NCBI GenBank assembly: GCA_028706255.1
Contig: JAQWBS010000001.1
Coordinates: 263,411 to 327,410 of the forward strand
Length of the DNA stretch: 64,000 nt
Source: Alphaproteobacteria bacterium
GTDB lineage: Bacteria; Pseudomonadota; Alphaproteobacteria; RF32; CAG-239
Direction: 5' to 3'
Shown here: piece after piece, positions 1 to 64,000 of the stretch
How the letters are laid out: each line of letters opens with the position of its first letter
How positions within the stretch are numbered: the first letter of the stretch is position 1
Notes under the pieces: model-generated
Databases searched by the model: none
Told to the model about the DNA's origin: nothing
What the model saw: only the letters and a program-made list of their open reading frames with translations
Program-made: the position numbers and the translations under genes

Positions 1-45
1 ACACCAAAAGCCCCTGAGGCATTGGATAAAAAAGAAAGAAAATAA
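1..45 (+). CDS. 3' end of an upstream gene (partial)
   Basis: Reading frame 1 is open from the window edge to a TAA at 43-45 and encodes the tail TPKAPEALDKKERK, a charged hydrophilic sequence typical of a protein C-terminus. A strong hairpin follows 15 bases later, which supports a gene ending here. The product cannot be identified from 14 residues, and a chance open frame is possible. Confidence 0.45.
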   Translation, partial: TPKAPEALDKKERK

Positions 46-60
46 ACATAATCTTTCACA

Positions 61-90
61 AAAACCCCCGCTCATCTGAACGGGGGTTTT
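61..90. terminator. Bidirectional Rho-independent terminator
   Basis: A 10-base perfect stem (AAAACCCCCG/CGGGGGTTTT) closes a 10-base loop, with T-runs on both strands. It lies between the rightward gene tail ending at 45 and the leftward glycosyltransferase ending at 110, so it can serve both. Confidence 0.85.
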
Positions 91-109
91 TATCAAACTA
101 TTTTAACTT

Positions 110-1048
110 TTAAAAACATCCTTTAATCAAACGTCTATATTTAAGATATCTACCAATTTTGTGTCCTCTCCAAGAGAAAAGCCCTTTTTGATTTAAATCT
201 CTCAATTCTTCAGAAAAAGCCTTAAACATAAAAGGTTTGATATCGGAAGAAGCTCTTGTGCATCTTCCAAGTTGATGTTTTAAGATAATGGGCATAAAAT
301 CTTTTATCAAAAAACGAAGTTCTTTTTTTCTGTCTTTATATCTCTCATAAAGATAGCTTATGCCTTGATGATAATCTTTTATTTGTTTAACCGAAGCTTT
401 TTGATTGGAAATTGAATCAATGTTTTTAGTATATAAATAAAGAGGAATATTTGTCACAACAGACTTAGGATGCTTAAGTAAAACAGCATAAGTGTGAGGA
501 TAATCCTCAAAATGAATATTAGGAATAAATTCTATTCCATGTAATAATTCTTTTTTATAAAGCTTTGTACAAGCACTTACAGGAACCCTATACTTTCCTG
601 AGCAACCACAAAACAAAGGCTTATTTGTTACCTTATATTTTATTTTAGAAAGATTAAAATTCTTATTTGGAATTTCAATCCCATCTGAATCGGCATAATC
701 AATTGTCACTAAATCTGCTGAATGTTTTTGTGAAAGAGTATGTAAAATTTCCAATGTTTGAGGCTGAATAGCATCATCAGAATCTAGGAAGTAAATATAT
801 TCTCCCTTTGCAGATAACACCCCATTATTTCTTGCAACAGATAAACCCCCATTTCTTTGAGTTATAATTTTAACTCTATCATCTTTGGCAGCAAATTTAT
901 TTAAAATTTTGCCACTGCAATCAACAGAACCATCATTTACACAGATAATTTCAAAATCATCAAAGGTTTGGGCAAGAACGGAATCTAAACAACGAGAAAG
1001 ATATTTTTCAACATTATAAACAGGAACGATTATAGAAATTTTTGGCAT
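110..1048 (-). CDS. Family 2 glycosyltransferase
   Basis: 312 residues. The N-terminal GT-A domain (about residues 1-110) is typical of GT2: ISIIVPVYNVEKYL at the start, VNDGSVD near 40, and the metal/nucleotide-sugar-binding DSDD near residue 90. The rest is variable acceptor-side sequence with a basic C-terminus. It probably transfers a sugar from a nucleotide donor during surface polysaccharide or lipopolysaccharide synthesis at the cytoplasmic face of the inner membrane; donor and acceptor cannot be read from sequence. ATG 1048 has a G-rich ribosome site (GGGGG) about 6 bases upstream. A terminator hairpin of a structured RNA lies only 20 bases upstream, so the gene may be expressed by read-through or under leader control. 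Confidence 0.85.
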   Translation of the reverse strand: MPKISIIVPVYNVEKYLSRCLDSVLAQTFDDFEIICVNDGSVDCSGKILNKFAAKDDRVKIITQRNGGLSVARNNGVLSAKGEYIYFLDSDDAIQPQTLEILHTLSQKHSADLVTIDYADSDGIEIPNKNFNLSKIKYKVTNKPLFCGCSGKYRVPVSACTKLYKKELLHGIEFIPNIHFEDYPHTYAVLLKHPKSVVTNIPLYLYTKNIDSISNQKASVKQIKDYHQGISYLYERYKDRKKELRFLIKDFMPIILKHQLGRCTRASSDIKPFMFKAFSEELRDLNQKGLFSWRGHKIGRYLKYRRLIKGCF

Positions 1049-1068
1049 AGAACCCCCAATTTAGACAT

Positions 1069-1093
1069 AAAAAAACCACCTAAACTAGGTGGT
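1069..1093 (-). terminator. Terminator of the candidate structured RNA
   Basis: On the minus strand an 8-bp stem (ACCACCTA/TAGGTGGT) is followed by seven T. It ends about 20 bases before the start codon of the glycosyltransferase at 1048. Confidence 0.8.
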
Positions 1094-1112
1094 CGGAGAG
1101 TTCACAAAACAT

Positions 1113-1130
1113 ACTTAACAAAATGTTCCT
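1113..1130. repeat. 18-bp direct repeat, copy 1
   Basis: ACTTAACAAAATGTTCCT occurs here and exactly again at 1460-1477. Copy 1 is inside the candidate structured RNA. Each copy holds a small inverted repeat (AACA/TGTT). Confidence 0.7.
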
Positions 1131-1334
1131 TTAAGTCTTTAAAGTAAAAACCTCTGAACATACACTTAAAGCTCCCCGACCGTAAGTCGGGGATATATTG
1201 CCAAATATATATATTAAAAATATATACATCAAACTAACGATGCTATATCTTAGGCACCGTGTTAAGTTAAAGAGCTTGTGAAGGCTCCGCGCCCAGTTCA
1301 GGACACTACTGATTGAATGAGTCCAACCAATGGA

Positions 1335-1365
1335 ATTATAATATATCACCTTAAGTTCAAGTCAA
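1335..1365 (-). promoter_or_regulatory. Promoter of the candidate structured RNA
   Basis: On the minus strand TTGACT (1360-1365) is followed by TATTAT with 16-base spacing (1338-1343), or by a perfect TATAAT (1335-1340) with 19-base spacing. Transcription would start near 1328. Confidence 0.6.
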
Positions 1366-1459
1366 GATGTTTTGAGTTTCCCCAAAAACTATTTTTATCC
1401 CCCTCTTCATCCATTTATATATTGACATTTTTAAATGCAACCTATATTAGAAAACTCTA

Positions 1460-1477
1460 ACTTAACAAAATGTTCCT
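1460..1477. repeat. 18-bp direct repeat, copy 2
   Basis: Exact second copy of the element at 1113-1130, located between the terminator of the 1601-2365 gene and the structured-RNA promoter. Confidence 0.7.
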
Positions 1478-1501
1478 CTTTTTGTTTTTAAAAACAGGAA
1501 A

Positions 1502-1534
1502 AAGGTCATATCTCTTCACAAAAGATATGACCTT
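1502..1534 (-). terminator. Terminator downstream of the first peptidoglycan-binding-like gene
   Basis: A 12-bp perfect stem (AAGGTCATATCT/AGATATGACCTT) is followed on the minus strand by a T-rich tract. It ends the leftward accessory array. Confidence 0.85.
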
Positions 1535-1600
1535 CTCTAAACTTTGACTATCTCAACTTAAGAACAAAAGAATATGGCTTTTAGAATATATAACTTTTTA

Positions 1601-2365
1601 TTATCCAAACAGTTTGGATAGAACATCAGACACGCCAAAGTCAAACATAGCCTCTTTGGTACGAGAAGTGGTTTTAACCCCTAAATCTCCATCAACTTTT
1701 AGTGCAGGAGAATAATCATAGGAATTATTCAATCCTGTTTGCAAAGCTGAAACATCTGAATTTTTGGAAGACATAGATTCTGAAATTTTATCAAATCCCT
1801 CACCAACACTCAAACCATCTTTCGTCTTTGCCTCAACACGCTCAGAGGCTATTGAAGTTTTAGCAACTGGTTGGACTTGTCTTCCCGTTGCATCAACTGA
1901 ACTTTCTTTGCCATAAACTTCCTCATTCCAAGAAGATATTTTATTATTAAGTTTTTGATTTAAATTCTTATCTTTACTCTCAAACCAAGTGTATCTTGAC
2001 GTATCCTTAATTTCTTGCGCTGTAATATCCTTATTCTTCTTATATAAGATATCCTCATGCTCGTTATTATTTAATTTAAATTTTTCCTTAAACCTTTCTC
2101 GTAAATTTTTATTCCGCCACTCTTTCTCCCTTTTTGACTCTTCCTCTTTTTCAAGAGATTCCTGCCTTTCCTTTTCAAACCTATCTCGAAAGGGTATCGA
2201 TGATTTTGCTTTTTCTTCCAATCGTTTAAGTTCCTTTTCATCTTGCCCACCTAGATTTATATAATTTAGTGCATGATTATCAAAATCTAATATCCTTTTT
2301 ACTGAAAGAGAGTTTTCAACTGCTGCACTGTTATTGACACTATTTGCTATTTTTCTTACATCCAT
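1601..2365 (-). CDS. Putative peptidoglycan-binding-domain protein, cassette 1
   Basis: 254 residues, function unknown. There is no signal peptide or membrane segment. Residues about 55-110 are extremely charged (E/K/R) and probably helical or coiled-coil. The C-terminus holds a short peptidoglycan-binding-like module: ALQTGLNN, then LKVDGDLGVKT and TKEAM, the pattern of PGBD-1 helices around a VDGDxGxKT turn. It ends in the tail VSDVLSKLFG, shared with the paralog at 3078-3803. From about residue 68 the two paralogs are nearly identical, while the N-terminal parts differ strongly. ATG 2365 has a GGAG site (2374-2377). A terminator hairpin lies between the upstream ankyrin gene and this start. 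I infer a partner of the ankyrin protein, perhaps an effector or cell-wall-associated factor, but nothing proves toxicity or secretion. Confidence 0.7.
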   Translation of the reverse strand: MDVRKIANSVNNSAAVENSLSVKRILDFDNHALNYINLGGQDEKELKRLEEKAKSSIPFRDRFEKERQESLEKEEESKREKEWRNKNLRERFKEKFKLNNNEHEDILYKKNKDITAQEIKDTSRYTWFESKDKNLNQKLNNKISSWNEEVYGKESSVDATGRQVQPVAKTSIASERVEAKTKDGLSVGEGFDKISESMSSKNSDVSALQTGLNNSYDYSPALKVDGDLGVKTTSRTKEAMFDFGVSDVLSKLFG

Positions 2366-2383
2366 TTTGTTTTCTCCATAAAA

Positions 2384-2407
2384 AAAAGAGAACCTGAATT
2401 CTCTTTT
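2384..2407 (-). terminator. Intra-cassette terminator 1
   Basis: Stem AAAAGAGAA/TTCTCTTTT with a T-run on the minus strand sits between the ankyrin stop (2430) and the ribosome site of the next gene (2365). Equivalent hairpins occur in the other two cassettes. Confidence 0.75.
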
Positions 2408-2429
2408 TGCTAATTAGTTAATTATTTGA

Positions 2430-3011
2430 TTAATATAGTTTTAGTAGTTCTTTATTTCTTTTTTGTTGAGACACCCAATTGTTATCTTCACATTCCTTAA
2501 AATTTGCCAACAATTTTTTTTCTTGTGGATCACCACTTAGCGTCGCCCCTCTATCAACGAGAAGTTTAGAACTTTCACAGTCTCTTATTTGTAAAGCAAC
2601 CGCCAAAGGCTTAAACTTGTCATTCAGTAAAAGATTAACATCAGCACCATTATCTATCAAAAAATTTATCAATTTCTGATCATGCAAAAAAATGGCATGA
2701 AAAAGAGGCGTAAAACTCTCATTTCTTCCCTGATTAACACTAAAGCCTTTTTTAATAAGAAACGTTAGAAAATTATAATCAATGGCGTTTCTTTTTCTCA
2801 TAACATATTCACTTACTAAATTTAGTTTAGGATAAAGGTTATTTGGATCAACGTCTTTTTCTTCAACAAAGAAGGTTATTGCATCTCTATCTTGAGAAAA
2901 AAATGCTGAAATTAAACCTATTCTATCTTTTACTATAAAATATAAAACACCAAGGGCTATAACTAGAATCCCAAGGACAATCCCTAAAATTTTCAATATC
3001 TTTTTCAACAT
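2430..3011 (-). CDS. Membrane-anchored ankyrin-repeat protein, cassette 1
   Basis: 193 residues. The N-terminus MLKKILKILGIVLG continues into a hydrophobic segment (about residues 5-27) that would anchor the protein in the inner membrane. The rest is soluble, with degenerate ankyrin repeats: ESFTPLFHAIFLHDQKLINFL followed by IDNGADVN (near 104-132), then FKPLAVAL with LLVDRGATL. With a Lys-rich N-terminus the ankyrin domain is probably periplasmic (inferred). The first 13 residues are almost the same in the three paralogs at 2430, 3865 and 4682, while the ankyrin surface differs, as expected for partner-specific binding such as immunity or inhibitor proteins. It is the first gene of its cassette, behind the conserved promoter block at 3029-3060. 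Confidence 0.75.
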   Translation of the reverse strand: MLKKILKILGIVLGILVIALGVLYFIVKDRIGLISAFFSQDRDAITFFVEEKDVDPNNLYPKLNLVSEYVMRKRNAIDYNFLTFLIKKGFSVNQGRNESFTPLFHAIFLHDQKLINFLIDNGADVNLLLNDKFKPLAVALQIRDCESSKLLVDRGATLSGDPQEKKLLANFKECEDNNWVSQQKRNKELLKLY

Positions 3012-3028
3012 AACTTTTCCACTTAAAG

Positions 3029-3060
3029 TTTATAATACAATTAAGTTATCTTAATTCTAG
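3029..3060 (-). promoter_or_regulatory. Conserved promoter/inverted repeat upstream of ankyrin gene 1
   Basis: The inverted repeat AATTAAGTTATCTTAATT (3039-3056, 7-bp arms, 4-base centre) lies directly upstream of a -10-like TATTAT on the minus strand (3032-3037). The sequence from the ankyrin start codon back through the repeat is almost identical in three places (here, 4451-4484 and 5269-5301), which argues for shared regulation. A repressor site between -35 and -10 is an inference. Confidence 0.6.
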
Positions 3061-3077
3061 ACATTAAACAATAAAAA

Positions 3078-3803
3078 TCAGCCAAACAGTTTGGATAGAA
3101 CATCAGACACGCCAAAGTCAAACATAGCTTCTTTGGTACGAGAAGTGGTTTTAGGTCCTAAGTCACCATCAATTTTTAGTGCAGGAGAATAATCATAAGA
3201 ATTATTCAATCCTGTTTGTAAAGCTGAAACATCTACATTTTTAGAAGACATAGATTCTGAAATTTTATCAAATCCTTCTCCAACGCTCAAACCATCTTTG
3301 GTCTTTGCTTCAACACGTTTAGAGGCTAGTGAAGTTTTAGCAACCGGTTGAACCTGCCTTCCCGTTGCATCAACTGAGCTTTCTTTTCCATAAACATCCT
3401 CATTCCACGAAGAAACTTTGTTATTAAGCTTTTGATTTAAATTCTTATCTTTACTCTCAAACCAAGTGTATCTCGAAGTATCCTTAATTTCCCCCTCTGT
3501 GATATCCTTATTCTTCTTATATAAGATATCCTCATGTTCATTATTGTTTAATTTAAATTTTTCCTTGAATCTTTCTCGTAAACTTTTATTCCGCCACTCC
3601 TTCTCCCTTTTTTTCTCTTCCTCTTTTTCAAGAGATTCTTGATTATCATAATAAAATGGATTAATTTTTTTTGCTCTATTCAAAGCCTTATTATAATCTT
3701 CTTTAGTAGCATTTTCTCCTTTATCAAAAAGTTTACTTCCATCATCAAAATCCATAAATTTTCTTGTACTTTTTAGTACCTTTCTCTCAATATCAAATAC
3801 CAT
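3078..3803 (-). CDS. Putative peptidoglycan-binding-domain protein, cassette 2
   Basis: 241 residues from ATG 3803, preferred over an upstream in-frame start at 3863 because AAAGGG lies about 8 bases ahead of it and the same arrangement recurs in cassette 3. The N-terminal 55 residues differ from the 1601-2365 paralog. From QESLEKEEE onward the two are nearly identical: a charged helical region, the central VDATGRQVQPVAKTS stretch, then a peptidoglycan-binding-like module (ALQTGLNN, LKIDGDLGPKT) and the tail VSDVLSKLFG. No signal peptide. A terminator hairpin (3823-3849) separates it from the ankyrin gene just upstream. Function is unknown; pairing with the ankyrin gene suggests they act together. 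Confidence 0.7.
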   Translation of the reverse strand: MVFDIERKVLKSTRKFMDFDDGSKLFDKGENATKEDYNKALNRAKKINPFYYDNQESLEKEEEKKREKEWRNKSLRERFKEKFKLNNNEHEDILYKKNKDITEGEIKDTSRYTWFESKDKNLNQKLNNKVSSWNEDVYGKESSVDATGRQVQPVAKTSLASKRVEAKTKDGLSVGEGFDKISESMSSKNVDVSALQTGLNNSYDYSPALKIDGDLGPKTTSRTKEAMFDFGVSDVLSKLFG

Positions 3804-3822
3804 TTTTTTCCCTTTAAAAATA

Positions 3823-3849
3823 AAAGAGAGGCTCTTATAGCCTCTCTTT
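3823..3849 (-). terminator. Intra-cassette terminator 2
   Basis: An 11-bp perfect stem (AAAGAGAGGCT/AGCCTCTCTTT) is followed on the minus strand by TTTTATTTTT, between the ankyrin stop (3865) and the AAAGGG ribosome site of the gene starting at 3803. Confidence 0.8.
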
Positions 3850-3864
3850 AAATTATTATTCACA

Positions 3865-4434
3865 TTATTTAAAAATTAATTTAGCATCACCAGAAACCCA
3901 GTCATATTTCTTGCAAATATTAATCCAGTTTTTTAGTTTTTCCTGACTTTTATCTTCATCCAGTGTTGCACCTTTATCTATTAAAAACTTGGACATGTCA
4001 CAATTATATAAACGCAATGCACCACCCAACGGGGTTATCCCTTTTTTATTAGAAAAGTTAATATCCATTTTTTTGTCCTTAATCAACAACTCAACTAAGT
4101 CTTTTCTATCAAGCAAAACAGCTGAAAGAAGAGGTGTTAAATCTCCTGTTGGATTGATATTCGGGTTAACCCCTTTATCTAATAAAAATCTTACAAACTC
4201 GATATCAACCTTTTCTCTGTAATTAGCCATATAGACTTGAATATAATTTCCAAGATAAACATTATTAGGATCAATTTTTTTCTCATCAACATAATAACTA
4301 AAAGATTCTTTATCCTCATCAGTAATCGCAACAATTAGAGATATTTCATCACGAACTAAATAATACAAAACACCAACTGCCATAATCATTACAACAAGGA
4401 CAATTCCTAAAATTTTCAATATCTTTTTCAACAT
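3865..4434 (-). CDS. Membrane-anchored ankyrin-repeat protein, cassette 2
   Basis: 189 residues, paralog of 2430-3011 and 4682-5251. MLKKILKILGIVLVVMIMAVGVL gives a single N-terminal membrane anchor, followed by ankyrin-type helices: FVRFLLDKGVNPN, LTPLLSAVLLDRKDLVELLI, ITPLGGALRLYNCDMSKFLIDKG. It ends with the shared WVS near the C-terminus (CKKYDWVSGDAK). It probably presents the ankyrin surface on the outer side of the inner membrane (inferred) and follows its own copy of the promoter/inverted-repeat block. Sequence differences among paralogs concentrate in the repeat surfaces. Confidence 0.75.
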   Translation of the reverse strand: MLKKILKILGIVLVVMIMAVGVLYYLVRDEISLIVAITDEDKESFSYYVDEKKIDPNNVYLGNYIQVYMANYREKVDIEFVRFLLDKGVNPNINPTGDLTPLLSAVLLDRKDLVELLIKDKKMDINFSNKKGITPLGGALRLYNCDMSKFLIDKGATLDEDKSQEKLKNWINICKKYDWVSGDAKLIFK

Positions 4435-4450
4435 AACTTTTCCACTTAAA

Positions 4451-4484
4451 GTTTATAATATAATTAAGTTATCTTAATTTTAGT
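4451..4484 (-). promoter_or_regulatory. Conserved promoter/inverted repeat upstream of ankyrin gene 2
   Basis: Second copy of the block: inverted repeat at 4462-4479 next to a -10-like TATTAT on the minus strand, followed by the same leader up to the ankyrin ATG at 4434. Confidence 0.6.
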
Positions 4485-4500
4485 GATTTAACAATATAAA

Positions 4501-4606
4501 TCAGCCAAACAGTTTGAATATAACGTCGGACACTCCCAAATCCTTTCCCAAAATTTCCAAGCCTTGGAATTCTATCACTAATATGTTTTTTATTATTTTC
4601 ACTCAT
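4501..4606 (-). pseudogene. Degenerate remnant of a peptidoglycan-binding-like gene, cassette 3
   Basis: The position expected for the third partner gene holds only about 106 bases. ATG 4606 keeps an upstream AAGGG and encodes MSENNKKHISDRIPRLGNFG. About 60 bases into the frame, a +1 shift enters the frame encoding KDLGVSDVIFKLFG and a stop at 4501-4503. That tail matches the VSDVLSKLFG ends of the two intact paralogs. The middle of the gene is gone, so this is a deleted and frameshifted relic. The downstream sequence matches that after the intact genes. Confidence 0.75.
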
Positions 4607-4629
4607 TTATTTTTTCCCTTTAAAATAAA

Positions 4630-4654
4630 AATAGAGATGAAAATCATCTCTATT
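4630..4654 (-). terminator. Intra-cassette terminator 3
   Basis: An 11-bp perfect stem (AATAGAGATGA/TCATCTCTATT) with a T-rich tail on the minus strand, between the third ankyrin gene and the partner remnant. Position matches the other two cassettes. Confidence 0.8.
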
Positions 4655-4681
4655 TAGGTTGTTACATTATATAGCTAAATG

Positions 4682-5251
4682 CTATTCTAAAATTATTTTG
4701 TTATCACTAGAAACCCATTTGTTGTTTTTACACTTTTCTAGCCTATATTCCATCAGATCTTGGCTCTTACCTGCTTGTAAGCTTAATCCTTTATCTATTA
4801 GAATTTTTGCAATTTCACAATTAGAAAAGACAAGAGCAACGCCTAAAGGATTCATATTTTTATAATTAATAACATTAAGGTCTGCACCATTTTCAATATA
4901 AAGCTTAACAATTTCAAGATTATCAAGTAAGAATGAATAGGTCAAAGGTGTTGCTATTTTTCTTTGCTTATAATTTGGATCAATTCCTTTATCTAGCATA
5001 TACTTCACAAACTCGGGCTTACTTTCTTTCTTATAAACAACTAAGTATAGATCATGTAAATTGAACCAAGCATATAAATCATTCGGATTAAACCCTTTTT
5101 CATCTATGTAATATGCTAAAGTATCCTTATCTTCATCAATTACAGCGTTCATAACCGTAATCTGGTCATTTAACAAATAACGTAAAAATCCTAAAGCGAC
5201 AATCATCACAACAAAGACAATTCCTAAAATTTTCAATATCTTTTTCAACAT
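4682..5251 (-). CDS. Membrane-anchored ankyrin-repeat protein, cassette 3
   Basis: 189 residues. N-terminal anchor MLKKILKILGIVFVVMIVALGFL, then ankyrin-type repeats (FVKYMLDKGIDPN, ATPLTYSFLLDNLEIVKLYIENGADLN, MNPLGVALVFSNCEIAKILIDKG) and the family C-terminus with WVSSDNK. Its partner gene downstream is reduced to a remnant, yet this frame is intact. An immunity-type gene kept after loss of its cognate partner would look like this (inference). It is the promoter-proximal gene of the third cassette. Confidence 0.75.
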   Translation of the reverse strand: MLKKILKILGIVFVVMIVALGFLRYLLNDQITVMNAVIDEDKDTLAYYIDEKGFNPNDLYAWFNLHDLYLVVYKKESKPEFVKYMLDKGIDPNYKQRKIATPLTYSFLLDNLEIVKLYIENGADLNVINYKNMNPLGVALVFSNCEIAKILIDKGLSLQAGKSQDLMEYRLEKCKNNKWVSSDNKIILE

Positions 5252-5268
5252 AACTTTTCCACTTAAAG

Positions 5269-5301
5269 TTTATAATATAATTAAGTTATCTTAATTTTAG
5301 A
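5269..5301 (-). promoter_or_regulatory. Conserved promoter/inverted repeat upstream of ankyrin gene 3
   Basis: Third copy of the block: inverted repeat at 5279-5296 beside the TATTAT -10-like element on the minus strand. Confidence 0.6.
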
Positions 5302-5314
5302 CATTAAACAATAA

Positions 5315-5342
5315 AAAACTCAGCTATTTCTAACTGAGTTTT
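5315..5342 (-). terminator. Terminator at the edge of the cassette array
   Basis: A 9-bp stem (AAAACTCAG/CTGAGTTTT) with a T-run on the minus strand. No leftward gene lies upstream of it now (the next gene, hslV, runs rightward), so it may be left from a deleted cassette or simply insulate the array. Confidence 0.65.
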
Positions 5343-5392
5343 AAAGACACTTATCCCTAGTGACAAAGAACATTTATCATAAAGCCTCTAAC

Positions 5393-5455
5393 TTGTCAAG
5401 GATTTTATTCCTAATATATAACCCTTGCAATCCCTAAAGAGAATACCTAAATTAA
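5393..5455 (+). promoter_or_regulatory. Promoter region of hslVU
   Basis: Two overlapping candidates. A sigma-70-like pair is TTGTCA near 5393 with TATATA 16 bases later. A heat-shock (RpoH-like) pair is CTTG at 5424-5427, an 18-base spacer, then CCTAAAT at 5446-5452, close to the alphaproteobacterial CTTG-N17/18-CYTATNT pattern. hslVU is commonly in the heat-shock regulon, so the second is plausible but unproven. Confidence 0.45.
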
Positions 5456-5487
5456 AGCTAAGAATAAAAAACATTTAAGGAAATGAA

Positions 5488-6018
5488 ATGACAACAATAT
5501 TATGCGTGAGAAAAGGTGATGAAGTTGTTCTTGCTGGAGACGGTCAAGCAACACTTGGTGAATCTGTCGTTTTTAAATCGAAGTCTGTCAAAGTTCGTCG
5601 CATTGGCAATGGTAATATTATTGCCGGATTCGCAGGTTCTGCGGCTGATGGCATGACCCTCATTGAAAGACTAGAAGGTAAACTTGAAAAACACGCCAAC
5701 CAACTCAAAAGAGCTGCCGTGGAATTAGCGAAAGATTGGCGAATGGATAAATATCTTCGCCAACTTCAAGCTTATATGATTGTTGCCGACAAAGACACAT
5801 CTCTTGTGCTTTCAGGAAATGGCGAAGTCATGGAGCCAGACGATGGGATCATTGGCATTGGCAGTGGTGGAAATTATGCCATGGCTGCGGCAAAAGCCCT
5901 TTTTGAAAGCGAATTAAGTGCTGAAGAAATCGCTCAGAAATCGCTTAAAATTGCTGGCGACATTGACATCTTCACCAACCATAATGTGATTATTGAAAAG
6001 GTAGGAAAAAATGACTAA
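5488..6018 (+). CDS. hslV: ATP-dependent protease subunit HslV (ClpQ)
   Basis: 176 residues, usual length. It forms the double-hexamer proteolytic chamber that degrades unfolded proteins fed by HslU in the cytoplasm. The N-terminus [20 protein letters not shown] matches the family; removal of Met exposes the catalytic Thr2. The family GxG-type stretch and Lys-rich segment ([20 protein letters not shown]) follow. AAGGAA lies just before ATG. It overlaps hslU by 8 bases, so the two are translationally coupled. Confidence 0.97.
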
Positions 6019-7321
6019 CTTCAGCCCTCGTGAAATTGTATCAGAACTAGACCGCTTCATCATTGGGCAACAAGATGCCAAAAAAGCCGTTGCTATTGCA
6101 CTTCGTAACCGCTGGAGAAGAATGCAACTTCCCGAACAATTGAAAGAAGAGATTGTTCCTAAAAACATTTTGATGGTCGGACCAACAGGGGTTGGTAAAA
6201 CAGAAATATCTCGTCGCTTAGCAAAACTTGCAAAAGCGCCTTTCATCAAAGTTGAAGCCACAAAATTCACCGAAATTGGTTATGTTGGACGTGACGTTGA
6301 GTCAATCATCAGAGATTTGCTCGAAATTTCCATTGCCACCGCCAAAACAGAAATGAAAAAAGACGTGGTTGCCAAAGCAGAGATTTCTGCGGAAGAAAGA
6401 ATCTTGGAAGCTCTTGTTGGCGTTTCCGCAAGTGAAGAAACAACGCAAAAATTCCGTAAAATGCTTCGGGAGGGCAAACTTGATGACAAAGAAATTGAAA
6501 TCAGTGTCATTGATGCCCCAACCAATTCAATGCCGACGTTTGACATCCCTGGAATGCCCGGTGCTTCAATGGGAATGATTAGCATTGGCGACATCTTCGG
6601 CAAAGGCATGGGAGAAAAATACAAAACAAAAAAAATGACCGTTGCTGAAGCACAAAAAACAATCCTTGATGAAGAAAGCGACAAGCTTTTAGACAATGAT
6701 AGCATCATCAGTTTTGCGATTAAAAATGTTGAAAATAATGGCATTGTCTTCATTGATGAAATTGATAAAATTTGTGGCAGCGACACACGTCGTGGCGGAG
6801 ATGTTTCTCGTGAAGGCGTGCAAAGAGATTTACTTCCCTTAATTGAAGGCACAACCGTCACTACAAAACACGGCATGGTTAACACAAATCATATTTTATT
6901 TATCTGTTCCGGTGCTTTTCACCTTTCAAAACCATCAGACTTACTTCCAGAGCTTCAAGGACGTTTACCAATTAGAGTGGAACTCAAAGCCCTTACGCAT
7001 GAAGACTTTGTTCGCATTTTAACAGAACCAGAAGCAAACCTAATTGAACAATATATTGCTTTACTGAAAACCGAAAATTTTAACCTTTCTTTTGAAAAAG
7101 AAGCAATTGACAAATTAGCGGATATTGCGGTTGAAATTAACCAAAACGTTGAAAACATTGGGGCAAGAAGACTTCACACAGTGTTAGAACTTTTGCTTGA
7201 AGATATCAGCTTTAATGCTTCTGACACTGTAAATAAATCAGAAACAATAACAGCAAAATTTGTGGAAGAAAAATTGGCGAAATTCACTACCGCCAGCGAC
7301 CTTTCTAAGTTTATTTTGTAA
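6011..7321 (+). CDS. hslU: HslU ATPase subunit of the HslVU protease (ClpY)
   Basis: 436 residues. AAA+ unfoldase that caps HslV and threads substrates into it. Walker [10 protein letters not shown] at residues 57-65, a charged I-domain insertion in the middle (about 110-230), Walker B IVFIDEID near 245, and the conserved C-terminal tail SDLSKFIL that docks into and activates HslV. The start overlaps the hslV end, and the stop shares a base with the hemW start (TAATG), so hslV-hslU-hemW form a tight operon. Confidence 0.97.
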
Positions 7322-8394
7322 TGGGCAACTTCGGAATTTACATTCATTGGCCTTTTTGCTTGAGCAAGTGTCCTTATTGCGACTTTTTCAGTCAGATAAG
7401 TAAAAACACTTCTCAAGCAGAAATCATTGAAGCATATATAAAAGACCTCAATTTTTATCATCAGATGACAAAAGAAAAAACCGTCACCAGCATTTTCTTT
7501 GGAGGTGGAACGCCTTCTTTGATTGAGCCTCAAAATATTGAAAGGCTTATCAACCACATCAAAAAGAAGTGGCACACTGCGGATAATGTTGAAATTTCTC
7601 TTGAGGCAAATCCAAACACAAATCACCCAAATATGTTTCAAGATTTGAAATCTGCGGGAATTAATCGCCTTTCTCTAGGGATTCAATCTCTCAGGGAAGA
7701 AGATTTAAAATTTCTTGGACGAACACACAATGCAAAAGAGGCTTTTCAAGCAATTGACGAGGTTCTAAACACGTTTAATAATCATTCAATGGATATGATT
7801 TACGCCCTCCCTCATCAGCAACTTAACAATTGGGAACATGATTTAGAAAAAGTCACCAATTTTGGATTTAAACATATTTCGCTTTATCAATTAACCATCG
7901 AAGATGGAACTGTTTTTGCCAAGCAAAAAATGAAACTCATGGACGATGAACAGGCAATTGAGATGTATAATCTCACGACAGATATTTTGGCGGATAATGA
8001 TTATAATCGTTATGAAATTTCTAATTTTTCAAAGCCTAAATTTGAATGTCGCCATAATCTGCTTTACTGGCAAGGCGATGACTATGTTGGAGTCGGAAAA
8101 ACCGCTCATGGCAGAATTGGCTTAAAAGCAACCACACATCGTCGAAAGATTGAATCTTTAACAACTATTGAGCGTGCTGAAGAGCTTATCATGATGGGAC
8201 TTCGCCTACAAAGGGGAATAAACAAACAAAAGTTTGAGAAAATTTGCGGACTAAATTTTGATAAATTCATCGCCACTAAATCCATTCCAACACTTCTTCA
8301 AGAAGGCTTGATAGAAAACACCAAAGAATCCTTCAAAACAACAAAGACAGGATTTCTCCTTCTAAATTACATCATTGAAAATATTGTGCCCTAA
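7321..8394 (+). CDS. hemW: HemW-like radical SAM protein (heme chaperone family)
   Basis: 357 residues. Radical SAM enzyme of the HemN/HemW family. CLSKCPYCDF near residues 13-22 carries the CxxxCxxC [4Fe-4S] motif; GGGTPS and EANPN follow in the usual places, and the C-terminal HemN domain is present. The size and N-terminus fit HemW, which delivers heme, rather than the longer HemN coproporphyrinogen oxidase; distinguishing them fully needs a profile. It is coupled to hslU. In many alphaproteobacteria this gene instead follows rdgB, so its place here is a rearrangement. Confidence 0.88.
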   Translation: MGNFGIYIHWPFCLSKCPYCDFFSQISKNTSQAEIIEAYIKDLNFYHQMTKEKTVTSIFFGGGTPSLIEPQNIERLINHIKKKWHTADNVEISLEANPNTNHPNMFQDLKSAGINRLSLGIQSLREEDLKFLGRTHNAKEAFQAIDEVLNTFNNHSMDMIYALPHQQLNNWEHDLEKVTNFGFKHISLYQLTIEDGTVFAKQKMKLMDDEQAIEMYNLTTDILADNDYNRYEISNFSKPKFECRHNLLYWQGDDYVGVGKTAHGRIGLKATTHRRKIESLTTIERAEELIMMGLRLQRGINKQKFEKICGLNFDKFIATKSIPTLLQEGLIENTKESFKTTKTGFLLLNYIIENIVP

Positions 8395-8396
8395 AA

Positions 8397-8417
8397 AAGG
8401 CCCCTTAAAGGGACCTT
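8397..8417 (-). terminator. Terminator between hemW and trx
   Basis: An 8-bp stem (AAGGCCCC/GGGACCTT, one G-T pair) is followed on the minus strand by six T; a weaker T tail exists on the plus strand. It mainly serves the leftward thioredoxin gene. Confidence 0.8.
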
Positions 8418-8432
8418 GAAACTTTTCACTGC

Positions 8433-8747
8433 TTATTTATAATTTTGAATCCAGCTCAATAAAGATTCTTTAGAATTTAAGCCAATTTTTGCATCAACTT
8501 GCTTGCCATCTTTAAATAAAATCAAAGTCGGAATACTTCTAATTCCGCAATCAGCAGCTGTTGTAGGAGCCTCATCAACGTTCATTTTAATGACTTCAGC
8601 TGTTCCACTCAAATCTTTTGCTGTTTCTTCCAAAATAAGTCCAAGCTGACGACAAGGGCCACACCATTCTGCCCAAAAATCAACCAAAACCAAACCTTTT
8701 TTATTCAAAACTTCGCTTTGAAACTCGTTATCTAAGATAGACTTCAT
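8433..8747 (-). CDS. trxA: Thioredoxin
   Basis: 104 residues from ATG 8747, chosen over the in-frame GTG at 8762 because AAGGA (8754-8758) spaces correctly to the ATG and the length is then canonical. The active site WCGPC has Cys29 and Cys32; DFWAEWCGPC, the cis-Pro loop SIPTLILFKDG and the terminal helix are all present. It reduces cytoplasmic disulfides. In related bacteria trx commonly lies right after addA; here an accessory island of about 4 kb on the opposite strand separates them. Confidence 0.95.
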   Translation of the reverse strand: MKSILDNEFQSEVLNKKGLVLVDFWAEWCGPCRQLGLILEETAKDLSGTAEVIKMNVDEAPTTAADCGIRSIPTLILFKDGKQVDAKIGLNSKESLLSWIQNYK

Positions 8748-8762
8748 AATTGTTCCTTTCAC

Positions 8763-9049
8763 GTTTTAATATTATCTCTATTGCCTAATATAGTATTTAA
8801 ATTTTGTTATTTAAATAGTTATTTAAAAAATAGTAATTGTTGTTAATATTTGAAACAAACCTAATTCCACCTATATTTTAATAAAAAATGAATATTAAAA
8901 ATATTAAAACTAAATAAATTTCTTTAATTTCAATATCTTCTAAATTTTCAACTAAAAATATAACTGATTATATAATTTTTTAATTTACTCAAATTTTCAT
9001 ATATGATATTATATAAAATATAACTAAAACAACTAACCAGAGAAAAGCC
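8763..9049. other. Very AT-rich spacer between trx and the cysteine-rich island
   Basis: A divergent intergenic region of nearly pure A/T with no open frame of note. It must hold the trx promoter (leftward) and the island promoter (rightward); TATTATATAAA near 9008-9018 is a plausible -10 region for the gene at 9050. Confidence 0.5.
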
Positions 9050-9898
9050 ATGTCAAAACGAACTAGAAAAACTTTCCTCACCTTTTTTTGCTGTATAATG
9101 ACTATTATTTTCATGGCACATAGCTTAAATGCAGGTGTATATTTCATCACAAAACCAGAAGGACAAGCCTTTGACAAAAGCAACAAACCATGTGTTCTAC
9201 AAGGCTATAAAATTAAACCTAGTGAATGTTTAGACGGTAGATCTCTTTTTGATAAATGCCCGACAGGAGAGTTTTATAGATCATGTCGATGTGACACAAG
9301 CCAATATCCATACAGCATCCTTAACTGCCAAATAGATAAATTAGCTGGCGAAAACTGCGCTTCCACATATTACGAAAAATGTGAATGTGACTTAGAAAAA
9401 TATAAATATAATGAAGAAAACTGTAAAAATGGCAGAGTTCTTGGTGGAGAAAGCTGTGACGATGTTAATTTCACACAGTGCAATTGTGGCAACGAATATA
9501 TCTATGACTCCTCAAACTGCCAAGCTCCTAAAGCACTCTCAGGCGATTCTTGTGGTGGAAAATATAAAGTGTGCCAATGTAATAACACCCTTTTCCCATA
9601 TAGCAAATGTGATTTCGGACACAATGGCGACACTTGCACAGATAGCAGAGGAACTTTCTATCAAGAATGTAAAGCAGCAACTTGCCCAGCAGGCACTGTT
9701 GACCCAACGACTTATTTTGATGGTAAACTTTCATCCATTATCAATGTTGCAGCTTATTCAACGGTTATCAACGGAAAAACTTGTGTAACTCTACCAACAT
9801 GTGAAAGTTTTAACTTCAACAACACAAGAACATGTGTTGGACAAGATATTTTGAGATGTCCTTTCGACTTATCAAAAATCTATTGCCACTATAATTGA
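9050..9898 (+). CDS. Secreted cysteine-rich repeat protein
   Basis: 282 residues, family not recognised. An N-terminal signal peptide (RKTFLTFFCCIMTIIFMAHSLNA, cleavage near residue 28) implies export. The mature part is cysteine-rich and built of about four repeats of the form CxC-x5/6-(F/Y)xY-x4-C-x6/7-L-x-G-x-x-C (for example CRCDTSQYPYSILNC and CECDLEKYKYNEENC). Near the C-terminus CPFDLSKIYC matches a motif in the next two proteins. The spacing suggests disulfide-stapled repeats at the cell surface or in the periplasm. First gene of a rightward island; no enzyme motif is visible. Confidence 0.75.
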   Translation: MSKRTRKTFLTFFCCIMTIIFMAHSLNAGVYFITKPEGQAFDKSNKPCVLQGYKIKPSECLDGRSLFDKCPTGEFYRSCRCDTSQYPYSILNCQIDKLAGENCASTYYEKCECDLEKYKYNEENCKNGRVLGGESCDDVNFTQCNCGNEYIYDSSNCQAPKALSGDSCGGKYKVCQCNNTLFPYSKCDFGHNGDTCTDSRGTFYQECKAATCPAGTVDPTTYFDGKLSSIINVAAYSTVINGKTCVTLPTCESFNFNNTRTCVGQDILRCPFDLSKIYCHYN

Positions 9899-9913
9899 TT
9901 AAGGAGTAAGAAC

Positions 9914-10612
9914 ATGAATGTTACATATAAATATAGCTTTCCGGCAGTCTTAGGAACGACATTCTTTGTTCCACTCTCATCTGCTAATGCTGCTTATTCT
10001 TGTAGTGATATGGGATATAATATGACGGCTTCAGATTGTAGCAGTGAATATGTTAAATGTCCTTTTGACTTATCAAAAGTCTATTGCGTCAAGAAAGTTA
10101 TTCCAAAGACCTGTGCTGACTATGGATATATCACAACACAACCAACTGGAAAATATTGCACCTCTGTTTCAATTGATGGTCTTGATTGTTACGTTAATGA
10201 CTGTAAGACTGACTATTGTGAAAGATATAGTGGACATTATGCGGCTGTTCCTTCAGGACAATCATGCGCTCAACGAACAGTCAATGGACTAAATTGTTAC
10301 TACAATTGCGTTACTGTTGTTCAAACTTGTGAAAATGCAGGATATTTAACAGAAGAACCTTCTGGAAAATCTTGTACCTCTGTTTCTCTTGATGACGGAA
10401 CAATTTGTTATGATCCAAACAATTGCACAAATAGCAGTGGTGGAGGAACAACACCAATGACCGAAGCGCAATGTTTAGCAAAATATTCTCAATATGTCTT
10501 TAATTATTGTGGCACAAACTGTCATGGTCCTGGCTACGAATATGACTCAAGAATTCCAACAGAGTGCCGCTTTAGTGGTTTGGAAAGCTGTTTCTGTTCT
10601 TCTTGGCATTAA
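9914..10612 (+). CDS. Cysteine-rich exported protein, tandem copy 1
   Basis: 232 residues, unknown function. The start MNVTYKYSFPAVLGTTFFVPLSSANA resembles a signal peptide with a weak basic region. The mature part has many cysteines in loosely repeated units (KCPFDLSKVYC, then CADYGYITTQPTGKYC, CERYSGHYAAVPSGQSC and CENAGYLTEEPSGKSC: C-x3-GY/H-x-x-x-x-P-x-G-x-x-C). A Ser/Gly-rich linker near residue 175 leads to a C-terminal CFCSSWH tail. AAGGAG lies before ATG. It is 15 bases after the previous gene and clearly a duplicate of 10636-11355. Confidence 0.75.
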   Translation: MNVTYKYSFPAVLGTTFFVPLSSANAAYSCSDMGYNMTASDCSSEYVKCPFDLSKVYCVKKVIPKTCADYGYITTQPTGKYCTSVSIDGLDCYVNDCKTDYCERYSGHYAAVPSGQSCAQRTVNGLNCYYNCVTVVQTCENAGYLTEEPSGKSCTSVSLDDGTICYDPNNCTNSSGGGTTPMTEAQCLAKYSQYVFNYCGTNCHGPGYEYDSRIPTECRFSGLESCFCSSWH

Positions 10613-10635
10613 TTTAGATTTTAAGGAGTACGACA

Positions 10636-11355
10636 ATGAATGTCACATATAAATATAGCTTTCCAGCAGTCTTAGGGACAACTTTCTTCGTTCCACTTTC
10701 GTCTGTTAATGCGACAACCCCTTCATGTAATGATATGGGTTATACAATGGCAACAACCGATTGTAATAACAGCGAAGAAATTGTTAAATGTCCTTTTGAC
10801 TTATCAAAAGTCTATTGTGTTAAGAAAGTCATTCCAAAGACCTGTGCTGACTATGGATATATCACAACGCAACCAACTGGAAAATATTGCACCTCTGTTT
10901 CAATTGATGGTCTTGATTGTTACGTTAATGACTGTAAGACTGACTATTGTGAAAGATATAGTGGACATTATGCGGCTGTTCCTTCAGGACAAACATGTAC
11001 CCAACAAACAGTCAATGGCCTGAATTGTTACTACAATTGCGTTACTGTTACTCAAACTTGTGAAAGTGCAGGATATTTAACAGAAGAACCTTCTGGAAAA
11101 TCATGTCCTTCTGTTTCTCTTGATGACGGAACAATTTGTTATGATTCAAACAATTGTACAAATAGCAGCAGCGGTAGTGGTGGAACAACGCCGATGACTG
11201 AAGCCCAATGCTTATCAAAATATTCTCAATATGTTTGGAATAGATGTGATTCCCACTGTATTTCTGGAGCAACAGAAGTCTATGACAGCAATATTCCAAC
11301 AGAATGTAGATTTCCAAGTCTTCTTAGCTGTGACTGTTTAGGTTCTTGGCTTTAA
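10636..11355 (+). CDS. Cysteine-rich exported protein, tandem copy 2
   Basis: 239 residues, close paralog of the preceding gene: same signal peptide, same KCPFDLSKVYC motif and same run of C-x3-GY-x4-P-x-G-x-x-C units, with differences mainly right after the signal peptide and at the C-terminus. Across about 160 bases in the middle (10099-10262 versus about 10830-10993) the two copies differ at a single synonymous base, so they were duplicated recently or kept alike by gene conversion. The start has AAGGAG upstream. Confidence 0.75.
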   Translation: MNVTYKYSFPAVLGTTFFVPLSSVNATTPSCNDMGYTMATTDCNNSEEIVKCPFDLSKVYCVKKVIPKTCADYGYITTQPTGKYCTSVSIDGLDCYVNDCKTDYCERYSGHYAAVPSGQTCTQQTVNGLNCYYNCVTVTQTCESAGYLTEEPSGKSCPSVSLDDGTICYDSNNCTNSSSGSGGTTPMTEAQCLSKYSQYVWNRCDSHCISGATEVYDSNIPTECRFPSLLSCDCLGSWL

Positions 11356-11367
11356 TTAGGAAAAACA

Positions 11368-12141
11368 ATGTTAACTGATCTCCAAATAAAAGACATTGCC
11401 GCTATTCTTCTAAAAAACAATAGCACCCTTTGTTCTGAAGTTTTTAGAGCAGATAATTTTGTAAAGAAAGAAATTCGTGAAAAGATTTTAGAAATCGCCA
11501 ATTTTCACCTCGAAAAGATATCATCCTTTATGGTTGGATTTGAAGTTGAAGATATTGTTTTATGTGGTGGAATAACTGGCCATATTTATAATGATTACAC
11601 AGACATTGACGTTTGCATCATTCTCAAACACCAAACACTTGATAAAGATAGTGCTTACTTAAAAGAAATCTTAAAAAAACTCAATTCAACCCTTTCTAAC
11701 ATCATGCAACCTGTTCGGATTTACAGTCGAAGGATTGACATTGGAGTTATCAATTATCTAGATCAAGGTTCAGGAACATATTCTTTATTGAAAAATGAAT
11801 GGCTTTCTAAACCACTTTATCGCAAATTTCCATTCACAATGAAAGAATTTGTCCTTGGATATATGGAATATGAACAAGAAATTGATCAATTTATGATTGG
11901 GCTAGAAAAACTTTCCTCAAATTTTTTAACCGCTCAAAGTTGCCAAAAAGCAGAAAGATATCTTTTACAACTCAAAGAAAAAACGCTTAAAGAAAAAAGC
12001 AAAAGCGAAGAAAAAGAATATGGCTTAAAAACAAACTTCTATCGCTTTTTTGCAAAGAGTGGAAAGCTTGAAGAAATTCGTAACTATATTGCCGATTCTT
12101 ATAGTCATATCGTTAATGTTTTGGAGAAAAGAGATGAATGA
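11368..12141 (+). CDS. Nucleotidyltransferase-fold protein 1
   Basis: 257 residues. The central part fits the polymerase-beta-like nucleotidyltransferase fold: CGGITGHIYNDYTDIDV holds the GG (67-68) and paired Asp79/Asp81, and RRIDIGV supplies a third acidic residue (Asp124). A GTYSLLKNEWL motif follows, shared as GVYSILNEKWV by the next gene; from memory similar sequences occur in phage-encoded predicted nucleotidyltransferases. The C-terminal third is helical and charged. Substrate unknown. It overlaps the next gene by 8 bases and starts 12 bases after the cysteine-rich pair, so it belongs to the same island transcript. Confidence 0.65.
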   Translation: MLTDLQIKDIAAILLKNNSTLCSEVFRADNFVKKEIREKILEIANFHLEKISSFMVGFEVEDIVLCGGITGHIYNDYTDIDVCIILKHQTLDKDSAYLKEILKKLNSTLSNIMQPVRIYSRRIDIGVINYLDQGSGTYSLLKNEWLSKPLYRKFPFTMKEFVLGYMEYEQEIDQFMIGLEKLSSNFLTAQSCQKAERYLLQLKEKTLKEKSKSEEKEYGLKTNFYRFFAKSGKLEEIRNYIADSYSHIVNVLEKRDE

Positions 12142-12886
12142 AGAACTTATAAAAATTCCTCTCAGAGATTTCATTGTTGAACTCATCACACCAAAACAAA
12201 CTTTAGATATGAGAGTTTTTGATGACAACGGAATCATGCACCCAAAACTAAAAGATAAAATCTTAAGACGTTCAGATTTCTTAGTAAACAAAACCATCAG
12301 AGATATTAAAAACATTGAACGAACAGATGTTGTTTTGGTTGGTTCGTCAGCCTCATATTTTTATAAGCAAAACTCAGATCTTGACGTTGCCATTTTTGCA
12401 GAAAACACAGGGTGTGATTTTATAGCTAAAGATGCTGATAATCTGGGAACTTTTTTATCATACTTAACCAACGATTTTTATAAAAAATATCGCCAATTTT
12501 CCATTGATGGTCAATATTTAGATATGAAACTTCGTTCTGTCTTAAGAGATAGAATGGGCGTTTATTCCATCTTAAATGAAAAATGGGTCAGAGAAGCCAG
12601 AAAAGACGTTGTTAAAGACATTGATGCAGATGATTTGATGAATAAATATTATCTCAACGTTGAAGAACTAGATATCTTCTTGAATAAAATTAAATACAAT
12701 GAAAATGACGTCGCTTCTCTTGAAGAATGTAAAAGAATCAATGAAAAATTTAAAGACAGCATTTTGAACATCAAAAGTGTTGAAGAATATCTCATCTTTA
12801 AATTAATGAAAATCCCATTGAAAGACCTTAACAAAATCTATCAAAGAGAACTCGCAAAATCATTTTCTCTAGAAATTGAACTATAA
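12134..12886 (+). CDS. Nucleotidyltransferase-fold protein 2
   Basis: 250 residues from ATG 12134, chosen because GGAGA lies just upstream and the overlap with the previous stop suggests coupling; a longer in-frame extension to 12050 lies inside the previous gene. VVLVGSSASYFYKQNSDLDV carries the GSS (70-72) and Asp82/Asp84, and YLDMKL the third acidic residue (Asp130), so the active-site pattern is complete. It shares GVYSILNEKWV with its neighbour. The two look like diverged members of one family, perhaps a heterodimer. Its stop codon directly abuts the addA stop from the other strand. Confidence 0.65.
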   Translation: MNEELIKIPLRDFIVELITPKQTLDMRVFDDNGIMHPKLKDKILRRSDFLVNKTIRDIKNIERTDVVLVGSSASYFYKQNSDLDVAIFAENTGCDFIAKDADNLGTFLSYLTNDFYKKYRQFSIDGQYLDMKLRSVLRDRMGVYSILNEKWVREARKDVVKDIDADDLMNKYYLNVEELDIFLNKIKYNENDVASLEECKRINEKFKDSILNIKSVEEYLIFKLMKIPLKDLNKIYQRELAKSFSLEIEL

Positions 12887-15800
12887 GCTTTCAATTTTCA
12901 TCAAGTCAGCAATATCCGTCCATAAGATATAGGTTTCAATTTGCTTTTGAGGATAAATTTTTGCCAGCAATTGCTGATAAGCTTTGAGCTGTTTAAGATA
13001 AATTTGCGGAACATCCTTAAGCACTTTTGCTGCTGGACGATTCGTTTTGAAATCAACAATCATCACCTTGTCTTCTAAAACAATTAGCCTATCCATTTGT
13101 GCGGAAATAATTTTACCGTCAACTTCACCCATAATTGGCACTTCTTCAAAAGAATTTTCTCCAAACAAAACAGCAAAAGCCTCTTGTTCAAAAAGTTTTG
13201 AAACTTCCTCAAAAATTCTATCTCTCTGTGCTTCAGAAAAGTCATGCGCATTCTTTTGTAAAAACTCTTTCGTCACCTGAAGTCTTTTTTCAGGAGAAAT
13301 ACTAGGTAAAAACTGTAAAAGTTTATGAATAACAATGCCTCGACGATAGCGATTTTCACCAGTAGAACTCATTGGCGATAGTAAAACTTCTTCATCTGCC
13401 TCATCTTCCTGTCTGGAAGGAGCATAAGGCTTTGCTAGAGGACTTTCAGCCTCAGCTGGCGAACTTATCCAGCTAAAAGAAGGATAAGAAGCTTCTTGCG
13501 CCTTTTCTTGAGTTTTTTCAGAAACTGGAATTATTTGCGGATTCTCATAAACAAAAACATCTTCTTTCTTTTCTGAAATCTCCGCAAATTTTCTTTCCAG
13601 AAGTGTATACCAAGATTCTTCTCCTGCTTTGCCATTTTTTGCATAACCACAAAGACAAAGCCTGTCTTCCGCTCTAGTTAATGCCACATAAAGCAACCGA
13701 CGATATTCCTCAAGGCTTAACTCATTTTCTTTCGCTTTAATCCCTTCACAAACATCTTCATAATCTTTTGCACTTAATGGATAATAAAACAAATCTTCCC
13801 AAAGCATACTGCTATTACGGCTCATACGCACAACTCTGACAGTGTCTGGCAGAATAACAATTGGTGCTTGTAAGCCTTTTGAACCATGGACAGTCATAAT
13901 TCTTACAGCATCTAAATCGCTCTGCTCTTGCTCTCGTTTAATTTCAACATCGTCTTTCGAAATCCAGTTCACAAAATTTTGCAAATTTGGAATATGCTCT
14001 TGTTCAAAATGCAGAGTCAAATTCATAAACTCATCAATTCCCTCAAGCACTTCCCGTCCCATACGTTCGATAAATTTCTTTCGTCCATCAAGCTTGCTCA
14101 AAATAAAAGAATAAAACTCAAATGGACGACAAAAATCTAGCTTTGAAGTCAACTTTTGCAAGCTTTGATAAACAGATTGATATGCCTCATTCATACCCAA
14201 TCTTGCCCAAAGAGAAAGCTTTCCTCTGCCACAACAAAGCTCCATTAAATCATCATCAGTCAACCCAAACAAAGGCGATTTTAAAACCGTTGCCAAAGTC
14301 AAATCATCTGTTGGTAACAGAACAAATTTAGCAACTGCAATCAAATCTTGAATGGCAATTTGCTCAAGGAGTTTAATTTTATCAACGCCAGCAATATTCA
14401 CATCTAAATTTTTACATTCTCGAACGAGCGTTTCCACAAAACTATTTCTTCTTTGAACCAAAACCAGAAAATCTTTATAACGAATAGGTCTATTTTGAGA
14501 AACAAGAAGCTCCTCTCCTTCAACCATTTTTTTAATTTGCGATGCAATTTTTCTGGCAAGAAGCACTTGCTCAGATTCTTGTCCCACACGTCGAGTTGGC
14601 AATTGCCATTTATTTTCTTGTGCAATTTCTTCTTTGCTTCTCTTGACCGCCTCAGGCATTGCCCAAAACTCAATTTTTCCACCATCTCCTAAACGAAATG
14701 GGTTATGTGTAATTTCTTCACCTTCTAAAACAACGCCTTTTGCAGCTTGTTCATCTTTGAATAAATGATTAACCAAATCGAGAATGGTTGAGGTCGAACG
14801 GAAAGAAACGGCAAGCCGAACATTCTCAAAATCTGCAATACGTTGCTCATAAAAGGCTTTAGACTTTTCAAACTCTCTTGGATCAGCTCCTTGGAAGCTA
14901 TAAATTGATTGCTTTCTATCTCCCACCGCAAAAATCGTTCTTTTTTGATGTCTTGCCCCTTCTCCAGAAAAAAACTCTGATGTAATCGACTTAACAATTT
15001 CCCACTGGTCAGGTGAAGTATCTTGAGCTTCATCAATCAAAACATGATCAACCCCACCGTCTAGCTTAAATAAAACCCAATCTGCAACAGAACTTCTTTG
15101 CAATAAGTTTTTAGTTAAAACAATTAAGTCTTCATAATCCATTTTTGAGTGGTCATGCTTATATTTTGTATATTTTCCAATCAAATCTTCAGCCAAAAGC
15201 AGAACCGCTTGTGTTGACTTAAAAACCCGCAAAGATTTAAGTCTTTTTTCAAAAGCTAAAATCTTTTCTGCCTCACCTTCAAAAACTTCTATCAAGTCAG
15301 GGAAAAAAGCAACTGCTCCGTTTCCTCTTGCACCACCTTTTGCTCTAACTTTTTCTTTGTCTGTTAAAAAGAAAGTTTTATATTCAAAATAACTTTCAAG
15401 GGTGAAAGGCTTCTCCAAAAAAGTAGCCAACCTTAAAGCCGTTTCAACATCGCTCGGAGAACTATGTTCCCATGCAGACATAATTTTTTGCAAAATAGGA
15501 CGGTCAATTTTTTGAACAAAGCTTAAAATTTGTTCTGCTTCTTCTCGTTCATCAACAATGGTTAAGCGTTCTTTAAGCAGCGAAATAATCTCTGTCAAAT
15601 TATTTTCAAATCGCAAAAACATCTGCGAGATTTCACTACGATTCGCCGTAATTGAATTCATAATTTCAGGGAAAGAATATTCACTGACATGCTTGGTTAA
15701 AAACATCAAGGCTTGCGCCACAGAACTTTCAGGGTTTCCTTCAATATATGAAATGAGATTACTCTTAATTTCTCCCAATGCCTCCTTAGAAGCTCTCTCA

Positions 15801-16291
15801 TCCATAATTTCAAAATAAGGAGAAACTTGGGCTTCAAGCGGAAATCTTTTCAACACTTCCTGACAAAAACTATGAATTGTCTGAATTTTCATTCCGCCAG
15901 GCGTGTCCAAAAGAATGGCAAAAAGCTTACGCGCTGTGGCTTCCAACTTCATCATCTCTTCACGACTTTTTGGCAGTCCCCCTAGCAAATTTAAAAGCTC
16001 AGCATTCAGTTTCTCGTCTTCTAAAACCGCCCAACGACTAAGCCTTCCGGCAATACGAGAGCTCATCTCCACCGCAGCAGCTTTCGTATAAGTTAAGCAG
16101 AGGATTTTTTCTGGGCGAACACCATCAAGCAATAAACGCAACACTCTATCAGATAAAACTTTGGTTTTTCCTGTTCCCGCAGATGCTTGAACCCAAACTG
16201 ATTTTTGTGGATTAGAAGCCCGACGCTGTTCATCTGTTGCCTGTTCGCCACGTCTTTTTCTGGAGAGTGAAATTTCTTCAGCACTAATCAT
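12881..16291 (-). CDS. addA: AddA helicase-nuclease of the AddAB double-strand-break repair complex
   Basis: 1136 residues from ATG 16291 (GGAGAAGG upstream; 8-base overlap with the addB stop), preferred to longer in-frame starts. UvrD-type helicase motifs in order: Walker A QASAGTGKT (about 35-43), LTYTKAAAVEM, Walker B VLIDEAQDTSPDQW, FAVGDRKQSIYSFQGADP, and VALTRAEDRLCLCG. The C-terminal RecB-type nuclease has RGIVIHKLLQFLP, QMDRLIV, IVDFKTNRP and QLKAYQ. Together with AddB it resects broken DNA ends for RecA loading. It ends back to back with the island gene at 12886. Confidence 0.95.
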   Translation of the reverse strand: MISAEEISLSRKRRGEQATDEQRRASNPQKSVWVQASAGTGKTKVLSDRVLRLLLDGVRPEKILCLTYTKAAAVEMSSRIAGRLSRWAVLEDEKLNAELLNLLGGLPKSREEMMKLEATARKLFAILLDTPGGMKIQTIHSFCQEVLKRFPLEAQVSPYFEIMDERASKEALGEIKSNLISYIEGNPESSVAQALMFLTKHVSEYSFPEIMNSITANRSEISQMFLRFENNLTEIISLLKERLTIVDEREEAEQILSFVQKIDRPILQKIMSAWEHSSPSDVETALRLATFLEKPFTLESYFEYKTFFLTDKEKVRAKGGARGNGAVAFFPDLIEVFEGEAEKILAFEKRLKSLRVFKSTQAVLLLAEDLIGKYTKYKHDHSKMDYEDLIVLTKNLLQRSSVADWVLFKLDGGVDHVLIDEAQDTSPDQWEIVKSITSEFFSGEGARHQKRTIFAVGDRKQSIYSFQGADPREFEKSKAFYEQRIADFENVRLAVSFRSTSTILDLVNHLFKDEQAAKGVVLEGEEITHNPFRLGDGGKIEFWAMPEAVKRSKEEIAQENKWQLPTRRVGQESEQVLLARKIASQIKKMVEGEELLVSQNRPIRYKDFLVLVQRRNSFVETLVRECKNLDVNIAGVDKIKLLEQIAIQDLIAVAKFVLLPTDDLTLATVLKSPLFGLTDDDLMELCCGRGKLSLWARLGMNEAYQSVYQSLQKLTSKLDFCRPFEFYSFILSKLDGRKKFIERMGREVLEGIDEFMNLTLHFEQEHIPNLQNFVNWISKDDVEIKREQEQSDLDAVRIMTVHGSKGLQAPIVILPDTVRVVRMSRNSSMLWEDLFYYPLSAKDYEDVCEGIKAKENELSLEEYRRLLYVALTRAEDRLCLCGYAKNGKAGEESWYTLLERKFAEISEKKEDVFVYENPQIIPVSEKTQEKAQEASYPSFSWISSPAEAESPLAKPYAPSRQEDEADEEVLLSPMSSTGENRYRRGIVIHKLLQFLPSISPEKRLQVTKEFLQKNAHDFSEAQRDRIFEEVSKLFEQEAFAVLFGENSFEEVPIMGEVDGKIISAQMDRLIVLEDKVMIVDFKTNRPAAKVLKDVPQIYLKQLKAYQQLLAKIYPQKQIETYILWTDIADLMKIESL

Positions 16292-19178
16292 CGCCTTCTC
16301 CTCCCACAGACCATTCTTTTGTTCTTGCCAAATGTTCATAATCATTATTCTGTGTGGCATATTTATGATGTGGCTTTGCCATATATGGCGTTTCAACATC
16401 ATCAAAAACACTCACTAATTGATGAATTTTTTCTAAATTACTTTGTAAAAGCGCTTGAATTTCTTTATCAAAAACATCTTCTTTACGTGCCAAACTCCAA
16501 TAGATAAGTTCCTGAACTTCTTTCTTGCCAATTTCTTTAAAACCACCTGCTTGAGCAATCAGAGCTTCTATCGGCAACTGTGGCGCATAACCTGACCAAA
16601 CTTCTTTTTCGCTTTTAGCTTTCCCTGTTTTATAGTCAATAATGTTCACTTTTCCATTTTTTGAAACATCAACTCTGTCAGCCTTTGCAGTAATAATAAA
16701 TTCTCCAGCTGGAGCATTAAGGCTAAATGTCCCCTCAATCTCGCTATAAATTTGTGCAATATCTTGACGATATTTTGTCTCAACTTCAACCAACCATTCC
16801 ACAGTCTTTTCAAACTTTGGCCACCAAAAAACTTTCGTTTCTAACGCAATTTCATTTTCATCAAAAAACGCTGAACCAATTTTGAGCAATTCTTCTTTAG
16901 CGTTTTGCGGATAGGCTTTTGGAAATTTCTGATTAAACTTATCCAAAATGCCATGAATAATGCTTCCATAATCTGCTGCCGTCAAATCAATCTCAAGCTC
17001 ATTCAATGGTTTTAGCTTTAGAATATATTTTGCAAAAACAATATAGGGGTCTTTCATCAACGTCTCAATTGCACTCATGGAAAGCTTACGAGGTCTAAGT
17101 TCAAGAGAAGGTTTTGGTTCCGGTGCAGAAATTTTATCTATTGACTTCAGGTCGTCAAACTTTTTCACCCAATAAGGATAGCTCTTTTCCTCAATTTCTT
17201 GAAGCTTAATCCCTAAAGCAGAAATAACGGTTTCCAAACGCATCAACCAACGAGATTTAATCATTGGCGTTCCCTCAACCCTATCAGCTCTGGTCAAATA
17301 AACCTCTTCTCTAGCAAGCAAAGAAGCAAAGTCTTTTGCTAAAATCCCAATTTGTTTTTCAGGCAGTGGAAAACCAAAATCTTTTTTCATCGGACGTGAC
17401 ATCCAAGGGTCAGCTGAAGAAAGCTTCGGCCAAATCCCTTCATTTCCACCGCCAATAATAATCACATCAAAACTGTTAAACCTAGCTTCAATTGGACCTA
17501 AAATTTTCAAACGAGGGTGTGTGCCATAATTTGTACGAACTGTAATCCGACTTAACAAAACTTCAAAGAAATCAAGATATTCTTTTGCTTCAACAGTTTC
17601 CAAAACATCTGCTTTTTCATAAAAAGAAGCAAAAAACTTCGCCAATGCAGCACCATCGTCCCCTCGCCACAGGGCTTGATTTCCATCTTTATCTTTTGTA
17701 GCAGACAAACTCACGGCAACCTCAAGATGACAAGCAATCAATTCTTTTAAGGAAACACTGCCTAAATTTAATATTGATTTAAGCTTGGAAAGCTTCTCTT
17801 CTAACAAAGAAATAAGTTCAGAAACTTCTTCTGAACAGGCGGGCTTATCTGCACGCAAAACTTTCTGTTCATATTCCCTAACCGCTTTTCTAACACTTGC
17901 TGTTTCCAACCCTAAAGAAACATAAGGGTTTTTTAAAAGTCCAAGCAAATCAACATTCGTTGCTGTTGGTTCACAAGTTTTCACAATTTGACGTAAAAAA
18001 ATGCCGATTGGAGTCAAATGGACTGGCTTACCCGCAGAATCATCAACTTTCACGTCCCATTTTTCAAGTTCATTAGACACTCGGCGTGCAAGGTTTCTAT
18101 CTGTTGTAACTAAGGCAGCCGTTTTTTCAGGCGTTTCTAAAACTTCTCGCATTAACATTGCCACAACCGTTGCCTCAACACGAGAATCTTCACATTCAAT
18201 CTCTTTAATCCCACGCCAAGCCAAATGAGAAAGATTTTTGTTTTTAACCTCACGCCATTTATCAGTCGTTTTTGCGGGACGCATCATTTCAGAAATGAGA
18301 ATTTCTCGTTGTTCATTGTTTGCTTTTGCAACATCTTGAACATCGCTTCTTTGAACTTCCAAAAAATCTAATAGTGTTTTAACTTCTTTTTCTGGGTGTG
18401 TTTCATCAAGCTCTTGCCAAGATTTTTCATCTAAAAACTTATCCAAACCATTCAGATAAAGCTCTCCATTTGGAAGCTCTAAAACGGTTTTAATTAAATT
18501 TTGCACGGCTGGAAAATTTGCAACATTTCCGGCAACAATAATTCTCTGCGTCGTTTTGCTTTTCTGCCAAATTTCTTGCTGAATTTCTAAGAGTTGATTA
18601 TAACGCGAACTGGCATCAACAAGTCCTCTCTCTTTTAAAATCTTAGGCCAATCATGTGTAATGATTTCCATAAAGCTTAAAGTTTCAAGCCAATGTGAGG
18701 CATATTCTTCAGGAACAAGATTTTTCAAATTATCAAAACTCAAGCCTTCAAAATTGACTGTATCAATCATTTTTGACAGTTCTTGAGATAAGAAAAACGC
18801 CTGAGGCAAGCTCAATCTTTCCAAACCAAAACTGGAAGACTTCTCCAAAATATATTTTGTAAAAAGAAAATCTCGCTCAAAATTGTCGATTGCTGGTGAG
18901 AGTTCATTTAATTGGAAAGAAACATTAAAGCCTAAAATTTGCAATTCTTCTTCCTCAACATCCCCAATTGACAAAATCTTTGGCAACATAGTCGGTTGCA
19001 ACCCTCGAACTCGAACAAAAGCTTCTTTCAAAGACAAGCAAGCACGACGATTAGGCATTAAAATTAAAACATCAACAAGCTCCAACAAACAATTTTCATA
19101 TTGTTTTATTAAAAGTTCAGCCAAGGTGTCTGCAAAAGAACAGCTTGCTGGAATGTTAAAAATTTTATGTTTCATCAT
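16284..19178 (-). CDS. addB: AddB subunit of the AddAB repair complex (alphaproteobacterial type)
   Basis: About 964 residues from ATG 19178 (TTG 19181 and ATG 19175 are alternatives). The N-terminal part LMPNRRACLSLKEAFVR replaces a true Walker A, as in alphaproteobacterial AddB. The C-terminal PD-(D/E)XK nuclease has AKADRVDVSKNGKVNIIDYKTGKAKSEKEVWSG followed by PQLPIEALIA. Partner of AddA, whose gene overlaps its stop by 8 bases. The start overlaps the end of the upstream ABC transporter gene, so the three are coupled. Confidence 0.92.
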   Translation of the reverse strand: MMKHKIFNIPASCSFADTLAELLIKQYENCLLELVDVLILMPNRRACLSLKEAFVRVRGLQPTMLPKILSIGDVEEEELQILGFNVSFQLNELSPAIDNFERDFLFTKYILEKSSSFGLERLSLPQAFFLSQELSKMIDTVNFEGLSFDNLKNLVPEEYASHWLETLSFMEIITHDWPKILKERGLVDASSRYNQLLEIQQEIWQKSKTTQRIIVAGNVANFPAVQNLIKTVLELPNGELYLNGLDKFLDEKSWQELDETHPEKEVKTLLDFLEVQRSDVQDVAKANNEQREILISEMMRPAKTTDKWREVKNKNLSHLAWRGIKEIECEDSRVEATVVAMLMREVLETPEKTAALVTTDRNLARRVSNELEKWDVKVDDSAGKPVHLTPIGIFLRQIVKTCEPTATNVDLLGLLKNPYVSLGLETASVRKAVREYEQKVLRADKPACSEEVSELISLLEEKLSKLKSILNLGSVSLKELIACHLEVAVSLSATKDKDGNQALWRGDDGAALAKFFASFYEKADVLETVEAKEYLDFFEVLLSRITVRTNYGTHPRLKILGPIEARFNSFDVIIIGGGNEGIWPKLSSADPWMSRPMKKDFGFPLPEKQIGILAKDFASLLAREEVYLTRADRVEGTPMIKSRWLMRLETVISALGIKLQEIEEKSYPYWVKKFDDLKSIDKISAPEPKPSLELRPRKLSMSAIETLMKDPYIVFAKYILKLKPLNELEIDLTAADYGSIIHGILDKFNQKFPKAYPQNAKEELLKIGSAFFDENEIALETKVFWWPKFEKTVEWLVEVETKYRQDIAQIYSEIEGTFSLNAPAGEFIITAKADRVDVSKNGKVNIIDYKTGKAKSEKEVWSGYAPQLPIEALIAQAGGFKEIGKKEVQELIYWSLARKEDVFDKEIQALLQSNLEKIHQLVSVFDDVETPYMAKPHHKYATQNNDYEHLARTKEWSVGGEGDD

Positions 19179-20919
19179 CAATTTTTAAGAACCCTTCTGA
19201 TTGCATTTTATAAAAATTATAAAAAACACCTTTTTCTTTCAGCAATTCTTTTTGTGTTCCTTTTTCAAGGATTTTTCCTTTACTCATCACCACAATTCTA
19301 TCCATTTCTTTCAAGGTTGAAAGTCTGTGCGCAACGGCAATCACTGTTTTTCGCTTCATCAAATCTTTCAAGGCTTTTTGAATATAAAACTCACTTTCAC
19401 TATCTAAGGCTGAAGTTGCTTCATCTAAAATCAAAATTGGAGCATCTTGCAAAATGGCTCGTGCAATAGAAATTCGCTGCCTTTCACCACCAGAAAGCAT
19501 CACCCCTTTTTCACCAACCTTACTGTCATAGCCTTGCGGAAGCTCCATAATAAATTCATGACAGAAAGCTTTTTTAGCCGCTGAAATAGCTTGCTCATCA
19601 CTTGCCTTTGGAAAGCCATATTTGATATTTTCCATAATTGAACGATTAAAAAGCAGAGGTTCTTGAGGAATGAGAGAGATATTTTTTCGCAAAGACTTTT
19701 GAGTAACTTTAGCAACCTCTTGCTCATCAATTAAAATTTGCCCTTTCGTCAAATCATAATATCTTGAAATAAGTTTAATAAGCGTAGATTTTCCAGAACC
19801 AGATTTTCCAACTAAGCCAATTTTTTCTTTTGGTCTGATATTAAGCGTAAACCCACTAAACAAATTTTTCTTGCCGTCATATGCAAAAGAAATTTTATCA
19901 AATTTAATTTTCCCTTCCGTAACCTGAATCTTTTTTGCCCCGTCAATGTCTTTAACCTCTGCATCTTGATAAAGAAATTCAATCCCGTCTTTAAGCTCTC
20001 CAAAATTTCGGAGTAAGCTTGTTAATTCATAACTAAACTCTTTAATACTAGACGTTAAAATATTGATAGAGGAAAAAATAAACACGATGTGAGTCACGCT
20101 TAAATCTGCAACGTACCACGCATAAAAAACCGCTAAATAGAAAGAGAAAGACAATGAGTCATAAAGCAGATTACTTTGATAAGCAATCTTACGCCTTCTA
20201 TTCGCAGAAATATTCCAAAATCTTAGAAACTTTTTGAAGCTAGAATAAATATAGAGCCTCTCATGAGCCACATTAGCAAAAGATTTCACAGAAAAGGCAT
20301 TGTTAATGGCATCAGATAAAACACCAATGGCCTGTCCTTCAAGCTCTGATTCTTTTTGAGAATCACTAATCATTGCCATTCTTTTCTTGGTTGTATAACT
20401 GATAGCAACAAGAGAAGTTAAAAAATAAAACAAAGCTAAATAAGCATTCATAAAGGCAATAATCGCTAACGTAATAGCAAACGTTGAAAAAATTCGAATA
20501 AATGCAATCAGACGATAATAGCCATTAATGATATTGTTCGTGATTTTATTAAATTTTGAAATAATATTGCCCGACATTTCTCTTACAAAAAAAGAAATAG
20601 ACTGACTCAACACTTGTTTAGAGAGATTATTCATCACATTAGATTGAAATTTGATGAAAAAAATTGTTTCACAAACATGTGAAAGATACATCAAAAAAGA
20701 ACCACCTAATGTCGCAAAGAACAAAAAAGCTGAAAGCATTAAAAGCTGGTGAAGTTTTCCTTCCTTAGATAACTCTTCAGCTACAACGCCAACCATTTCC
20801 GCACCGATATAAACAGAAAGTCGTGAAACAGCAAAAGTAGAAGCAAAAAGCAAAAGACTAAAAATCGAGAGTCTTCTAATTTTTTTCACCTGTAAGAGAA
20901 GAAAATCAAAAACGTTCAA
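19165..20919 (-). CDS. ABC exporter, fused membrane and ATPase domains
   Basis: 584 residues, half-transporter layout of the MsbA/multidrug type. About six hydrophobic segments lie in residues 15-310. The nucleotide-binding domain follows: Walker A GLVGKSGSGKSTL (about 370), Q-loop SLIPQEPLLF, signature LSGGERQRISIARAIL, Walker B ILILDEATSALD, switch His in VAHRLSTL. The start codon is TTG at 20919, supported by AGGAGA six bases upstream; no better ATG fits. It probably exports a lipid, drug or peptide across the inner membrane; the substrate is not readable. It lies between rdgB (9-base gap) and addB (overlap) in one leftward operon. Confidence 0.88.
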   Translation of the reverse strand: MNVFDFLLLQVKKIRRLSIFSLLLFASTFAVSRLSVYIGAEMVGVVAEELSKEGKLHQLLMLSAFLFFATLGGSFLMYLSHVCETIFFIKFQSNVMNNLSKQVLSQSISFFVREMSGNIISKFNKITNNIINGYYRLIAFIRIFSTFAITLAIIAFMNAYLALFYFLTSLVAISYTTKKRMAMISDSQKESELEGQAIGVLSDAINNAFSVKSFANVAHERLYIYSSFKKFLRFWNISANRRRKIAYQSNLLYDSLSFSFYLAVFYAWYVADLSVTHIVFIFSSINILTSSIKEFSYELTSLLRNFGELKDGIEFLYQDAEVKDIDGAKKIQVTEGKIKFDKISFAYDGKKNLFSGFTLNIRPKEKIGLVGKSGSGKSTLIKLISRYYDLTKGQILIDEQEVAKVTQKSLRKNISLIPQEPLLFNRSIMENIKYGFPKASDEQAISAAKKAFCHEFIMELPQGYDSKVGEKGVMLSGGERQRISIARAILQDAPILILDEATSALDSESEFYIQKALKDLMKRKTVIAVAHRLSTLKEMDRIVVMSKGKILEKGTQKELLKEKGVFYNFYKMQSEGFLKIDDET

Positions 20920-20928
20920 CAGATTCTC

Positions 20929-21516
20929 CTATTTTTCAGTTTTAATATATTCAATAAGCTTTTGAAGGGCACGTCCACGATGAGACATCTTATTTTTTTC
21001 CTCTTGAGAAATTTCTGCAAATGTCTGAGATAAATTTTCAGGAACAAATAGAGCATCAAATCCAAAACCATCTTTCCCTTTTTTACTTTCCGCAATCTTA
21101 CCTTCAACTTTTCCTTCGAAAATTTTTGTTTTTCCATTTGGTGATGTAAGTGCTAAAACACAAACAAAGGCAGCGCTTCTATCTTTAGATTCAGCTTGAG
21201 AAAGTTCTTCAAGAAGCATATCCATACCCTTATCAAAATCACGATTTGGTGCATAGCGGGCCGAATAAACTCCAGGGCGTCCATTCAGGGCTTTCACACA
21301 TAACCCAGAATCATCTGCCAAAGACCAAAAACCAGTTTCTTTTGCAAAATGTTCAGATTTTAAACGAGCATTTTCTTCAAACGTTGTTCCTGTTTCTTCA
21401 ACATCACCCAAATGAAGTTCAGCTGCAGACTCAACTTCAACCCCTAAAGGTTCTAAAATCTTTTTAATCTCTTTAATTTTGCCTAAATTATGACTAGCAA
21501 CTATAATTCTATCCAT
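20929..21516 (-). CDS. rdgB: XTP/dITP pyrophosphatase (HAM1/RdgB family)
   Basis: 195 residues from ATG 21516 (AGGA spaced correctly). Hydrolyses non-canonical purine triphosphates such as dITP and XTP to monophosphates, cleaning the nucleotide pool. Family motifs: IIVASHNLGKIKEI at the N-terminus, TGTTFEENARLKSEHF, SLADDSGLCVKALNGRPGVYSARYA, GFGFDALFVPE and the C-terminal MSHRGRALQKL. It follows rph, the usual alphaproteobacterial pairing. Confidence 0.95.
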   Translation of the reverse strand: MDRIIVASHNLGKIKEIKKILEPLGVEVESAAELHLGDVEETGTTFEENARLKSEHFAKETGFWSLADDSGLCVKALNGRPGVYSARYAPNRDFDKGMDMLLEELSQAESKDRSAAFVCVLALTSPNGKTKIFEGKVEGKIAESKKGKDGFGFDALFVPENLSQTFAEISQEEKNKMSHRGRALQKLIEYIKTEK

Positions 21517-21618
21517 TTTTTTCCTCAAATATAAAACGCTAATAAATACCACATTAAAAACCAAACTTTATAATACGATACCATTTATATGCTCCGTAAA
21601 ACAGCTTTTCTCACACAT

Positions 21619-22323
21619 CTAAAGAACTTCCTTCTGTTTTGCAACAAGCTCCTTAATGCCTTCTTTTGCTAAAGTAAAAAGTTCAGCAAATTCTACTTCT
21701 GAAAAAGGGTCTTCTTCCGCTGTTCCTTGAATTTCGACAATCTTTCCACTTTCTGTCAGCACAAAGTTCATATCCGCTTGAGCAGAAGAATCTTCAATAT
21801 AGTCCACATCTAAAACCGCCTCTTCTTTATAAATTGCACAAGAAACAGCTGCCACAAATTCTTTAATTGGATTTTCTTTAATTTTTTTGTCTTTTAACAA
21901 TTTTTCAATCGCATAATGAAGTGCAACAAAACCTCCTGTAATAGAAGCTGTTCTTGTTCCACCATCTGCTTGAATGACATCACAGTCGATACAAATTGAA
22001 ATATCTTTCATCAACTTCAAATCAACAACCGCCCGCAACGCGCGACCAACAAGACGTTGAATTTCCTGTGTGCGACCAGAAGGTGATTTTGTTTCACGGC
22101 TCACTCTTGTTTGAGTTGAACGAGGCAGCATACCATATTCCGCCGTAATCCACCCACGATTTTGACCTTTAAGCCAATTTGGTATTTTTTCTTCAACACT
22201 TGCAGTGCAAAGCACATGCGTATTCCCAAACTTAATGAGGCAAGAGCCTTCCGCATAAGGATTATAATGCGGGATAATCTCAACTTTTCTCATTTCGTCA
22301 TTTTGACGACCAGAATGTCTCAT
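21619..22323 (-). CDS. rph: Ribonuclease PH
   Basis: 234 residues from ATG 22323 (AAGGAAG upstream); the family N-terminus [14 protein letters not shown] confirms this start over an extension to 22380. Phosphorolytic 3'-to-5' exoribonuclease trimming tRNA precursors. Conserved stretches: [73 protein letters not shown] and DLDYxEDSSA-type [14 protein letters not shown]. First gene of the rph-rdgB-ABC-addB-addA run. Confidence 0.96.
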
Positions 22324-22462
22324 TTTAAACTTCCTTAAATAATGCAACTGAATTTGATATAAATCTATTCTAAATCCCAACCTTGGGCAAGTGATATTTA
22401 AAAAATGAGAACAAATTTAAATAAAGAAAAAAATTACAAGTAGAAATAAATTATATAATTTT

Positions 22463-24496
22463 TTATATGTGACCAGTATGGAACAACTGATAATACTTTT
22501 GAATTGCACCTCCTTCAACAGTCCAACTAAAATCTTTTTCCATATCTCTTTTTTGGATTTCTTTTATTTTTGCTTTGTCAGTGTAAAAAACCTTAAGCGC
22601 TTTTTGCATAGTTTCAGTGAAGGCATTTTCATTGTTCCTCAATCTTTTTGCTGTGAGATTATTCCCAAAAACACGCCTTTTATCCACAAAGAAGACTTCT
22701 GTTCTAAACCCATCAAGATTATCTTCAATGGTATCAACCAAACCACCTGTTGATGTTGTAATTGGAATTGTACCTTTTGCCATTGCTTCCATCTGTGTTA
22801 AACCGCAAGGTTCAAAACGACAAGGCATTAAATAAAAATCTGAAGCAAGCTGAATGGAATAAGCAAATTGGTCACGATATCCATAGAAAACAAAAACTCT
22901 CTCTCCAGCAGTTTTGTTAATTTTTGTGATATCATCTTTAAGCTTTTTAAGCATCTTATAATAGATAACATCTCCTGCCCCACCCAGAAGGAAAATTGGA
23001 AATTTTGCAAAATTTTCCTTGAAATCCTTAGCAATATTCAAAATGGCCTGAGCAGCAATATCATAACCTTTTTGCTCTGCCAAACGGCTCGTTGCCGAAA
23101 TAACGGGAATTTCTTCAATGTTTTTGAGTTTTGAGAGATCTGCAAAATCATAAAGCTCTGTCTTTGGTAAAACTTTGTCCTTAAACTTTTTATCTGTCGC
23201 AATTTTGGATAAGAGCTTGATAAATTCTTTTTTATTATGGAGCTTACGTTCCACAGTTGAGGTATCGTAAGACATAAAATCTGATGAACCAACAAAATAA
23301 TCATTGATAGATTTCACTTTTGTCTCATTTGGAGAAATAAGGCTTTTTTCATAACCATTCACAATACCAAAGAAATTTCTGTGATCTTTACGCATTTTCA
23401 AAATATCACGAAAATCTAATCCGAACTTAAGTTCTTTAGAGACCTCTTCTAAATAGTTTTTAGAAACAGTAACAATTCTATCTGCTAAATGGAAGTTTGT
23501 TGATGCCTGATTATAGCAATCATGAACAATGAGCGTGTTTGTCATGCGTGGGTTGCTGTTTTTAATGGCTTTCGCATTTTTAAAAACAAGGTTGGAAACA
23601 TTATCATAAAGAGAGTTCAAAATTTTGGAAGTGTTATGATAGTCCCACCCTTGATAGCCCAAATGATGAGCAATGTGAATAATAGGAACGTCACGAATTT
23701 GCTCAGCAAGATAAAGGCTCATATCCCCTGTGTAAGCTTTTGCCGTAGTTAAATACTTCGTCAAACCTGCCAAAGCACCACTATGCCAATCATTAGCAAT
23801 CACAATGTTCGGACGTTTTATTTTATCTGTGCGATATTCACAAATATCCTTTAAGATGGTATAGACTGCTTTAGAAAAGAAGGCAAATCTTTCAACCTCA
23901 TTAACACCATGCTCATTATAAACATAGCAACCATCTTGAGCTGTTGAATTTTCAGCATGAGGATTAATTGAAAAATAACGGTCATTTTCTAAAAAAAGAT
24001 AATCTGTTCCAGAAAAGTTTCCTTGATAAACCGTAACTTTATTTGCAATAAGTTTTTTACCTTTACCAATAAAAGGCACATTAAAAATTGCAATTTTTTT
24101 AAGCTTTATTTGATTACTCTCACTGCCGAAATAGACACCTTTTTCAAACCGACATTGCTTCTTTTTGGTATCTCCAAGATAAAGCGGCGTAATGATAGAA
24201 ACTTTTTCTCCCTGTGGCCCATATTTTCGATTATAAGCCTCAGGAAGTTCGGAAGCAATCACCCCTAACCCACCAATTTTCATAAAAGTTGCAGTTTCAG
24301 CGGAAACCATCCACGCCTCGACCTTGAAAATTTCAGGCCAAACATCTTTAGAGAGGCATTGTTTTCGAGAAAAATCTTGTAGTTCTTTTATTAATGGACT
24401 GGCAGGGACACTATATGAAACGGTAAATTTAGTTTTGTTAAAGCTCTCTGGCAGGAAACTTTGCAGACTCCTGTTTTCTAAATCTGAAGGTGTCAT
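22463..24496 (-). CDS. Starch/glycogen synthase-like glycosyltransferase (GT5)
   Basis: About 677 residues from ATG 24496 (AGAAAG upstream; TTG 24502 is an alternative). GT-B fold: FMKIGGLGVIASELP (ADP-glucose-binding KxGGL motif, near 73-87), IVIANDWHSGALAG, SATSRLAEQKGYDI, and RFEPCGLTQMEAMAKGTIPITTSTGGLVDTI with the retaining-enzyme Glu. Usual glycogen synthases are around 480-530 residues, so this protein is markedly longer, with an N-terminal extension of about 55 residues and insertions between 270 and 430. No glgB, glgC or glgP is nearby. It may extend an alpha-glucan, but a different acceptor is possible. Confidence 0.8.
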   Translation of the reverse strand: MTPSDLENRSLQSFLPESFNKTKFTVSYSVPASPLIKELQDFSRKQCLSKDVWPEIFKVEAWMVSAETATFMKIGGLGVIASELPEAYNRKYGPQGEKVSIITPLYLGDTKKKQCRFEKGVYFGSESNQIKLKKIAIFNVPFIGKGKKLIANKVTVYQGNFSGTDYLFLENDRYFSINPHAENSTAQDGCYVYNEHGVNEVERFAFFSKAVYTILKDICEYRTDKIKRPNIVIANDWHSGALAGLTKYLTTAKAYTGDMSLYLAEQIRDVPIIHIAHHLGYQGWDYHNTSKILNSLYDNVSNLVFKNAKAIKNSNPRMTNTLIVHDCYNQASTNFHLADRIVTVSKNYLEEVSKELKFGLDFRDILKMRKDHRNFFGIVNGYEKSLISPNETKVKSINDYFVGSSDFMSYDTSTVERKLHNKKEFIKLLSKIATDKKFKDKVLPKTELYDFADLSKLKNIEEIPVISATSRLAEQKGYDIAAQAILNIAKDFKENFAKFPIFLLGGAGDVIYYKMLKKLKDDITKINKTAGERVFVFYGYRDQFAYSIQLASDFYLMPCRFEPCGLTQMEAMAKGTIPITTSTGGLVDTIEDNLDGFRTEVFFVDKRRVFGNNLTAKRLRNNENAFTETMQKALKVFYTDKAKIKEIQKRDMEKDFSWTVEGGAIQKYYQLFHTGHI

Positions 24497-24644
24497 ATCC
24501 AATCTTTCTATCTAAAAATTTCATTAGTAATTTATGATAAGCTCAAAGTAACATAATAATATATATTTTACAATATTGACTTATACATTTTTAATAACTA
24601 ATTTAAAGGTAATGAATTTTTGGTTAAATAAGATTGAGGAAGAG

Positions 24645-25244
24645 ATGAAAAAAGACAATAAAGAAGATTTTGCAGAAGAAATAAAAGAGGAAGAGATTTC
24701 AGCAGAAACCACTCTTAACGCTGAACAAGAAACAAGCAAAGAACAAGAAACTTCTCTTGAATCAGAGAACGAAAATGAAACAAGAATAGAAGTTGATGTT
24801 GAAGCCCTTCAAGAAGAAAATAAAAAACTTCGAGAAGACTATCTGCGTGCTTTTGCCGATGCAGAAAACACCAAAAAAAGAGCTCTTCAAGAAATTGAAA
24901 AGAATAATAAGTTTGCCATTTCTTCTTTCGCTAAAAATTTGCTTTCTGTTGCAGATAATATGCAACGTGCCGTTAACAGTGTGAGTGAAGACGCCTCTGA
25001 AGAATGTCAAAACCTCTTAAAAGGGGTTGAGTTAACACAAAACGAATTAGCAAAAGTTTTTGAGAAATTTTCAATTAAAAAAATGGAAATTCTCGACACA
25101 ATTTTTGACCCTAATTTTCATCAGGTTGTGCAAGAGGTTGAAGATAAAACAAAGCCCGCTGGCACAATTATTGCTGAACTTCAATCTGGCTATATGATAA
25201 ATGATAGAATTTTACGTGAAGCTATTGTTGTTGTCACAAAATAA
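24645..25244 (+). CDS. grpE: GrpE nucleotide exchange factor
   Basis: 199 residues from ATG 24645 (GAGGAAGAG directly before it), preferred to an extension to 24576. It releases ADP from DnaK in the chaperone cycle. A very acidic N-terminus (about 1-65) leads into a long coiled-coil (VDVEALQEENKKLREDYLRAFADAENTKKRA), then the beta-wing domain with VEDKTKPAGTIIAELQSGYMINDRILREAIVVV at the C-terminus. TTGACT near 24575 with TAATTT 17 bases on is a possible promoter. hrcA, its common partner, is not adjacent. Confidence 0.95.
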   Translation: MKKDNKEDFAEEIKEEEISAETTLNAEQETSKEQETSLESENENETRIEVDVEALQEENKKLREDYLRAFADAENTKKRALQEIEKNNKFAISSFAKNLLSVADNMQRAVNSVSEDASEECQNLLKGVELTQNELAKVFEKFSIKKMEILDTIFDPNFHQVVQEVEDKTKPAGTIIAELQSGYMINDRILREAIVVVTK

Positions 25245-25262
25245 GCTATAAATTCGCAACAA

Positions 25263-25290
25263 AAAAAGACCTCTAAATAGAGGTCTTTTT
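25263..25290. terminator. Bidirectional terminator between grpE and the barrel protein
   Basis: A 12-bp perfect stem (AAAAAGACCTCT/AGAGGTCTTTTT, loop AAAT) with T-runs on both strands, between convergent genes. Confidence 0.9.
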
Positions 25291-25308
25291 CTTATGCTTA
25301 AGTGAAAA

Positions 25309-25863
25309 TTAGAAGCTATATCTAACACCTAAAGTGGCATCAAGAACACTGTCTAAGCCTTTCACATCAACCCAAGAGTTTTTAACCATTGCACGAACAG
25401 CAACATCGCTTGTCACATTATATTGCAAGCCGCCACCAATACGTCCATACCAACCATCATCGCTGCCTTTTTCAACAGCATTTTTGGCGCTATATCTGTA
25501 ATTACCCGTACCAACTAAACCCAAAAGTTCAAATTTTTGAGAACAACCCAATGGCAAATGACCAATAGCGTCAAGCCCCAAAACTCTATACTTTGATTTT
25601 GTTTTCAAACCAGCATGGCTTTTTGATTCATTAAATGTTTGTTGATACAAACCTTCAACACTGAAGAATTTATTGATTTGAGTTCCAATAACCAAAGCAG
25701 GGGAATTAAAGTTTTTCTGCAAAGCTTTTTTATTGTCACCCTTATATTCTGCACGAGAATAAACATAATCCAAACCGACAATAGGCTTAACACTTAATTC
25801 TGCAGCTTTTGCAGTGAAAGCACACAACAAAGATGCAACTGTAACAAATAGAAATTTTTTCAT
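25309..25863 (-). CDS. Small outer-membrane beta-barrel protein
   Basis: 184 residues. Signal peptide MKKFLFVTVASLLCAFTAKAA (cleaved near residue 21), then alternating amphipathic strands (VKPIVGLDYVYSRAEY, SPALVIGTQINKFFSVEGLYQQTF, YGRIGGGLQYNVTSDVAVRAMVKNSW) and the terminal signature DATLGVRYSF ending in Phe, the BAM insertion signal. Size fits an eight-strand barrel like OmpA-N/OmpW/surface-antigen families; the ligand is unknown. ATG 25863 has a strong GGAGG. The 5' leader holds a perfect 8-bp stem-loop (25889-25909) that may stabilise the mRNA. Confidence 0.85.
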   Translation of the reverse strand: MKKFLFVTVASLLCAFTAKAAELSVKPIVGLDYVYSRAEYKGDNKKALQKNFNSPALVIGTQINKFFSVEGLYQQTFNESKSHAGLKTKSKYRVLGLDAIGHLPLGCSQKFELLGLVGTGNYRYSAKNAVEKGSDDGWYGRIGGGLQYNVTSDVAVRAMVKNSWVDVKGLDSVLDATLGVRYSF

Positions 25864-25888
25864 ATAACCTCCGTTAAGTTTTTTATAT

Positions 25889-25960
25889 TTATATCAATTA
25901 ATGATATAAGTCTTAATCGTTAAAAGTGCAATATTTAAATTTTAACCTCAAATAGTCAAG
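25889..25960 (-). promoter_or_regulatory. Promoter and leader hairpin of the barrel gene
   Basis: On the minus strand TTGACT (25955-25960) and AAATAT 17 bases downstream (25932-25937) form a plausible promoter. The leader contains TTATATCA-ATTAA-TGATATAA (25889-25909), a perfect 8-bp hairpin of the kind that protects outer-membrane-protein mRNAs. Confidence 0.5.
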
Positions 25961-26106
25961 ATTATGAAACCTTGACCCTTTTGGTTTTCAAAAACCAACA
26001 AAATAAAATGCACAACGAAAGATATATAATCCCCCTTTCGCAATTATCAAGAGGGTTTTACACTAAAAATTGTAAATATTTGTAAAAACAGATGAAAATT
26101 TTTTAA

Positions 26107-28392
26107 TTAAATAACTTCACGCCGTCCAACATGATCAGCAGCAGAAACCACCCCTTCAGCTTCCATCCTATCAATAATGGACGCTGCACGGTTATAACCA
26201 ATGCGAAGCTTTCGCTGAATATAGCTTGTTGAAGCTTTCTTGTCTTGCTGAACCACAGCCAAAGCTTGAGCATATAAGTCGTCATCTGAACCCCCACTAC
26301 CGAAAGCGGAACTATCAAAAACTGCACTTCCTTTATCTGAAAGCTCACCGTCTGTAATTCCCTCAATATATTCTGCAACTTTCTGACTTCTGATAAATTC
26401 AACAACTTTTTCAATTTCAGCATCTTTCACAAAGCTACCATGAATACGAACAGGACGACGTCCAGCTGGCATATAAAGCATATCCCCTTTCCCCAAAAGC
26501 TGTTCAGCACCTTGCTCCCCAAGAATGGTACGGCTATCAATTTTAGAAGTCACTTGGAAGGAAATTCTTGTTGGGAAGTTTGCTTTAATTGTTCCCGTAA
26601 TAACGTCAACAGAAGGTCTTTGTGTTGACATAATCAAATGGATTCCCGCCGCACGAGCCATTTGTGCCAAACGTTGAATAGCCGCTTCAACTTCTTTACC
26701 AGCAACCAACATTAAATCTGCCATTTCATCAACCACCACCACAATATATGGTAAAGCAGTTAAATCGAGTTCTTGCTCTTCCATAATTGGCGCACCCGTA
26801 TCAGGATCAAACCCCGTCTGAACAGTTCTAGTCACTTTCTCACCAGAAGCTCTTAATTCAGCAAGCTTAATGTTGTACCCTTCAATATTTCTCACATTTA
26901 ATTTTGCCATCGCACGATAACGGTCTTCCATTTCTCGAACAGCCCACTTCAAACCCAAAACAGCTTTACTTGGATCAGTAATAACAGGCGTTAACAAATG
27001 CGGAATGCCATTATACATCGAAAATTCAAGCATTTTAGGGTCAATCATTATCAACTTACATTCTTCTGGCGACATATGATAAAGCAAAGACAAAATCATC
27101 TGATTCACCCCAACAGATTTTCCCGAACCTGTTGTTCCAGCAACTAGCAAGTGAGGCATCTTTGCTAAATCTGCATATATATTCTTGCCAGCAATATCTT
27201 TTCCTAAAACCACATTAAGCGTATTTTTTGAAGAAGAAAATTCAGGGTCTTCAAAAAGTTCCCTCAACCAAACGGTTTCACGTTTTGGATTAGGCATTTC
27301 AATTCCGATTGTGTTTGAACCAGAAACAACAGCAATACGAACAGAAGAAACAGACATTGAACGCGCAATATCATCAGAAAGCCCAATCACTCTGGCAGTC
27401 TTTGTCCCAGGAGCAGGCTCAAGCTCATATAAGGTAACTACTGGACCAGGGCGAACTTTAACAATTTTACCATTTATCCCAAATTCTTGTAAAACACTTT
27501 CCAGTTCCAATGAAATTTTTTCAAGCTCTTTTTCACTAACTTCATGAGCTGATTTTGACTTCTCAGGTTTAGATAATAAATTCACACTAGGCACAACATA
27601 ACCATCGTCTGAAACCTTTTTCTTCGCAATTTTTGCAACAACATTTGGTTTCTTTCTTACCTCATTATCCACCATCTTTGGCTCAATTCTTTGACGATAT
27701 TCCTCCATTTCTTTTATTTTGCTTCGAGAAATTTTAGCTTTCTTAACTTTGATAATGTCATCATCTTTCTTTCTGAAAGGATAAGAAACAAGTTTTCCAA
27801 ACAAAACAAAACAACGTCCAATGAAGCAGAAGAAAGCATACCAGTTTTTATAAGTGATACCGACAGCATAGTTAAAAGCCAAAACAGAAAAAACAAAAAG
27901 AAAACTACCCACGGCTAAATTGGTGTAATCATTTGCAAAAAACAAATTAGCAAATTTTAAAAGATGCCTTAAGAGTTCCTTTCCAACGATTCCTCCTAAC
28001 TCAAAAGCCTCAATCTTTTGTGGAAGAAGCGCCAAAAATGTAGCAAAAGACAAAACACCAAGCAAAAAAGCGAAAAAGCGTGTCGGATAATTAATCCGTG
28101 GTCTTGCCAAAGCAAATTCATATCCCCAAATGAAGAGAGCTGGAAAGAAAGTCAAAAAAGCAAACCCAAATCCTCTAAGAAGAATATCTGCCGTGCTAGA
28201 CCCAAACAAACCTAAATAGTTCTTAATTTCTGCAGAAGAGGCATAATTAAGGGTTGGATCAGACGCATGATAAAAGCACACACTCAAAAGAGAAAGCACA
28301 ACAAAAGACAGCAACGCAACACCGAAGAGTCTCCAAAAAACACGTTGAAAGATTGAGGATTCTTTTTTCTTATTTTTAACACTTTTAGCCAT
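26107..28392 (-). CDS. ftsK: DNA translocase FtsK
   Basis: 761 residues. Hexameric motor that links division to chromosome segregation. Four to five hydrophobic segments lie in residues about 20-195, followed by a charged linker. The motor domain carries PHLLVAGTTGSGKSVGVNQM (Walker A), LIMIDPKMLEFSMYNGIPHL and IVVVVDEMADLM (Walker B), MSTQRPSVDVITGTIKANFPTRISF. The C-terminal winged-helix gamma domain (STSYIQRKLRIGYNRAASIIDRMEAEGVV) reads polar KOPS-type sites. The short linker makes it SpoIIIE-like in length. Confidence 0.96.
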   Translation of the reverse strand: MAKSVKNKKKESSIFQRVFWRLFGVALLSFVVLSLLSVCFYHASDPTLNYASSAEIKNYLGLFGSSTADILLRGFGFAFLTFFPALFIWGYEFALARPRINYPTRFFAFLLGVLSFATFLALLPQKIEAFELGGIVGKELLRHLLKFANLFFANDYTNLAVGSFLFVFSVLAFNYAVGITYKNWYAFFCFIGRCFVLFGKLVSYPFRKKDDDIIKVKKAKISRSKIKEMEEYRQRIEPKMVDNEVRKKPNVVAKIAKKKVSDDGYVVPSVNLLSKPEKSKSAHEVSEKELEKISLELESVLQEFGINGKIVKVRPGPVVTLYELEPAPGTKTARVIGLSDDIARSMSVSSVRIAVVSGSNTIGIEMPNPKRETVWLRELFEDPEFSSSKNTLNVVLGKDIAGKNIYADLAKMPHLLVAGTTGSGKSVGVNQMILSLLYHMSPEECKLIMIDPKMLEFSMYNGIPHLLTPVITDPSKAVLGLKWAVREMEDRYRAMAKLNVRNIEGYNIKLAELRASGEKVTRTVQTGFDPDTGAPIMEEQELDLTALPYIVVVVDEMADLMLVAGKEVEAAIQRLAQMARAAGIHLIMSTQRPSVDVITGTIKANFPTRISFQVTSKIDSRTILGEQGAEQLLGKGDMLYMPAGRRPVRIHGSFVKDAEIEKVVEFIRSQKVAEYIEGITDGELSDKGSAVFDSSAFGSGGSDDDLYAQALAVVQQDKKASTSYIQRKLRIGYNRAASIIDRMEAEGVVSAADHVGRREVI

Positions 28393-28476
28393 TTTTAAAA
28401 CCTGTATATTTCCTTAAAAGCTTATTTTTAGAGAATTATACAAAAGAAAAATCAATATTATGTTAATTTTGCCAAA

Positions 28477-29292
28477 TTATCTGTTTTTATCTTTAAGGCT
28501 TGATAAAAGATTTTTATCATAAGCAACCTTTTGAGTTGGACGAAGTCTCTTTGCAGTGGCATTAACAGCATAGCGTCCCCAATAATATAATCTTTTAGCA
28601 AAAGGAATTTCAGTTTGAGCCATATATCTTTTAAGAGCCGTTTTTGCCATTTTTAATTTATTTCTACTGATCTGTTTTTCTCTCACTCGATAAAAGCACA
28701 AAACTTCATTAATTCCATAAGATTTGAATCCTTTTTTAAAAAGCCTTATCCAAGCTTCAGCATCATTTCCCAAAGTTCTTTCTTTAGGAATATCAGGAAT
28801 TCCTGTTTGTTTTGTGTCAACCATAGATGTTGAAAAGCCAATTTGAGTTGTTTTCATATATCTTCTTAAATCAACTTCCTTATCAGCTTTCACATATCCT
28901 CGAGACTTAGGGTCACCATTCTCGTCCATAAAAATATAACTTGTGTGGGAAATGGGATAATTATTTTCTTTCATAAAACGATATTGTTTTTCCAATTTTG
29001 TTTTTGCCCAAACATCATCTGAATCAATAAAAGCAAAATATCTCCCCTTGGCTTGTTCCATGGCAAAATTTCTGGTTTCACCAACGCCATAATTCTTTTC
29101 ATTCCGATAAACCTTAATGCGGCTATCTTTTTCAGCAAAACTTTCTGCAATTTGTCTTGTTTTATCTGTTGAACAATCATCAACAAAAATCAACTCCCAA
29201 TCATTATAGGTCTGATGAAGAATAGACTTAATTGTTGAAGCTAAATATTTTTCACTATTATAAGCAGGAGCAATGATGGAAATTTCTGGCAT
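28477..29292 (-). CDS. Family 2 glycosyltransferase
   Basis: 271 residues from ATG 29292 (AAGGAA seven bases upstream; a TTG at 29298 is less likely). GT-A domain: ISIIAPAYNSEKYLASTI, FVDDCSTDKT, and DSDDVW near residue 92. The C-terminal portion LKMAKTALKRYMAQTEIPFAKRLYYWGRYAVNA resembles surface-glycan transferases. It lies just downstream of kdsB on the same strand, beyond a terminator, which suggests a lipopolysaccharide-related acceptor (inference). Confidence 0.85.
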   Translation of the reverse strand: MPEISIIAPAYNSEKYLASTIKSILHQTYNDWELIFVDDCSTDKTRQIAESFAEKDSRIKVYRNEKNYGVGETRNFAMEQAKGRYFAFIDSDDVWAKTKLEKQYRFMKENNYPISHTSYIFMDENGDPKSRGYVKADKEVDLRRYMKTTQIGFSTSMVDTKQTGIPDIPKERTLGNDAEAWIRLFKKGFKSYGINEVLCFYRVREKQISRNKLKMAKTALKRYMAQTEIPFAKRLYYWGRYAVNATAKRLRPTQKVAYDKNLLSSLKDKNR

Positions 29293-29359
29293 AGACAAGT
29301 TCCTTTTTCTATGAGGAAGAATATTTATATTCTATATAAATTATTTAAAAACTCAACAA

Positions 29360-29384
29360 AAAAGGCACCCAACAGATGCCTTTT
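29360..29384 (-). terminator. Terminator after kdsB
   Basis: An 8-bp stem (AAAAGGCA/TGCCTTTT) followed on the minus strand by TTTTTTG. Confidence 0.8.
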
Positions 29385-29392
29385 CATTAAGT

Positions 29393-30160
29393 CTATTTCA
29401 CAAATTTTATCATTTCTTCATAGTCTTGAGGTGTATTCACATCAGCAGGGGCTCGCTTATCAATGCGAGTGTCTTCCACTTTTAATGCAAAAATAGACAT
29501 GCCATTTTCCAAAGCACGGAGTTGTTCAAGCTTTTCTCTTGCTTCCAAAAGCCCAACTGGGAGAGAAACAAATTTTTGCAAAGATTTTGCATTATAAACA
29601 TAAATCCCAATATGCCAAAAAGCCTCATCAACCGTTCCTAAAGGGCGATTATATGGCAATGGACTGCGAGAGAAATACAAACATCTTGCAGTGTTTGAGC
29701 CTTTGTCAAAAGCTGTTGCCACTTTCACAATGTTAGGATTTTCAATTTCTTCTTTCTTCACAATTGGCTGAACCACTGTGGCAATATCCGCACCACTTGT
29801 TGCCATCAACTCAACTAATTTTCCACAAATTGTTGGGTCAACGTTGACATCATCACCTTGAAAATTAATAACCACATCATATTTTGAACCATCAGGGTCA
29901 ATTGTTTTCAATGCCTGAGCAATTCTATCTGTTCCGCTTGGACAATCTGGATCTGTCATAATTGCCTTTGCACCAAGCTCTTCAACTTTTGCCTTGATTC
30001 CTAGGTCATCACAAGCAACATAAGTGTCTTGAGCTCCAAAGACGTTTGACACATTTTCATAAACTCTTTGAATGAGCGTTTTGCCATTAATGTCGATTAA
30101 TGGCTTGTTTGGCAAGCGTTCAGACTTCATTCGACATGGAATGATTACAACTGTTTTCAT
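29393..30160 (-). CDS. kdsB: CMP-KDO synthetase (3-deoxy-manno-octulosonate cytidylyltransferase)
   Basis: 255 residues. Activates KDO with CTP for the lipopolysaccharide inner core. VVIIPCRMKSERLPNKPL is the nucleotide-binding signature; DPDCPSGTDRIAQAL, VVINFQGDDVNVDP (metal Asp) and FWHIGIYVYNAKSL are diagnostic, and the C-terminal DTRIDKRAPADVNTPQD is close to the usual VDT..D(T/L)xxD end. It lies 11 bases after a HAD phosphatase gene, so the two are co-transcribed. It shows that this organism makes KDO and therefore some form of lipopolysaccharide, in line with lptD/lptF in the window. Confidence 0.95.
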   Translation of the reverse strand: MKTVVIIPCRMKSERLPNKPLIDINGKTLIQRVYENVSNVFGAQDTYVACDDLGIKAKVEELGAKAIMTDPDCPSGTDRIAQALKTIDPDGSKYDVVINFQGDDVNVDPTICGKLVELMATSGADIATVVQPIVKKEEIENPNIVKVATAFDKGSNTARCLYFSRSPLPYNRPLGTVDEAFWHIGIYVYNAKSLQKFVSLPVGLLEAREKLEQLRALENGMSIFALKVEDTRIDKRAPADVNTPQDYEEMIKFVK

Positions 30161-30171
30161 TTTTAACCCCT

Positions 30172-30852
30172 TTATTTCATTATCGTATTATTTAATAACC
30201 AATCTTTTAACTCATAAATATTGCCCACCTCAGGAATATCCCTTAAATCTTCAGGTAAGTCAGTGGTAAACTCTGAACGAAAACGAACAGGATGAACACC
30301 AGCGCGAAGTGCGGAATAAATATTATAAATTCGATCATCAACTAAAATGGTTTCTTCAGGTTTCAACCCATATTTTTGCATACACTGAATGAGCTTTTCT
30401 TCTTTAGTTGTATCGTGCATTTTGTCACCGTGGAGCGTTACTTCAACGGTCAGTAACTTAACACTATCTCCCAAAATGCGAGCAATCATCTCTTTCTTTT
30501 TTGCCATATCAAAACCGGCACTCATCGTTAATTGACGATAACCTAGTTTATCAAGTTCCGCCAGAACTTCTGCTGTGCCTTCATAAAGCGGGCGGTCAAA
30601 ATAGAAATCGTCGGTGTGGCAAAAATCATGGTCTAACACTTTACCAAGCGTTGGGTGGGTGATTAAATCCATTGCCCCATATTTTTCCTTATTCACAGGC
30701 AATGCCTTAGCTAAATCCTGATATTTCAATCCCTTAAAGATATCTTTATATTTTTCATGCTTAGTCAAAAATTCAAAATAGGCATGATTTAGGTCAACCA
30801 AAACCCCATCAACATCCCAAAATATATTTTTTATCACCAGCTTTTCAGACAT
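30172..30852 (-). CDS. HAD-superfamily hydrolase
   Basis: 226 residues. The nucleophile motif is DVDGVLVD (residues 13-20); TMSAGF supplies motif II, and ILVDDRIYNIYSALRAG motif IV with metal Asp. The region between motifs I and II is a C1-type cap, as in phosphoglycolate phosphatase relatives. ATG 30852 has GAGGA upstream. Immediately upstream of kdsB in the same transcript, so a KDO-8-phosphate phosphatase role is conceivable, but classical KdsC lacks such a cap; the substrate is unknown. Confidence 0.8.
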   Translation of the reverse strand: MSEKLVIKNIFWDVDGVLVDLNHAYFEFLTKHEKYKDIFKGLKYQDLAKALPVNKEKYGAMDLITHPTLGKVLDHDFCHTDDFYFDRPLYEGTAEVLAELDKLGYRQLTMSAGFDMAKKKEMIARILGDSVKLLTVEVTLHGDKMHDTTKEEKLIQCMQKYGLKPEETILVDDRIYNIYSALRAGVHPVRFRSEFTTDLPEDLRDIPEVGNIYELKDWLLNNTIMK

Positions 30853-30947
30853 AAAAAATTTCCTCGTAACATTAGTTTTTCCACATTATAAAGCCAAAAA
30901 ACATAAAAACAAATTAAAAAAGCAACTTTGCTAAATCTATTTAAAGA

Positions 30948-30974
30948 TTGACTTTTTACGGAATAATTTATAAA
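30948..30974 (+). promoter_or_regulatory. Promoter of fabD-fabG
   Basis: TTGACT (30948-30953) and TATAAA (30969-30974) with a 15-base spacer, 33 bases before the fabD start codon. Confidence 0.5.
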
Positions 30975-31006
30975 TCTAACGAGTTATTAATATTAAGGAT
31001 ATTCAA

Positions 31007-31951
31007 ATGAAATATGCTTTTGTATTCCCTGGACAAGGTTCTCAATTTGTCGGCATGGGGAAAGATTTGGCAGAAAACTTTAAGTCTGCCCAAGAAGTAT
31101 TTCAAGAAGTCAATGAAGCGCTTTCCCAAGATTTATATAAAATTATGGTTGAAGGCCCTGAAAGTGAATTGACCCTAACTTATAATACTCAACCTGCATT
31201 AATGGCGACTTCTATGGCCATTGTTAAAATTCTGGAAAAAGATTTCGGTATTCAACTCAAAGAGAAAGCAACCTTTGTTGCTGGCCACTCACTTGGCGAA
31301 TATTCAGCGGCTTGTGCTGCGGGTGTTTTTTCTTTGGAAGAAACTGCAAAACTTCTTCGCATTCGTGGAAATGCTATGCAAAAAGCTGTTCCGTCAGGTG
31401 TTGGCGGCATGGCTGCTGTGATTGGCATGTCTTTCAAAGATGTTTCAGCCTTGATTGACGCTTGTTCAGACAAAGAAAACCTGATTGTTGCCGCAAACGA
31501 CAATTCAGATGGACAAGTTGTGCTTTCAGGACACATGAAAGCCATTGATAAGGCCGTTGAAATTGCGGCTGAATTTGGTGCAAAAAGATGTATCAAACTT
31601 CCAGTAAGTGCTCCATTTCATAGCCCTTTGATGCAACCTGCTGCTGAAGCTATGGCAAGAGCTTTTATGGAAGTTGAATCTCACAATGCTGACATTCCAC
31701 TCATTTCAAACGTTCTTGCTCAAGCAATCACAGACAAGAATGAAATTATCAAAAACTTAATTGAACAAGTCACAGGCTCTGTCCGTTGGCGTGAATCTGT
31801 TTTGTTCATGAAAGAAAAAGGAATCACCGATGTCGTTGAACTTGGTGCTGGAAAAGTTTTGTCTGGCATCGTTAAAAGAAGCGACAAAGATATGAATGCC
31901 TATTCTGTCGGCACAGTTGCCGAAATTGAAGATTTGGCAAAAAACTTGTAA
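31007..31951 (+). CDS. fabD: Malonyl-CoA:ACP transacylase
   Basis: 314 residues. Transfers malonyl from CoA to acyl carrier protein to start fatty-acid elongation. FVFPGQGSQFVGMG at the N-terminus, catalytic Ser in GHSLGEYSA, catalytic His in APFHSPLM, and the Arg-bearing RIRGNAMQ. AAGGA precedes ATG. It is 29 bases before fabG in the usual fab order. Confidence 0.96.
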   Translation: MKYAFVFPGQGSQFVGMGKDLAENFKSAQEVFQEVNEALSQDLYKIMVEGPESELTLTYNTQPALMATSMAIVKILEKDFGIQLKEKATFVAGHSLGEYSAACAAGVFSLEETAKLLRIRGNAMQKAVPSGVGGMAAVIGMSFKDVSALIDACSDKENLIVAANDNSDGQVVLSGHMKAIDKAVEIAAEFGAKRCIKLPVSAPFHSPLMQPAAEAMARAFMEVESHNADIPLISNVLAQAITDKNEIIKNLIEQVTGSVRWRESVLFMKEKGITDVVELGAGKVLSGIVKRSDKDMNAYSVGTVAEIEDLAKNL

Positions 31952-31980
31952 AACAACCCTAAACAAAAGGAAAAATACAC

Positions 31981-32718
31981 ATGTTTAGATTAGATGGTAA
32001 AATCGCTCTCATCACTGGCGCTGCTGGTGGAATTGGTGATAAAATTGCTCGTACCCTTCACGCTCAAGGTGCAATCGTTGCTTTGACAGATATGCGTGCG
32101 GAACCTATGGAAAAATTGGCAAAAGAACTTGGCTCAAATGCTCATGTTTTTGTTGCAAACCTCACAGATTCTGAACAAGTCAATGGCTTGGTTAAAGAAG
32201 TTGAAGAAAAATTGGGTCGCATTGACATTTTAGTTAACAATGCAGGCTTAACACGCGACAACTTGTTTATGAGAATGAGTGACGAAGAATGGCAATTGGT
32301 TCAAGATGTTAACCTCACAGCTGGTTTTAAACTCACAAGAGCAGCAATTCGTGGGATGATGAAAAGACGTTTCGGTCGTATCATTGGTATGGCTTCTGTT
32401 GTTGGTGTTATGGGAAATGCCGGACAAGCAAACTATGCAGCCACAAAAGGCGGCATGATTGCAATGAACAAATGCTTGGCACAAGAAGTTGCAAGCCGTG
32501 GCATTACAGTTAACTCAATCGCCCCAGGGTTTATCAGAACACCTATGACAGATGTTTTGACAGACGAACAAAAGAAAGCGCTTTTGACAAGAGTTCCAAC
32601 TGGTGCTTTGGGTGAAGCTCAAGACATTGCAAACGTTGTTGCTTTCTTGGCATCTGATGAAGCAAACTACATCACAGGTCAAACCATCAACATCAATGGT
32701 GGAATGATTATGATTTAG
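31981..32718 (+). CDS. fabG: 3-oxoacyl-ACP reductase
   Basis: 245 residues. NADPH-dependent short-chain dehydrogenase of fatty-acid synthesis. ITGAAGGIGDKIA binds the cofactor, NNAGLTRDNLFMRM and the catalytic Ser-Tyr-Lys (MASVVGVMG, NYAATKGG) are in place, followed by APGFIRTPMTD and the C-terminal TINxxGGM motif. The acpP and fabF genes that usually come next are missing; a terminator follows instead. Confidence 0.95.
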   Translation: MFRLDGKIALITGAAGGIGDKIARTLHAQGAIVALTDMRAEPMEKLAKELGSNAHVFVANLTDSEQVNGLVKEVEEKLGRIDILVNNAGLTRDNLFMRMSDEEWQLVQDVNLTAGFKLTRAAIRGMMKRRFGRIIGMASVVGVMGNAGQANYAATKGGMIAMNKCLAQEVASRGITVNSIAPGFIRTPMTDVLTDEQKKALLTRVPTGALGEAQDIANVVAFLASDEANYITGQTININGGMIMI

Positions 32719-32737
32719 TCTTAAAAGATTAAATGAC

Positions 32738-32770
32738 AAAAAGAGTGTCCACTGTGGCACTCTTTTTTTT
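32738..32770 (+). terminator. Terminator after fabG
   Basis: Hairpin GAGTGTCC...GGCACTC with an A-rich upstream arm and a run of eight T. Confidence 0.8.
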
Positions 32771-32803
32771 TATTCAACTAAAAATTATATTGATAAGTTA
32801 AAT

Positions 32804-32852
32804 AAAAGAGTCTAATCTTTTTTCATAAAAGAGCCATTAAGACTCTTTTTTG
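32804..32852 (+). promoter_or_regulatory. Nested hairpins (possible attenuator) before the lipoprotein gene
   Basis: The terminator-like hairpin AAAAGAG/CTCTTTT (32827-32849, T-run to 32851) shares its 3' arm with a longer alternative pairing, AAAAGAGTCT (32804-32813) to AGACTCTTTT (32840-32849). Only one can form at a time. The gene start is 25 bases further on. Confidence 0.4.
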
Positions 32853-32876
32853 TTAAAATAAAAGGGAGTTAGAACT

Positions 32877-33311
32877 TTGAAAAAACTATGCACTATCCTA
32901 CTTTTCACCATGCTAATTTCTGCGTGCACTTCTTTAACCCGCCAAGAACAAATTTCATTAAGAAGCTTAAAAGCCCAAGGAGTTTCCGTTGACAAACCTA
33001 TTGGAAACTGGGAAAGACCTGCAAGCCCTGCTGGTGCAGGTGCCTTAAACCTTCTTCCAGGCTTTGGAAACTTCTATTTAGCAATGGGAAATGGAGGCGA
33101 AAGCAACCACTATCTCTATGGAGCATTGAATCTTCTTACATGGCCAATTTCTATTCTGTGGGGTATCCCTGAAGCAGTTATTGATGCCAACAGAATAAAC
33201 GAAAGAGAACTTATTTACTATTATACCTTTGATGAAAGTGGTAAAGAAGCCTTAAAAGAAAAGGGTTTGGAACTTACTGCTTCTGGTAGATTAGAAACAA
33301 TTAAAGAATAA
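32877..33311 (+). CDS. Predicted lipoprotein
   Basis: 144 residues. Start codon TTG with GGGAG eight bases upstream. MKKLCTILLFTMLISAC is a lipoprotein signal with a LISAC lipobox, giving lipidated Cys17. The mature protein includes NLLPGFGNFYLAMGNGGES and YGALNLLTWPISILWGIPEAVIDANRINERE, a glycine-rich hydrophobic middle resembling small outer-membrane-associated lipoproteins with a membrane-dipping segment. No known family could be assigned. Ends at a bidirectional terminator. Confidence 0.75.
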   Translation: MKKLCTILLFTMLISACTSLTRQEQISLRSLKAQGVSVDKPIGNWERPASPAGAGALNLLPGFGNFYLAMGNGGESNHYLYGALNLLTWPISILWGIPEAVIDANRINERELIYYYTFDESGKEALKEKGLELTASGRLETIKE

Positions 33312-33324
33312 TAAATTTTCTAAC

Positions 33325-33360
33325 AAAAAAGAGAGTGTTTTTTCAAACGCTCTCTTTTTT
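33325..33360. terminator. Bidirectional terminator
   Basis: An AAAAAAGAGAG/CTCTCTTTTTT stem closes an A/T-rich loop between convergent genes. The last codons of the leftward gene at 33343 lie inside it. Confidence 0.85.
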
Positions 33361-33774
33361 CATCAGCATCAACCTGAAAAGTTTTGACAAAGAAAAGAAT
33401 GCCAACAAGGATTCCATAATATTCTTTGTTTCCAGTTTTCTTTGAAATAAAGGATTTGCTTCAATTTGAAATTTATTCAAATCTTCTTTGAAGAAAAAAT
33501 CAACAACTTCTCCAACAGAGATTGCGTTTTCTTCAGCAAAAATCCAATCTGTTCCGTCTTTCGTGAGCTTAATATTTGTTGCTTCTTCAAGTTTTGAAAC
33601 AACTTCAGTCATAAGCTCTTTTTCTGAACTAACCTGAGCATTTTTAGCAAAGAAGAGAACACCATTAACAATATAACAGCTTTCTTCTCGTCCCATTTTT
33701 CTTGCGATAAAATCTAAAAGAGCAGGTTTGGTTAAAGCAACTTCTTTTTCAAAAATAACAATTTTTTTTGACAT
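33343..33774 (-). CDS. Hypothetical protein
   Basis: 143 residues, not recognised. No signal peptide. Two similar halves may exist: an N-terminal alpha/beta part (IVIFEKEVALTKPALLDFIARKMG, then CYIVNGVLFFAKNAQVS) and a middle part (LEEATNIKLTKDGTDWIFAEENAISVGEVVDFFF). The C-terminal 30 residues are hydrophobic and basic. The ribosome site is weak. The stop lies in a terminator stem. Confidence 0.55.
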   Translation of the reverse strand: MSKKIVIFEKEVALTKPALLDFIARKMGREESCYIVNGVLFFAKNAQVSSEKELMTEVVSKLEEATNIKLTKDGTDWIFAEENAISVGEVVDFFFKEDLNKFQIEANPLFQRKLETKNIMESLLAFFSLSKLFRLMLMKKESV

Positions 33775-33854
33775 AAATAATAAGGATTAAAAATTAAACG
33801 AAGCTATGATTATAGCAACGATTCTCATTTAATACAAGATTTATATATAAAATT

Positions 33855-34703
33855 TTATATTTTTCTGGCAATTTCTAAAAATTGTTGCGGGGTGAGTTCT
33901 TCCGCTCTGAGATTATTGCCAATTTTCAAGCTTTCCAAAATTTCTTCAATATTAGCAATAGATTTCAAGCTATGCCTAATCATCTTACGACGTTGTGAGA
34001 AAGCAACATTTGTCAGTTTCTCAATTTTAGAAATTTCTTCAAGAGTTAACCCACTATGTAACGGGCGAAAAACTAAAACTGTTGACCAAATTTTTGGTGC
34101 AGGCACAAAGCAAGTCGGGCTAATATCAAACAACTTGTCAATTTTGCATAAAAGCTGTGCCAAAATCGAAACACGTCCATAGTCTTTCGTCTTAATCGGT
34201 GCCATAATTCGCTCGGCAACTTCTTTTTGAAACATCAACGTCAGGCTTTCATATGCCTCAATCTCTTTCATCCAACCAATAAGCAAAGGCACAGAGATAT
34301 TATAAGGTAGATTGCTGACGATATGACGAGGGCTAGAAGCCAAAGCAATAAAATCTTGCCTCATTGCATCACCATTGATAATTTCAAGCCTGTCGCCCAC
34401 TTTATCCTTAATTTCTTGCATTATTGAAATGCAACGTTCGTCCATTTCAATAACTGTCAATTTTTCAGGAGAATTTTTCAAAACTGAACGGGTTAATCCC
34501 CCCGGACCAGGGCCAACTTCAAAAACATTCGCTCCTGAATAATCAGCTTTTCCTTGAACCTCAAGTGAAAGCTTAATGATTTTATCCGTGATATTAGAAT
34601 CAAGCAAAAAGTTCTGCCCTAAAGCTTTCTTTGCCATCAACCCATGTGCCTCAACGGTTGTTCGGAGGCTTGGAAGCATTTCTATTTTTTCAGACATCAA
34701 CAT
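33855..34703 (-). CDS. rsmA: 16S rRNA dimethyladenosine transferase RsmA (KsgA)
   Basis: 282 residues. Dimethylates two adjacent adenines near the 16S rRNA 3' end during 30S assembly. AKKALGQNFLLD, the SAM-binding NVFEVGPGPGGLT, NGDAM, catalytic NLPYNIS and the C-terminal FSQRRKMIRHSLK are diagnostic. ATG 34697 is an alternative start. It follows surA by one base; in most alphaproteobacteria pdxA sits between them. Confidence 0.96.
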   Translation of the reverse strand: MLMSEKIEMLPSLRTTVEAHGLMAKKALGQNFLLDSNITDKIIKLSLEVQGKADYSGANVFEVGPGPGGLTRSVLKNSPEKLTVIEMDERCISIMQEIKDKVGDRLEIINGDAMRQDFIALASSPRHIVSNLPYNISVPLLIGWMKEIEAYESLTLMFQKEVAERIMAPIKTKDYGRVSILAQLLCKIDKLFDISPTCFVPAPKIWSTVLVFRPLHSGLTLEEISKIEKLTNVAFSQRRKMIRHSLKSIANIEEILESLKIGNNLRAEELTPQQFLEIARKI

Positions 34704-34704
34704 T

Positions 34705-35751
34705 TTAATTTTTCATTTCCACAATAGATTTCTGACGAAGTTTATTCAGATATGAGCTTGCAAATTCTTCAAGTCTTTGTCCTTCTAAAGCCTTTTTAAC
34801 TTCTTCTTCACTCGGAAGTGCTTGTTTATCTTTTTCTGGGTCATAAATCTTTTCAAGCTTGAGAATATAATAATCATTTCCAACTTCAATTGGATCAGAA
34901 ATTTCCCCTTCTCTCATTTCAGAAACTTTTCTTGCTAAAACAGGGAAAAGTTTTTCTCTATCAACCCAACCCAAGCTACCACCGCTTGATGCTGTTGGCG
35001 CTTCAGAAAATTGCATTGCATAAAGCTCAAAACGAGGGTCTTGCCTCAAAGCATGCACGAGATCGCTAATGTTTTTGTTGTTTTTCTTTGAAACGATAAT
35101 TTCAGATAAGCGAAACTTTTTCACAGTCATATCTTTTTTGGCATAAGCAATAGCTTTTTCAATGTCTTTTTGATTTACTTCAACTTCACCATAAGACTTA
35201 CTTCTTACCAATCTTACCCAAGCCAAATCAGACTTCATTTGATCTCTTAAGGCATTCACATTAATGCCATTTTTTCTAAGTTCTTGCTCAAATTGAACCT
35301 TTGTCATACCATTGCTTTGAGCAAACCCTTCAACTGCTTCATCAACTTCTTTTTCTGAAATATTGATTTTTTCTTTCTGAGCTTCTTGAATTTTAATTTT
35401 CTCATCAATTGTATTTTGAGTAATTTTTGAAAAAATCATTTCTTTTGTTTCAGAATTAACAGGAATTCTTGTTGTCAAAGAAAAAGCCTTAACACGATTA
35501 TTAATATCGTCGGTCGTCACCATTTCCCCATTCACAATGAAGGCAATTTTGACATTTGTGTCATATCTATAAGGGGCAACCTTCGGCTCAACGGGCTGAA
35601 CAGGCTCAGGCATAACAACTTCTTGTTCTTCAACAAACAAATTAGAGCCTCTTGCTTGCATTTCAGCTTCTTGCGACACAAACTGAGCTTGCGCCTTCGT
35701 TGAGAACAAGCCAGCTAATACAAAGAATAGAACATAAAATTTCTTAATCAT
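34705..35751 (-). CDS. surA: Periplasmic chaperone/peptidyl-prolyl isomerase (SurA-like)
   Basis: 348 residues from ATG 35751 (AGAGGA upstream). Signal peptide IKKFYVLFFVLAGLFSTKAQA, a Pro-rich linker (EPVQPVEPKVAPY), a SurA N-terminal chaperone domain (IAFIVNGEMVTTDDINNRVKAF), and one parvulin PPIase domain (RLSEIIVSKK...FSEAPTASSGGSLGWVDREKLFPVLARKVSEMREGEISDPIEVGNDYYILKLE). It escorts outer-membrane proteins such as LptD, its direct neighbour 9 bases upstream. Confidence 0.93.
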   Translation of the reverse strand: MIKKFYVLFFVLAGLFSTKAQAQFVSQEAEMQARGSNLFVEEQEVVMPEPVQPVEPKVAPYRYDTNVKIAFIVNGEMVTTDDINNRVKAFSLTTRIPVNSETKEMIFSKITQNTIDEKIKIQEAQKEKINISEKEVDEAVEGFAQSNGMTKVQFEQELRKNGINVNALRDQMKSDLAWVRLVRSKSYGEVEVNQKDIEKAIAYAKKDMTVKKFRLSEIIVSKKNNKNISDLVHALRQDPRFELYAMQFSEAPTASSGGSLGWVDREKLFPVLARKVSEMREGEISDPIEVGNDYYILKLEKIYDPEKDKQALPSEEEVKKALEGQRLEEFASSYLNKLRQKSIVEMKN

Positions 35752-35763
35752 CAAAATCCTCTC

Positions 35764-38034
35764 TTATTTTGAACCAATACCACCCAAAGTTTTCAAGTAA
35801 AAATCAACGGTAATTTCAAAATTATTTTTATATTGTGGGTCATTTGAAATCTCTTTACTGATGTTTGTTCCCATTTTGAAACATTCATCTTCATAAATCA
35901 ACGAACCACCATATTCCAAAGTTCCACCATTTTTAGTTAAATCAATACGGTCATATATTCTTGCAGACCAATCTCTTGTAAGCTGTGACGAAATTGAAAA
36001 ATAAAGCTCACGACGTTCATTATAGTTACTAATTGAATAAGTTGCATCATCTTTTAAGTAAATATAACTCACATAAAATCTTAGCAATTTCGGACCAAAT
36101 GTTGAAGAAAGTTCACTATATTCTAAATTATAGTTCTTTCTGTTTAGTGCAAAACGATAGTTCACATCTAAATATTTGCTCGGATTTGCATAAAAACGTC
36201 CGAAATAATTACTCAAATAACTATTATCTTCACTATAATTAAGGAAAGATTCTTCTCTCCTCATCTTATAAGACTGTGCAATCAAAAGAGAGGTTCTTCC
36301 AAAAATATTTCCATAAGAACTCCAATTAACCCCATAACTCACACGACTTCCAGTGTCATTTTTATCATAACCCGCATATCTGTCGACATCTAAAATATTC
36401 GTATCATCAATTCTGACGCCTAAGCTATCATTATTCGGAATTTTATTTGCCTTATTCCCTCCGTTTGGTGCCAAAACACCCACCACAATTGGTTCAACAA
36501 TTTGTCTTGTTTCACCAGTGGCTTTCACAAAAGGTAACCGCCATTCATAAGAAAGTTGTGGGAAAATTCGTCCCACACTGCCATCATAATCATCACTTCC
36601 AGTCGCATATTGATAGTTGGTGATATAATATAAATCAGACTTAACAGAAGCCATTAATTTATGCTTTGCCCCATAAGAAGTAGTTCCAGGCAAAACCCAA
36701 GAATTTATCATTGAAATTCTTTGGCTTTCATCACCCTCACTGCGATAAATTGAAGCAAGGCCTAATTCATTTTTATTATAAAAACCATATTGATTCATCT
36801 CACCATAATGTTCATAGTTCACTAAAGGAACAACATATGGCTTTTGTTGTTGTCTTAAATCGTAACTGATTTGTTTATAGTAATATGACTCAATCCCTGC
36901 ATAATTTCGATTATCAAAGCGCTGAAACTTTGCTGAAGAAATTAGCCAAGCATCATCTTTTCCACGAAGCGACATATCTTTGAGATAGGTTCTATCTGAA
37001 ACATAATTAAAATCAAAGTCAGAAACCCATAAATCATTAATTTCATAATTACTTTTCAAGAAAAGATGTCCACGATCTTTATTCATAAGTTTACTATTCT
37101 TATCGTCTCTTAACCCGCTGGCACTAAACTTCAGCCTTCCAGAATAGAAATACTTATCATAATCAACTGCCATAATTGGACCAACTTTTGTGGAATATCC
37201 TGGGCTTAAAGTTAAGTTTTCATGGTCAGAGATATCAAAGAAATAACGACTCATCACCTTCATTCCAAAATAATTGCTTGAAACAAGCGAAGGAGACAAA
37301 AAGCCTGAACGTCTTTTAACGGTTGGATCTGGATGCGAGAAGAAAGGCGCATATAAAATTGGCAACCCTTTAATTTCAAGAAAAACGTCGTTATAATTCA
37401 CATCTTTTGCTTCGGCGTCATGCCTAATTTTTCTGGCTTTTAACTGCCATAACGGGTCAGAAGTCGCACACAAATCACAAGCTGAATAAACGGCTTTTTC
37501 CATTAATTTATTATTGTTTTTATATTTTGTAGCTTTCTTTGCTGCCAAGTGAGTTTGGTCCTTCATGATAATTTTAATATTATCCATACTCACTTCATCT
37601 AAATTCTCTCTCAGGTTGACATAATCTGAAAAGATGACATCTCCTTCAGCATTAAGTAAAACAACATTTCCCTTCGCCTCAATAATATCTTGAGCTTTGT
37701 CATAAACAACTTCATCTGCCTGAAGCGTAACACTCTCTCGAACAATATTCACATTTCCTCGAGCAATTACGACATCTGCTTGAGAACTGCTCTCAACTTC
37801 ATCCGCACTAAAATAAATTTCCTTGTTTTCTTTCTCAACTTTTTGAGATTTGAGGTTAGTAAATTCCATAATATCTTGCTTAGGCTTCACCACAGGAACA
37901 TATTTTGACTCTTCAATATAAGGTGTTTCCTCATTGAACAAATTACGTCTCACTTCCAAGCTTTCAGATTTCGCAATCAAAGGCATCGCGATAAAAGCTG
38001 TGGTTGCCAACAAAATGAACTTGTTTTTAATCAT
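35764..38034 (-). CDS. lptD: LPS-assembly outer-membrane protein LptD
   Basis: 756 residues. Signal peptide (about 1-23), N-terminal OstA/LptA-like jellyroll (IYFSADEVESSSQADVVIARGNVNIVRESVTLQADEVVYDKAQDIIEAKGNVVLL, about 70-125), then a large barrel from about 250. CDLC near 190 and a late Cys in YEDECFKMG could form the disulfides that switch LptD on. It inserts lipopolysaccharide in the outer leaflet with LptE. The start lies six bases after the lptF stop; surA follows. Confidence 0.94.
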   Translation of the reverse strand: MIKNKFILLATTAFIAMPLIAKSESLEVRRNLFNEETPYIEESKYVPVVKPKQDIMEFTNLKSQKVEKENKEIYFSADEVESSSQADVVIARGNVNIVRESVTLQADEVVYDKAQDIIEAKGNVVLLNAEGDVIFSDYVNLRENLDEVSMDNIKIIMKDQTHLAAKKATKYKNNNKLMEKAVYSACDLCATSDPLWQLKARKIRHDAEAKDVNYNDVFLEIKGLPILYAPFFSHPDPTVKRRSGFLSPSLVSSNYFGMKVMSRYFFDISDHENLTLSPGYSTKVGPIMAVDYDKYFYSGRLKFSASGLRDDKNSKLMNKDRGHLFLKSNYEINDLWVSDFDFNYVSDRTYLKDMSLRGKDDAWLISSAKFQRFDNRNYAGIESYYYKQISYDLRQQQKPYVVPLVNYEHYGEMNQYGFYNKNELGLASIYRSEGDESQRISMINSWVLPGTTSYGAKHKLMASVKSDLYYITNYQYATGSDDYDGSVGRIFPQLSYEWRLPFVKATGETRQIVEPIVVGVLAPNGGNKANKIPNNDSLGVRIDDTNILDVDRYAGYDKNDTGSRVSYGVNWSSYGNIFGRTSLLIAQSYKMRREESFLNYSEDNSYLSNYFGRFYANPSKYLDVNYRFALNRKNYNLEYSELSSTFGPKLLRFYVSYIYLKDDATYSISNYNERRELYFSISSQLTRDWSARIYDRIDLTKNGGTLEYGGSLIYEDECFKMGTNISKEISNDPQYKNNFEITVDFYLKTLGGIGSK

Positions 38035-38040
38035 AATCGG

Positions 38041-39153
38041 CTAATCCTCTGTTTTCTTACGACGCATTTTTGCCGGATTATAATATAAAAGCAAATAAAG
38101 AGCGATTAAAAGAGGCACAAAAAGATTGGCATAATAAAGCGATAACAAAGAAATATTCTTCGCTGCCATATTTGTATAAGCCAAATCACCCGATTGAATC
38201 AGAACCATCACAGCTGTTGATAAGCAAATAATTTTCACTTGTCCACGACGATTAAAATTGCCAACAATCAACCCAGTGCAAGCAATTAATGCAAAGAGCA
38301 GATTATATAACGACGCACTTAGCCTTTTATTTCCCTCAACAAAAAACTTATTTCTTTCTTTTTCAGTCAAACTTTTATCCTTATAAGACAAAAGAAGTTC
38401 TCCTAAAGTTTTCTCTCTTGCTTTCTCATCTTTCTTCTTCGCAGAACCAAAATTTCCAAAATCAACAGAATACCTGTCAAATGAAACAGAAACAAACTGA
38501 TTGGTGCGTTCATTAATTTCTTGTCTAACGCCATTAATTAAAATAATACGAGGACCTTCATCCGTATAAACCACACGTCCTTTTTCAGCAGAAACAGTGC
38601 TTCTGACTTTATCTTTACGATCATCATTAATCAAAATGCCAGAAACTGAACCATCTTTTTCATGAGAGGTGATAAAAATTGTGAAATTATTTTGAAGCGT
38701 ATTAAATTCGCCAGACTTAAACATTAAATGTGAAACATTATTTTTAACTTTCCATTCCAACTCACTAAAAGCTTTTTCAGCACTTGGAATTCCAACATTA
38801 CTCACATAAAAACAAAAAAGAGAAATTACTAAACCAAAATAAATGGTTGGCTTAGCAATTTGAAAATGACTAACCCCTGCGGCTTTAACCACCACAAGTT
38901 CTCTGTCAGACAACATTTTATTATAAACAAACAAAGTGGCAATAAACACTGCAATCGGTGAGATAATGGCAAACAAACGAGGCATAAGCAATGAAGTAAG
39001 CTCCAAAAAAATGCTCACAGGAAGCCCTTTATTGGTGATTAATTCAACAAACCTTAAAGACTGTGTAAGCCAAAGAATAGACATTAAGGAAAATGTCACT
39101 AAAAGGAAGCTCACAGTCAATTGTTTGACGATATATAAATTCAATTTTTTCAT
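38041..39153 (-). CDS. lptF: LPS export ABC transporter permease LptF
   Basis: 370 residues, YjgP/YjgQ family. N-terminal membrane segments with SILWLTQSLRFVELITNKGLPVSIFLELTSLL and YNKMLSDRELVVVKAAGVSHFQIAKP (the coupling region to LptB), a periplasmic beta-jellyroll (about 135-250), then three C-terminal membrane segments. SLRFVELITNKG favours LptF over LptG. The usual adjacent lptG is absent: lptD follows directly. A perfect TATAAT (39162-39167) ends eight bases before ATG, with no ribosome site, so the mRNA may be nearly leaderless. Confidence 0.9.
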   Translation of the reverse strand: MKKLNLYIVKQLTVSFLLVTFSLMSILWLTQSLRFVELITNKGLPVSIFLELTSLLMPRLFAIISPIAVFIATLFVYNKMLSDRELVVVKAAGVSHFQIAKPTIYFGLVISLFCFYVSNVGIPSAEKAFSELEWKVKNNVSHLMFKSGEFNTLQNNFTIFITSHEKDGSVSGILINDDRKDKVRSTVSAEKGRVVYTDEGPRIILINGVRQEINERTNQFVSVSFDRYSVDFGNFGSAKKKDEKAREKTLGELLLSYKDKSLTEKERNKFFVEGNKRLSASLYNLLFALIACTGLIVGNFNRRGQVKIICLSTAVMVLIQSGDLAYTNMAAKNISLLSLYYANLFVPLLIALYLLLYYNPAKMRRKKTED

Positions 39154-39231
39154 AGTAAACGATTATATACAAGATTTATAAGATTAATACTAATAAAATT
39201 AAGATATTACAAGATATTTTCAAAGCAAGTC

Positions 39232-40137
39232 CTAAGTTTTCTTGTTTGCCAAAGGGTGTTTTGACTTCACAATTTCCATTAATCTATCAGAAACAATATG
39301 CGTATATATCTGCGTGGTTGAAATATCTTCATGTCCTAACATCTTCTGCACACTGCGTAAATCTGCATCATTATTAAGCAAATGCGTTGCAAAAGAGTGA
39401 CGCAACACATGGGGAGAAACCCTTGAAGGAGGAAACCCCATCAAAACTGCCAAATTTTTAATATTTTTAAAGAAAGCATCTCGAGTGATGTGCCCAGAAG
39501 TTGAACGAATGGAAGGAAAAAGCCAAACAGATTTTCGACCCTCTTTGACAAATGCCTCTCTAAAATTGAAATATCCTAAAACACTTTTAAGTGTTGGTTC
39601 TGCCACGGGAATAATTCGTTCCTTACTGCCTTTTCCTTTAACCAAAATTTGTTTTTTATCAAAATTGATAGCATTTTCAGGCAAACTAACTAATTCAGAA
39701 ACTCTCAATCCACAAGCATACATCAGCTCCAACATCACAGACATTCTACGATGTGCAAGCTCATCTCGGCTTTGAGCAAACTCAATCATTTCTCGCATTT
39801 CCTCTTGCGTCAAAAATTTAGGCAAAGGCTTGTCAAGTTTTGGGGAAGAAAGATAACTTGCTGGGTTCTCTTTAATTTCTTTTTCTGAAAATAAGAACTT
39901 AAAAAATTCCCGAACGGTTGAAATTTTTCGGGAGATTGATTTTGCAGAATATTTCATCTGGCTGAGTGTTTGAACATATTTTGATAAATCTTCTTTGGAA
40001 ATTTCTTTAACAGTTTTCTGTTGCATAATCTCAAAAAACTGCTCCATATCCACCTCATAAGCAGAAATCGTATTTGAAGCAGCGCCTTTCTCAGCAGACA
40101 TCATTTCCAAGAAAATTTTAATCAGATTATTTTGCAT
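39232..40137 (-). CDS. xerD: Tyrosine recombinase, XerD type
   Basis: 301 residues. SAM-like N-terminal core-binding domain (AASNTISAYEVDMEQFFEIM), catalytic domain with Arg in YACGLRVSELVSLP, Lys in VKGKGSKERIIPV, HVLRHSFATHLLNN (His-x-x-Arg), LGHEDISTTQIYTHI (His and nucleophilic Tyr). With XerC and FtsK it resolves chromosome dimers at dif. No flanking phage genes, so it is the housekeeping recombinase. It starts right after the stop of a small membrane protein. Confidence 0.93.
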   Translation of the reverse strand: MQNNLIKIFLEMMSAEKGAASNTISAYEVDMEQFFEIMQQKTVKEISKEDLSKYVQTLSQMKYSAKSISRKISTVREFFKFLFSEKEIKENPASYLSSPKLDKPLPKFLTQEEMREMIEFAQSRDELAHRRMSVMLELMYACGLRVSELVSLPENAINFDKKQILVKGKGSKERIIPVAEPTLKSVLGYFNFREAFVKEGRKSVWLFPSIRSTSGHITRDAFFKNIKNLAVLMGFPPSRVSPHVLRHSFATHLLNNDADLRSVQKMLGHEDISTTQIYTHIVSDRLMEIVKSKHPLANKKT

Positions 40138-40281
40138 TTATTTTTTCAAAAAAACATTTTCCATCTGTTCTTCAACATGCTCAACTTTAATCGGCAAGTC
40201 TCTAGAAACTGCGAAAATAACAACGAGCAAGAAGACTAATCCTAAAATGTAAAAAATTTTTTTTGATTTTTTTTGTCTCAT
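40138..40281 (-). CDS. Small single-pass membrane protein upstream of xerD
   Basis: 47 residues: a basic start (MRQKKSKK), one membrane helix (IFYILGLVFLLVVIFAVS), then a short tail RDLPIKVEHVEEQMENVFLKK. Its TAA directly precedes the xerD ATG, so the two are coupled. The layout (helix, then a short P/V/E-rich tail) recalls short conserved proteins near xerD in other alphaproteobacteria, from memory only. AAGG lies about 10 bases before ATG 40281. Function unknown. Confidence 0.65.
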   Translation of the reverse strand: MRQKKSKKIFYILGLVFLLVVIFAVSRDLPIKVEHVEEQMENVFLKK

Positions 40282-40353
40282 GATGTATAAACCTTATTAA
40301 GTTAGTTTAAATTGAAATTATATAGTATGTAACATAATCTATAAGAAATTAAA

Positions 40354-40902
40354 ATGCAAAAAATAAATAAAATTGTCCTCCTTGTAGGGCTAATGGGTAG
40401 CGGCAAGACCAGTGTTGGCAAAAGACTGGCAAAAAAATTAAAACTCCCCTTTCTAGACGGTGATCAAGAAATTGAGAGAGCCGCAGGGCTTTCGCTTGTT
40501 GACGTGTTGAAATGTTTCGGGGAAGAAGAATATCGTGCGGGAGAAGCTCGTGTAATGAAACGATTGCTTCAAGGTGAACCTTCAGTGCTTGCTTCAGGCG
40601 GTGGGTCGTTTGTAGCAGAACAAACACGTGAAATTGCCAAAAATAATGCCATCACGATTTGGCTCAAAGCTGACATTGACACGCTTTATAATCGAACAGC
40701 TGGCAGAAAGCACCGTCCATTTTTAACAGAAAGTGACAATCTTCTTAAAAACAAATTAGAAAAATATATCCATGAAGAATATCCTTACTATTCTGAAGCA
40801 GATATTATTGTTGAAACAAAAGAAGAACTGGTTGATAACACAGTTAATCGAGTGATTGACTCAATTTTTGAATTCATTAAGAAGGAAAATAAAGAATTAT
40901 GA
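40354..40902 (+). CDS. aroK: Shikimate kinase
   Basis: 182 residues. Phosphorylates shikimate in aromatic amino-acid synthesis. Walker A LLVGLMGSGKTSVGKRLA, the shikimate-binding FLDGDQEIERAAG (DxD), GGGSF and the lid AGRKHRPFL are present. aroB, which usually follows, is missing; the next gene overlaps by 4 bases (ATGA). Confidence 0.94.
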   Translation: MQKINKIVLLVGLMGSGKTSVGKRLAKKLKLPFLDGDQEIERAAGLSLVDVLKCFGEEEYRAGEARVMKRLLQGEPSVLASGGGSFVAEQTREIAKNNAITIWLKADIDTLYNRTAGRKHRPFLTESDNLLKNKLEKYIHEEYPYYSEADIIVETKEELVDNTVNRVIDSIFEFIKKENKEL

Positions 40903-42155
40903 TAAGCGCTTCCATTGCCGTCTTTCTTTTACTCTGTCTTTCTGCTTTTTTCTCTGGTTCAGAAACCTCTTTAACGGGGGCTTCTAAAGCTTATATGCTT
41001 GATAAGGAAAAGAATGAAGACAGTTCACGCGCCAAAATCATCAACAAACTCTTTGAAAAAAGAGACAACATCATCATCACCACCCTCCTCGGCTCAAACT
41101 TAGCCAACACTTTAGCAACCTCTCTTTCAACCAGCATTTTAATTTCAATGTTCGGCAATGAAGGTGTTGCTTATGCCACAATCATTATGACGGTTTTGGT
41201 GTTGATTTATACAGATATGCTTCCAAAAACTTATGCGGTGAGAAATGCTAATAAAATGGCACTTTTTGTTGCACCTTTCATTAAGTTTTTTGTCATCATC
41301 TTTAGCCCGTTGGTTTACGTGCTTCAGGTGATTGCAAAATTCACCTTCAAGGCTTTTGGCTTAAAAAACACAGACAATGACGAACAAATGGCAATCTCTG
41401 AAATCAGAGGGGCAATCAATATGTATGACGGCATCGAGATTAAAGAAGAAAAAGAAATGCTTAAAAGTGTTTTGGATCTTGCTGATGTTGAAGTCTATGA
41501 TGTTATGAATCACCGTAAGAATTTGTTTTCACTTGATATTAATCTTCCAACAGAAGAAAAAATCAAAGCCTTGCAGAAATGTCCATATTCTCGTGTGCCG
41601 CTTTATCAAGAGAAAAAAGACAACATTGTCGGCGTTTTAATCGTTAAAAACTTTCTTAAAGAATGCGTCAAAAAAAGCGATGACCTCTCAAAAGTTAATC
41701 TTGAAAAAGCCATGATAAAACCTTGGTTTATTCCAGATAATACCAATCTTTTGCAACAGCTTAAATCCTTCAAAGACCGTCGTGAACATTTTGCAATTGT
41801 CATTGATGAATATGGCTTAATTCAGGGAATTGTTACCTTAGAAGACATTCTTGAAGAAATTGTCGGCGACATTAACGACGAAAGCGACGTTGTTTCTCCG
41901 CAAAACAGCTCCATTAAACAAATTGGAAACAGCTTCATTGTTGATGGCGAAACCACAATTCGTGACCTTAACCGTCAAAATGGCTGGGAAATTAGTGACG
42001 ATAACATGGTCACAATCGCTGGATATTTAATTGATATGACAAGATCTCTGCCAAAAGTTGGGCAAAAATTCATCTTTGACAATTTCAAATTCGAAATTAT
42101 GGAAAGAAAGAAAAATCAAATTAGCTCAATCAAAATTACTAAGTTGAAAAACTAA
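40899..42155 (+). CDS. CNNM/HlyC-CorC family transporter-like protein
   Basis: 418 residues. An N-terminal DUF21/CNNM membrane domain (about 1-150, with FFSGSETSLTGASKA and NTLATSLSTSILISMFG), two CBS domains (about 190-320: VYDVMNHRKNLFSLD and HFAIVIDEYGLIQGIVTLEDILEEIVGDI), and a C-terminal CorC/HlyC domain (SFIVDGETTIRDLNRQNGW). Proteins of this class take part in magnesium or cobalt efflux/homeostasis. Coupled to aroK, an alphaproteobacterial arrangement. Confidence 0.9.
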   Translation: MISASIAVFLLLCLSAFFSGSETSLTGASKAYMLDKEKNEDSSRAKIINKLFEKRDNIIITTLLGSNLANTLATSLSTSILISMFGNEGVAYATIIMTVLVLIYTDMLPKTYAVRNANKMALFVAPFIKFFVIIFSPLVYVLQVIAKFTFKAFGLKNTDNDEQMAISEIRGAINMYDGIEIKEEKEMLKSVLDLADVEVYDVMNHRKNLFSLDINLPTEEKIKALQKCPYSRVPLYQEKKDNIVGVLIVKNFLKECVKKSDDLSKVNLEKAMIKPWFIPDNTNLLQQLKSFKDRREHFAIVIDEYGLIQGIVTLEDILEEIVGDINDESDVVSPQNSSIKQIGNSFIVDGETTIRDLNRQNGWEISDDNMVTIAGYLIDMTRSLPKVGQKFIFDNFKFEIMERKKNQISSIKITKLKN

Positions 42156-43030
42156 GATTTGCTTGCAAAAATGTCACAATAAATTGAGAAGAACTCAAAG
42201 AGTTTCCGACTAGGAGCGTCCTGATATTTTGCAAACAAAATTTCCGGATGCCACTGCACACCCAAAGCAAGAGAAGGATAATCAACCAATTCAATCGCCT
42301 CAACAATTTTTTGAGGGCTTGTTGCTGAAACACGCAATAAATTTTTAACGAGAGAAGTTGATTTTAATGTCAAAGCCTCACTATGGTTAGAGTTTACCTC
42401 AATTTCTTCTTGTCCAATTGCTTTATATAAAAGAGAACTTTTATCAATCAAAACTTTGTGCGCATAATTATGTCTGTCTTGAGGTTTATGAACTTCTGTC
42501 ACGCCTGTTTCAGATGTTAAATTATGATGCATTCTTAACCCATTTTTAGAAGCCCGAGCACCACTCATCATCTGCATTCCACCGCAAACACCTAAAATTG
42601 GAAGTCCTTGCTTAAAAGCCTCCTTACAAGCATTAAGATAAGCTTTTGCTCTTCTATCTGTTTTATGTTCAACTTTCATTTCATACCACTCAGCTGGTGA
42701 ATCAAAAAAACCCCCAGGGAGAACCAAGCCTTGAATAGAATTCATCTGTTCAGCTGTTTTTTCATAAGTAAGAAAACGAACCTCTAAGCCCACTGCCAAA
42801 AGTGAATAGAGAAAATATTGATTAATGGAATAATCATTACCATCTCGACCAAGCAAAAAACCAACGGTTGATTTCACTTTCTGCTTATCATAGCCAGAAA
42901 AAATGCTTTTTTTATCTTCTTCTTTTAGAAAAACTTCAATTTTTGAAGAAGGGTCAATTAACTTCTCATCAATACCATAAGATACATAAGACGTTCCTTC
43001 ATATTGCTTCTTTTCTAAAAAATATGCCAT
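42152..43030 (-). CDS. Class I glutamine amidotransferase-like hydrolase (peptidase C26, PuuD-like)
   Basis: 292 residues. GLVLPGGFFDSP, the nucleophile elbow GVCGGMQMMSG, NSNHSEAL, and VQWHPE with catalytic His are those of gamma-glutamyl hydrolases such as PuuD. A preceding segment of about 60 residues is atypical. It probably cleaves a gamma-glutamyl amide in the cytoplasm. The start immediately follows the ADP-dependent kinase stop, so the two are translated together, an unusual partnership. The stop overlaps the convergent corC-type gene by 4 bases. Confidence 0.8.
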   Translation of the reverse strand: MAYFLEKKQYEGTSYVSYGIDEKLIDPSSKIEVFLKEEDKKSIFSGYDKQKVKSTVGFLLGRDGNDYSINQYFLYSLLAVGLEVRFLTYEKTAEQMNSIQGLVLPGGFFDSPAEWYEMKVEHKTDRRAKAYLNACKEAFKQGLPILGVCGGMQMMSGARASKNGLRMHHNLTSETGVTEVHKPQDRHNYAHKVLIDKSSLLYKAIGQEEIEVNSNHSEALTLKSTSLVKNLLRVSATSPQKIVEAIELVDYPSLALGVQWHPEILFAKYQDAPSRKLFEFFSIYCDIFASKS

Positions 43031-44434
43031 TTATCTCGTGCCAATTAAGGAAGTTGAAGAAATTGTATCTCCCATACCTACCAGTGTTATTGGTTTTTCC
43101 ACCAAAATTGTCGGAATGGCAATCACATCAAACCCATCATAAGAAGAAATCCCTGTTGAAAGCAAGTTTTCATCTCCAATAAACTTCGCTAAATCGGTTA
43201 ATTCATTTAAACCAACATCCGAAACTTCCTTGCCATGTGCCCAAAGCAAATTTTTCTTCTCATTAATACTTCCTGTTCCAGCTTTTCCTGCTGCAACCGT
43301 TGCAGCAAGAGCCATACCACGCAAGTTTGCTAAGGGTGAAATTTTGAAGTTTTTATCTTGAAGGGTAATATATAAACCAAACATATGGAGCTGAATTCTT
43401 GGACAACCAATATATTTCTTAATTTTCAACAAGCCCTTAAACAAATTGACAGCATGCGTATCAGATTCACATGTTTTTGCTAAAGTTTCTTCCTCAATAA
43501 CCTCTAAAACATCAATCGTTTCTCGCTCATTAACCCCAACTGAATCAGAAATTCGAGCAAATTTTTCAACAATTTCTTTTCGAACTTTTTTATCTTGAGT
43601 TGATGCAATTTCTAAATGAAGCACCCCGTTTGAACTTGTTTTTTTCCATGTTTCAACAATTGGTAAAGCTTCTTTTAAGAGCGATAGCCCGTTGCTTTTT
43701 TCGGTTAAGGCATGAAACCCTGAAAGCACAATAAATTCTTTTGCATGTTTAGATAAATCTTCAACAAAAAAGGTATCTTTAACAAGATTCAAGTTCAAAG
43801 GGTCATAAGTGGCGATAAACCGATTAGACTTCGGACAAACAAATTTCTGCTCTTCAATTTCCACTTCATCTCCTTTGTCAAACTCAATAATCCAATGAAT
43901 GAGCGGTACATCATCTTTTCGGTCAATTTGATGTGCAGGTTTTTCTGCACCTGTTTCATCAAAGGAATAAAGATTGTCTTCTTTAAGAAATTGCTCTGCC
44001 TGAAGCTTCGGAATTGAGTTTGTGTGAACATAAACTTTTTGAACCCCAGTAACACTCAAAACATTGGCAACAATGCCACCCTGACCGCCCATTTGTAAAC
44101 GGTCATAATGAATGTTCTTTACCATCCAATTATAAATTTCAATATCTTCAGTGAGCCACTCTTCAGCAATGCCACTTTTGAAACACTTAAAAATACCCTT
44201 AACCACATCTGAAGGTTCTTCCAAAGCGTTTCTTTTAATGTGAATTAGCTCATCAAGTGAAATTTCCTGTAACTTTATCAATTCTGCCAATTTTTTGCCT
44301 GAAATTTTAATCACTGCATCAATATTTGCATTGAAAGCCGTTGCTGCAGTTTTAATCTCTTTCACCTTTTCCAAGCTTTGTGGAACAGAAGCATAATTTT
44401 GCAACCACGTTTTTTTCAAATCAGCAAAGTTCAT
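43031..44434 (-). CDS. ADP-dependent sugar kinase (ADP-glucokinase/phosphofructokinase family)
   Basis: 467 residues, the usual length for the family. All motifs expected of ADP-dependent glucokinase/phosphofructokinase are visible: FNANIDAVI (34-42), LQMGGQGGIVANVL (113-126), HLE (273-275), SVGVNERE (metal-binding NxxE, 302-305) and the catalytic GMGD (453-456). These ribokinase-fold enzymes use ADP rather than ATP to phosphorylate glucose or fructose-6-phosphate and are mainly archaeal or animal. Which sugar is used cannot be settled here. Between a mitofilin-like gene and a glutamine amidotransferase; horizontal acquisition is plausible. Confidence 0.85.
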   Translation of the reverse strand: MNFADLKKTWLQNYASVPQSLEKVKEIKTAATAFNANIDAVIKISGKKLAELIKLQEISLDELIHIKRNALEEPSDVVKGIFKCFKSGIAEEWLTEDIEIYNWMVKNIHYDRLQMGGQGGIVANVLSVTGVQKVYVHTNSIPKLQAEQFLKEDNLYSFDETGAEKPAHQIDRKDDVPLIHWIIEFDKGDEVEIEEQKFVCPKSNRFIATYDPLNLNLVKDTFFVEDLSKHAKEFIVLSGFHALTEKSNGLSLLKEALPIVETWKKTSSNGVLHLEIASTQDKKVRKEIVEKFARISDSVGVNERETIDVLEVIEEETLAKTCESDTHAVNLFKGLLKIKKYIGCPRIQLHMFGLYITLQDKNFKISPLANLRGMALAATVAAGKAGTGSINEKKNLLWAHGKEVSDVGLNELTDLAKFIGDENLLSTGISSYDGFDVIAIPTILVEKPITLVGMGDTISSTSLIGTR

Positions 44435-44446
44435 AAGAAATTTCTC

Positions 44447-45445
44447 CTAATTTTTAAATTGATTCGCTTTCATGATGCCCAAAGAATAAGCTGTGAGCTT
44501 AGAGATTGCATCATAAAATTCTTGTCTCGACTTAACATTTTGCACCCAAAGTCTTAAAGTTTCATTAGCTTCTAAAATTTCCTGATATTGTGGTTTTTCA
44601 AGTTCAAAAACAACTCTTGAAAAATCTTGTGCATTCACCAAAACATAAACATCATCTAAATTAACCGCTTTAACTTCTTCAGCATTACGATATTTGATGG
44701 TCATAATTTTACCAAATTTCTTATTAAACTTTGTCATAAAATCATCTGTTGGCTCAATTGGTTTATCTTGATTATTTTTAATTGTTTCCAATGAATAAAT
44801 CTTATTAAATTCATTTGTTAAATAAATTTCACTATAAACGCCTTTTTCATCATATTTGCTCAAAACCCCAAGATATGGCAACAATTTTGGTTCACCTTCA
44901 GCCAAACTTCTCAAAACAGATAGTTCATAAATATAATTAGAGCCTCGCTCTGCAGCATCTTTAACCAACATAGTTGCTGTGGCAATTAAAGCACCATTAT
45001 CAGAAACTTTTGCTACTTCATTAAGTCTAACTTCAACATTGTCTAAACGTTGAATAACCCCCAAAATGGTTGCATTATCAGCCTTTGAAGTAATCACATT
45101 CAAATTGTGCTTTTCTAAGGAATCAAGCTTTTGGCGTAGCAAATCAACATCAGAATCTGTTGATTTTTTCAAGTCATCAAGTCCGTTTTCCAAACTCAGA
45201 ACATCACCTTGCAAAACTTGAACTGCCAAATCAACTTCCTTATTTCCTTCCGAAAATAAATGCTTTTTAACAAAAGGCAAATGTGTTGAAGCAAGCCCCG
45301 CAATAATCAGTAATAAAATGAACATAAAAAAGACTTTTGAAAATGAAAAAGACTTTTTCTTAACCTTTTTTTCCACTTTTTCAGTTTCAACAGATTTTTC
45401 ATCAAAAGTTTCTTTTTTAGCCTTGTTTTCTTTGTTCTTAACCAT
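44447..45445 (-). CDS. Mitofilin-family (Mic60-like) inner-membrane protein
   Basis: 332 residues. A basic/charged N-terminus, one membrane helix (VFFMFILLLIIAGLAS, about 39-54), a coiled-coil (about 70-150) and a C-terminal helical mitofilin-like domain (ATATMLVKDAAERGSNYIYELSVLRSLAEGEPKLLPYLGVLSKY). The order matches the alphaproteobacterial COG4223 group, related to mitochondrial Mic60, which tethers and shapes membranes. In other alphaproteobacteria it lies with hemC/hemD/hemY next to tsaD; here it is next to divergent tsaD but the heme genes are gone. Confidence 0.75.
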   Translation of the reverse strand: MVKNKENKAKKETFDEKSVETEKVEKKVKKKSFSFSKVFFMFILLLIIAGLASTHLPFVKKHLFSEGNKEVDLAVQVLQGDVLSLENGLDDLKKSTDSDVDLLRQKLDSLEKHNLNVITSKADNATILGVIQRLDNVEVRLNEVAKVSDNGALIATATMLVKDAAERGSNYIYELSVLRSLAEGEPKLLPYLGVLSKYDEKGVYSEIYLTNEFNKIYSLETIKNNQDKPIEPTDDFMTKFNKKFGKIMTIKYRNAEEVKAVNLDDVYVLVNAQDFSRVVFELEKPQYQEILEANETLRLWVQNVKSRQEFYDAISKLTAYSLGIMKANQFKN

Positions 45446-45529
45446 TTTTAAAACCTTTTCCTTTGCATATTTCTTTTGAACAGTGTATATAATTTAAAAA
45501 AAACTTCAATATTTATATGGAAAAATCAA

Positions 45530-46579
45530 ATGATAGTTTTAGGCATCGAAAGCAGTTGCGATGAAACGGCTGCAGCCATTTTAAATGAGAAAAAAAAAAT
45601 TTTGGCAGAAACACTGCTCTCTCAACAAGAACATAAAGCTTTTGGCGGTGTTGTTCCTGAGCTTGCGGCTCGTGCACACTTAGAACATATTGATGAGATT
45701 ATTGAGGAATGTATTGAAAAATCTGGGGTTAAAATTGAAGACATTGATGCGATTGCAGCAACTTCTGGCCCTGGCTTGATTGGGGGTGTTTTAGTTGGTG
45801 TAATGGCCGCAAAAGCAATTTCTTTAGCGCTTAACAAGCCTTTCATTGCAGTTAATCACCTTGAAGGACACGCGCTTGCGGCTCGCCAATCTAACGATGT
45901 TTCCTTCCCTTACCTCTTGCTTTTAGTTTCGGGTGGACATTGCCAAATTTTGGTTGTTAAAGGAGTTGGACAATATGAAAGACTTGGCACAACCATTGAT
46001 GATGCAGCGGGTGAAGCTTTTGATAAAGTTGCAAAAATGCTGGGCTTAGGTTACCCAGGAGGTCCAATGATTGAAAAAATGGCAAATAAAGGTAATCCAA
46101 ACCGTTTTGTTTTGCCAAGACCAATGATTAATTCTGATGACTATGATTTTTCTTTCTCAGGCTTAAAAACAGCTGTTCGAAAACTCGTTGAAGCTTATTC
46201 TCCTGACGGAAATGTTGCTAAAGCCATTATTAATCCTGAAGACACCGCAGATATTTGTGCAGCTTTCCAAGTTGCTGCAACAGAATGTTTGGTTAAAAAA
46301 CTTGAAAAAGCCATCAAATATTTCAAAACAAATTATCCTGAAGGCAAAGATCTTGTTGTTTCAGGCGGAGTGGCTGCCAATTCTTTTTTGAGAGATAATC
46401 TAAGAAACTTGGCACACAGAAATCAACTCACCTTTGCAGCGCCTCCACTTCAATATTGCACAGATAACGGTGTGATGATTGCTTGGGCAGGCTTGGAAAG
46501 ATTCCAAAAAGGACTTGTTGATACGCTAGATTTCAAACCTCGTCCACGCTGGCCACTCGATGAAATTAGGTCTGAATAA
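45530..46579 (+). CDS. tsaD: tRNA N6-threonylcarbamoyladenosine synthase subunit TsaD
   Basis: 349 residues from ATG 45530, chosen because MIVLGIESSCDETAAA is the family N-terminus. It transfers threonylcarbamoyl to A37 of ANN-decoding tRNAs with TsaB/TsaE. Metal-binding VNHLEGH (His110, His114), LVSGGHCQ, GEAFDKVAKMLGLGYPGG and VSGGVAANSFLR are all present. nth follows with no gap. Confidence 0.96.
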   Translation: MIVLGIESSCDETAAAILNEKKKILAETLLSQQEHKAFGGVVPELAARAHLEHIDEIIEECIEKSGVKIEDIDAIAATSGPGLIGGVLVGVMAAKAISLALNKPFIAVNHLEGHALAARQSNDVSFPYLLLLVSGGHCQILVVKGVGQYERLGTTIDDAAGEAFDKVAKMLGLGYPGGPMIEKMANKGNPNRFVLPRPMINSDDYDFSFSGLKTAVRKLVEAYSPDGNVAKAIINPEDTADICAAFQVAATECLVKKLEKAIKYFKTNYPEGKDLVVSGGVAANSFLRDNLRNLAHRNQLTFAAPPLQYCTDNGVMIAWAGLERFQKGLVDTLDFKPRPRWPLDEIRSE

Positions 46580-47215
46580 ATGACAAAAAAAGAAAAAGCG
46601 ATAGAAATTTTTAAGATTTTGGAAAAAGAAATTCCTAACCCAGTAAGTGAGTTAGAATATACAAATCCATATACATTTCTTGTCGCTGTGGTGCTTTCCG
46701 CTCAAAGCACAGATAAAGGAGTTAACAAAGCAACAAAAGCTTTATTTGAATTTGTTGACACGCCTCAAAAAATGGTTGCCTTAGGCATTGATAAACTCAA
46801 AGATTACATCAAAACAATCGGCTTATATAATAACAAAGCAAAAAACATCATTGCTTTGAGCCAAGATTTGGTTGAAAAATACAATGGTATTGTCCCTCAT
46901 AATAGAGAAGCTTTAGAAAACTTGGCAGGTGTTGGGCGTAAGACCGCTAATGTTGTCTTGAATGTTATCTGGGACGAACCAGTAATTGCCGTTGACACGC
47001 ATGTTATTCGCATTTCTAACCGTCTTGATTTCTCAACTTCACAAAATCCACTCAAAATTGAAGAAGACTTAAATAAACTCCTTCCTAATGACTATAAAAA
47101 AATAGCAAACCACTTGCTTGTTTTGTTTGGCAGATATACTTGCAAAGCGCAAAAGCCAGATTGTGAAAATTGCCCAATTGCTCACCTCTGTCAATCAACC
47201 GACAAAAGAATATAA
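46580..47215 (+). CDS. nth: Endonuclease III
   Basis: 211 residues. Base-excision DNA glycosylase/AP lyase for oxidised pyrimidines. The helix-hairpin-helix LAGVGRKTANVVL contains the catalytic Lys, AVDTHVIRISNRLDF the catalytic Asp, and CKAQKPDCENCPIAHLC the [4Fe-4S] ligands. Its ATG directly follows the tsaD stop. Confidence 0.96.
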   Translation: MTKKEKAIEIFKILEKEIPNPVSELEYTNPYTFLVAVVLSAQSTDKGVNKATKALFEFVDTPQKMVALGIDKLKDYIKTIGLYNNKAKNIIALSQDLVEKYNGIVPHNREALENLAGVGRKTANVVLNVIWDEPVIAVDTHVIRISNRLDFSTSQNPLKIEEDLNKLLPNDYKKIANHLLVLFGRYTCKAQKPDCENCPIAHLCQSTDKRI

Positions 47216-47227
47216 ATAAAAATATTT

Positions 47228-48667
47228 CTATTTTTTGATAACCTTTTGTTTATTAAGCCTTTTCCAGTTTTCATCAACTTCTCCACAAATTGGAAATCCA
47301 AATAAATAAGTGATCCCACGTAGAAAATATAAAATGTTCAAACCAAGGATTCTTAAGAAAATCTTTTCATTTTTAAAACTAAAAAAGAAGATGTACCTAT
47401 TAAATAAATATTTGTAAAAATAAGATTTATATGGTGTCATTCTTAAATATTTAAAATATTCTTTTCTATGTAAATGACCATTTGTTGTTGGATTCCAAGG
47501 CTTCTGTGATGTTATTAAATGTACAATACTTGGGTTATCCAAAGCTTTAAACATTTGAGGGTATCCACCTGGTGCTGTTAACACTTCAGGAAAAGAAGAT
47601 GTATTCCATACGCTGGAAACATATTTTATTTGGTTTTGCATAACAATATTCAAAGCATCTTGATCCAAATATAAAGGCTTATTCTCAATTAAAAATTTTG
47701 AACATTTTTCAAATAACTTGTTTTTTCTCCAAAAATCTAAGTTCATCAATAAAGCACCGGCATTTACATATTTTCCATTTTTTCTGATTTCTAGACGTTC
47801 AAGACAAACTTTATAATTTCGTGCTTTAACCCCGGCAATAGCAAAATTTTTAAGATTTGTTCTCCAAAAAGGAGACAAAGACTTCATAACCAACATATCA
47901 ACATCTAAATAAATTATTTTTTTATATTCTGGAAAAAGGTAACATAAATAAAGGCGATAAAAAACATTAATAGGAAATCTTGAACGAAGGTAAAAATCTC
48001 TGAATAGTGAATCTGAAATTGATTTAAATTCTATTTGTACATCTCCAGCACTCAGTGATAAAATTTTTTGTTTGTTTTCAGCAGAAAAGTCATTCGTGAT
48101 GATATAAATCTTTATAAATTCATCTTTCTTCTTATTACTTTTAATTGAAGTAATACAAACTGCTGTATGTTGTGCATATAAATCATTGGGGGTTAATGCA
48201 ATAGTAAATTGATTAAATATTTTACCTATTTCATTGATTTTATCTGATAAATATTCTCCAGATTTTAAATATATTTTATGAATATGTTTATATGACTGAA
48301 TTTGATTAATAAAATTATCCCAATTTTTATCAATAAATTCAATAAAAGCTTTAGGACTTCTACGTTTCTTATAACGTGATATAAATTCATTTTTTAAATC
48401 TATTTTTGGTGCAACAATAATAAAGGGCAGACCATTTGTTATCAATCTATCAATCACTTCAGGTTGTGTAGAAACCAACACATAGTCAAACTGAGGTAAT
48501 TTTTCTTTTATTACCTTCAGATAATTTTCTGGAAAATTGGGCTTTTTTTCACCATTTGAAAATCTGGAAAACTCATTTGAATCTAAATCTAAAACTTTTA
48601 AGTTTTTACAATCTGTGGCAAACTTGCTCTTACCAACAGCGCTAAAACCAGATATAATAATTCCCAT
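47228..48667 (-). CDS. Fusion: P-loop kinase-like domain + family 8 glycosyltransferase
   Basis: 479 residues. Residues 1-150 form a P-loop nucleotide kinase-like domain: GFSAVGKS (7-14), LDLDSNEFSRF, FPENYLKVIKEKL, YVLVSTQPEVID, FISRYKKRR and FIDKNWDNFI. From memory this pattern occurs in small kinase-like proteins of Firmicutes plasmids and phages. Residues about 160-430 are GT8: TAVCITSIKS, FYRLYLCYLFPEYKKIIYLDVDML (DVD 255-257), YVNAGALLMNLDFW, LDQDALNIV and HLITSQKPW. The C-terminus is basic and hydrophobic. GT8 enzymes add hexoses to lipopolysaccharide or proteins. The role of the N-terminal kinase is unknown. More AT-rich than its neighbours, possibly acquired. Confidence 0.75.
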   Translation of the reverse strand: MGIIISGFSAVGKSKFATDCKNLKVLDLDSNEFSRFSNGEKKPNFPENYLKVIKEKLPQFDYVLVSTQPEVIDRLITNGLPFIIVAPKIDLKNEFISRYKKRRSPKAFIEFIDKNWDNFINQIQSYKHIHKIYLKSGEYLSDKINEIGKIFNQFTIALTPNDLYAQHTAVCITSIKSNKKKDEFIKIYIITNDFSAENKQKILSLSAGDVQIEFKSISDSLFRDFYLRSRFPINVFYRLYLCYLFPEYKKIIYLDVDMLVMKSLSPFWRTNLKNFAIAGVKARNYKVCLERLEIRKNGKYVNAGALLMNLDFWRKNKLFEKCSKFLIENKPLYLDQDALNIVMQNQIKYVSSVWNTSSFPEVLTAPGGYPQMFKALDNPSIVHLITSQKPWNPTTNGHLHRKEYFKYLRMTPYKSYFYKYLFNRYIFFFSFKNEKIFLRILGLNILYFLRGITYLFGFPICGEVDENWKRLNKQKVIKK

Positions 48668-48750
48668 CTTTCAAACCTTAAATTGATTGATTATCATTCA
48701 ATATTAACACAATATTTTCTTAAAATTCCAGATAAATTATTATAAAAACA

Positions 48751-48772
48751 AAAACTCCCTTTCGGGAGTTTT
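48751..48772 (-). terminator. Terminator after secB
   Basis: A 9-bp perfect stem (AAAACTCCC/GGGAGTTTT, loop TTTC) with a T-rich tail on the minus strand. Confidence 0.85.
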
Positions 48773-48775
48773 AAT

Positions 48776-49231
48776 TTAGTTTTTCGCTTCAGGCGCTTGC
48801 TCTCTGGCATTATACATTGCCACAAAATCAATCGGATTAAGCATTAAAGGAGGAAGTCCACCAGAAACCAATGTGTTTGTCACAACACTTCTCACATATG
48901 GGAATAAAAGTCTTGGAATTTCAATCAAAAGAACTGGCTCGAGGTGTTCTTGAGGCACATTAATTGCCACAACGCCAGCATATGTTAATTCAAGAACAAA
49001 AAGTTTTTTCTTCTTGATGTCAGCATCAATTGACATCTGCAATTCAACATTAAATAAATTCTCTTTTATATGATTTGCTTCAACATTAATTTTAATGTCT
49101 GTTTCTGGTCCTTGATTAACTTCTTCAAAAATTTCAGGTGCATAAGGAATTTCCAAAGACAAATCTTTGATATATTGATTTCTCACCATAATTGAAGGGA
49201 GTTCAGCCTGTGATTCTTTTTTTTCTGTCAT
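48776..49231 (-). CDS. secB: Protein-export chaperone SecB
   Basis: 151 residues. Tetrameric cytosolic chaperone that keeps outer-membrane and periplasmic precursors unfolded and hands them to SecA. VRNQYIKDLSLEIPYAPEIF, LELTYAGVVAI, IEIPRLLFPYVRSVVTNTLVSGGLPPLMLNPIDFVAMY are diagnostic. AGGAGA precedes ATG. It is divergent from the timA-mltA-smr run. Confidence 0.97.
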   Translation of the reverse strand: MTEKKESQAELPSIMVRNQYIKDLSLEIPYAPEIFEEVNQGPETDIKINVEANHIKENLFNVELQMSIDADIKKKKLFVLELTYAGVVAINVPQEHLEPVLLIEIPRLLFPYVRSVVTNTLVSGGLPPLMLNPIDFVAMYNAREQAPEAKN

Positions 49232-49362
49232 AAAAATTTCTCCTAAATAAGATTTTATAACAATTTATCAACATCAAAGTCTTATGGCAAGTTTAATTTA
49301 GATGTTGATAATAAGTTTATTTAACACTATATTTAGGGAAGAACTGTTGAGAAAGGAAGAAA

Positions 49363-50022
49363 ATGTTTTTTGATATCATTATTTTGGTTGTTTTAGTCGT
49401 CATCATTTATGGACGTCTCAAAAATGTTTTGGGAACACGCCCCGAAGTTCATAAAACCGAACTTTCGGAAAAAGCTGCTGAAAAAATCTTTGACATCATT
49501 TTGAAAGAATCAAAAAGCAATTCAACCAATGAGCTTATTGAAAAGGGAGAGATTGAACCTCTTGAAAAAGAAGAAGCGTTGAGTGAAACGGATAAAGTTT
49601 TATTGCAAATTCCAAATTTTGACAAAGAAAGATTTATAAATAATTCTAAAAAAGCTTTTGAAATTATTATCACTTCTTTTAGCCAAGGAGATGTTGAAAC
49701 GCTTGAAAATTTAGTCAGCAAAACCCTACTCAAAAAATTTACAGATATCATTGAACAGAGAAAAAATGAGGGTGTTATCGCCGAAACAGATTTTATTGGC
49801 TTTGAATTTGCCGAAATTTATGAAGCAAAAATTCTCAAAAGCGGTTTAGCAAAAATCAGTATGAAATTTGTTTCAGAACAAGTTAACATCCTTAAAGATG
49901 CTTCAGGAAAAGTCATTGAAGGAGATGAAAACTTCATTCAAAACATCACTGATGTTTGGACTTTTGAAAGAAATATAACTTCAACCAGCCCTAATTGGCT
50001 CCTTACTTCAACAAAGAAATGA
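49363..50022 (+). CDS. Tim44-domain protein (TimA-like)
   Basis: 219 residues. One N-terminal membrane helix (FDIIILVVLVVIIYGRL), an early Arg (RLKNVLGTR), a charged linker, then the Tim44-like domain (about 90-215: KKAFEIIITSFSQGDVETLENLVSKTLLKKF, ending DVWTFERNITSTSPNWLLTST). This is the alphaproteobacterial relative of mitochondrial Tim44, thought to act at the inner membrane in protein handling. It lies between divergent secB and mltA, its usual place. AAGGAAG is before ATG. Confidence 0.88.
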   Translation: MFFDIIILVVLVVIIYGRLKNVLGTRPEVHKTELSEKAAEKIFDIILKESKSNSTNELIEKGEIEPLEKEEALSETDKVLLQIPNFDKERFINNSKKAFEIIITSFSQGDVETLENLVSKTLLKKFTDIIEQRKNEGVIAETDFIGFEFAEIYEAKILKSGLAKISMKFVSEQVNILKDASGKVIEGDENFIQNITDVWTFERNITSTSPNWLLTSTKK

Positions 50023-51245
50023 TGAAAAATTTTCTTGCCTTTTTATGGATTCCCCTCCTCGCTTTTATTCTTTTTAAAGAATTTAAAAGCCCAACAGAAC
50101 CTCAAATAATTGACACACAAGTCACTGAAACACCAAAGCAAGAGGAAGTTATTGAAGAAATAAAAATCAATCTCCTAGATAGCGAATTTAAAGCAATCCC
50201 AAACTGGGAAAAAGATTCTAATCTGGCAGCTTTTAAAAAAGCTTTTGAAAATTCATGCAAAATTATTTCTTCAAAAAAAGATAAATATCTTGCAGATTCT
50301 GTCATTAAAATTGAAACAAAAAAATATCAAGAAATTTGTGATAAATCAGCTCAAACTAAAGATTTCAAAAAATTTATTGAAGAAAATTTTACCCCTTTTC
50401 TTATAATTGAAAACGGCAATGAATTTGGGAAATTCACCTCTTATTATGAATCAAGAATTAATGCATCTCACAAAAAATCAGAAAAATATAAATATCCTGT
50501 TTATGGTAAACCAAATGATTTAATTGAAATAAATATCAAAGATTTCGACGATTCCCTGCCAAGCAAAAGACTTGTTGGAAGAGTTGAAAAAAATAAAATG
50601 GTTAAATATTACACTCGTGAAGATATCTACGAAGGCAAAATAAATGCCCCAATCATTTTTTGGACAGATAGTTATATTGACTTATTTATTATGCAAATTC
50701 AAGGTTCTGCCATTGCTCATTTTGATAATGGACAAGATATGAGAATTGGTTATGCAGAAAACAATGGATATAATTTCAAAGGAATTGGTAGTATTTTACT
50801 TAAGAAAGGACTTCTTAAAGCCGGACAAGCTTCAATGGGTGGCATTAAGCAATGGATGCTTGAAAATCCTAAGCTTGCTTTAGAAAATATGATGGAAAAT
50901 GAAAGATTCATCTTTCATCGCTTAATTGATGCCGAGGGTCCGCTTGGAGCTCAAGGTGCTCCATTAATTGCTGGTAGAAGTGTTGCTGTTGACAGAAAAT
51001 TTATTCCTTTAGGAAGTGTTTTATGGGTTGATACAACAGGTCCTCAAAATGAGAAAATTCAGAAATTAGTTGTTGCACAAGACATTGGAAGTGCTATAAA
51101 AGGAGCTATCCGAGGAGATTATTTCTGGGGCTCAGGAAATGATGAAGTTCTTGAAATGGCTGGAAAAATGAATTCTTCGGGAAGACTTTTCATTCTTCTT
51201 CCAAAATCTGCGGAGATAAAAAATGGCAACAAAAAAACCCAATAA
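50019..51245 (+). CDS. mltA: Membrane-bound lytic murein transglycosylase A
   Basis: 408 residues from ATG 50019, overlapping the previous stop (ATGATGA) and preferred to a TTG at 49995. An N-terminal anchor (NFLAFLWIPLLAFILF) without lipobox, the MltA domain (PFLIIENGNEFGKFTSYYESRI, IMQIQGSAIAHFDNGQDMRIGYAENNG) and the C-terminal 3D domain with VAVDRKFIPLGSVLWVDT and VVAQDIGSAIKGAIRGDYFWG carrying the catalytic Asp pair. It cleaves glycan strands to 1,6-anhydromuropeptides. Confidence 0.93.
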   Translation: MMKNFLAFLWIPLLAFILFKEFKSPTEPQIIDTQVTETPKQEEVIEEIKINLLDSEFKAIPNWEKDSNLAAFKKAFENSCKIISSKKDKYLADSVIKIETKKYQEICDKSAQTKDFKKFIEENFTPFLIIENGNEFGKFTSYYESRINASHKKSEKYKYPVYGKPNDLIEINIKDFDDSLPSKRLVGRVEKNKMVKYYTREDIYEGKINAPIIFWTDSYIDLFIMQIQGSAIAHFDNGQDMRIGYAENNGYNFKGIGSILLKKGLLKAGQASMGGIKQWMLENPKLALENMMENERFIFHRLIDAEGPLGAQGAPLIAGRSVAVDRKFIPLGSVLWVDTTGPQNEKIQKLVVAQDIGSAIKGAIRGDYFWGSGNDEVLEMAGKMNSSGRLFILLPKSAEIKNGNKKTQ

Positions 51246-51753
51246 AGCCGATTTAATGACCTATAAGGCTCTGCAAAAAGCTGTTGAAGAAAACAAGCTT
51301 AAAATTTTTGTAAATGATATTATTTTGAACAAACCTGGAATTGCTGTTTATAATCCATGGGAAAATCTTCTGCCTAAACTCCTGCCTGTCTTAATTGGTT
51401 TTTTTGTTCTATTTTTTAGTGTTATTCTTGGATTAATTATCATTATTGGTTCTTTAGCGCTGAATGAAAGAATTTGCAAAAAAAAGCTTAATATTCGTTT
51501 TTATAACCGCACCAAGGAATATGTTTTAAAATCTTACGACACATATGATGAAATTTGGCAACTTGGTGGCTTAATTCTTGCTGATAGCGAAAATAAGAAA
51601 AACTCTTGTTTATCACCAGAAGAAAACTGGAAAGAATATATTATCCATAATTTTTCAGAGTTAATGATTGATAAGAAAGAAGAAAAACCTGAAGAAAAAG
51701 TTGAAGATAAAAAAGAAAATGAACAAAAAAGCATCAGAAGACCAAGAAGATAA
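51223..51753 (+). CDS. Hypothetical membrane protein
   Basis: 176 residues, not recognised. The start GGAG-ATG at 51223 lies inside the end of mltA (23-base overlap), and the smr gene begins inside its own end, so it is part of the timA-mltA-orf-smr operon. A long hydrophobic stretch (LLPKLLPVLIGFFVLFFSVILGLIIIIGSLAL, about 49-80) gives one or two membrane segments; the C-terminal 40 residues are highly charged and repetitive (EEKPEEKVEDKKENEQ). It may regulate or anchor MltA (inference from context only). Confidence 0.7.
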   Translation: MATKKPNKADLMTYKALQKAVEENKLKIFVNDIILNKPGIAVYNPWENLLPKLLPVLIGFFVLFFSVILGLIIIIGSLALNERICKKKLNIRFYNRTKEYVLKSYDTYDEIWQLGGLILADSENKKNSCLSPEENWKEYIIHNFSELMIDKKEEKPEEKVEDKKENEQKSIRRPRR

Positions 51754-52255
51754 CCTTGCTTGGGAAGACTTCACAAAAACAATAAAAAAAATTGATACGG
51801 ATGAAAAAATTTCATATCATGAAATTAAACCGATTCAAATTAATAATGATATAACTTATTTTCAAATTGAAACAAATAAAAATTTAGATGATTTAGAAAT
51901 TGGCTCATTAGACAATATTGACCGTTCAACTGCTAAAAAATTTAATCGTCATGAATATCGTATAGAAGCAGAACTTGATTTGCACGGATACACAGAAAAA
52001 AAAGCATTTGATGCTGTTACAAGTTTTATTAAAAAATCTTATCTTCAAGAAAAAAGATGTGTCATTATTGTCACAGGAAAAGGACTAAGAAAAGAGGAAG
52101 ATGATATCTTCTCCTCTCGTGGAGTTTTGAAGGATAAAGTCCCTCAGTGGCTCAATTCTGAAGATTTACGACCTTTCATTCTTTCAATAAAACACCCCTC
52201 TCCTAGCTTAGGCGGAACAGGAGCTTTATATATTTTACTTAAGAGAAATAAATAA
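51719..52255 (+). CDS. Smr-domain protein
   Basis: 178 residues from ATG 51719, which places the gene overlapping the previous stop. The C-terminal Smr domain has AELDLHGYTEKKAFDAVTSFI, CVIIVTGKGLRKE, GVLKDKVPQWLN and SPSLGGTGALYILLKR. Smr domains bind or cut nucleic acids; the mltA-smr adjacency is typical for alphaproteobacteria. Confidence 0.9.
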   Translation: MNKKASEDQEDNLAWEDFTKTIKKIDTDEKISYHEIKPIQINNDITYFQIETNKNLDDLEIGSLDNIDRSTAKKFNRHEYRIEAELDLHGYTEKKAFDAVTSFIKKSYLQEKRCVIIVTGKGLRKEEDDIFSSRGVLKDKVPQWLNSEDLRPFILSIKHPSPSLGGTGALYILLKRNK

Positions 52256-52327
52256 ACATTTGAATTTATTAAATATAAAAGTTATAACATACATAATAAC
52301 TTATTATTTACTTAACATTATACAATT

Positions 52328-52993
52328 ATGAAAAATATTTTAGTAATTTTTGATTTTGATGGAACAATATGTGATACAAATCCTTCTTGGTTAGAAGCAT
52401 ATAACAACTATTTAAGTATTTATAATATTCAAATAGACAAGCTTCTTTGGGACAATATCCTTCAATATACGAACGATATTGGAAGAATTGAATATATAAA
52501 CGAAAAAAACAATCTAAAACTAAACGAAGATGATGTTTATGAAATTCACAAAGAATTTTATAAAACAATAAAAAACAAACCCTTAGTTCTTTCTAATGGT
52601 TTTATGGGATTATTTGAAAACTATCCTAATATATGTATTGCAACAGGTGGAACACTTGAAGAAACTAAAGAAAAAATAGCTAATCTTGGAATAGGAAAAT
52701 ATTTCAACGAAGATAATATTTATCTTTCTTCAACAACAAAAGGGTGTAAAAAGGATTTATTCAAGTATATTGCATTAATTAATAACTTTGACCTAAGTAA
52801 TTGTTTTGCAGTAGAAGATTCTGTTAATGGAATTAGAGAAGCAAAACATGCAGGAATAAATATTATCCCTTATGCATATTATTGGGGGGAAAATTTAAAT
52901 AGATATATAGTTCAAACAACTCAACTCGGAATTAGCTATATTGCTTATAGTGCTGAAAGCATAAAGACTAGAATTAAAAATTTACAAAAATAA
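52328..52993 (+). CDS. HAD-superfamily hydrolase
   Basis: 221 residues. The nucleophile motif DFDGTICDT (9-17), Thr motif IATGGTLEET and CFAVEDSVNGIREAKHAG (metal site) are those of a phosphoglycolate-phosphatase-like HAD with a small helical cap. No clear ribosome site. The sequence is more AT-rich than neighbours, and it sits between smr and dnaQ where no gene is expected in related genomes, suggesting insertion. Substrate unknown. Confidence 0.78.
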   Translation: MKNILVIFDFDGTICDTNPSWLEAYNNYLSIYNIQIDKLLWDNILQYTNDIGRIEYINEKNNLKLNEDDVYEIHKEFYKTIKNKPLVLSNGFMGLFENYPNICIATGGTLEETKEKIANLGIGKYFNEDNIYLSSTTKGCKKDLFKYIALINNFDLSNCFAVEDSVNGIREAKHAGINIIPYAYYWGENLNRYIVQTTQLGISYIAYSAESIKTRIKNLQK

Positions 52994-52998
52994 AAAAT

Positions 52999-53028
52999 AA
53001 GTCCTGTTTTTAGATAAAAACAGGACTT
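52999..53028. terminator. Bidirectional terminator between HAD and dnaQ
   Basis: A 13-bp perfect stem (AAGTCCTGTTTTT/AAAAACAGGACTT, loop AGAT) between convergent genes. Confidence 0.9.
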
Positions 53029-53033
53029 TATTA

Positions 53034-53720
53034 TTACCAAACTTCTTCAAGTTTAATTTTTTTCTGTAAAAATGCTTTATGTGCTTCAAGTTCTTCAGCA
53101 GAGAGATTAAAATTTCTGGCAACCCTAAAACTTTTACCAGACATATTTTCCACAAACTGCGTTTTTGTTCCACTATTTTTATTATCTTGCAACATTGTTG
53201 GTTCAACCCCACCAATAAGTTCAAGATAAACTTTTGCTAATAATTCAGAGTCAATTAAAGCCCCGTGCTTTGTTCTATCAGAAGCATCAATTTCAAAACG
53301 ACGACAAAGTGCATCAAGGCTTGCTCTTGCTCCAGGAAATTTATTTCTAGCAATTTCCAAGGTATCAATTACCCTATCCCATTCCAAAGTTGAACGATTA
53401 ATTGCTTTAAGTTCATAATTCAAAAAATTAATATCAAAAGCAGCATTATGCGCAATAAGCTTTGCATCTTCACCAATAAACTCTAAAAATTTATCCGCAA
53501 CTTCTTCAAAAACTGGATAATCTTTTAAAAATTCATATGAAAGCCCATGAACCTTAAAAGCTTCTTCAGGAACTTCTTTGCACGGATTGATATATTGGTG
53601 ATATTCCCTACCAGTTGGTAAATGATTAATCAGCTCAATTGCTCCAATTTCAACTAATCTTTCGCCATCTTCAGGTTTAAAACCTGTTGTTTCCGTATCA
53701 AAAACAATTTCTCTAACCAT
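53034..53720 (-). CDS. dnaQ: DNA polymerase III epsilon (proofreading exonuclease)
   Basis: 228 residues. DEDDh exonuclease: ExoI VFDTETTGF (Asp/Glu), ExoII LIAHNAAFDINFLNYEL, ExoIII TKHGALIDSELLAKVYLEL. The C-terminal helical tail binds the alpha subunit. It overlaps coaE by 8 bases, the usual alphaproteobacterial pair near the origin. Confidence 0.96.
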   Translation of the reverse strand: MVREIVFDTETTGFKPEDGERLVEIGAIELINHLPTGREYHQYINPCKEVPEEAFKVHGLSYEFLKDYPVFEEVADKFLEFIGEDAKLIAHNAAFDINFLNYELKAINRSTLEWDRVIDTLEIARNKFPGARASLDALCRRFEIDASDRTKHGALIDSELLAKVYLELIGGVEPTMLQDNKNSGTKTQFVENMSGKSFRVARNFNLSAEELEAHKAFLQKKIKLEEVW

Positions 53721-54300
53721 TATATTCTAACCCATTTATAATATTTATTATTTCAAGTTTTAATAAATTTGATGTTGTGTTTGTATCAATAACAACATCA
53801 GCAAGCTCTTTTTTTGTTTTATTATCAAGTTGAACTGCAACAATTTGTTCAAAATGTTCTACTGAAACATTATCTCTTTTCATCACGCGTTGTTTTTGAA
53901 TTTCATAATCAACATCAGCAACAATAATGAAATCACAATATTTTTCCCAACCCATTTCAAAAAGAAGAGCCACATCAATAAAATAAGTATAATTAGTTTT
54001 TGAATGTTTATTAATATAATATTTTAGTGTTTTATCTAGAAAAGGGTGGACTAAATCTTCAAGTTTTTTAAGTTCTTTTTTATCATTAAAAACAACTTTT
54101 CTAAGTTTTCTTTTATTAAATTTTCCATTTTCAACAGATTGCGGAAAATTTTTCATAATCACTTCAATAAAGTCTTTTTTATTATATAATCTTCTCACCC
54201 AACCATCAACGTCATAAACGCTGAAACCAAGCTTATTCACAATTTTAGCAATTGTCGTCTTACCGCAACCGATTGAACCTGTGATTGCCACTAATTTCAT
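53713..54300 (-). CDS. coaE: Dephospho-CoA kinase
   Basis: 195 residues. The last step of coenzyme A synthesis. Walker A ITGSIGCGKTTIAKI (6-20), DVDGWVRRLYNK, HPFLDKTL, DVALLFEMGWEKYCDFIIVADV and RVMKRDN are family motifs. It is the first gene left of the candidate origin and is transcribed away from it. Confidence 0.95.
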   Translation of the reverse strand: MKLVAITGSIGCGKTTIAKIVNKLGFSVYDVDGWVRRLYNKKDFIEVIMKNFPQSVENGKFNKRKLRKVVFNDKKELKKLEDLVHPFLDKTLKYYINKHSKTNYTYFIDVALLFEMGWEKYCDFIIVADVDYEIQKQRVMKRDNVSVEHFEQIVAVQLDNKTKKELADVVIDTNTTSNLLKLEIINIINGLEYNG

Positions 54301-54764
54301 TTTTTATATACCTTTTTATTAACAGGGGATGTGTATAAATCTGACAACATCTGGGATATTATAATTTAATACCCATAATATAAAAATTAATATACGCACT
54401 TATTAACAAGTTGATAAGTTTTGTTAACCTATTATTAATCTGTTTATTAAAATTTTATTAACATTCTAGTAAATTAGAACTTGGAATATTTAACTCAATG
54501 AATTTTATTATTTTTTAAAATTTTTGATTCGCTCCTTTTACATTGTTATTAACAATCTATTAATCTCTGTATAAAATTGTGAATAAAATTTAATTCACAT
54601 CAATCACAAGGATCTACCTACTACAACTAACTTTTAAAAATATATATTAGGGGCTGTTCATTTCATTTGACAGAAACCGATTTAAATTTTATACATAATT
54701 CATAAATATAAATCACATCTCTAATTTTTCAAAAAATCATCATTTATAAAATTCAAGGTATTTC
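54301..54764. other. Candidate chromosomal replication origin (oriC)
   Basis: 464 bases without a gene between divergent coaE and rho. Two exact matches to the DnaA box TTATNCACA lie on the minus strand: TTATACACA (54330-54338) and TTATTCACA (54578-54586). Four copies of the near-match TTATTAACA are on the plus strand (54316, 54400, 54455, 54546), one of them in a near-palindrome CTTATTAACAAGTTGATAAG (54399-54418). One-mismatch boxes occur at 54591 and 54689. A CtrA-like TTAA-N7-TTAA lies at 54447-54461. Extremely AT-rich tracts lie throughout. From known genomes, alphaproteobacterial origins commonly fall between a coaE-dnaQ side and a rho-mnmE-mnmG side. It must also hold promoters for coaE and rho. 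Confidence 0.65.
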
Positions 54765-56018
54765 ATGTATTTAAAAGATTTAAAAGACAAATCTCCTAAA
54801 GAGTTACTCACTCAAGCAGAAGAATTAAATATTGAAGAAGCATCTTCAATGCGTAAACAAGACCTCATTTTTGCAATTTTGAAAAAAGTTGCTTCTGAAG
54901 ATAATATCATTTATGGCGAAGGGGTAATTGAAGTTTTACAAGACGGATTTGGATTCCTACGTTCTTCTGAATCAAATTATCTTGCTAGCCCAGATGATAT
55001 TTATGTTTCTCCTTCACAAGTTAAAAAATTTGCTTTAAGAACAGGTGACACACTTGAAGGTGAGATTAGAGCTCCAAAAGATAATGAACGTTATTTTGCT
55101 CTAACTAAAGTTATTAGAATTAATTATGATGATCCTGAAAAATCTAAACTCCGTGTTAATTTTGATAATTTGACACCGCTTTATCCAAGAGAAAAACTTG
55201 ATTTTGATATCATAAACGGTGAAAAAGACTACACAACTCGTGTGATTGATTTAATTGCTCCACAGGGAAAGGGGCAACGTGGATTAATTGTTGCACCACC
55301 AAGAACAGGTAAAACAGTAATGCTTCAAAGTATTGCGCATGCGATTGCAGAAAAAAATCCTGAAATTTATTTGATGGTTCTGTTGATTGATGAACGTCCT
55401 GAAGAAGTTACAGATATGATTCGCTCTGTTAGAGGTGAGGTTATCTCTTCAACGTTTGATGAACCAGCAAGCCGTCACGTTCAAGTGGCAGAAATGGTTA
55501 TTGAAAAAGCGAAGCGATTAGTGGAAATGAAAAAAGATGTCGTTATTCTTCTAGATTCAATTACACGTCTAGGAAGAGCTTATAACACTGTCATTCCATC
55601 ATCAGGTAAGGTTCTAACTGGTGGGGTTGATGCAAACGCTCTACAACGTCCTAAACGCATTCTAGGGGCTGCTAGAAACATTGAAGAAGGTGGTTCTTTA
55701 ACAATTATTGCCACAGCTTTGATTGATACAGGTTCAAGAATGGATGAAGTTATTTTTGAAGAATTTAAGGGAACAGGTAACTCAGAAATCATTTTGGATA
55801 GAAAACTCACAGATAAAAGAATTTTCCCAACGATTGATATTACGCGTTCAGGAACCAGAAAAGAAGAGCTTTTGGTTGATAAAGCAACACTTTCTAAAAT
55901 GTGGGTTCTTCGTCGTGTCTTGATGCAAATGGGTGTAACAGACGGCATGGAATTCTTGCTTGATAAGATTTCACATTCAAAAGATAATGATGATTTCTTT
56001 ACGACAATGAATAGTTAA
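54765..56018 (+). CDS. rho: Transcription termination factor Rho
   Basis: 417 residues. N-terminal helical and OB-fold RNA-binding domain ([46 protein letters not shown]), then the hexameric ATPase: Walker [12 protein letters not shown], Walker [18 protein letters not shown]-loop [23 protein letters not shown] and R-loop [15 protein letters not shown]. First gene right of the candidate origin. Confidence 0.98.
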
Positions 56019-56023
56019 AAAGG

Positions 56024-56052
56024 TGGCTTCTCTAAAGAGAAGCCATTTTTTT
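56024..56052 (+). terminator. Terminator after rho
   Basis: TGGCTTCTCT/AGAGAAGCCA stem followed by seven T. Confidence 0.9.
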
Positions 56053-56053
56053 A

Positions 56054-56082
56054 TTGACAAACCCTCTAATTTAGCCAATTAT
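56054..56082 (+). promoter_or_regulatory. Promoter of the leader peptide-GNAT-M20 transcript
   Basis: A perfect TTGACA (56054-56059), with AATTAT after 17 bases (56077-56082) or TATATT after 20. It precedes the leader open frame by about 35 bases. Confidence 0.55.
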
Positions 56083-56114
56083 ATTCAAAGTTATTTATTT
56101 TTTTAAGGTCACAA

Positions 56115-56228
56115 ATGAAAAAAGAAACATCTACATCTTTTTTTATTCAATCAGAAAAAACTTTTTCTGAGTCATTTGTGCATTTCAATCAAAATTCTCT
56201 ACTTCTACTCTTTCTTACCAACCTCTAG
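56115..56228 (+). CDS. Leucine-rich leader peptide
   Basis: 37 codons with AAGG six bases before ATG. It starts MKKETSTSFF and ends NSLLLLFLTNL, with four consecutive Leu codons (CTA CTT CTA CTC at 56199-56210), then Phe-Leu-Thr-Asn-Leu and TAG at 56226-56228. It is followed at once by mutually exclusive RNA pairings and a terminator, so it reads as an attenuator leader whose translation senses charged leucine tRNA (inference). It has no similarity to a folded protein. Confidence 0.6.
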   Translation: MKKETSTSFFIQSEKTFSESFVHFNQNSLLLLFLTNL

Positions 56229-56291
56229 GCGTTTTCATCAGAGTTATTAAGGCTTGGGCGCTTGGAGGAAATCTTAAACAAGCGTTTTTTT
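56223..56291 (+). promoter_or_regulatory. Transcription attenuator of the GNAT-M20 operon
   Basis: The terminator is CGCTTG (56259-56264) pairing with CAAGCG (56279-56284), followed by seven T. The competing antiterminator is CTCTAGGCG (56223-56231), which includes the last codon and stop of the leader frame, pairing over nine positions (two G-U) with CGCTTGGAG (56259-56267) and so occupying the terminator's 5' arm. A ribosome at the stop codon would mask CTCTAGGCG and allow termination; one stalled at the Leu run about 24 bases upstream would leave it free and permit read-through. Confidence 0.6.
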
Positions 56292-56324
56292 GTATGAAAA
56301 TTTAGTAAGAAAGAGAAAGATAAA

Positions 56325-57071
56325 ATGAATAAGAATATCCAAATCAGAGAAGCAAATTTTACTGATGTTAAACAAATTGCAGCTGTTCACAGTGTTTCAG
56401 CTTATAAGGCTTATGATCATATTATGTCGAAAGAAATTTTGGAAGGATTTTGGAATCCTGAAACTTTGGAACAAGATTGGCATAATTACATTTCTCAAAC
56501 CAAGAAAGATAAAGATTATACAGCTTACGTTGCTGTTGAAAACGATCAAGTAATAGGTGTTTTAAGAGCGAATAGTGCAAATGCTCACGATAAAGAAATT
56601 TTTGACGACATTGGTCAAAAAGATATGTCGGATTATGTGCATTTTAAAACGATTTACATTCATCCAGATCATCAAGGCAGAGGAATTGGAAAAGATTTTA
56701 TTTCTCATGCCGCAATGGACGCTTTGAAAAATGGCAAGAAAAAATTAATGACCATTACCACAGATAAATATGAAGATTCCCCTAGGTTTTTTAAGAGTTT
56801 TGGAGCGTCTTTTGCTGGTCGCCATGATGTTGATATGAAAGAACACTATGACACCACCACATCAGACGCTAAAGACTCAAAATTAGTGACAAATGTTTGG
56901 GTAATGGATGCAAAAGAAGTTTTATTTATTTCTCATGAAAAAGATAGAAAACAAGCTGAACAAAAAAATAGTAAAATAATAAGTATCATTAATAATAAAA
57001 ATTCATATAATTATGCTAAGCATAAACCAGTGATTGTTCGTCCAATATTTGCTAAAGCAGTAGGGAGATAA
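56325..57071 (+). CDS. GNAT-family N-acetyltransferase
   Basis: 248 residues. A GNAT domain (about 5-165) with the acetyl-CoA-binding IYIHPDHQGRGIGKDFI (Q/R-x-x-G-x-G) and a C-terminal SPRFFKSFGASFAGRHDVDMKEHYD. An extra 65-residue tail is unusual. The M20 gene starts 2 bases after its stop. Paired with a deacylase-type peptidase it may act on an amino acid or small amine; the substrate is unknown. Expression is probably governed by the upstream attenuator. Confidence 0.82.
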   Translation: MNKNIQIREANFTDVKQIAAVHSVSAYKAYDHIMSKEILEGFWNPETLEQDWHNYISQTKKDKDYTAYVAVENDQVIGVLRANSANAHDKEIFDDIGQKDMSDYVHFKTIYIHPDHQGRGIGKDFISHAAMDALKNGKKKLMTITTDKYEDSPRFFKSFGASFAGRHDVDMKEHYDTTTSDAKDSKLVTNVWVMDAKEVLFISHEKDRKQAEQKNSKIISIINNKNSYNYAKHKPVIVRPIFAKAVGR

Positions 57072-57073
57072 AA

Positions 57074-58204
57074 ATGTCTGAATCATTATATGTTTTAGAA
57101 AAACTCATTTCTTTTGATACAACAATTTCAAAAAATACATTACAAGCTGTTGAATTTGTTAAAGAATATTTAGAATTAAAAAAGGTTAAAACACATATAG
57201 TCTATAATGAGGAAAGAACCAGAGCAAGTTTGCTTGCCACTATTGGTGATGAAAGCAAAGCAGGGATTGTTCTTTCAGGACATTTAGACACTGTTGCTTC
57301 GATAAAAGAAGAATGGGACACAGACCCACATCAACTCACTGAAAAAGGAACAAAGCTTTTTGGACGTGGAACAAGTGATATGAAAGGCGGAATTGCTTGT
57401 GCTTTAGGAAATGTAGATGCTCTAAAAGCGAGTGGAAAAACTTTTCATTTTTCTTTAACGCATGATGAAGAAGGTATTTTTTCAGCCATTAAACAACTAA
57501 ATAAAACAAATTTTGATGGATTCTTTAAGCATAAACCTGTTGGCTGCATGGTGATGGAACCGACGCTTTTGAAACCTATTTATGGGCATAAGGGAACATA
57601 TTTAGGAAAAATTAAAATTGTTGGTAAAGAAAGTCATTCAGCATATCCTCATCTTGGGGTTGATGCTTTGGGATACATGGTTAAAATTTATAATCAAATT
57701 AATAAAATTATGACTGAATTTGGTAAAAATTCAGCAACTGATGAAATTTATAGCCCCAACAAAACGAATTTGAATATATGCACTTTTAATTCAGGAGATG
57801 CGATTAATAAAATTTCAGGGTTTGCGGAACTCTCATTTTGCATGCGTTATCTACCGCAAGACGAGATAAAGATTATCTTGAAAAAAATTATGAATTTCTG
57901 TGAAGAAATTGAACAAGAGATGAAACAACAAGATGAAAACTGTTCCGTTATATTTACTGAAATCCTAGATGTTAAAGGGTTTGAGAGCGATTTAGATTCT
58001 GATTTTGTAAAGAATTTTGATGAACCAACAAAAGTGAGTTATGCCACTGAAGCAGGATATTTTCAAGAGCTTGGCATTAACACAATTGTTTTTGGCCCTG
58101 GAAGTATTGAACAGGCTCACATAAAAAATGAATTTATTGAAAAAGCTCAGCTTGAAGCGTTTGATAAATTTATTCAAGAAAAATTATGTTCATTTGAGGT
58201 TTAG
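57074..58204 (+). CDS. M20-family metallopeptidase/deacylase (ArgE/DapE-like)
   Basis: 376 residues. Zinc motifs SGHLDTVA (His70, Asp72), GRGTSDMKGGIACAL (Asp102), THDEEGIF (Glu132 general base, Glu133) and ESHSAYPHLGVDALGYM in the dimerisation lid region. Such enzymes remove acyl groups from amino acids (acetylornithine, succinyl-diaminopimelate) or cut dipeptides. Co-transcribed with the GNAT gene behind a leucine-rich leader, so an acylated amino-acid substrate is plausible. It lacks clear ArgE- or DapE-specific evidence. Confidence 0.85.
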   Translation: MSESLYVLEKLISFDTTISKNTLQAVEFVKEYLELKKVKTHIVYNEERTRASLLATIGDESKAGIVLSGHLDTVASIKEEWDTDPHQLTEKGTKLFGRGTSDMKGGIACALGNVDALKASGKTFHFSLTHDEEGIFSAIKQLNKTNFDGFFKHKPVGCMVMEPTLLKPIYGHKGTYLGKIKIVGKESHSAYPHLGVDALGYMVKIYNQINKIMTEFGKNSATDEIYSPNKTNLNICTFNSGDAINKISGFAELSFCMRYLPQDEIKIILKKIMNFCEEIEQEMKQQDENCSVIFTEILDVKGFESDLDSDFVKNFDEPTKVSYATEAGYFQELGINTIVFGPGSIEQAHIKNEFIEKAQLEAFDKFIQEKLCSFEV

Positions 58205-58230
58205 AAAAAGGAGCTAAAAAGCTCCTTTTT
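58205..58230. terminator. Bidirectional terminator
   Basis: AAAAAGGAGCT/AGCTCCTTTTT, 11 bp, with T-runs on both sides, between convergent M20 and HAD genes. Confidence 0.9.
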
Positions 58231-58232
58231 TA

Positions 58233-58886
58233 TTAGTAAATATACTTTTTTAATTCCTTAACATTATTAGCGAATTTTGTTACACCAATTTCTTTAAGTT
58301 TTTTCAAATAATTATCTCTATCAATATGTTGATGTTCGGTAAAAGCAATAATATCCATTTTTGCAGCTTTTGCAGCAATAGCGCCAGCAATTGAATCTTC
58401 AACAACGACACAGTCTTCTGGTTTATATCCCATTTTTTCAGCAGCATATAAGAAAATATCTGGTTCTGGCTTGCCTCTTTTTACCATTTCTGCTGTAAAC
58501 ACAATTTCATTTGGTAAATATTTTCTAATATTTAAGACATCAATTTTTTTTGCTGTTTTTAAAGTTGGTCCACCCGTGCCAATACATTTTATAAGGTTTT
58601 CATCTTTGAGAATATCAATAATGTCTTTTGTGATTTCAATTTCTTTAATGAGAGAAGTTTCCCCTTCGATAATTTTTGCATAATCACTTTCTGTAACATT
58701 TATTCCAAAATTTTTTAATCTTTCAATTTTTGTGACAGGGCTAACACCTGCAAAATTTTTATATGCTTCTTCAAACGACCAATTTAAATTTGAGTTTTCA
58801 TTCACAAATTTATGCCAAACACTCACCCATAATTTTTCAGTATCGGCAATGACACCGTCAAAATCAAAAATAACTAGTTTTTTCAT
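58233..58886 (-). CDS. HAD-superfamily hydrolase (beta-phosphoglucomutase/phosphatase type)
   Basis: 217 residues from ATG 58886 (AAAGGA upstream; longer frame to 58913 less likely). DFDGVIADTEKLW (nucleophile, 7-19), a helical cap (about 20-85), CIGTGGPTLKTAKKI, and RGKPEPDIFLYAAEKMGYKPEDCVVVEDSIAGAIAAKAAKM with the conserved Lys and Asp pair. This fits sugar-phosphate phosphatases and beta-phosphoglucomutases; the substrate is not known. Confidence 0.82.
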   Translation of the reverse strand: MKKLVIFDFDGVIADTEKLWVSVWHKFVNENSNLNWSFEEAYKNFAGVSPVTKIERLKNFGINVTESDYAKIIEGETSLIKEIEITKDIIDILKDENLIKCIGTGGPTLKTAKKIDVLNIRKYLPNEIVFTAEMVKRGKPEPDIFLYAAEKMGYKPEDCVVVEDSIAGAIAAKAAKMDIIAFTEHQHIDRDNYLKKLKEIGVTKFANNVKELKKYIY

Positions 58887-59002
58887 GAAATATCCTTTAA
58901 AAATCGAGTCCATATAATGAGTATAGAAGGGATGTTTTAACTTTTTATTAAGTTTCTATCATCAAGCAAGCTCAAAACGCCACAGAGTCAAAAAAACAGC
59001 CT

Positions 59003-59572
59003 TTATTTAAGTCTATAAAAATAAATGCTATTTGATAGCCATTCTTTATCGAACTTGACTTCTTCAACAATTTCCATTGTTTCAAAATGTGACCCATTTG
59101 CGATGACGATGCTGTCTTTTTTCATTTCGGATAAAATTTTCTCTGAAAGGGGTTTTTTAAAATTTTCAACAATGAAGCAATAGAGAATATCAACTTCTTT
59201 AAAATTAGATTTAAACATGTCGCCATGAATGAGTTCAATATTTTTCAAATTTCCAGATTTTAATTTTGAAATAAAATATGGATAAAAAGTCCATTCAATG
59301 CCGACAAATTTATGTTGAGGAAATTTTTTAGCCAAAGGAATGATAATTGTTCCTGTTCCACTTCCTGCATCCAGAAAAGTGATTTGCTTTTCCGATTTTT
59401 TTAAAATCTCAGAAATTTTATCTAAGATGATTTTTTTTCTTTTGCCAATTGTTGGTGCAAAAGGCGGATATTTGCCAAATTTGCTTGAGAAAAGTGCATG
59501 ATAAATATATATGTTAAAAAGGATTAACAAAATTAAAGTTATCGTATATATACTATAAATAATGAATTCCAT
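59003..59572 (-). CDS. Membrane-anchored class I SAM methyltransferase
   Basis: 189 residues. One N-terminal membrane helix (IIYSIYTITLILLILFNIYIYHALF), then a Rossmann domain: ITFLDAGSGTGTIIIPLA (motif I), KFVGIEWTFYP, IELIHGDMF and VDILYCFI. No substrate-specific motif is visible. The tether suggests a lipid or membrane-protein substrate (inference). Confidence 0.75.
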   Translation of the reverse strand: MEFIIYSIYTITLILLILFNIYIYHALFSSKFGKYPPFAPTIGKRKKIILDKISEILKKSEKQITFLDAGSGTGTIIIPLAKKFPQHKFVGIEWTFYPYFISKLKSGNLKNIELIHGDMFKSNFKEVDILYCFIVENFKKPLSEKILSEMKKDSIVIANGSHFETMEIVEEVKFDKEWLSNSIYFYRLK

Positions 59573-59646
59573 GATAGTCTTCCAAAAATTAAAATCAGTT
59601 TTGTATTCTATCTTGGGAGTGATTTATTTTTTCTTAAGAGGAATTG

Positions 59647-60990
59647 ATGACAAATAAAACAATTTATGCACTTTCAACAGTGAATGGAAAATCTGGGGTT
59701 GCTATTATCAGAGTTTCAGGAGCTGAAGCTTTGGCTGTTGTTAAAAAAATGACTGAGCTTGATGTTTTCAGCCTTAAATCTCGTTATGCTTATTTTACAG
59801 ATTTAAAAGACATTGTTTCACGTGGAACGTTAGATAAGTGTTTATTGTTATATTTTAAAGCACCCAATTCTTTTACTGGTGAAGACATTGTTGAGCTTCA
59901 TCTTCATGGCTCAAAAGCTGTCATTTCAAGTGTGATTAAAAACTTGTCTTCTCTTGAAAATTTCAGAATGGCGGAAGCTGGCGAATTTTCAAAGCGTGCT
60001 TTTTACAATAATAAAATGGATTTAACGGAAGCAGAAGGGTTAGCGGACTTGATTGATGCTGAAACTTCTGAACAGCAAAAGTTTGCCATTCGTCAAATGG
60101 AAGGAAGCTTGAGCAATCTTTATGAAACTTGGCGTGAAGCTTTAATTAAAATTTTGGCACATCTCGAGGCTTATATTGATTTTCCTGATGAAGAAATTCC
60201 TGATGATGTGGTTGAAAAACTTTTGAACAATGTATTTAAACTTCAAAATGAGATTAAACAACATCTTGAAAGTGATAATATTGGTGAAAGGCTGCGTGAA
60301 GGTTTCAGAGTGGTTATTGTTGGCGCACCAAATGCAGGAAAGTCAAGTTTACTAAATAATATTGCAAAGCGAGAAGTTGCAATTGTTTCAAACATTGCTG
60401 GAACAACCAGAGATGCTATCGATATTCATTTAGATTTAAAAGGATATCCAGTTGTTTTCACAGACACTGCTGGGTTAAGAGAAACAATCGAAGAAATTGA
60501 ACAAAAAGGCATTGAAATTGCGAAGTCTAAAGTGAGCTCTGCCGACCTTGTAATTTGTTTATTTGATGGTGAAAAAGAAAACATCTCCATTTTTGACAGC
60601 ATTAAAGAATTGTTTAAAAACAAGCCGATAGTCGTTGCAAATAAATGTGATAAACTAATTTCTGAACAATGTTCACAGCTTGAAAATCAAGGGTGTTTAC
60701 CAATTTGTGCAAAAACGGGTGAGGGGGTTGAAGTCTTATTAAATAAAATTTATGAAGAAATTGAACAGCGTTTCACATCTAACTCAAGCGTGCTGATTAC
60801 AAGAGCAAGATACCGTGAATATCTAAGTGATGTTTTAGAAAATTTAGAGCTATTTAATCTTGATAAGGAAATTGAACTTTCTGCCGAAGACATTCGTTTG
60901 GCAGCACGTTCTTTAGGAAAAATTACAGGAAGAATAGAGGTTGATGATATCTTAGATAAAATTTTTGGCGATTTTTGTATAGGAAAGTAG
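59647..60990 (+). CDS. mnmE: tRNA uridine-5-carboxymethylaminomethyl modification GTPase MnmE
   Basis: 447 residues from ATG 59647 (AGAGGAA upstream). N-terminal formyl-THF-binding domain (TIYALSTVNGKSGVAIIRVSG), helical domain, G domain (VVIVGAPNAGKSSLLNNIAKR, AGTTRDAI, DTAGLR, NKCD) and the invariant C-terminal CIGK. It works with MnmG, encoded just downstream, to modify U34 of tRNAs. Confidence 0.97.
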   Translation: MTNKTIYALSTVNGKSGVAIIRVSGAEALAVVKKMTELDVFSLKSRYAYFTDLKDIVSRGTLDKCLLLYFKAPNSFTGEDIVELHLHGSKAVISSVIKNLSSLENFRMAEAGEFSKRAFYNNKMDLTEAEGLADLIDAETSEQQKFAIRQMEGSLSNLYETWREALIKILAHLEAYIDFPDEEIPDDVVEKLLNNVFKLQNEIKQHLESDNIGERLREGFRVVIVGAPNAGKSSLLNNIAKREVAIVSNIAGTTRDAIDIHLDLKGYPVVFTDTAGLRETIEEIEQKGIEIAKSKVSSADLVICLFDGEKENISIFDSIKELFKNKPIVVANKCDKLISEQCSQLENQGCLPICAKTGEGVEVLLNKIYEEIEQRFTSNSSVLITRARYREYLSDVLENLELFNLDKEIELSAEDIRLAARSLGKITGRIEVDDILDKIFGDFCIGK

Positions 60991-61075
60991 TTGCTTTAAT
61001 TTTTTTATCTGCTATCTTCTCTACTTCGTTATAATTATTTACTTTATTTTTATTTATAAACTAAAATTTATCAAA

Positions 61076-61408
61076 ATGGAAAAATTAGATTCCCTTGTAA
61101 AGAATTTTAAAAATGCTTCAGATGATTCTGAAAAAAAAGAACTTCTATTGCAAATTTTTAGGCAAAATACTCTTCAATCTATGAGTTGGATTTCAGACCA
61201 AAGAGAACTTGAGAGAATACAAAATCTCGGACGAGAAACCAACCTTAAAGACGATCTAGGTCTGGATAGTCTCGACTACGTTGAATTAATGATGCTCTGT
61301 GAAAAAAGCCTTGGGGTTAGCATTGACGATAGCGATGTTATTATGAGTATGGATGTTGTCGGTGAGATTATTGACAGGCTTTATGTTCTTGTAGAGGAAC
61401 AAGCTTAA
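61076..61408 (+). CDS. Acyl-carrier-protein-like protein
   Basis: 110 residues. GLDSLDYVELMMLCEKSLGVSIDDSD is the phosphopantetheine-attachment region, with Ser65 as the expected modified residue, inside a four-helix ACP fold (about 45-108). An N-terminal extension of about 45 residues, absent from housekeeping AcpP (about 78 residues), is helical and Lys/Asp-rich. It sits between mnmE and mnmG, and no synthase is nearby, so it is probably a specialised carrier or a second ACP. The ribosome site is not evident. Confidence 0.75.
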   Translation: MEKLDSLVKNFKNASDDSEKKELLLQIFRQNTLQSMSWISDQRELERIQNLGRETNLKDDLGLDSLDYVELMMLCEKSLGVSIDDSDVIMSMDVVGEIIDRLYVLVEEQA

Positions 61409-61423
61409 AAAAACTTTATTTGC

Positions 61424-61459
61424 GCCCTTAATTTTGAAAAAGATTAAGGGCTCTTTTTT
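61424..61459 (+). terminator. Terminator after the ACP-like gene
   Basis: A 9-bp perfect stem (GCCCTTAAT/ATTAAGGGC) followed by TCTTTTTT. Confidence 0.9.
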
Positions 61460-61535
61460 GGTTTAAAATATTGCAAAAATATCATTTTTAATGTAAAACC
61501 CAAGTAAACAATTTATATTAAGAAAGATTCTCATA

Positions 61536-63383
61536 ATGAAAAATGAATATGATGTCATTGTCATCGGCGGCGGTCACGCCGGATGTGAAGCTTGTGCAGC
61601 AGCTGCTAGAATGGGTGCTCAAACGGCTCTAATTACGCATAAGATTGACACAATTGGCGCAATGTCTTGTAATCCAGCAATCGGTGGCTTAGGGAAAGGG
61701 CATTTAGTTAGAGAAATTGATGCACTTGACGGTTTAATGGGGCGTGTCATTGATAAGGCAGGAATCCAGTTTAGAATTTTAAATGCTTCAAAAGGACCAG
61801 CAGTTAGAGGTCCTCGTGCTCAAGCGGATAGAAAGCTTTATAAAAAACACATGCTTGAAATGTTGCAAGCACAAGAAAACTTAGACATCATTGAAGCTGC
61901 TGTTGAAGGATTGCTCTTTAATGGAGAAGAAGTTTCAGGCGTTATTCTTGCTGACGGAAAAGAATTGAAAGCTAAATCAGTGGTGCTTACCTCAGGAACT
62001 TTTTTAAATGGCGTGATGTTTGTTGGTCATAAAACCTCAATAGGTGGACGTATTGATGATGTCACTTGTGTTGGTATAACACCGTATTTAAAGTCTAAGG
62101 GTGTTGAAGTAGGTAGGCTTAAAACAGGAACACCAGCAAGGCTTAATGGAAAGACAATCAATTGGGAAATTCTTGAAACACAAAGTGGCGATGAAAAGCT
62201 CATTCCTTTTTCATATTTGAATAAAGAAATTACCACACCGCAAATTAATTGCTATATTACACATACAAATGAAGAAACACACCAAATTATTCGTGACAAT
62301 TTTGATAAGTGCGCTTTGTTCTCAGGATTAATTAAAGGGATTGGTCCAAGATATTGCCCAAGCATTGAAGATAAACTTGTGAAGTTTGCAGACAAAACTT
62401 CTCACCAAATTTTTCTTGAGCCAGAAGGTTTAGACACAGATGTTATTTATCCAAATGGCATTTCAACTTCTTTGCCTGCAGATGTTCAAGAGAAATTTAT
62501 TCATACAATGAAGGGTTTGGAAAATGTTGAAATTTTGCAATATGCTTATGCCATTGAATATGACTTTGTTAATCCGCAAGAGCTTAATTCAACTTTAGAA
62601 ATTAAAAAAGTTCCACATCTTTTCTTGGCAGGACAAATCAATGGTACAACAGGATATGAAGAAGCTGCTGCTCAAGGGCTTGTTGCTGGAGCAAATGCAG
62701 CCTTGAAAGCACTAAATTCAGACAAGATATTATATGTTGATAGAAGTATGGGATATATTGGGGTGATGATTGATGATTTAATCACCAAGGGTGTTGATGA
62801 GCCTTATCGTATGTTTACTTCTCGTTCTGAATATCGTCTTTTCTTGAGAGCAGATAATGCAGACGCACGCTTAACGGAATATGGCTATCATATGGGTTTG
62901 GTTAGTGAAGAAAGATACAGTGTATTTAAACAGAAGTATGATGCAATAAATCATTATCATGAACTTGTTGAAAGTCTTTTTGTGAGTCCACAGGAGTTAG
63001 AAACTTTTGGTGTGAAGACTAAAAAAGACGGGGTTAAAAGAACTGCTTTTAATGTGATGAGTTATGATAATGTTTCACGTGAAACAGTGTTACAAATTTG
63101 GCCAGAGCTTTTTGAAATTCCTGAAGATGTTTATGAGGCAATTGAGATTGAAGCAATTTATGCGGGTTATATTAAACGTCAATTGGCTGATATTGAACTG
63201 TTTAAAAAAGACGAAAAATTACGAATTAAAGAAGATGTTGATTATAAGAAAATTGGTGGGCTTTCCAATGAAATGGTTGCTAAACTTTCTAAGGTTAAAC
63301 CTTCAACCATAGGCGAGGCCTCCCGTATTCCAGGCGTGACACCAGCAGCAATTATGGCTATTTTGAGTTTTGTAAAGAAATAG
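61536..63383 (+). CDS. mnmG: tRNA uridine-5-carboxymethylaminomethyl modification enzyme MnmG
   Basis: 615 residues. FAD-binding VIVIGGGHAGCEAC at the N-terminus, PAIGGLGKGHLVREIDALDG, RPPIxxx-type YCPSIEDKLVKFADK, GQINGTTGYEEAAAQGLVAGANAA, and the C-terminal tRNA-binding helices (EAIYAGYIKRQ, PSTIGEASRIPGVTPAAI). It forms the complex with MnmE. rsmG, parA and parB, usual next genes in alphaproteobacteria, are not in the window; a NUDIX gene follows 29 bases later. Confidence 0.97.
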   Translation: MKNEYDVIVIGGGHAGCEACAAAARMGAQTALITHKIDTIGAMSCNPAIGGLGKGHLVREIDALDGLMGRVIDKAGIQFRILNASKGPAVRGPRAQADRKLYKKHMLEMLQAQENLDIIEAAVEGLLFNGEEVSGVILADGKELKAKSVVLTSGTFLNGVMFVGHKTSIGGRIDDVTCVGITPYLKSKGVEVGRLKTGTPARLNGKTINWEILETQSGDEKLIPFSYLNKEITTPQINCYITHTNEETHQIIRDNFDKCALFSGLIKGIGPRYCPSIEDKLVKFADKTSHQIFLEPEGLDTDVIYPNGISTSLPADVQEKFIHTMKGLENVEILQYAYAIEYDFVNPQELNSTLEIKKVPHLFLAGQINGTTGYEEAAAQGLVAGANAALKALNSDKILYVDRSMGYIGVMIDDLITKGVDEPYRMFTSRSEYRLFLRADNADARLTEYGYHMGLVSEERYSVFKQKYDAINHYHELVESLFVSPQELETFGVKTKKDGVKRTAFNVMSYDNVSRETVLQIWPELFEIPEDVYEAIEIEAIYAGYIKRQLADIELFKKDEKLRIKEDVDYKKIGGLSNEMVAKLSKVKPSTIGEASRIPGVTPAAIMAILSFVKK

Positions 63384-63412
63384 TTTAAACACTGTATTTA
63401 AAGGGACTAACA

Positions 63413-63982
63413 ATGCAAATTTTGAAAGACTTGGAAGTATATAAACCATATGATGAGGTCGAAGCTGAAGATATCAAATCTATGAAACAGTTTTTGAAAG
63501 CCTTTGGAGAATTTGGTTTTTTAAGAGAATGTTTACCAGCTCATATGACAACAATTGTTTGGGTGGTTAATCCTGAGCGAACAAAAGTTTTAATGGGATA
63601 TCACAACATCTATCAAGTTTTCACATGGTTTGGCGGTCATGCTGATGGAGAGTTTAATCTTTTAGAAAATGCTAAAACAGAACTCACAGAAGAAACAGGC
63701 ATTTCAAATTATAAAATTTTGAATAGTGGCAAGCCTTTTGATTATTCTTCTATGCATGTGCAAACACATCTTAAACATGGAAAAAGAGTGACAGAACATT
63801 TGCATTTTAATGCAACATATCTTTTTGAGGTTCCAGAAGATGAAAAGTTTAGAATTGCTGAAGGCGAAAACTCAGCAATTTCATGGATTGATGTGAAAGA
63901 TTTACATAACCATTGTGACTGTGAAATTGTAGGTATAACCTACAAAAGACTTATGGATAAGATCTATAAACAAAAGCTCTAG
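63413..63982 (+). CDS. NUDIX hydrolase
   Basis: 189 residues. The Nudix helix region FGGHADGEFNLLENAKTELTEETGI (about 73-97) fits the nucleotide-diphosphate-hydrolase loop, preceded by strands MTTIVWVVNPERTKVLMGYH and followed by EHLHFNATYLFEV and ISWIDVKDL. It hydrolyses some X-linked nucleoside diphosphate; the substrate cannot be named. The complete frame ends 18 bases before the window edge. Confidence 0.87.
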   Translation: MQILKDLEVYKPYDEVEAEDIKSMKQFLKAFGEFGFLRECLPAHMTTIVWVVNPERTKVLMGYHNIYQVFTWFGGHADGEFNLLENAKTELTEETGISNYKILNSGKPFDYSSMHVQTHLKHGKRVTEHLHFNATYLFEVPEDEKFRIAEGENSAISWIDVKDLHNHCDCEIVGITYKRLMDKIYKQKL

Positions 63983-64000
63983 TTAAACAATTCTTAAAGA

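What the first reader, a model, noticed from the sequence alone, without database searches (positions are those of the whole stretch)
1069..1365. Unassigned structured RNA upstream of a glycosyltransferase
A promoter, about 260 bases with a closing 7-bp helix, strong internal hairpins and a terminator are visible, but no coding frame of quality. It ends 20 bases before a start codon, so it could be a free small RNA (6S-like) or a long cis-regulator. No known family core was recognised.
Basis: partly seen in the sequence, partly recalled or inferred. Interest (0 to 1): 0.58.

Follow-up and report, generated by a model that had tools for sequence, protein, structure and literature searches.

The report
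C4-like switch RNA before glycosyltransferase gene
The stretch encodes a real, elaborately folded RNA that looks like an on/off switch in front of a sugar-transferase gene, related in build to an RNA that phages use to control one of their genes and repeated many times in a group of gut bacteria in front of mostly surface or exported proteins.

Summary
Rfam has no match here. The genome's 6S RNA lies elsewhere. The RNA belongs to a dispersed class: at least one copy in 138/153 genomes of the order and 40/385 of the class, at least 32 copies in some. Structure is supported by covariation, including two long-range helices whose 7-8-mers vary between copies yet stay self-complementary. These helices reveal the type: an upstream a1/b1 segment, a three-arm core with b' loop and a' strand, and RCC after the closing helix, as in phage C4 antisense RNAs and Rfam's sRNA-Xcc1. 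In phages such elements precede antirepressor genes and carry a second a/b copy at the Shine-Dalgarno. In this family that copy is missing; an intrinsic terminator replaces it, overlapping the closing helix in 115/120 copies. Genes start within 60 nt in 113/128 copies and are enriched for exported or surface proteins. Best reading: a chromosomal, amplified, terminator-based variant of the C4-type bistable leader. The trigger is unknown; no transcript data were available.

The parts
1338..1365 (-). sigma70-type promoter-like site (TTGACT, 16 nt, TATTAT)
   Evidence: consensus match only, start site about 1331 inferred
1308..1331 (-). 5' hairpin, sequence variable between copies
   Evidence: fold
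1289..1306 (-). P1 hairpin (GUGUCC..GGGCGC; AGUACC..GGUACGG in relatives)
1272..1287 (-). P2 hairpin GAGC-loop-GCUC; its loop is a1
1275..1282 (-). a1: UUCACAAG, pairs with a' (long-range helix P2L)
   Evidence: own score >=6 in 113/116 copies, swapped 472/2320
1260..1266 (-). b1: CUUAACA, pairs with b' (long-range helix P3L)
   Evidence: own 104/108, swapped 662/2160
1238..1259 (-). P4 hairpin; loop may pair with AUAUC before P6 (pseudoknot)
   Evidence: complement of the 5 nt at core start present upstream in 85/128 copies
1198..1233 (-). P5 hairpin, variable
1173..1193 (-). P6 hairpin CCCCGA..GGUCGGGG, rival of helix A
   Evidence: 95% of cells paired but no covariation in 24 copies; wider set
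1172..1181 (-). strand X (GGUCGGGGAG): 5' strand of helix A and 3' strand of P6
1129..1171 (-). P7 arm with P8 (1141-1155) and conserved internal loop GUAUGUUCAG (1154-1163) / AAAG
   Evidence: covariation
1107..1128 (-). P9 arm, loop holds b' (UGUUAAG, 1114-1120)
1101..1108 (-). a' strand UUUGUGAA
1091..1100 (-). A' strand CUCUCCGACC, closes helix A with X; its last 4 nt also start the terminator
1088..1090 (-). ACC after the closing helix (RCC in 107/116 copies), RNase P-substrate look
   Evidence: RNase P role inferred
1069..1094 (-). intrinsic terminator (stem 1094-1074, U7)
   Evidence: class-wide
110..1048 (-). downstream gene, GT2 glycosyltransferase, 312 aa
   Evidence: Pfam PF00535 E 1.6e-35
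1460..1492 (-). possible remnant of a second copy (33 nt, 85% identical to the b'/P9 region)
   Evidence: blastn E 0.01; may be chance

Best explanation
A cis-acting, terminator-based variant of the phage C4 antisense-RNA leader. Shown by sequence: the 5' part carries a1 (loop of hairpin P2) and b1, which pair with a' and b' of a three-arm core built like C4 RNA (helix A closing; P7/P8; P9 with b' in its loop; a' between P9 and A'; RCC after A'). Strand X can pair with the CCCCGA before it (P6) or with A' (helix A); the last bases of A' are also the first of an intrinsic terminator directly before the gene. Inferred: when a1/b1 hold a'/b' and P6 holds X, A' is free, the terminator forms and the glycosyltransferase is off; when the C4-type core closes (helix A), the terminator loses its base and the polymerase reads on. 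In the phage form the same core blocks or frees the Shine-Dalgarno instead. What tips the balance (ligand, protein, RNase P, a short RNA in trans as with IsrK, or polymerase speed) is unknown.
For: Class: 138/153 genomes of the order and 40/385 of the class have at least one copy. Core covariation: 97.1% of cells paired, 17/31 pairs with double changes, 63 such cells against 16.3 shuffled. a1:a' 113/116 against 472/2320 swapped; b1:b' 104/108 against 662/2160; inside one genome 39/41 own against 33/120 with other copies. Terminator overlapping A' in 115/120 copies, by exactly 4 nt in 107. Gene start within 60 nt in 113/128. The same a/b architecture in RF02221 elements (39/40 and 38/40 upstream) and at the RBS as well in 8/8 gammaproteobacterial loci. 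In 7 of the 8 an annotated gene follows; 6 are antirepressor types by name, the seventh by Pfam. An Alphaproteobacterial element's 5' part hits Rfam c4-a1b1, 30.2 bits, E 0.001. C4 in an E. coli prophage shows the same order of parts.
Against: Rfam C4 (RF01695) does not hit the window copy at any threshold used, and the c4-a1b1 match is below its gathering score of 46.7. R1 does not find C4 in L303. No a2/b2 copy downstream in this family: b' 17/108 against 271/2160 swapped. P6 shows no covariation inside the 24-copy alignment. The nested energy model puts the P6 state below the helix A state in 112/115 copies, mean 15.5 kcal/mol, pseudoknots not counted, so helix A needs help. No transcript or termination data.
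Confidence: 0.6

Rival explanations
1. A free small RNA: the transcript ends at the terminator, RNase P may cut before X, and a C4-like RNA acts in trans on other messages; the gene behind it is a neighbour only.
For: Strong terminator in 115/120; sRNA-Xcc1 is a Northern-confirmed 88-nt sRNA with RACE-mapped ends (PMC2996969, passages); multi-copy C4-like sRNAs are expressed and look processed in A. baumannii (PMC5320573, passages). The third own copy (L278) has no ORF of 60 aa within 140 nt.
Against: ORF within 60 nt in 113/128 copies; the own genome holds only one further place matching the a1-b1 pattern, at G000:C4:286590, besides the element itself (exact matches only).
Confidence: 0.2
2. 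A metabolite-binding riboswitch on a C4-like scaffold, with the conserved P7 internal loop (GUAUGUYCAG / UAAAGG) as pocket.
For: The P7 loop stays nearly fixed from this family to distant ones, while flanking helices covary; rival helices plus terminator look like an expression platform; genes form a surface-biased set.
Against: C4, the closest architecture, is not known to bind a ligand (recalled). c-di-GMP is unlikely: G004, G085 and G127 (16, 12 and 14 copies) show no GGDEF match.
Confidence: 0.15
3. 6S RNA or another known Rfam family missed by the reader.
For: A long rod with internal loop resembles 6S at first sight.
Against: 6S found elsewhere at 55.9 bits; no Rfam hit on this copy.
Confidence: 0.01
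4. A repeated DNA element whose fold is a by-product.
For: Dispersed and multi-copy.
Against: Copies differ by compensatory changes and keep terminator and gene spacing.
Confidence: 0.04

Closest known systems
C4 antisense RNA of phages P1/P7 (Rfam RF01695, with c4-a1b1 RF03163)
   Same: Order of parts a1/b1 - core with b' loop in the second arm and a' before the closing strand - RCC; copy-specific a/b pairing; C4 seen beside an sRNA-Xcc1 element in one prophage, L303.
   Different: Here no a2/b2 at the RBS, an intrinsic terminator instead; P4-P5-P6 inserted between b1 and core; different P7 arm; chromosomal, many copies, before surface genes; RF01695 model does not hit.
sRNA-Xcc1 (Rfam RF02221)
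   Same: Core topology; 17 of 103 class places hit by both models; upstream a1/b1 in 39/40 and 38/40; L106 and the third own copy L278 are intermediates.
   Different: P7 internal loop is AAUACAAUA/GGAAUA instead of GUAUGUYCAG/UAAAGG; RF02221 does not hit the window copy; described in print as a trans-acting sRNA (title of Chen 2011, not held).
IsrK/AnrP leader of Salmonella prophage Gifsy-1 (RF01394)
   Same: 5' piece with terminator in front of an antirepressor operon; two rival structures of the leader, one silent and one active (PMC4825925, passages).
   Different: Translational, with trans activation by the short RNA; no such short RNA shown here.
Group 1 C4-like sRNAs of Acinetobacter baumannii
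   Same: Many C4-like copies in one chromosome, apparently processed at a GG site (PMC5320573, passages).
   Different: Described as sRNAs with unknown targets; the passages seen do not describe terminator leaders.

Membership tests
C4 antisense RNA (RF01695) | scores above the Rfam gathering score | tested here: not met
   no C4 hit on the window copy
C4 antisense RNA (RF01695) | closing helix, two inner arms, b' in loop of second arm, a' before the closing 3' strand | tested here: met
   covariation of helix A, P7, P9 compared with C4 alignment
C4 antisense RNA (RF01695) | a1/b1 upstream complementary to a'/b' | tested here: met
   113/116 and 104/108 against swapped controls
C4 antisense RNA (RF01695) | a2/b2 at the ribosome-binding site of the gene behind it | tested here: not met
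   b' downstream 17/108 against 271/2160 swapped; a' 31/116 against 374/2320
C4 antisense RNA (RF01695) | processed by RNase P at the 5' end of the closing helix | not testable with these tools
   only the RCC after A' fits, 107/116
C4 antisense RNA (RF01695) | precedes an antirepressor operon | tested here: not met
   GT2 glycosyltransferase here
sRNA-Xcc1 (RF02221) | scores above gathering score | tested here: not met
   met by another class member, L106, 56.2 bits
sRNA-Xcc1 (RF02221) | AAUACAAUA internal loop of the first arm | tested here: not met
   GUAUGUUCAG instead
6S RNA (RF00013) | Rfam 6S score at this place | tested here: not met
   the only 6S match in the genome is at G000:C8:92891-93047
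attenuator/riboswitch-type leader (functional kind) | two mutually exclusive helices, one of them a terminator, directly before a gene | tested here: met
riboswitch (ligand-binding) | binds a ligand and switches | not testable with these tools
   needs probing and transcription assays

The most novel reading that the evidence does not exclude
A phage-type C4 RNA was domesticated in gut Alphaproteobacteria, lost its Shine-Dalgarno target, gained a terminator and a 5' P4-P6 domain, and was copied in front of up to dozens of surface and exported-protein genes, so that one RNA scaffold with a fixed internal loop reads a single unknown signal for a whole surface regulon, while hypervariable a/b pairs keep the copies from cross-talking.
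Probability: 0.3. Interest if true: 0.82.

Novelty: new variant of a known kind. Interest (0 to 1): 0.62.

Why it matters
It would turn an unassigned hairpin region into a regulon-wide switch with a testable mechanism, join sRNA-Xcc1 (in no Rfam clan) to the C4 system, give C4-like chromosomal RNAs a plausible cis role, and point to how small gut Alphaproteobacteria, some without detectable GGDEF proteins, may control surface sugars, adhesins and pilins.

Tried and rejected
6S RNA: rejected. c-di-GMP riboswitch: disfavoured, no GGDEF match in G004, G085, G127, G338, G508, G219 though all carry copies (23 of 30 genomes had a match). A Shine-Dalgarno target in this family: looked for and not found. 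A trans target in the own genome: one further exact pattern match, probably chance, not followed. P6 by covariation: none in the 24-copy alignment; wider sets support it moderately (RF02221 set 28/40 against 218/800; class set, 26 of 35 used, mean 7.28 against 6.33). Plasmid collection: no match to this RNA; phages: one unverified faecal record. IMG/VR exact pattern: none. The first idea that IsrK hits would lie on our element was wrong; isrK lies before C4 in L303.

Dropped rows and limits: the complementarity tests used copies matched by my own text patterns: 116 of 127 for a' and 108 for b'; 116 of 128; 120 of 128; 115. The score cut of 6 was my choice. In one search the b' window includes part of the P9 stem, so its control is high (397/800). 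Downstream-gene counts take the longest ORF starting within 300 nt; the Pfam census scanned 110 of 113. The control ORFs are ATG-started ORFs of at least 90 aa in the same loci and may include false ones. Copy numbers are capped by scored candidates (32). Genomes are an even draw, some incomplete.

Full report
Observation. The 263-nt RNA folds at -91.8 kcal/mol, z = -7.06. Rfam release 15 has no gathering-level hit in the window and nothing on this RNA up to E = 10 except a partial 11.5-bit match to Hrs13 at E = 9.3. The genome's own 6S RNA is elsewhere.

It is a class. blastn found a second copy in the genome (69% identity, E 1.3e-17) and copies in most relatives. A covariance model, R1, of the 3' core from 24 copies finds at least one copy in 92 of 101 genomes of the family, 138 of 153 of the order (the only genome outside the family had none) and 40 of 385 of the class, in 26 family labels by my count. 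A sister genome of the same genus, G001, has none. Named records carrying the core pattern are mostly gut and rumen Alphaproteobacteria MAGs (69 stretches); that the class is Alphaproteobacteria is inferred from this.

Structure. On the 24-copy alignment the core pairs in 97.1% of cells, with 17 of 31 pairs showing changes on both sides and 63 such cells against 16.3 in shuffles; slid versions fall to 53% or less. Two long-range helices were tested by comparing each copy's 3' strand with its own upstream region and with those of other copies: a1:a' scores at least 6 in 113 of 116 own against 472 of 2320 swapped; b1:b' in 104 of 108 against 662 of 2160. The b pair is mostly a perfect 7-mer that varies from copy to copy (window CUUAACA/UGUUAAG). 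Inside single genomes own pairs succeed in 39 of 41, pairs with other copies of the same genome in 33 of 120, the chance level. So copies are largely self-specific.

Switch anatomy. Strand X (GGUCGGGGAG) can pair with CCCCGA upstream (P6) or with A' (CUCUCCGACC, helix A). P6 is 95% paired but almost invariant in the 24-copy set, so it has no covariation there. In distant members the P6 strand becomes a full mimic of A' (CUCCUUGACC in L093), and support is moderate overall. In 115 of 120 copies a perfect-stem terminator starts inside A', overlapping it by 4 nt in 107. Helix A and the full terminator therefore exclude each other. Nested energies favour the P6 state in 112 of 115 copies, but the two pseudoknots of the helix A state are not counted. 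Which state a1/b1 favours is inferred: in the minimum-energy fold they close the P6 state together with GGAG:CUCC.

Genes behind it. An ORF starts within 60 nt in 113 of 128 copies, median 24 (of 125 with an ORF). Of these 113 proteins 77 have a strongly hydrophobic N-terminal stretch, against 48 of 204 other ORFs in the same loci. Of 110 scanned, the commonest Pfam families are GT2 (11), autotransporter beta-domain (9), OMP beta-barrel (6), SNase (6), BspA-type LRR (5), PilS/Bundlin (4 each) and HTH_3 (3). c-di-GMP as common signal is unlikely, since some copy-rich genomes show no GGDEF match.

What it is related to. One class member, L106, is hit by R1 (39.8 bits) and by Rfam's sRNA-Xcc1 (56.2, cut-off 53) at one place. 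Over the class, 17 of 103 R1 places are also on the RF02221 list, including a third copy in the own genome, G000:C3:26836-26957. RF02221 elements have the same upstream pairing (a' 39/40 against 164/800; b' 38/40 against 397/800), and a subset repeats it downstream (b' 24/40 against 315/800; a' 18/40 against 124/800), with the Shine-Dalgarno inside b2 where I read it by eye. In eight gammaproteobacterial phage, prophage and plasmid-collection loci both strands match upstream and downstream in 8 of 8 (swapped: 19 to 30 of 56). Where a gene is annotated behind the element, it is Ant, KilA-N, ORF6N or BRO in 6 of 7, and a hypothetical protein with a Bro-N domain in the seventh; L304 carries no annotation.

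This is the layout of the phage C4 antisense RNA. One Alphaproteobacterial element's 5' part (L119) hits Rfam c4-a1b1 at 30.2 bits, E 0.001, below its cut-off. In E. coli E2855 a prophage holds isrK, C4 and a rha gene in a row, and, read by eye, isrK carries a1 and b1, C4 carries a' and b', and a2 and b2 cover the Shine-Dalgarno of rha. That C4 partly covers the ribosome-binding site of its target with b', takes specificity from a', and is cut by RNase P is from PMC5320573 (passages). For IsrK, two rival leader structures, one silent and one active, were shown experimentally (PMC4825925, passages). In the window's family the a2/b2 target is absent and the terminator stands in its place.

Verdict. 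The window RNA works like a C4-type leader but should not be filed as a C4 or sRNA-Xcc1 member: neither model hits it and the RBS target is not met. It is a new variant of a known kind. In print I found no link between sRNA-Xcc1 and C4 beyond one paper that lists both separately, no paper with both 'C4 antisense RNA' and 'Alphaproteobacteria', and nothing on such a leader class in the listings; the library lacks most subscription papers, and Chen 2011 on sRNA-Xcc1 is not held.

Noticed in passing
L278 (G000:C3), about 2360-2443 minus: Third own copy, hit by both R1 and RF02221, with a1/b1 and terminator but no ORF of 60 aa within 140 nt; may be a free RNA.
   Followed up: partly
L303 962-1149 (E. 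coli E2855): isrK followed by C4 and a rha gene: isrK looks like the a1/b1-plus-terminator piece of a C4 system. Read by eye only.
   Followed up: partly
L108-L127, L298-L305: Many sRNA-Xcc1-type elements carry a terminator-like hairpin (CCGC..GCGG, U-run) between b1 and the core, which would give a short a1/b1 RNA.
   Followed up: no
G245 (L112, L282, L283, L285): A genome with 11 RF02221-type matches; four of those looked at precede similar-looking small proteins; the two scanned (L112, L282) have no PHROGs match.
   Followed up: no
L127, L296, L075: Elements directly before DNA methylase-like genes (Pfam checked for L127 only).
   Followed up: no
window 1601-5251 minus: Alternating paralogues: two proteins with a shared C-terminus (1601-2365, 3078-3863) and three ankyrin-like membrane proteins (2430-3011, 3865-4434, 4682-5251). 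Read by eye.
   Followed up: no
window 1460-1492 minus: 33 nt, 85% identical to the P9/b' region, upstream of the promoter; possible decayed tandem copy.
   Followed up: no
L277 5001-5134 (MT835859.1): An unverified 'Bacteriophage sp.' faecal record holds the RNA at 75% identity; could be bacterial DNA.
   Followed up: no
L225, L255, L236: Core pattern in MAGs titled Gastranaerophilales and Erysipelotrichaceae; likely binning errors.
   Followed up: no

Follow-up and report, generated by a model that had tools for sequence, protein, structure and literature searches.

A candidate Caulobacter-type replication origin between coaE and rho in an order of uncultured gut Alphaproteobacteria

Introduction

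The chromosomal origins of Caulobacter and Rickettsia are the closest described systems, and their boundary genes are hemE and COG1806 (PMC1914354). An alphaproteobacterial oriC is expected to be an intergenic region of 200 to 1000 bp with a raised AT content, to contain DnaA boxes more frequently than other DNA of the genome along with an IHF binding site, and to have boundary genes homologous to those of relatives (PMC1914354). Origins of the Caulobacter type also carry TTAA-N7-TTAA sites in a genome encoding CtrA, and a GC-skew switch is looked for at any oriC.

Here, we analyzed the 64-kb stretch G000:C11:263411-327410 (the window), which belongs to a 1.62-Mb assembly of 16 contigs with a completeness of 99.6%. 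A preliminary description of the window had placed a probable origin in the gap between coaE and rho. Taken as a whole, this gap is best explained as a chromosomal oriC of the Caulobacter type, with a probability of about 94%, because the skew minimum, a cluster of DnaA boxes, parS and parAB to the right, and order-wide conservation all point to it.

Results

The candidate oriC (54301..54764; 317.7-318.2 kb of contig C11) is a 464-bp intergenic gap with 21% GC between the divergent genes coaE and rho. Its AT content is 79%, compared to ~62-71% (~29-38% GC) in 2-kb windows, and its length falls within the range of 200 to 1000 bp (PMC1914354). The left boundary gene coaE (dephospho-CoA kinase, TIGR00152; 53713..54300, minus strand) has its 5' end at 54300 and is followed by dnaQ (DNA polymerase III epsilon; 53034..53720, minus strand). 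The right boundary gene is the transcription terminator gene rho (TIGR00767; 54765..56018, plus strand), and mnmE (59644..60990) and mnmG (61536..63383) lie beyond it on the same strand. An AT-rich, gene-free gap of 464 bases and the gene order on both sides were confirmed as they had been described.

Two exact DnaA boxes are located in the gap, both on the minus strand: TTATACACA at 54330..54338, where 26/28 relatives have an exact box at the aligned position, and TTATTCACA at 54578..54586, which is not position-conserved among close relatives. Two exact boxes are fewer than most relatives have in the gap. A third exact box, TTATTCACA, lies on the plus strand inside the 5' end of coaE (54233..54241), 68 bp from the gap. 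Exact boxes TTATNCACA occur 64 times genome-wide, and the coaE/rho locus is the only place with three of them within 350 bp. When 64 boxes were placed at random, three boxes within 345 bp were obtained in 0.55% of the simulated genomes. This chance figure is modest by itself; it is the conservation in relatives that makes the case for the box cluster overwhelming.

The sequence TTATTAACA occurs four times in the window, and all four copies are within the gap on the plus strand. At the aligned positions, exact or near-boxes are found in 23, 22, 12, and 22 of the 28 relatives, respectively, for the copies at 54316..54324 (exact TTATNCACA in 12, near-box in 11), 54400..54408 (near-box in all 22), 54455..54463 (exact in 4, near-box in 8), and 54546..54554 (near-box in 21, exact in 1). 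Because the copies align with exact boxes and near-boxes in relatives, TTATTAACA is best read as a putative weak DnaA box. The copy at 54400 and an inverted partner form the near-palindrome CTTATTAACAAGTTGATAAG (54399..54418), which matches at 16/20 positions on direct reading. The two exact boxes in the gap, the four near-boxes, and the near-palindrome holding one of them were all in the preliminary description, and each was recovered; the box at 54233 was missing from its list.

The preliminary description had also mentioned one CtrA-like TTAA-N7-TTAA. Such a site is indeed present, but there are three of them, two in the fuller form TTAA-N7-TTAAC (54424..54438, minus strand; 54447..54461, plus strand) and one as TTAA-N7-TTAA (54549..54563, plus strand). 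The second overlaps the near-box at 54455, and the third has bases in common with the near-box at 54546 (54546-54563); 16 of the 29 gaps (window plus 28 relatives) have a site of this kind at or beside the position of the third. Across these 29 gaps, TTAA-Nk-TTAA was counted 49 times at k = 7, as opposed to 0-21 times at each other k from 0 to 20. Since the peak at spacing 7 is sharp, AT-richness was ruled out as the source of the CtrA-like sites. Nineteen of the 49 sites partly coincide with a DnaA box or near-box, a layout that fits a putative Caulobacter-like block of DnaA by CtrA.

The genome encodes DnaA, CtrA, CcrM, ParA, and ParB. CtrA was recognized by the equivalog NF045991 (401.8 bits versus a cut-off of 350) and is present in 40/42 genomes, and CcrM has 6pbd as its best match (E 4e-157). 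A GANTC (CcrM-type) site lies at 54526..54530 in the window. GANTC was enriched in the gaps (4.84/kb versus 1.79/kb outside), whereas seven control palindromes showed no enrichment; the 29 gaps contain 69 sites versus 16.6 expected. GATC was depleted in the same 29 gaps (4 versus 14.5 expected).

A conserved AT-rich block at 54610..54649 (plus strand) is the best candidate for the opening region, based on its position and conservation. DnaA-trios (at least three beside a DnaA box) were found in 25/47 gaps versus 14-25 in shuffled gaps and were not above the shuffles. The IHF motif WATCAN5WTR had one raw match each in the window gap and L112, three in L099, and none in L093 and L045, a signal too weak for an IHF site to be proposed.

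The cumulative GC skew of the window and the next 20 kb has its minimum at 54813, and the best change point of the third-codon-position skew is at 54200. All stretches of C11 sampled to the left of the gap had a negative third-position skew (-0.17 to -0.38), and all those sampled to its right had a positive one (+0.07 to +0.14). A skew switch is therefore observed at the site, and no competing minimum, which the preliminary description had named as the result that would speak against an origin here, appeared in the sampled stretches (~45% of the 16-contig genome). The other contigs mostly have a single skew sign, with local exceptions on C1 and C8. On C1, a local negative third-position skew lies beside positive stretches (G000:C1:20001-40000, L154) and is possibly an inversion or an acquired segment; the exception on C8 is short. 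Because of these exceptions and the sampled fraction of the genome, skew alone is noisy.

Only two exact parS palindromes TGTTTCACGTGAAACA exist in the whole genome, and both are to the right of the gap: one inside mnmG (63071..63086), 8.3 kb away, and one inside rsmG (C11:331495-331510), 13.3 kb away. In both genes, parS sits in the coding sequence and is translated as VSRET. A weaker parS-like site with 2 mismatches is located inside mnmE (59814..59829). Furthermore, rsmG, a ParA-family ATPase gene, and parB were found ~13-16 kb to the right of the gap, where a search for parAB had been suggested.

A search with CoaE alone yielded 28 named relatives having the locus, all of them uncultured Alphaproteobacteria or proteobacteria; the record titles of several name rumen or deer gut as the sample source. 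The arrangement coaE<-gap->rho was found in 28/28 of these relatives, with gaps of 458-528 bp, and in 18/20 further genomes of the order, including a second family; gaps in other genomes of the order are 410-531 bp long. The boundary genes are thus homologous to those of relatives in the sense of PMC1914354, and the conservation spans at least nine genera in two families. Most boxes keep their positions across relatives. Exact boxes in the 29 gaps numbered 77 versus 1.5 expected from first-order Markov shuffles. In 47 gaps, the box density was 5.96/kb, whereas 632 kb of flanking DNA had 0.030/kb, a difference of ~200-fold, and DnaA boxes are thus commoner here than in other DNA, as expected of an oriC (PMC1914354). 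In the two exceptions, G103 (L103) and G149 (L094), rho has been rearranged away and the DnaA-box array still adjoins coaE. A tRNA-like stretch follows the gap in G149.

The preliminary description had called coaE-dnaQ and rho-mnmE-mnmG the classic alphaproteobacterial origin context. The placement of the origin was right, but the classic boundary is hemE/COG1806 (PMC1914354), and the boundary here is coaE/rho. No match to the URO-D family, to which a hemE product would belong, was found anywhere in the study genome. In class-level outgroups, rho is separated from the gap by hemE-hemH, and coaE can be separated from it by maf/aroE. None of these genes is left at the locus described here. The order is dnaQ-coaE-aroE-maf, gap, hemE-hemH-rho in L133, and dnaQ-coaE, a gap with three boxes, then hemE-hemH-one ORF-rho in L147; the box-bearing gap of the outgroups is bounded on the rho side by hemE. 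Given this outgroup order and the missing hemE, the coaE/rho gap would most simply be the same alphaproteobacterial origin, the genes in between having been lost.

The motifs could instead make up a regulatory region, in which DnaA and CtrA control coaE and/or rho from divergent promoters while the origin lies elsewhere. The promoters of the two divergent genes must indeed lie in the gap, and DnaA and CtrA also act as transcription factors in Caulobacter. However, the skew switch and the nearby parS and parAB would then be left unexplained, a box density ~200-fold above that of flanking DNA would be surprising, and the box array has remained at coaE in the genomes with a relocated rho and is beside hemE, not rho, in the outgroups. 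The last two facts also led us to reject a box cluster serving rho transcription, and we consider the regulatory reading as a whole improbable.

An origin at or near dnaA, as in many other bacteria, is less probable still and would be a considerable surprise. The gene is on the same contig as the gap (C11:372484), ~54 kb to its right, and a dnaA far from the origin is common in Alphaproteobacteria. There is no cluster of exact boxes at dnaA, the nearest single boxes being at 355030 and 387429; the third-position skew keeps its sign (+0.07 before and +0.14 around dnaA); and the parS sites are nearer to the coaE-rho gap. Finally, a chance product of AT-rich sequence is hardly credible: the gap is 79% AT and exact boxes are hardly more frequent genome-wide than a backwards-read control (64 versus 56), but the rarity of such clusters in random placements (0.55%) is joined by the conservation found in relatives, where the boxes are in excess (77 versus 1.5) and hold their positions.

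Elsewhere in the genome, two inverted TTATCCACA boxes lie ~233 bp apart (G000:C4:50596-50837; L113:10596-10837). They were ruled out as a second origin because both are within one open frame and the skew is negative in all samples of the contig. The pair adjoins a gene resembling a DNA methyltransferase gene and others that, judged by eye, seem to come from a phage.

The gaps of genus g16 (L093, L095-L098) keep DnaA boxes, have no TTAA-N7-TTAA, and contain at most one GANTC each. CtrA is present at 86-87% identity in genomes G143, G144, and G150, and no CcrM match was found in the nearly complete genomes G143 and G149. We offer only tentatively, and as the less likely case, that control of the origin has diverged within the order, most genera keeping elements in which a conserved weak DnaA box overlaps a CtrA site, and g16 representing a loss of CtrA/CcrM gating in gut bacteria outside the Rickettsiales. 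The genus would then have retained the CtrA protein and the DnaA boxes and lost TTAA-N7-TTAA and nearly all GANTC, with some members lacking CcrM.

Discussion

For the coaE/rho gap as an oriC, we infer DnaA and CtrA binding, an opening site, gating by CtrA, timing by CcrM, and initiation at the gap itself. DnaA would bind both the exact boxes TTATNCACA and the weaker near-boxes TTATNAACA of the conserved array and then oligomerize. It would open the AT-rich DNA, probably on the side facing rho, and two replisomes would depart in opposite directions. CtrA is predicted to bind the TTAA-N7-TTAA(C) sites. As some of these have bases in common with DnaA near-boxes, CtrA would probably keep initiation blocked outside S phase, as it does in Caulobacter. 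Methylation of the clustered GANTC sites by CcrM may serve as a further cell-cycle mark, and ParB at parS, 8-13 kb away, would segregate the new origins.

The results supply an origin backed by evidence and, in its conserved locus, an origin marker that can be used throughout an order of uncultured gut Alphaproteobacteria; with such a marker, growth rates become readable from peak-to-trough coverage. They also indicate that a Caulobacter-type origin with overlapping CtrA and DnaA sites has been kept in genomes of 1.2-2 Mb that lost its usual hemE neighbor, and rules for finding origins should therefore not require hemE.

The gap resembles Cori of Caulobacter crescentus in being intergenic, AT-rich, and ~400-500 bp long, and in combining DnaA boxes with CtrA TTAA-N7-TTAA sites, some of which have bases in common with DnaA boxes or near-boxes. 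In both systems, parS and parAB are nearby, and CtrA and CcrM are encoded. Unlike in Cori, the boundary is formed by coaE and rho in a genome where hemE was not found, and many of the boxes are TTATNAACA near-boxes. Like the predicted origins of Rickettsia and Wolbachia (PMC1914354), the locus lies in a small AT-rich alphaproteobacterial genome, is intergenic and of similar length, and has DnaA and CtrA sites; in both cases, the boundary genes have changed in a lineage-specific way. Those origins keep hemE on one side, as opposed to the origin proposed here, for which the sharpest support comes from parS and parAB, the clean change of skew along the contig, and conservation across at least nine genera.

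Follow-up and report, generated by a model that had tools for sequence, protein, structure and literature searches.

Leader-peptide attenuators are textbook controls of amino-acid synthesis. Why, then, does a leucine-rich leader with the parts of such an attenuator precede a GNAT acetyltransferase and an M20 deacylase? The question is raised by a locus in the 64,000-nucleotide stretch of alphaproteobacterial DNA analysed here (the window), where an initial annotation had proposed a classical attenuator sensing leucine. Comparison of this locus with related genomes makes it very probable that the element is a ribosome-mediated transcription attenuator of the leuA-leader type, acting on the GNAT-M20 operon in a lineage auxotrophic for branched-chain amino acids (BCAA).

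The leader element between rho and mnmE

The operon occupies the slot between rho and mnmE, in the gene order dnaQ-coaE / rho-slot-mnmE-mnmG. This arrangement is in keeping with Alphaproteobacteria, and the order is probably one of the gut such as RF32. Its features are the following.

54765..56018, + strand: rho, upstream neighbour (NCBIfam rho equivalog, above cut-off)
56024..56051, + strand: likely rho terminator, hairpin TGGCTTCTCTAAAGAGAAGCCA followed by T7 (from sequence)
56054..56082, + strand: putative sigma-70-type promoter, -35 TTGACA (56054-56059) and -10 AATTAT (56077-56082), 10/12 matches
56105..56108, + strand: putative Shine-Dalgarno AAGG of the leader ORF (from sequence)
56110..56180, + strand: hairpin P1 over the leader start codon, CACAAATGA (56110-56118) with TCATTTGTG (56172-56180), containing inner hairpins (covariation)
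56115..56228, + strand: leader peptide ORF, 37 aa, MKKETSTSFFIQSEKTFSESFVHFNQNSLLLLFLTNL (homologous leaders in G002 and G016)
56199..56210, + strand: control codons CTA CTT CTA CTC (four Leu; rare Leu codons)
56208..56315, + strand: possible extra helix, CTCTTTCTTAC (56208-56218) with GTAAGAAAGAG (56305-56315) (minimum-energy fold; weak)
56222..56268, + strand: antiterminator, CCTCTAGGCG (56222-56231) with CGCTTGGAGG (56259-56268) (folding, covariation)
56256..56291, + strand: terminator, (GGG)CGCTTG (56256-56264) with CAAGCG(TTT) (56279-56287), T7 at 56285-56291 (folding)
56325..57071, + strand: GNAT acetyltransferase, 248 aa (Pfam PF00583)
57074..58204, + strand: M20 metallo-deacylase, 376 aa, ArgE-like (below ArgE equivalog cut-offs)
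59644..60990, + strand: mnmE, downstream border of the slot

Every part that the initial annotation had placed within 56054-56291 was found there, including the 37-codon leader with its four consecutive Leu codons. The putative promoter boxes are separated by 17 nt, and the -35 TTGACA is also present in both close relatives (G002 and G016). The stem of the rho terminator is symmetrical, and the terminator listing places it on the other strand. The leader ORF runs from an ATG at 56115 to a TAG at 56226-56228, carries two more Leu codons (56214-56216 and 56223-56225), and ends with its stop codon inside the 5′ arm of the antiterminator; the Leu run starts 23 nt upstream of that arm. The antiterminator has 10 pairs, one more than had been noted, three G-U pairs could extend it, and its 3′ arm shares bases with the terminator. 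The hairpin over the leader start codon is an addition to the initial annotation and covaries too.

Folding in both states agrees with the exclusivity claimed for the two helices. When the antiterminator 5′ arm is left free, the antiterminator is the fold obtained for the downstream RNA (-19.8 kcal/mol); deleting the footprint of a ribosome at the stop codon shifts the fold to the terminator (-11.4 kcal/mol). Compared with its shuffles, the 240-nt leader RNA is 3.7 s.d. more stable, and none of them was as good (0/200). Rare CTA and CTC make up 4/6 leader Leu codons compared with 13% of the Leu codons in the window's genes (p=0.004), while TTA and TTG are absent among the six. Elf and Ehrenberg argued that sensitive attenuation needs rarely used control codons (PMC1183508), and the codon choice in the window leader agrees with this theory. 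Among the marks of an attenuator, the locus has a short leader ORF that could be translated and whose control codons belong to a single amino acid or group and, downstream of these codons, a mutually exclusive antiterminator and terminator, the latter with T7 in the window; judged by position only, a ribosome at the stop codon would mask the antiterminator and one stalled on the Leu run would not.

Neither enzyme falls within a named function. The GNAT model has a pLDDT of 77, with very low confidence in the tail (215-248), and the nearest solved folds include PaiA and phosphinothricin-type GNATs; the protein scores 32.7 against a cut-off of 250 for the PaiA spermidine/spermine acetyltransferase equivalog and is not close to any named acetyltransferase. 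For the M20 protein, scores for the ArgE acetylornithine deacetylase models also lie below their cut-offs (TIGR01892, 245.9 vs 297.7; PRK07522, 306 vs 412), and a search of the genome's contigs with it returned one unrelated match only.

Recurrence across the order and anatomical likeness to leuA leaders

Two genomes of a neighbouring genus, G002 and G016, encode the same GNAT-M20 pair as the window, directly behind rho in the former and ~2 kb behind rho in the latter. At the same place they carry the homologous leaders MFDLFLTSSLISGKSFSGAFALSLIISVLLITVL and MQMSNCFTYSSLNSGKTFSGTSAVFLLISILLITVL, to be compared with MKKETSTSFFIQSEKTFSESFVHFNQNSLLLLFLTNL in the window. The hairpin arms of the three genomes (CCTCTAGGCG/CGCTTGGAGG, CCTCTAGGCC/GGCCTGGAGG and CCTCTAGGTC/GACCTGGAGG) differ by changes that compensate. 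Over the three sequences, 4 double changes were counted. Among seven sequences, 6 pairs show double changes and 97.6% of cells are paired, a level matched by 0/500 shuffles and at most half reached by slid controls. Three pairs of the start-codon hairpin are changed on both sides in the same seven sequences, and the N-terminal two thirds of the leader are conserved only as this hairpin.

Covariance models were built from the three sequences (R1) and from seven (R2). Since MAFFT misaligned untrimmed leaders, the alignments were made after manual shortening of loops and spacers; both models and the covariation pair counts rest on these shortened sequences, with arms unaltered and confirmed in the full-length loci. 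The R1 search yielded four further elements and reached only seven true genomes. With matches accepted up to E = 0.05, R2 was positive in 36/153 genomes of the order, and reading of these matches gave 34 distinct elements in 25 genomes, each with a leader stop codon, be it TAG, TAA or TGA, in an unchanged position within the arm and a matching 3′ arm. The element is therefore present in at least 25 genomes, with matches in G066, G140 (C11), G147, G164 and G168 left outside the confirmed set. Matches in G083, G096 and G220 were rejected after reading. A DNA similarity search with the leader returned its own copy plus three short chance-like matches only.

The last 16 leader residues contain on average 8.7 Ile, Leu or Val, compared with 4.4 in 399 control ORFs of the window. 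A competing downstream helix is better than 95% of shuffles in 24/34 elements and is followed by a clear T run in about eight; since no T run accompanies the alternative helix in many relatives, these may terminate less strongly or by different means. A second leader lies between the first leader and the genes in G002, G016, G040, G157, G098 and G011. The recurrence of the leader, its stop-codon position and both covarying helices confirms, at the level of sequence comparison, an element beyond chance. Leader frame, BCAA codons, antiterminator and alternative terminator helix are all conserved in relatives, as the classical attenuator reading predicts; non-conservation of the frame or its Leu codons, named beforehand as the finding that would speak against it, was not what the comparison gave. 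The Leu run of the window leader would sense leucine, but leucine alone does not describe the close relatives, whose leaders mix Ile, Leu and Val.

In G001, of the same genus as the window, neither the leader nor the GNAT gene was found next to rho (L028), so the slot is variable within the genus. There, rho is followed by a terminator and then a convergent 274-aa gene.

The metabolic setting is unusual as well. A search for ilvC (PF07991) found it in 0/153 genomes of the order and in 14/14 control genomes, and leuA gave no match in the window's genome at the threshold used. Synthesis of BCAA by the usual route is thus seemingly impossible, and the attenuator appears to have outlived the biosynthetic pathway in this lineage.

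Inspection of leuA upstream regions from 24 genomes of the class showed, in 16 of them, a leader rich in Leu with its stop codon inside a hairpin; a stricter automatic count gave 10/24, limited by the choice of ORF start, ORF length and loop range. Among control small ORFs, 5.8% have a stop-codon hairpin. In the leuA leaders the hairpin starts 4-6 nt before the stop codon, with arms such as CCCCTGAGCG/CGCTCAGGGG; examples are a leader ending in ALLLLLSCP (hairpin CCCCTAGGCG/CGCTTAGGGG) and one ending in LSLLTICL (hairpin CCTCTAGGAC/GTCTTAGGGG). The window leader shares with them the Leu run and a stop codon in a hairpin starting ~4 nt before it, which makes it an alphaproteobacterial leuA-type leader by anatomy. 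Unlike them, it precedes a GNAT-M20 pair in a genome without leuA or ilvC, and its last codon is Leu, where leuA leaders of GC-rich species usually have Pro. Outside the order, R2 matched G324 in a class-wide search and G200 when leuA loci were searched, in each case immediately before leuA. These are the only two leuA leaders that R2 recovers at E below 1, so the argument for shared ancestry with GC-rich leuA leaders is one of anatomy and not of a strong profile score. On this basis, the window attenuator may descend from a leuA leader.

Attenuators of amino-acid operons in proteobacteria were reportedly reviewed by Vitreschak et al. in 2004. The ribosome-mediated attenuation with control codons proposed for the window leader is also that of Leu_leader (RF00512) and other enterobacterial leader families; unlike members of these and other Rfam leader families the window leader stays below the gathering cut-off, and neither RF00512 nor another leader family was returned by a search of Rfam at the gathering or a relaxed threshold.

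Enzyme pairs and control codons behind the leader class

The initial annotation had singled out the controlled operon as unusual, and the order bears this out: four non-homologous kinds of operon stand behind the same leader class, in genomes without ilvC. The GNAT+M20 kind is found in the window, G002 and G016; in G022, a GNAT-like gene without a Pfam match is followed by a DapE-like M20 gene and a symporter. An ATP-grasp-like protein is paired with an AstE/AspA deacylase in G040, G089, G098 and G081, and its gene alone was recovered as first gene in G088, G079 and G160. An amidoligase_2 protein precedes a formylglutamate-amidohydrolase-like protein in G011 and G075 (first gene in five more genomes), and a 600-610-aa protein precedes an S66 peptidase in G157 and G082 (first gene in eight more). 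Many of these operons adjoin rho in the rho-mnmE slot and others are located elsewhere. All second genes belong to amide hydrolase families, and all recognised first genes to acylating or amide-forming families. The 600-610-aa family (L089, L092 and L091), with its S66 peptidase partner in two genomes, is 53-74% identical between genomes; it had no Pfam match and no sequence match in the PDB. A structure model of the 610-aa protein was set aside as too poor (pLDDT 49).

Control codons vary among sister operons. G098, G081 and G079 contain a second, paralogous ATP-grasp operon with an aromatic leader ending in YFSYYFFIGF or YVFFSYYFFIGF (loci L088 6890-7140, L094 1670-1925, and L143). In these leaders the last codon is TTC instead of CTC, a Leu-to-Phe change, with a compensating G to A opposite; the arm CTTCTAG pairs with CTGGAAG, so that pairing survives the codon change. 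The window's own genome has an ATP-grasp+AstE operon on contig 4, preceded by a leader of another composition:

contig 4, 173483 (L148, reverse complement from 4518), - strand: Cys/Met-type leader, MKMMMCCCCSTHRSFVLTTHL

This operon has a terminator-like GGTTGTAAGAAAATACAACC followed by T6, the 5′ arm of which is complementary, in the manner of an antiterminator, to CTTACAAC in the leader, and the element is likely a Cys/Met attenuator. Related genomes carry a leader of the same class, MRYFMLNIYCCCMNLLSI. More distant ATP-grasp+AstE operons (L149 and L150) have Arg-rich leaders, MMKKSFTYSDLIRRSFRRS and one ending in ELRRRTERR, with a LivJ-like amino-acid binding protein downstream. The Cys/Met and Arg leaders were identified by eye. 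Together, the aromatic, Cys/Met and Arg leaders of sister ATP-grasp operons indicate that the sensed amino acid is exchangeable. The leucine-related acyl-amino-acid or peptide pathway suggested earlier is compatible with the amide hydrolases in second position and with the swapped leader codons.

Proposed mechanism and competing explanations

Under the attenuation reading, RNA would start just after rho and the leader would be translated from 56115. With ample Leu-tRNA, the ribosome would reach the stop codon and block the antiterminator 5′ arm (56222-56231), leaving the terminator (56256-56291) to end transcription. When charged tRNA-Leu is scarce, it would stall on the rare Leu codons (56199-56210), so that the antiterminator forms, the terminator is excluded, and GNAT and M20 are transcribed. 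Promoter use, leader translation and the direction of this response are what we infer from the layout. Counting against the reading, there is no evident reason why scarcity of an amino acid should induce a ligase or an acetyltransferase. For the operon itself we tentatively favour a role in which an amide conjugate of the limiting amino acid would be scavenged or turned over.

The main rival to this handling of amide conjugates keeps the sensor and gives the operon another task, namely protection against aminoacyl-tRNA synthetase inhibitors or toxic amino-acid conjugates, which the GNAT would cap and the hydrolase cleave. In microcin C immunity, MccE (a GNAT) caps and MccF (an S66 peptidase) cleaves. 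The window likewise pairs a GNAT with a hydrolase, one operon type includes an S66 peptidase of the MccF family, inhibition of a synthetase would mimic starvation, and the non-homologous pairs that follow a single leader recall interchangeable resistance cassettes. The likeness to MccE/MccF is one of gene families, both acting on an amide-linked aminoacyl compound in that system; the window has M20 instead of S66, and no microcin genes were seen. Moreover, two operon types encode large ATP-grasp or amidoligase proteins in place of capping enzymes, many operons share a single, constant position among housekeeping genes, the Arg-type operons have an amino-acid binding protein downstream, and a search of the defence library gave no match, which together make protection unlikely. 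The sensor, too, could differ: nascent-peptide or drug-dependent ribosome stalling, as at erm, cat and TnaC, would respond to something other than tRNA charging and make the operon one of inducible resistance. Leader ends that are alike across the order (LLIMNL, LIISL and LLITVL) and the resistance enzymes among the GNAT folds nearest to the window protein would suit such an arrest. It is nevertheless rather improbable, as the control residues vary among homologous ATP-grasp operons (BCAA, aromatic, Cys/Met or Arg), the layout kept in BCAA and aromatic leaders fits codon reading over one arrest peptide, rare synonymous codons are chosen, and the N-terminal two thirds of the leader are unconserved apart from the hairpin.

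Control might also be mainly translational, with the extra helix 56208-56218/56305-56315 covering the ribosome binding site of the GNAT gene as long as no ribosome is stalled on the Leu run. This helix is a perfect 11-bp pairing in the minimum-energy fold; however, a helix of 11 bp arises in ~2% of shuffles, the relatives were not seen to have an equivalent, and second leaders intervene in G002 and G016, and we consider this explanation quite improbable. That a former leuA leader merely survives here as a relic, now devoid of regulatory function, as the absence of ilvC from the order and of leuA from the window genome might suggest, is highly improbable: compensatory changes continue in both helices across the order, leaders occur in tandem, and control codons have come to specify other amino acids while pairing was maintained, which together argue that the leader is under selection.

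With attenuation as the preferred reading, the mechanism is old, and the regulon, its auxotrophic setting, the replacement of enzyme pairs and the exchange of control codons appear to be new. Operons of amidoligases, ATP-grasp proteins and GNATs with linked amide hydrolases were reportedly described by Iyer and Aravind. Those operons also place an amide-forming or acylating enzyme beside an amide hydrolase; unlike them, several pairs here share one slot and amino-acid-specific attenuators. No report of this regulon, or of a link between such pairs and attenuators, was found in the open-licence literature, which is weak evidence since subscription papers mostly lie outside it. An attenuator class persists in bacteria that apparently lack BCAA synthesis, in front of enzyme pairs that replace one another. 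A more speculative reading, less likely than not, is that old biosynthetic attenuators, freed from lost pathways in an auxotrophic order, were rebuilt into a modular starvation response, in which leaders with exchangeable codons (BCAA, aromatic, Cys/Met or Arg) would each drive an amide-forming enzyme and an amide hydrolase acting specifically on conjugates of the amino acid in question; if true, it would point to an undescribed route of amino-acid acquisition or storage. As leader codons name the scarce amino acid, they offer a direct, testable clue to the physiology of these amidoligases, ATP-grasp proteins, GNATs and the 610-aa family, enzymes that are not assigned by sequence similarity alone.

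Several minor observations concern the genes and their surroundings. The products of the first genes frequently have a short C-terminal tail that is basic or rich in Gly (AKAVGR, AAAGRK, FAVGGRK or GGRYGF). Within a few kb of the ATP-grasp+AstE operon on contig 4 there are a tRNA-Met and a metK-like gene. The GNAT-M20 pair of G092 (L031, reverse complement 4150-4322) is preceded by an unrelated possible leader, MILTLSHLQLIDQFRFNRRCRSVCVCLKL, rich in Arg and Cys, and a strong terminator lies just before its GNAT gene. In G145 (L034), the surroundings of an M20 protein 38% identical to that of the window recall a peptide-modification cluster, its neighbours being, as judged by eye, an apparent radical-SAM protein, an apparent PqqD-like protein and an apparent GNAT.
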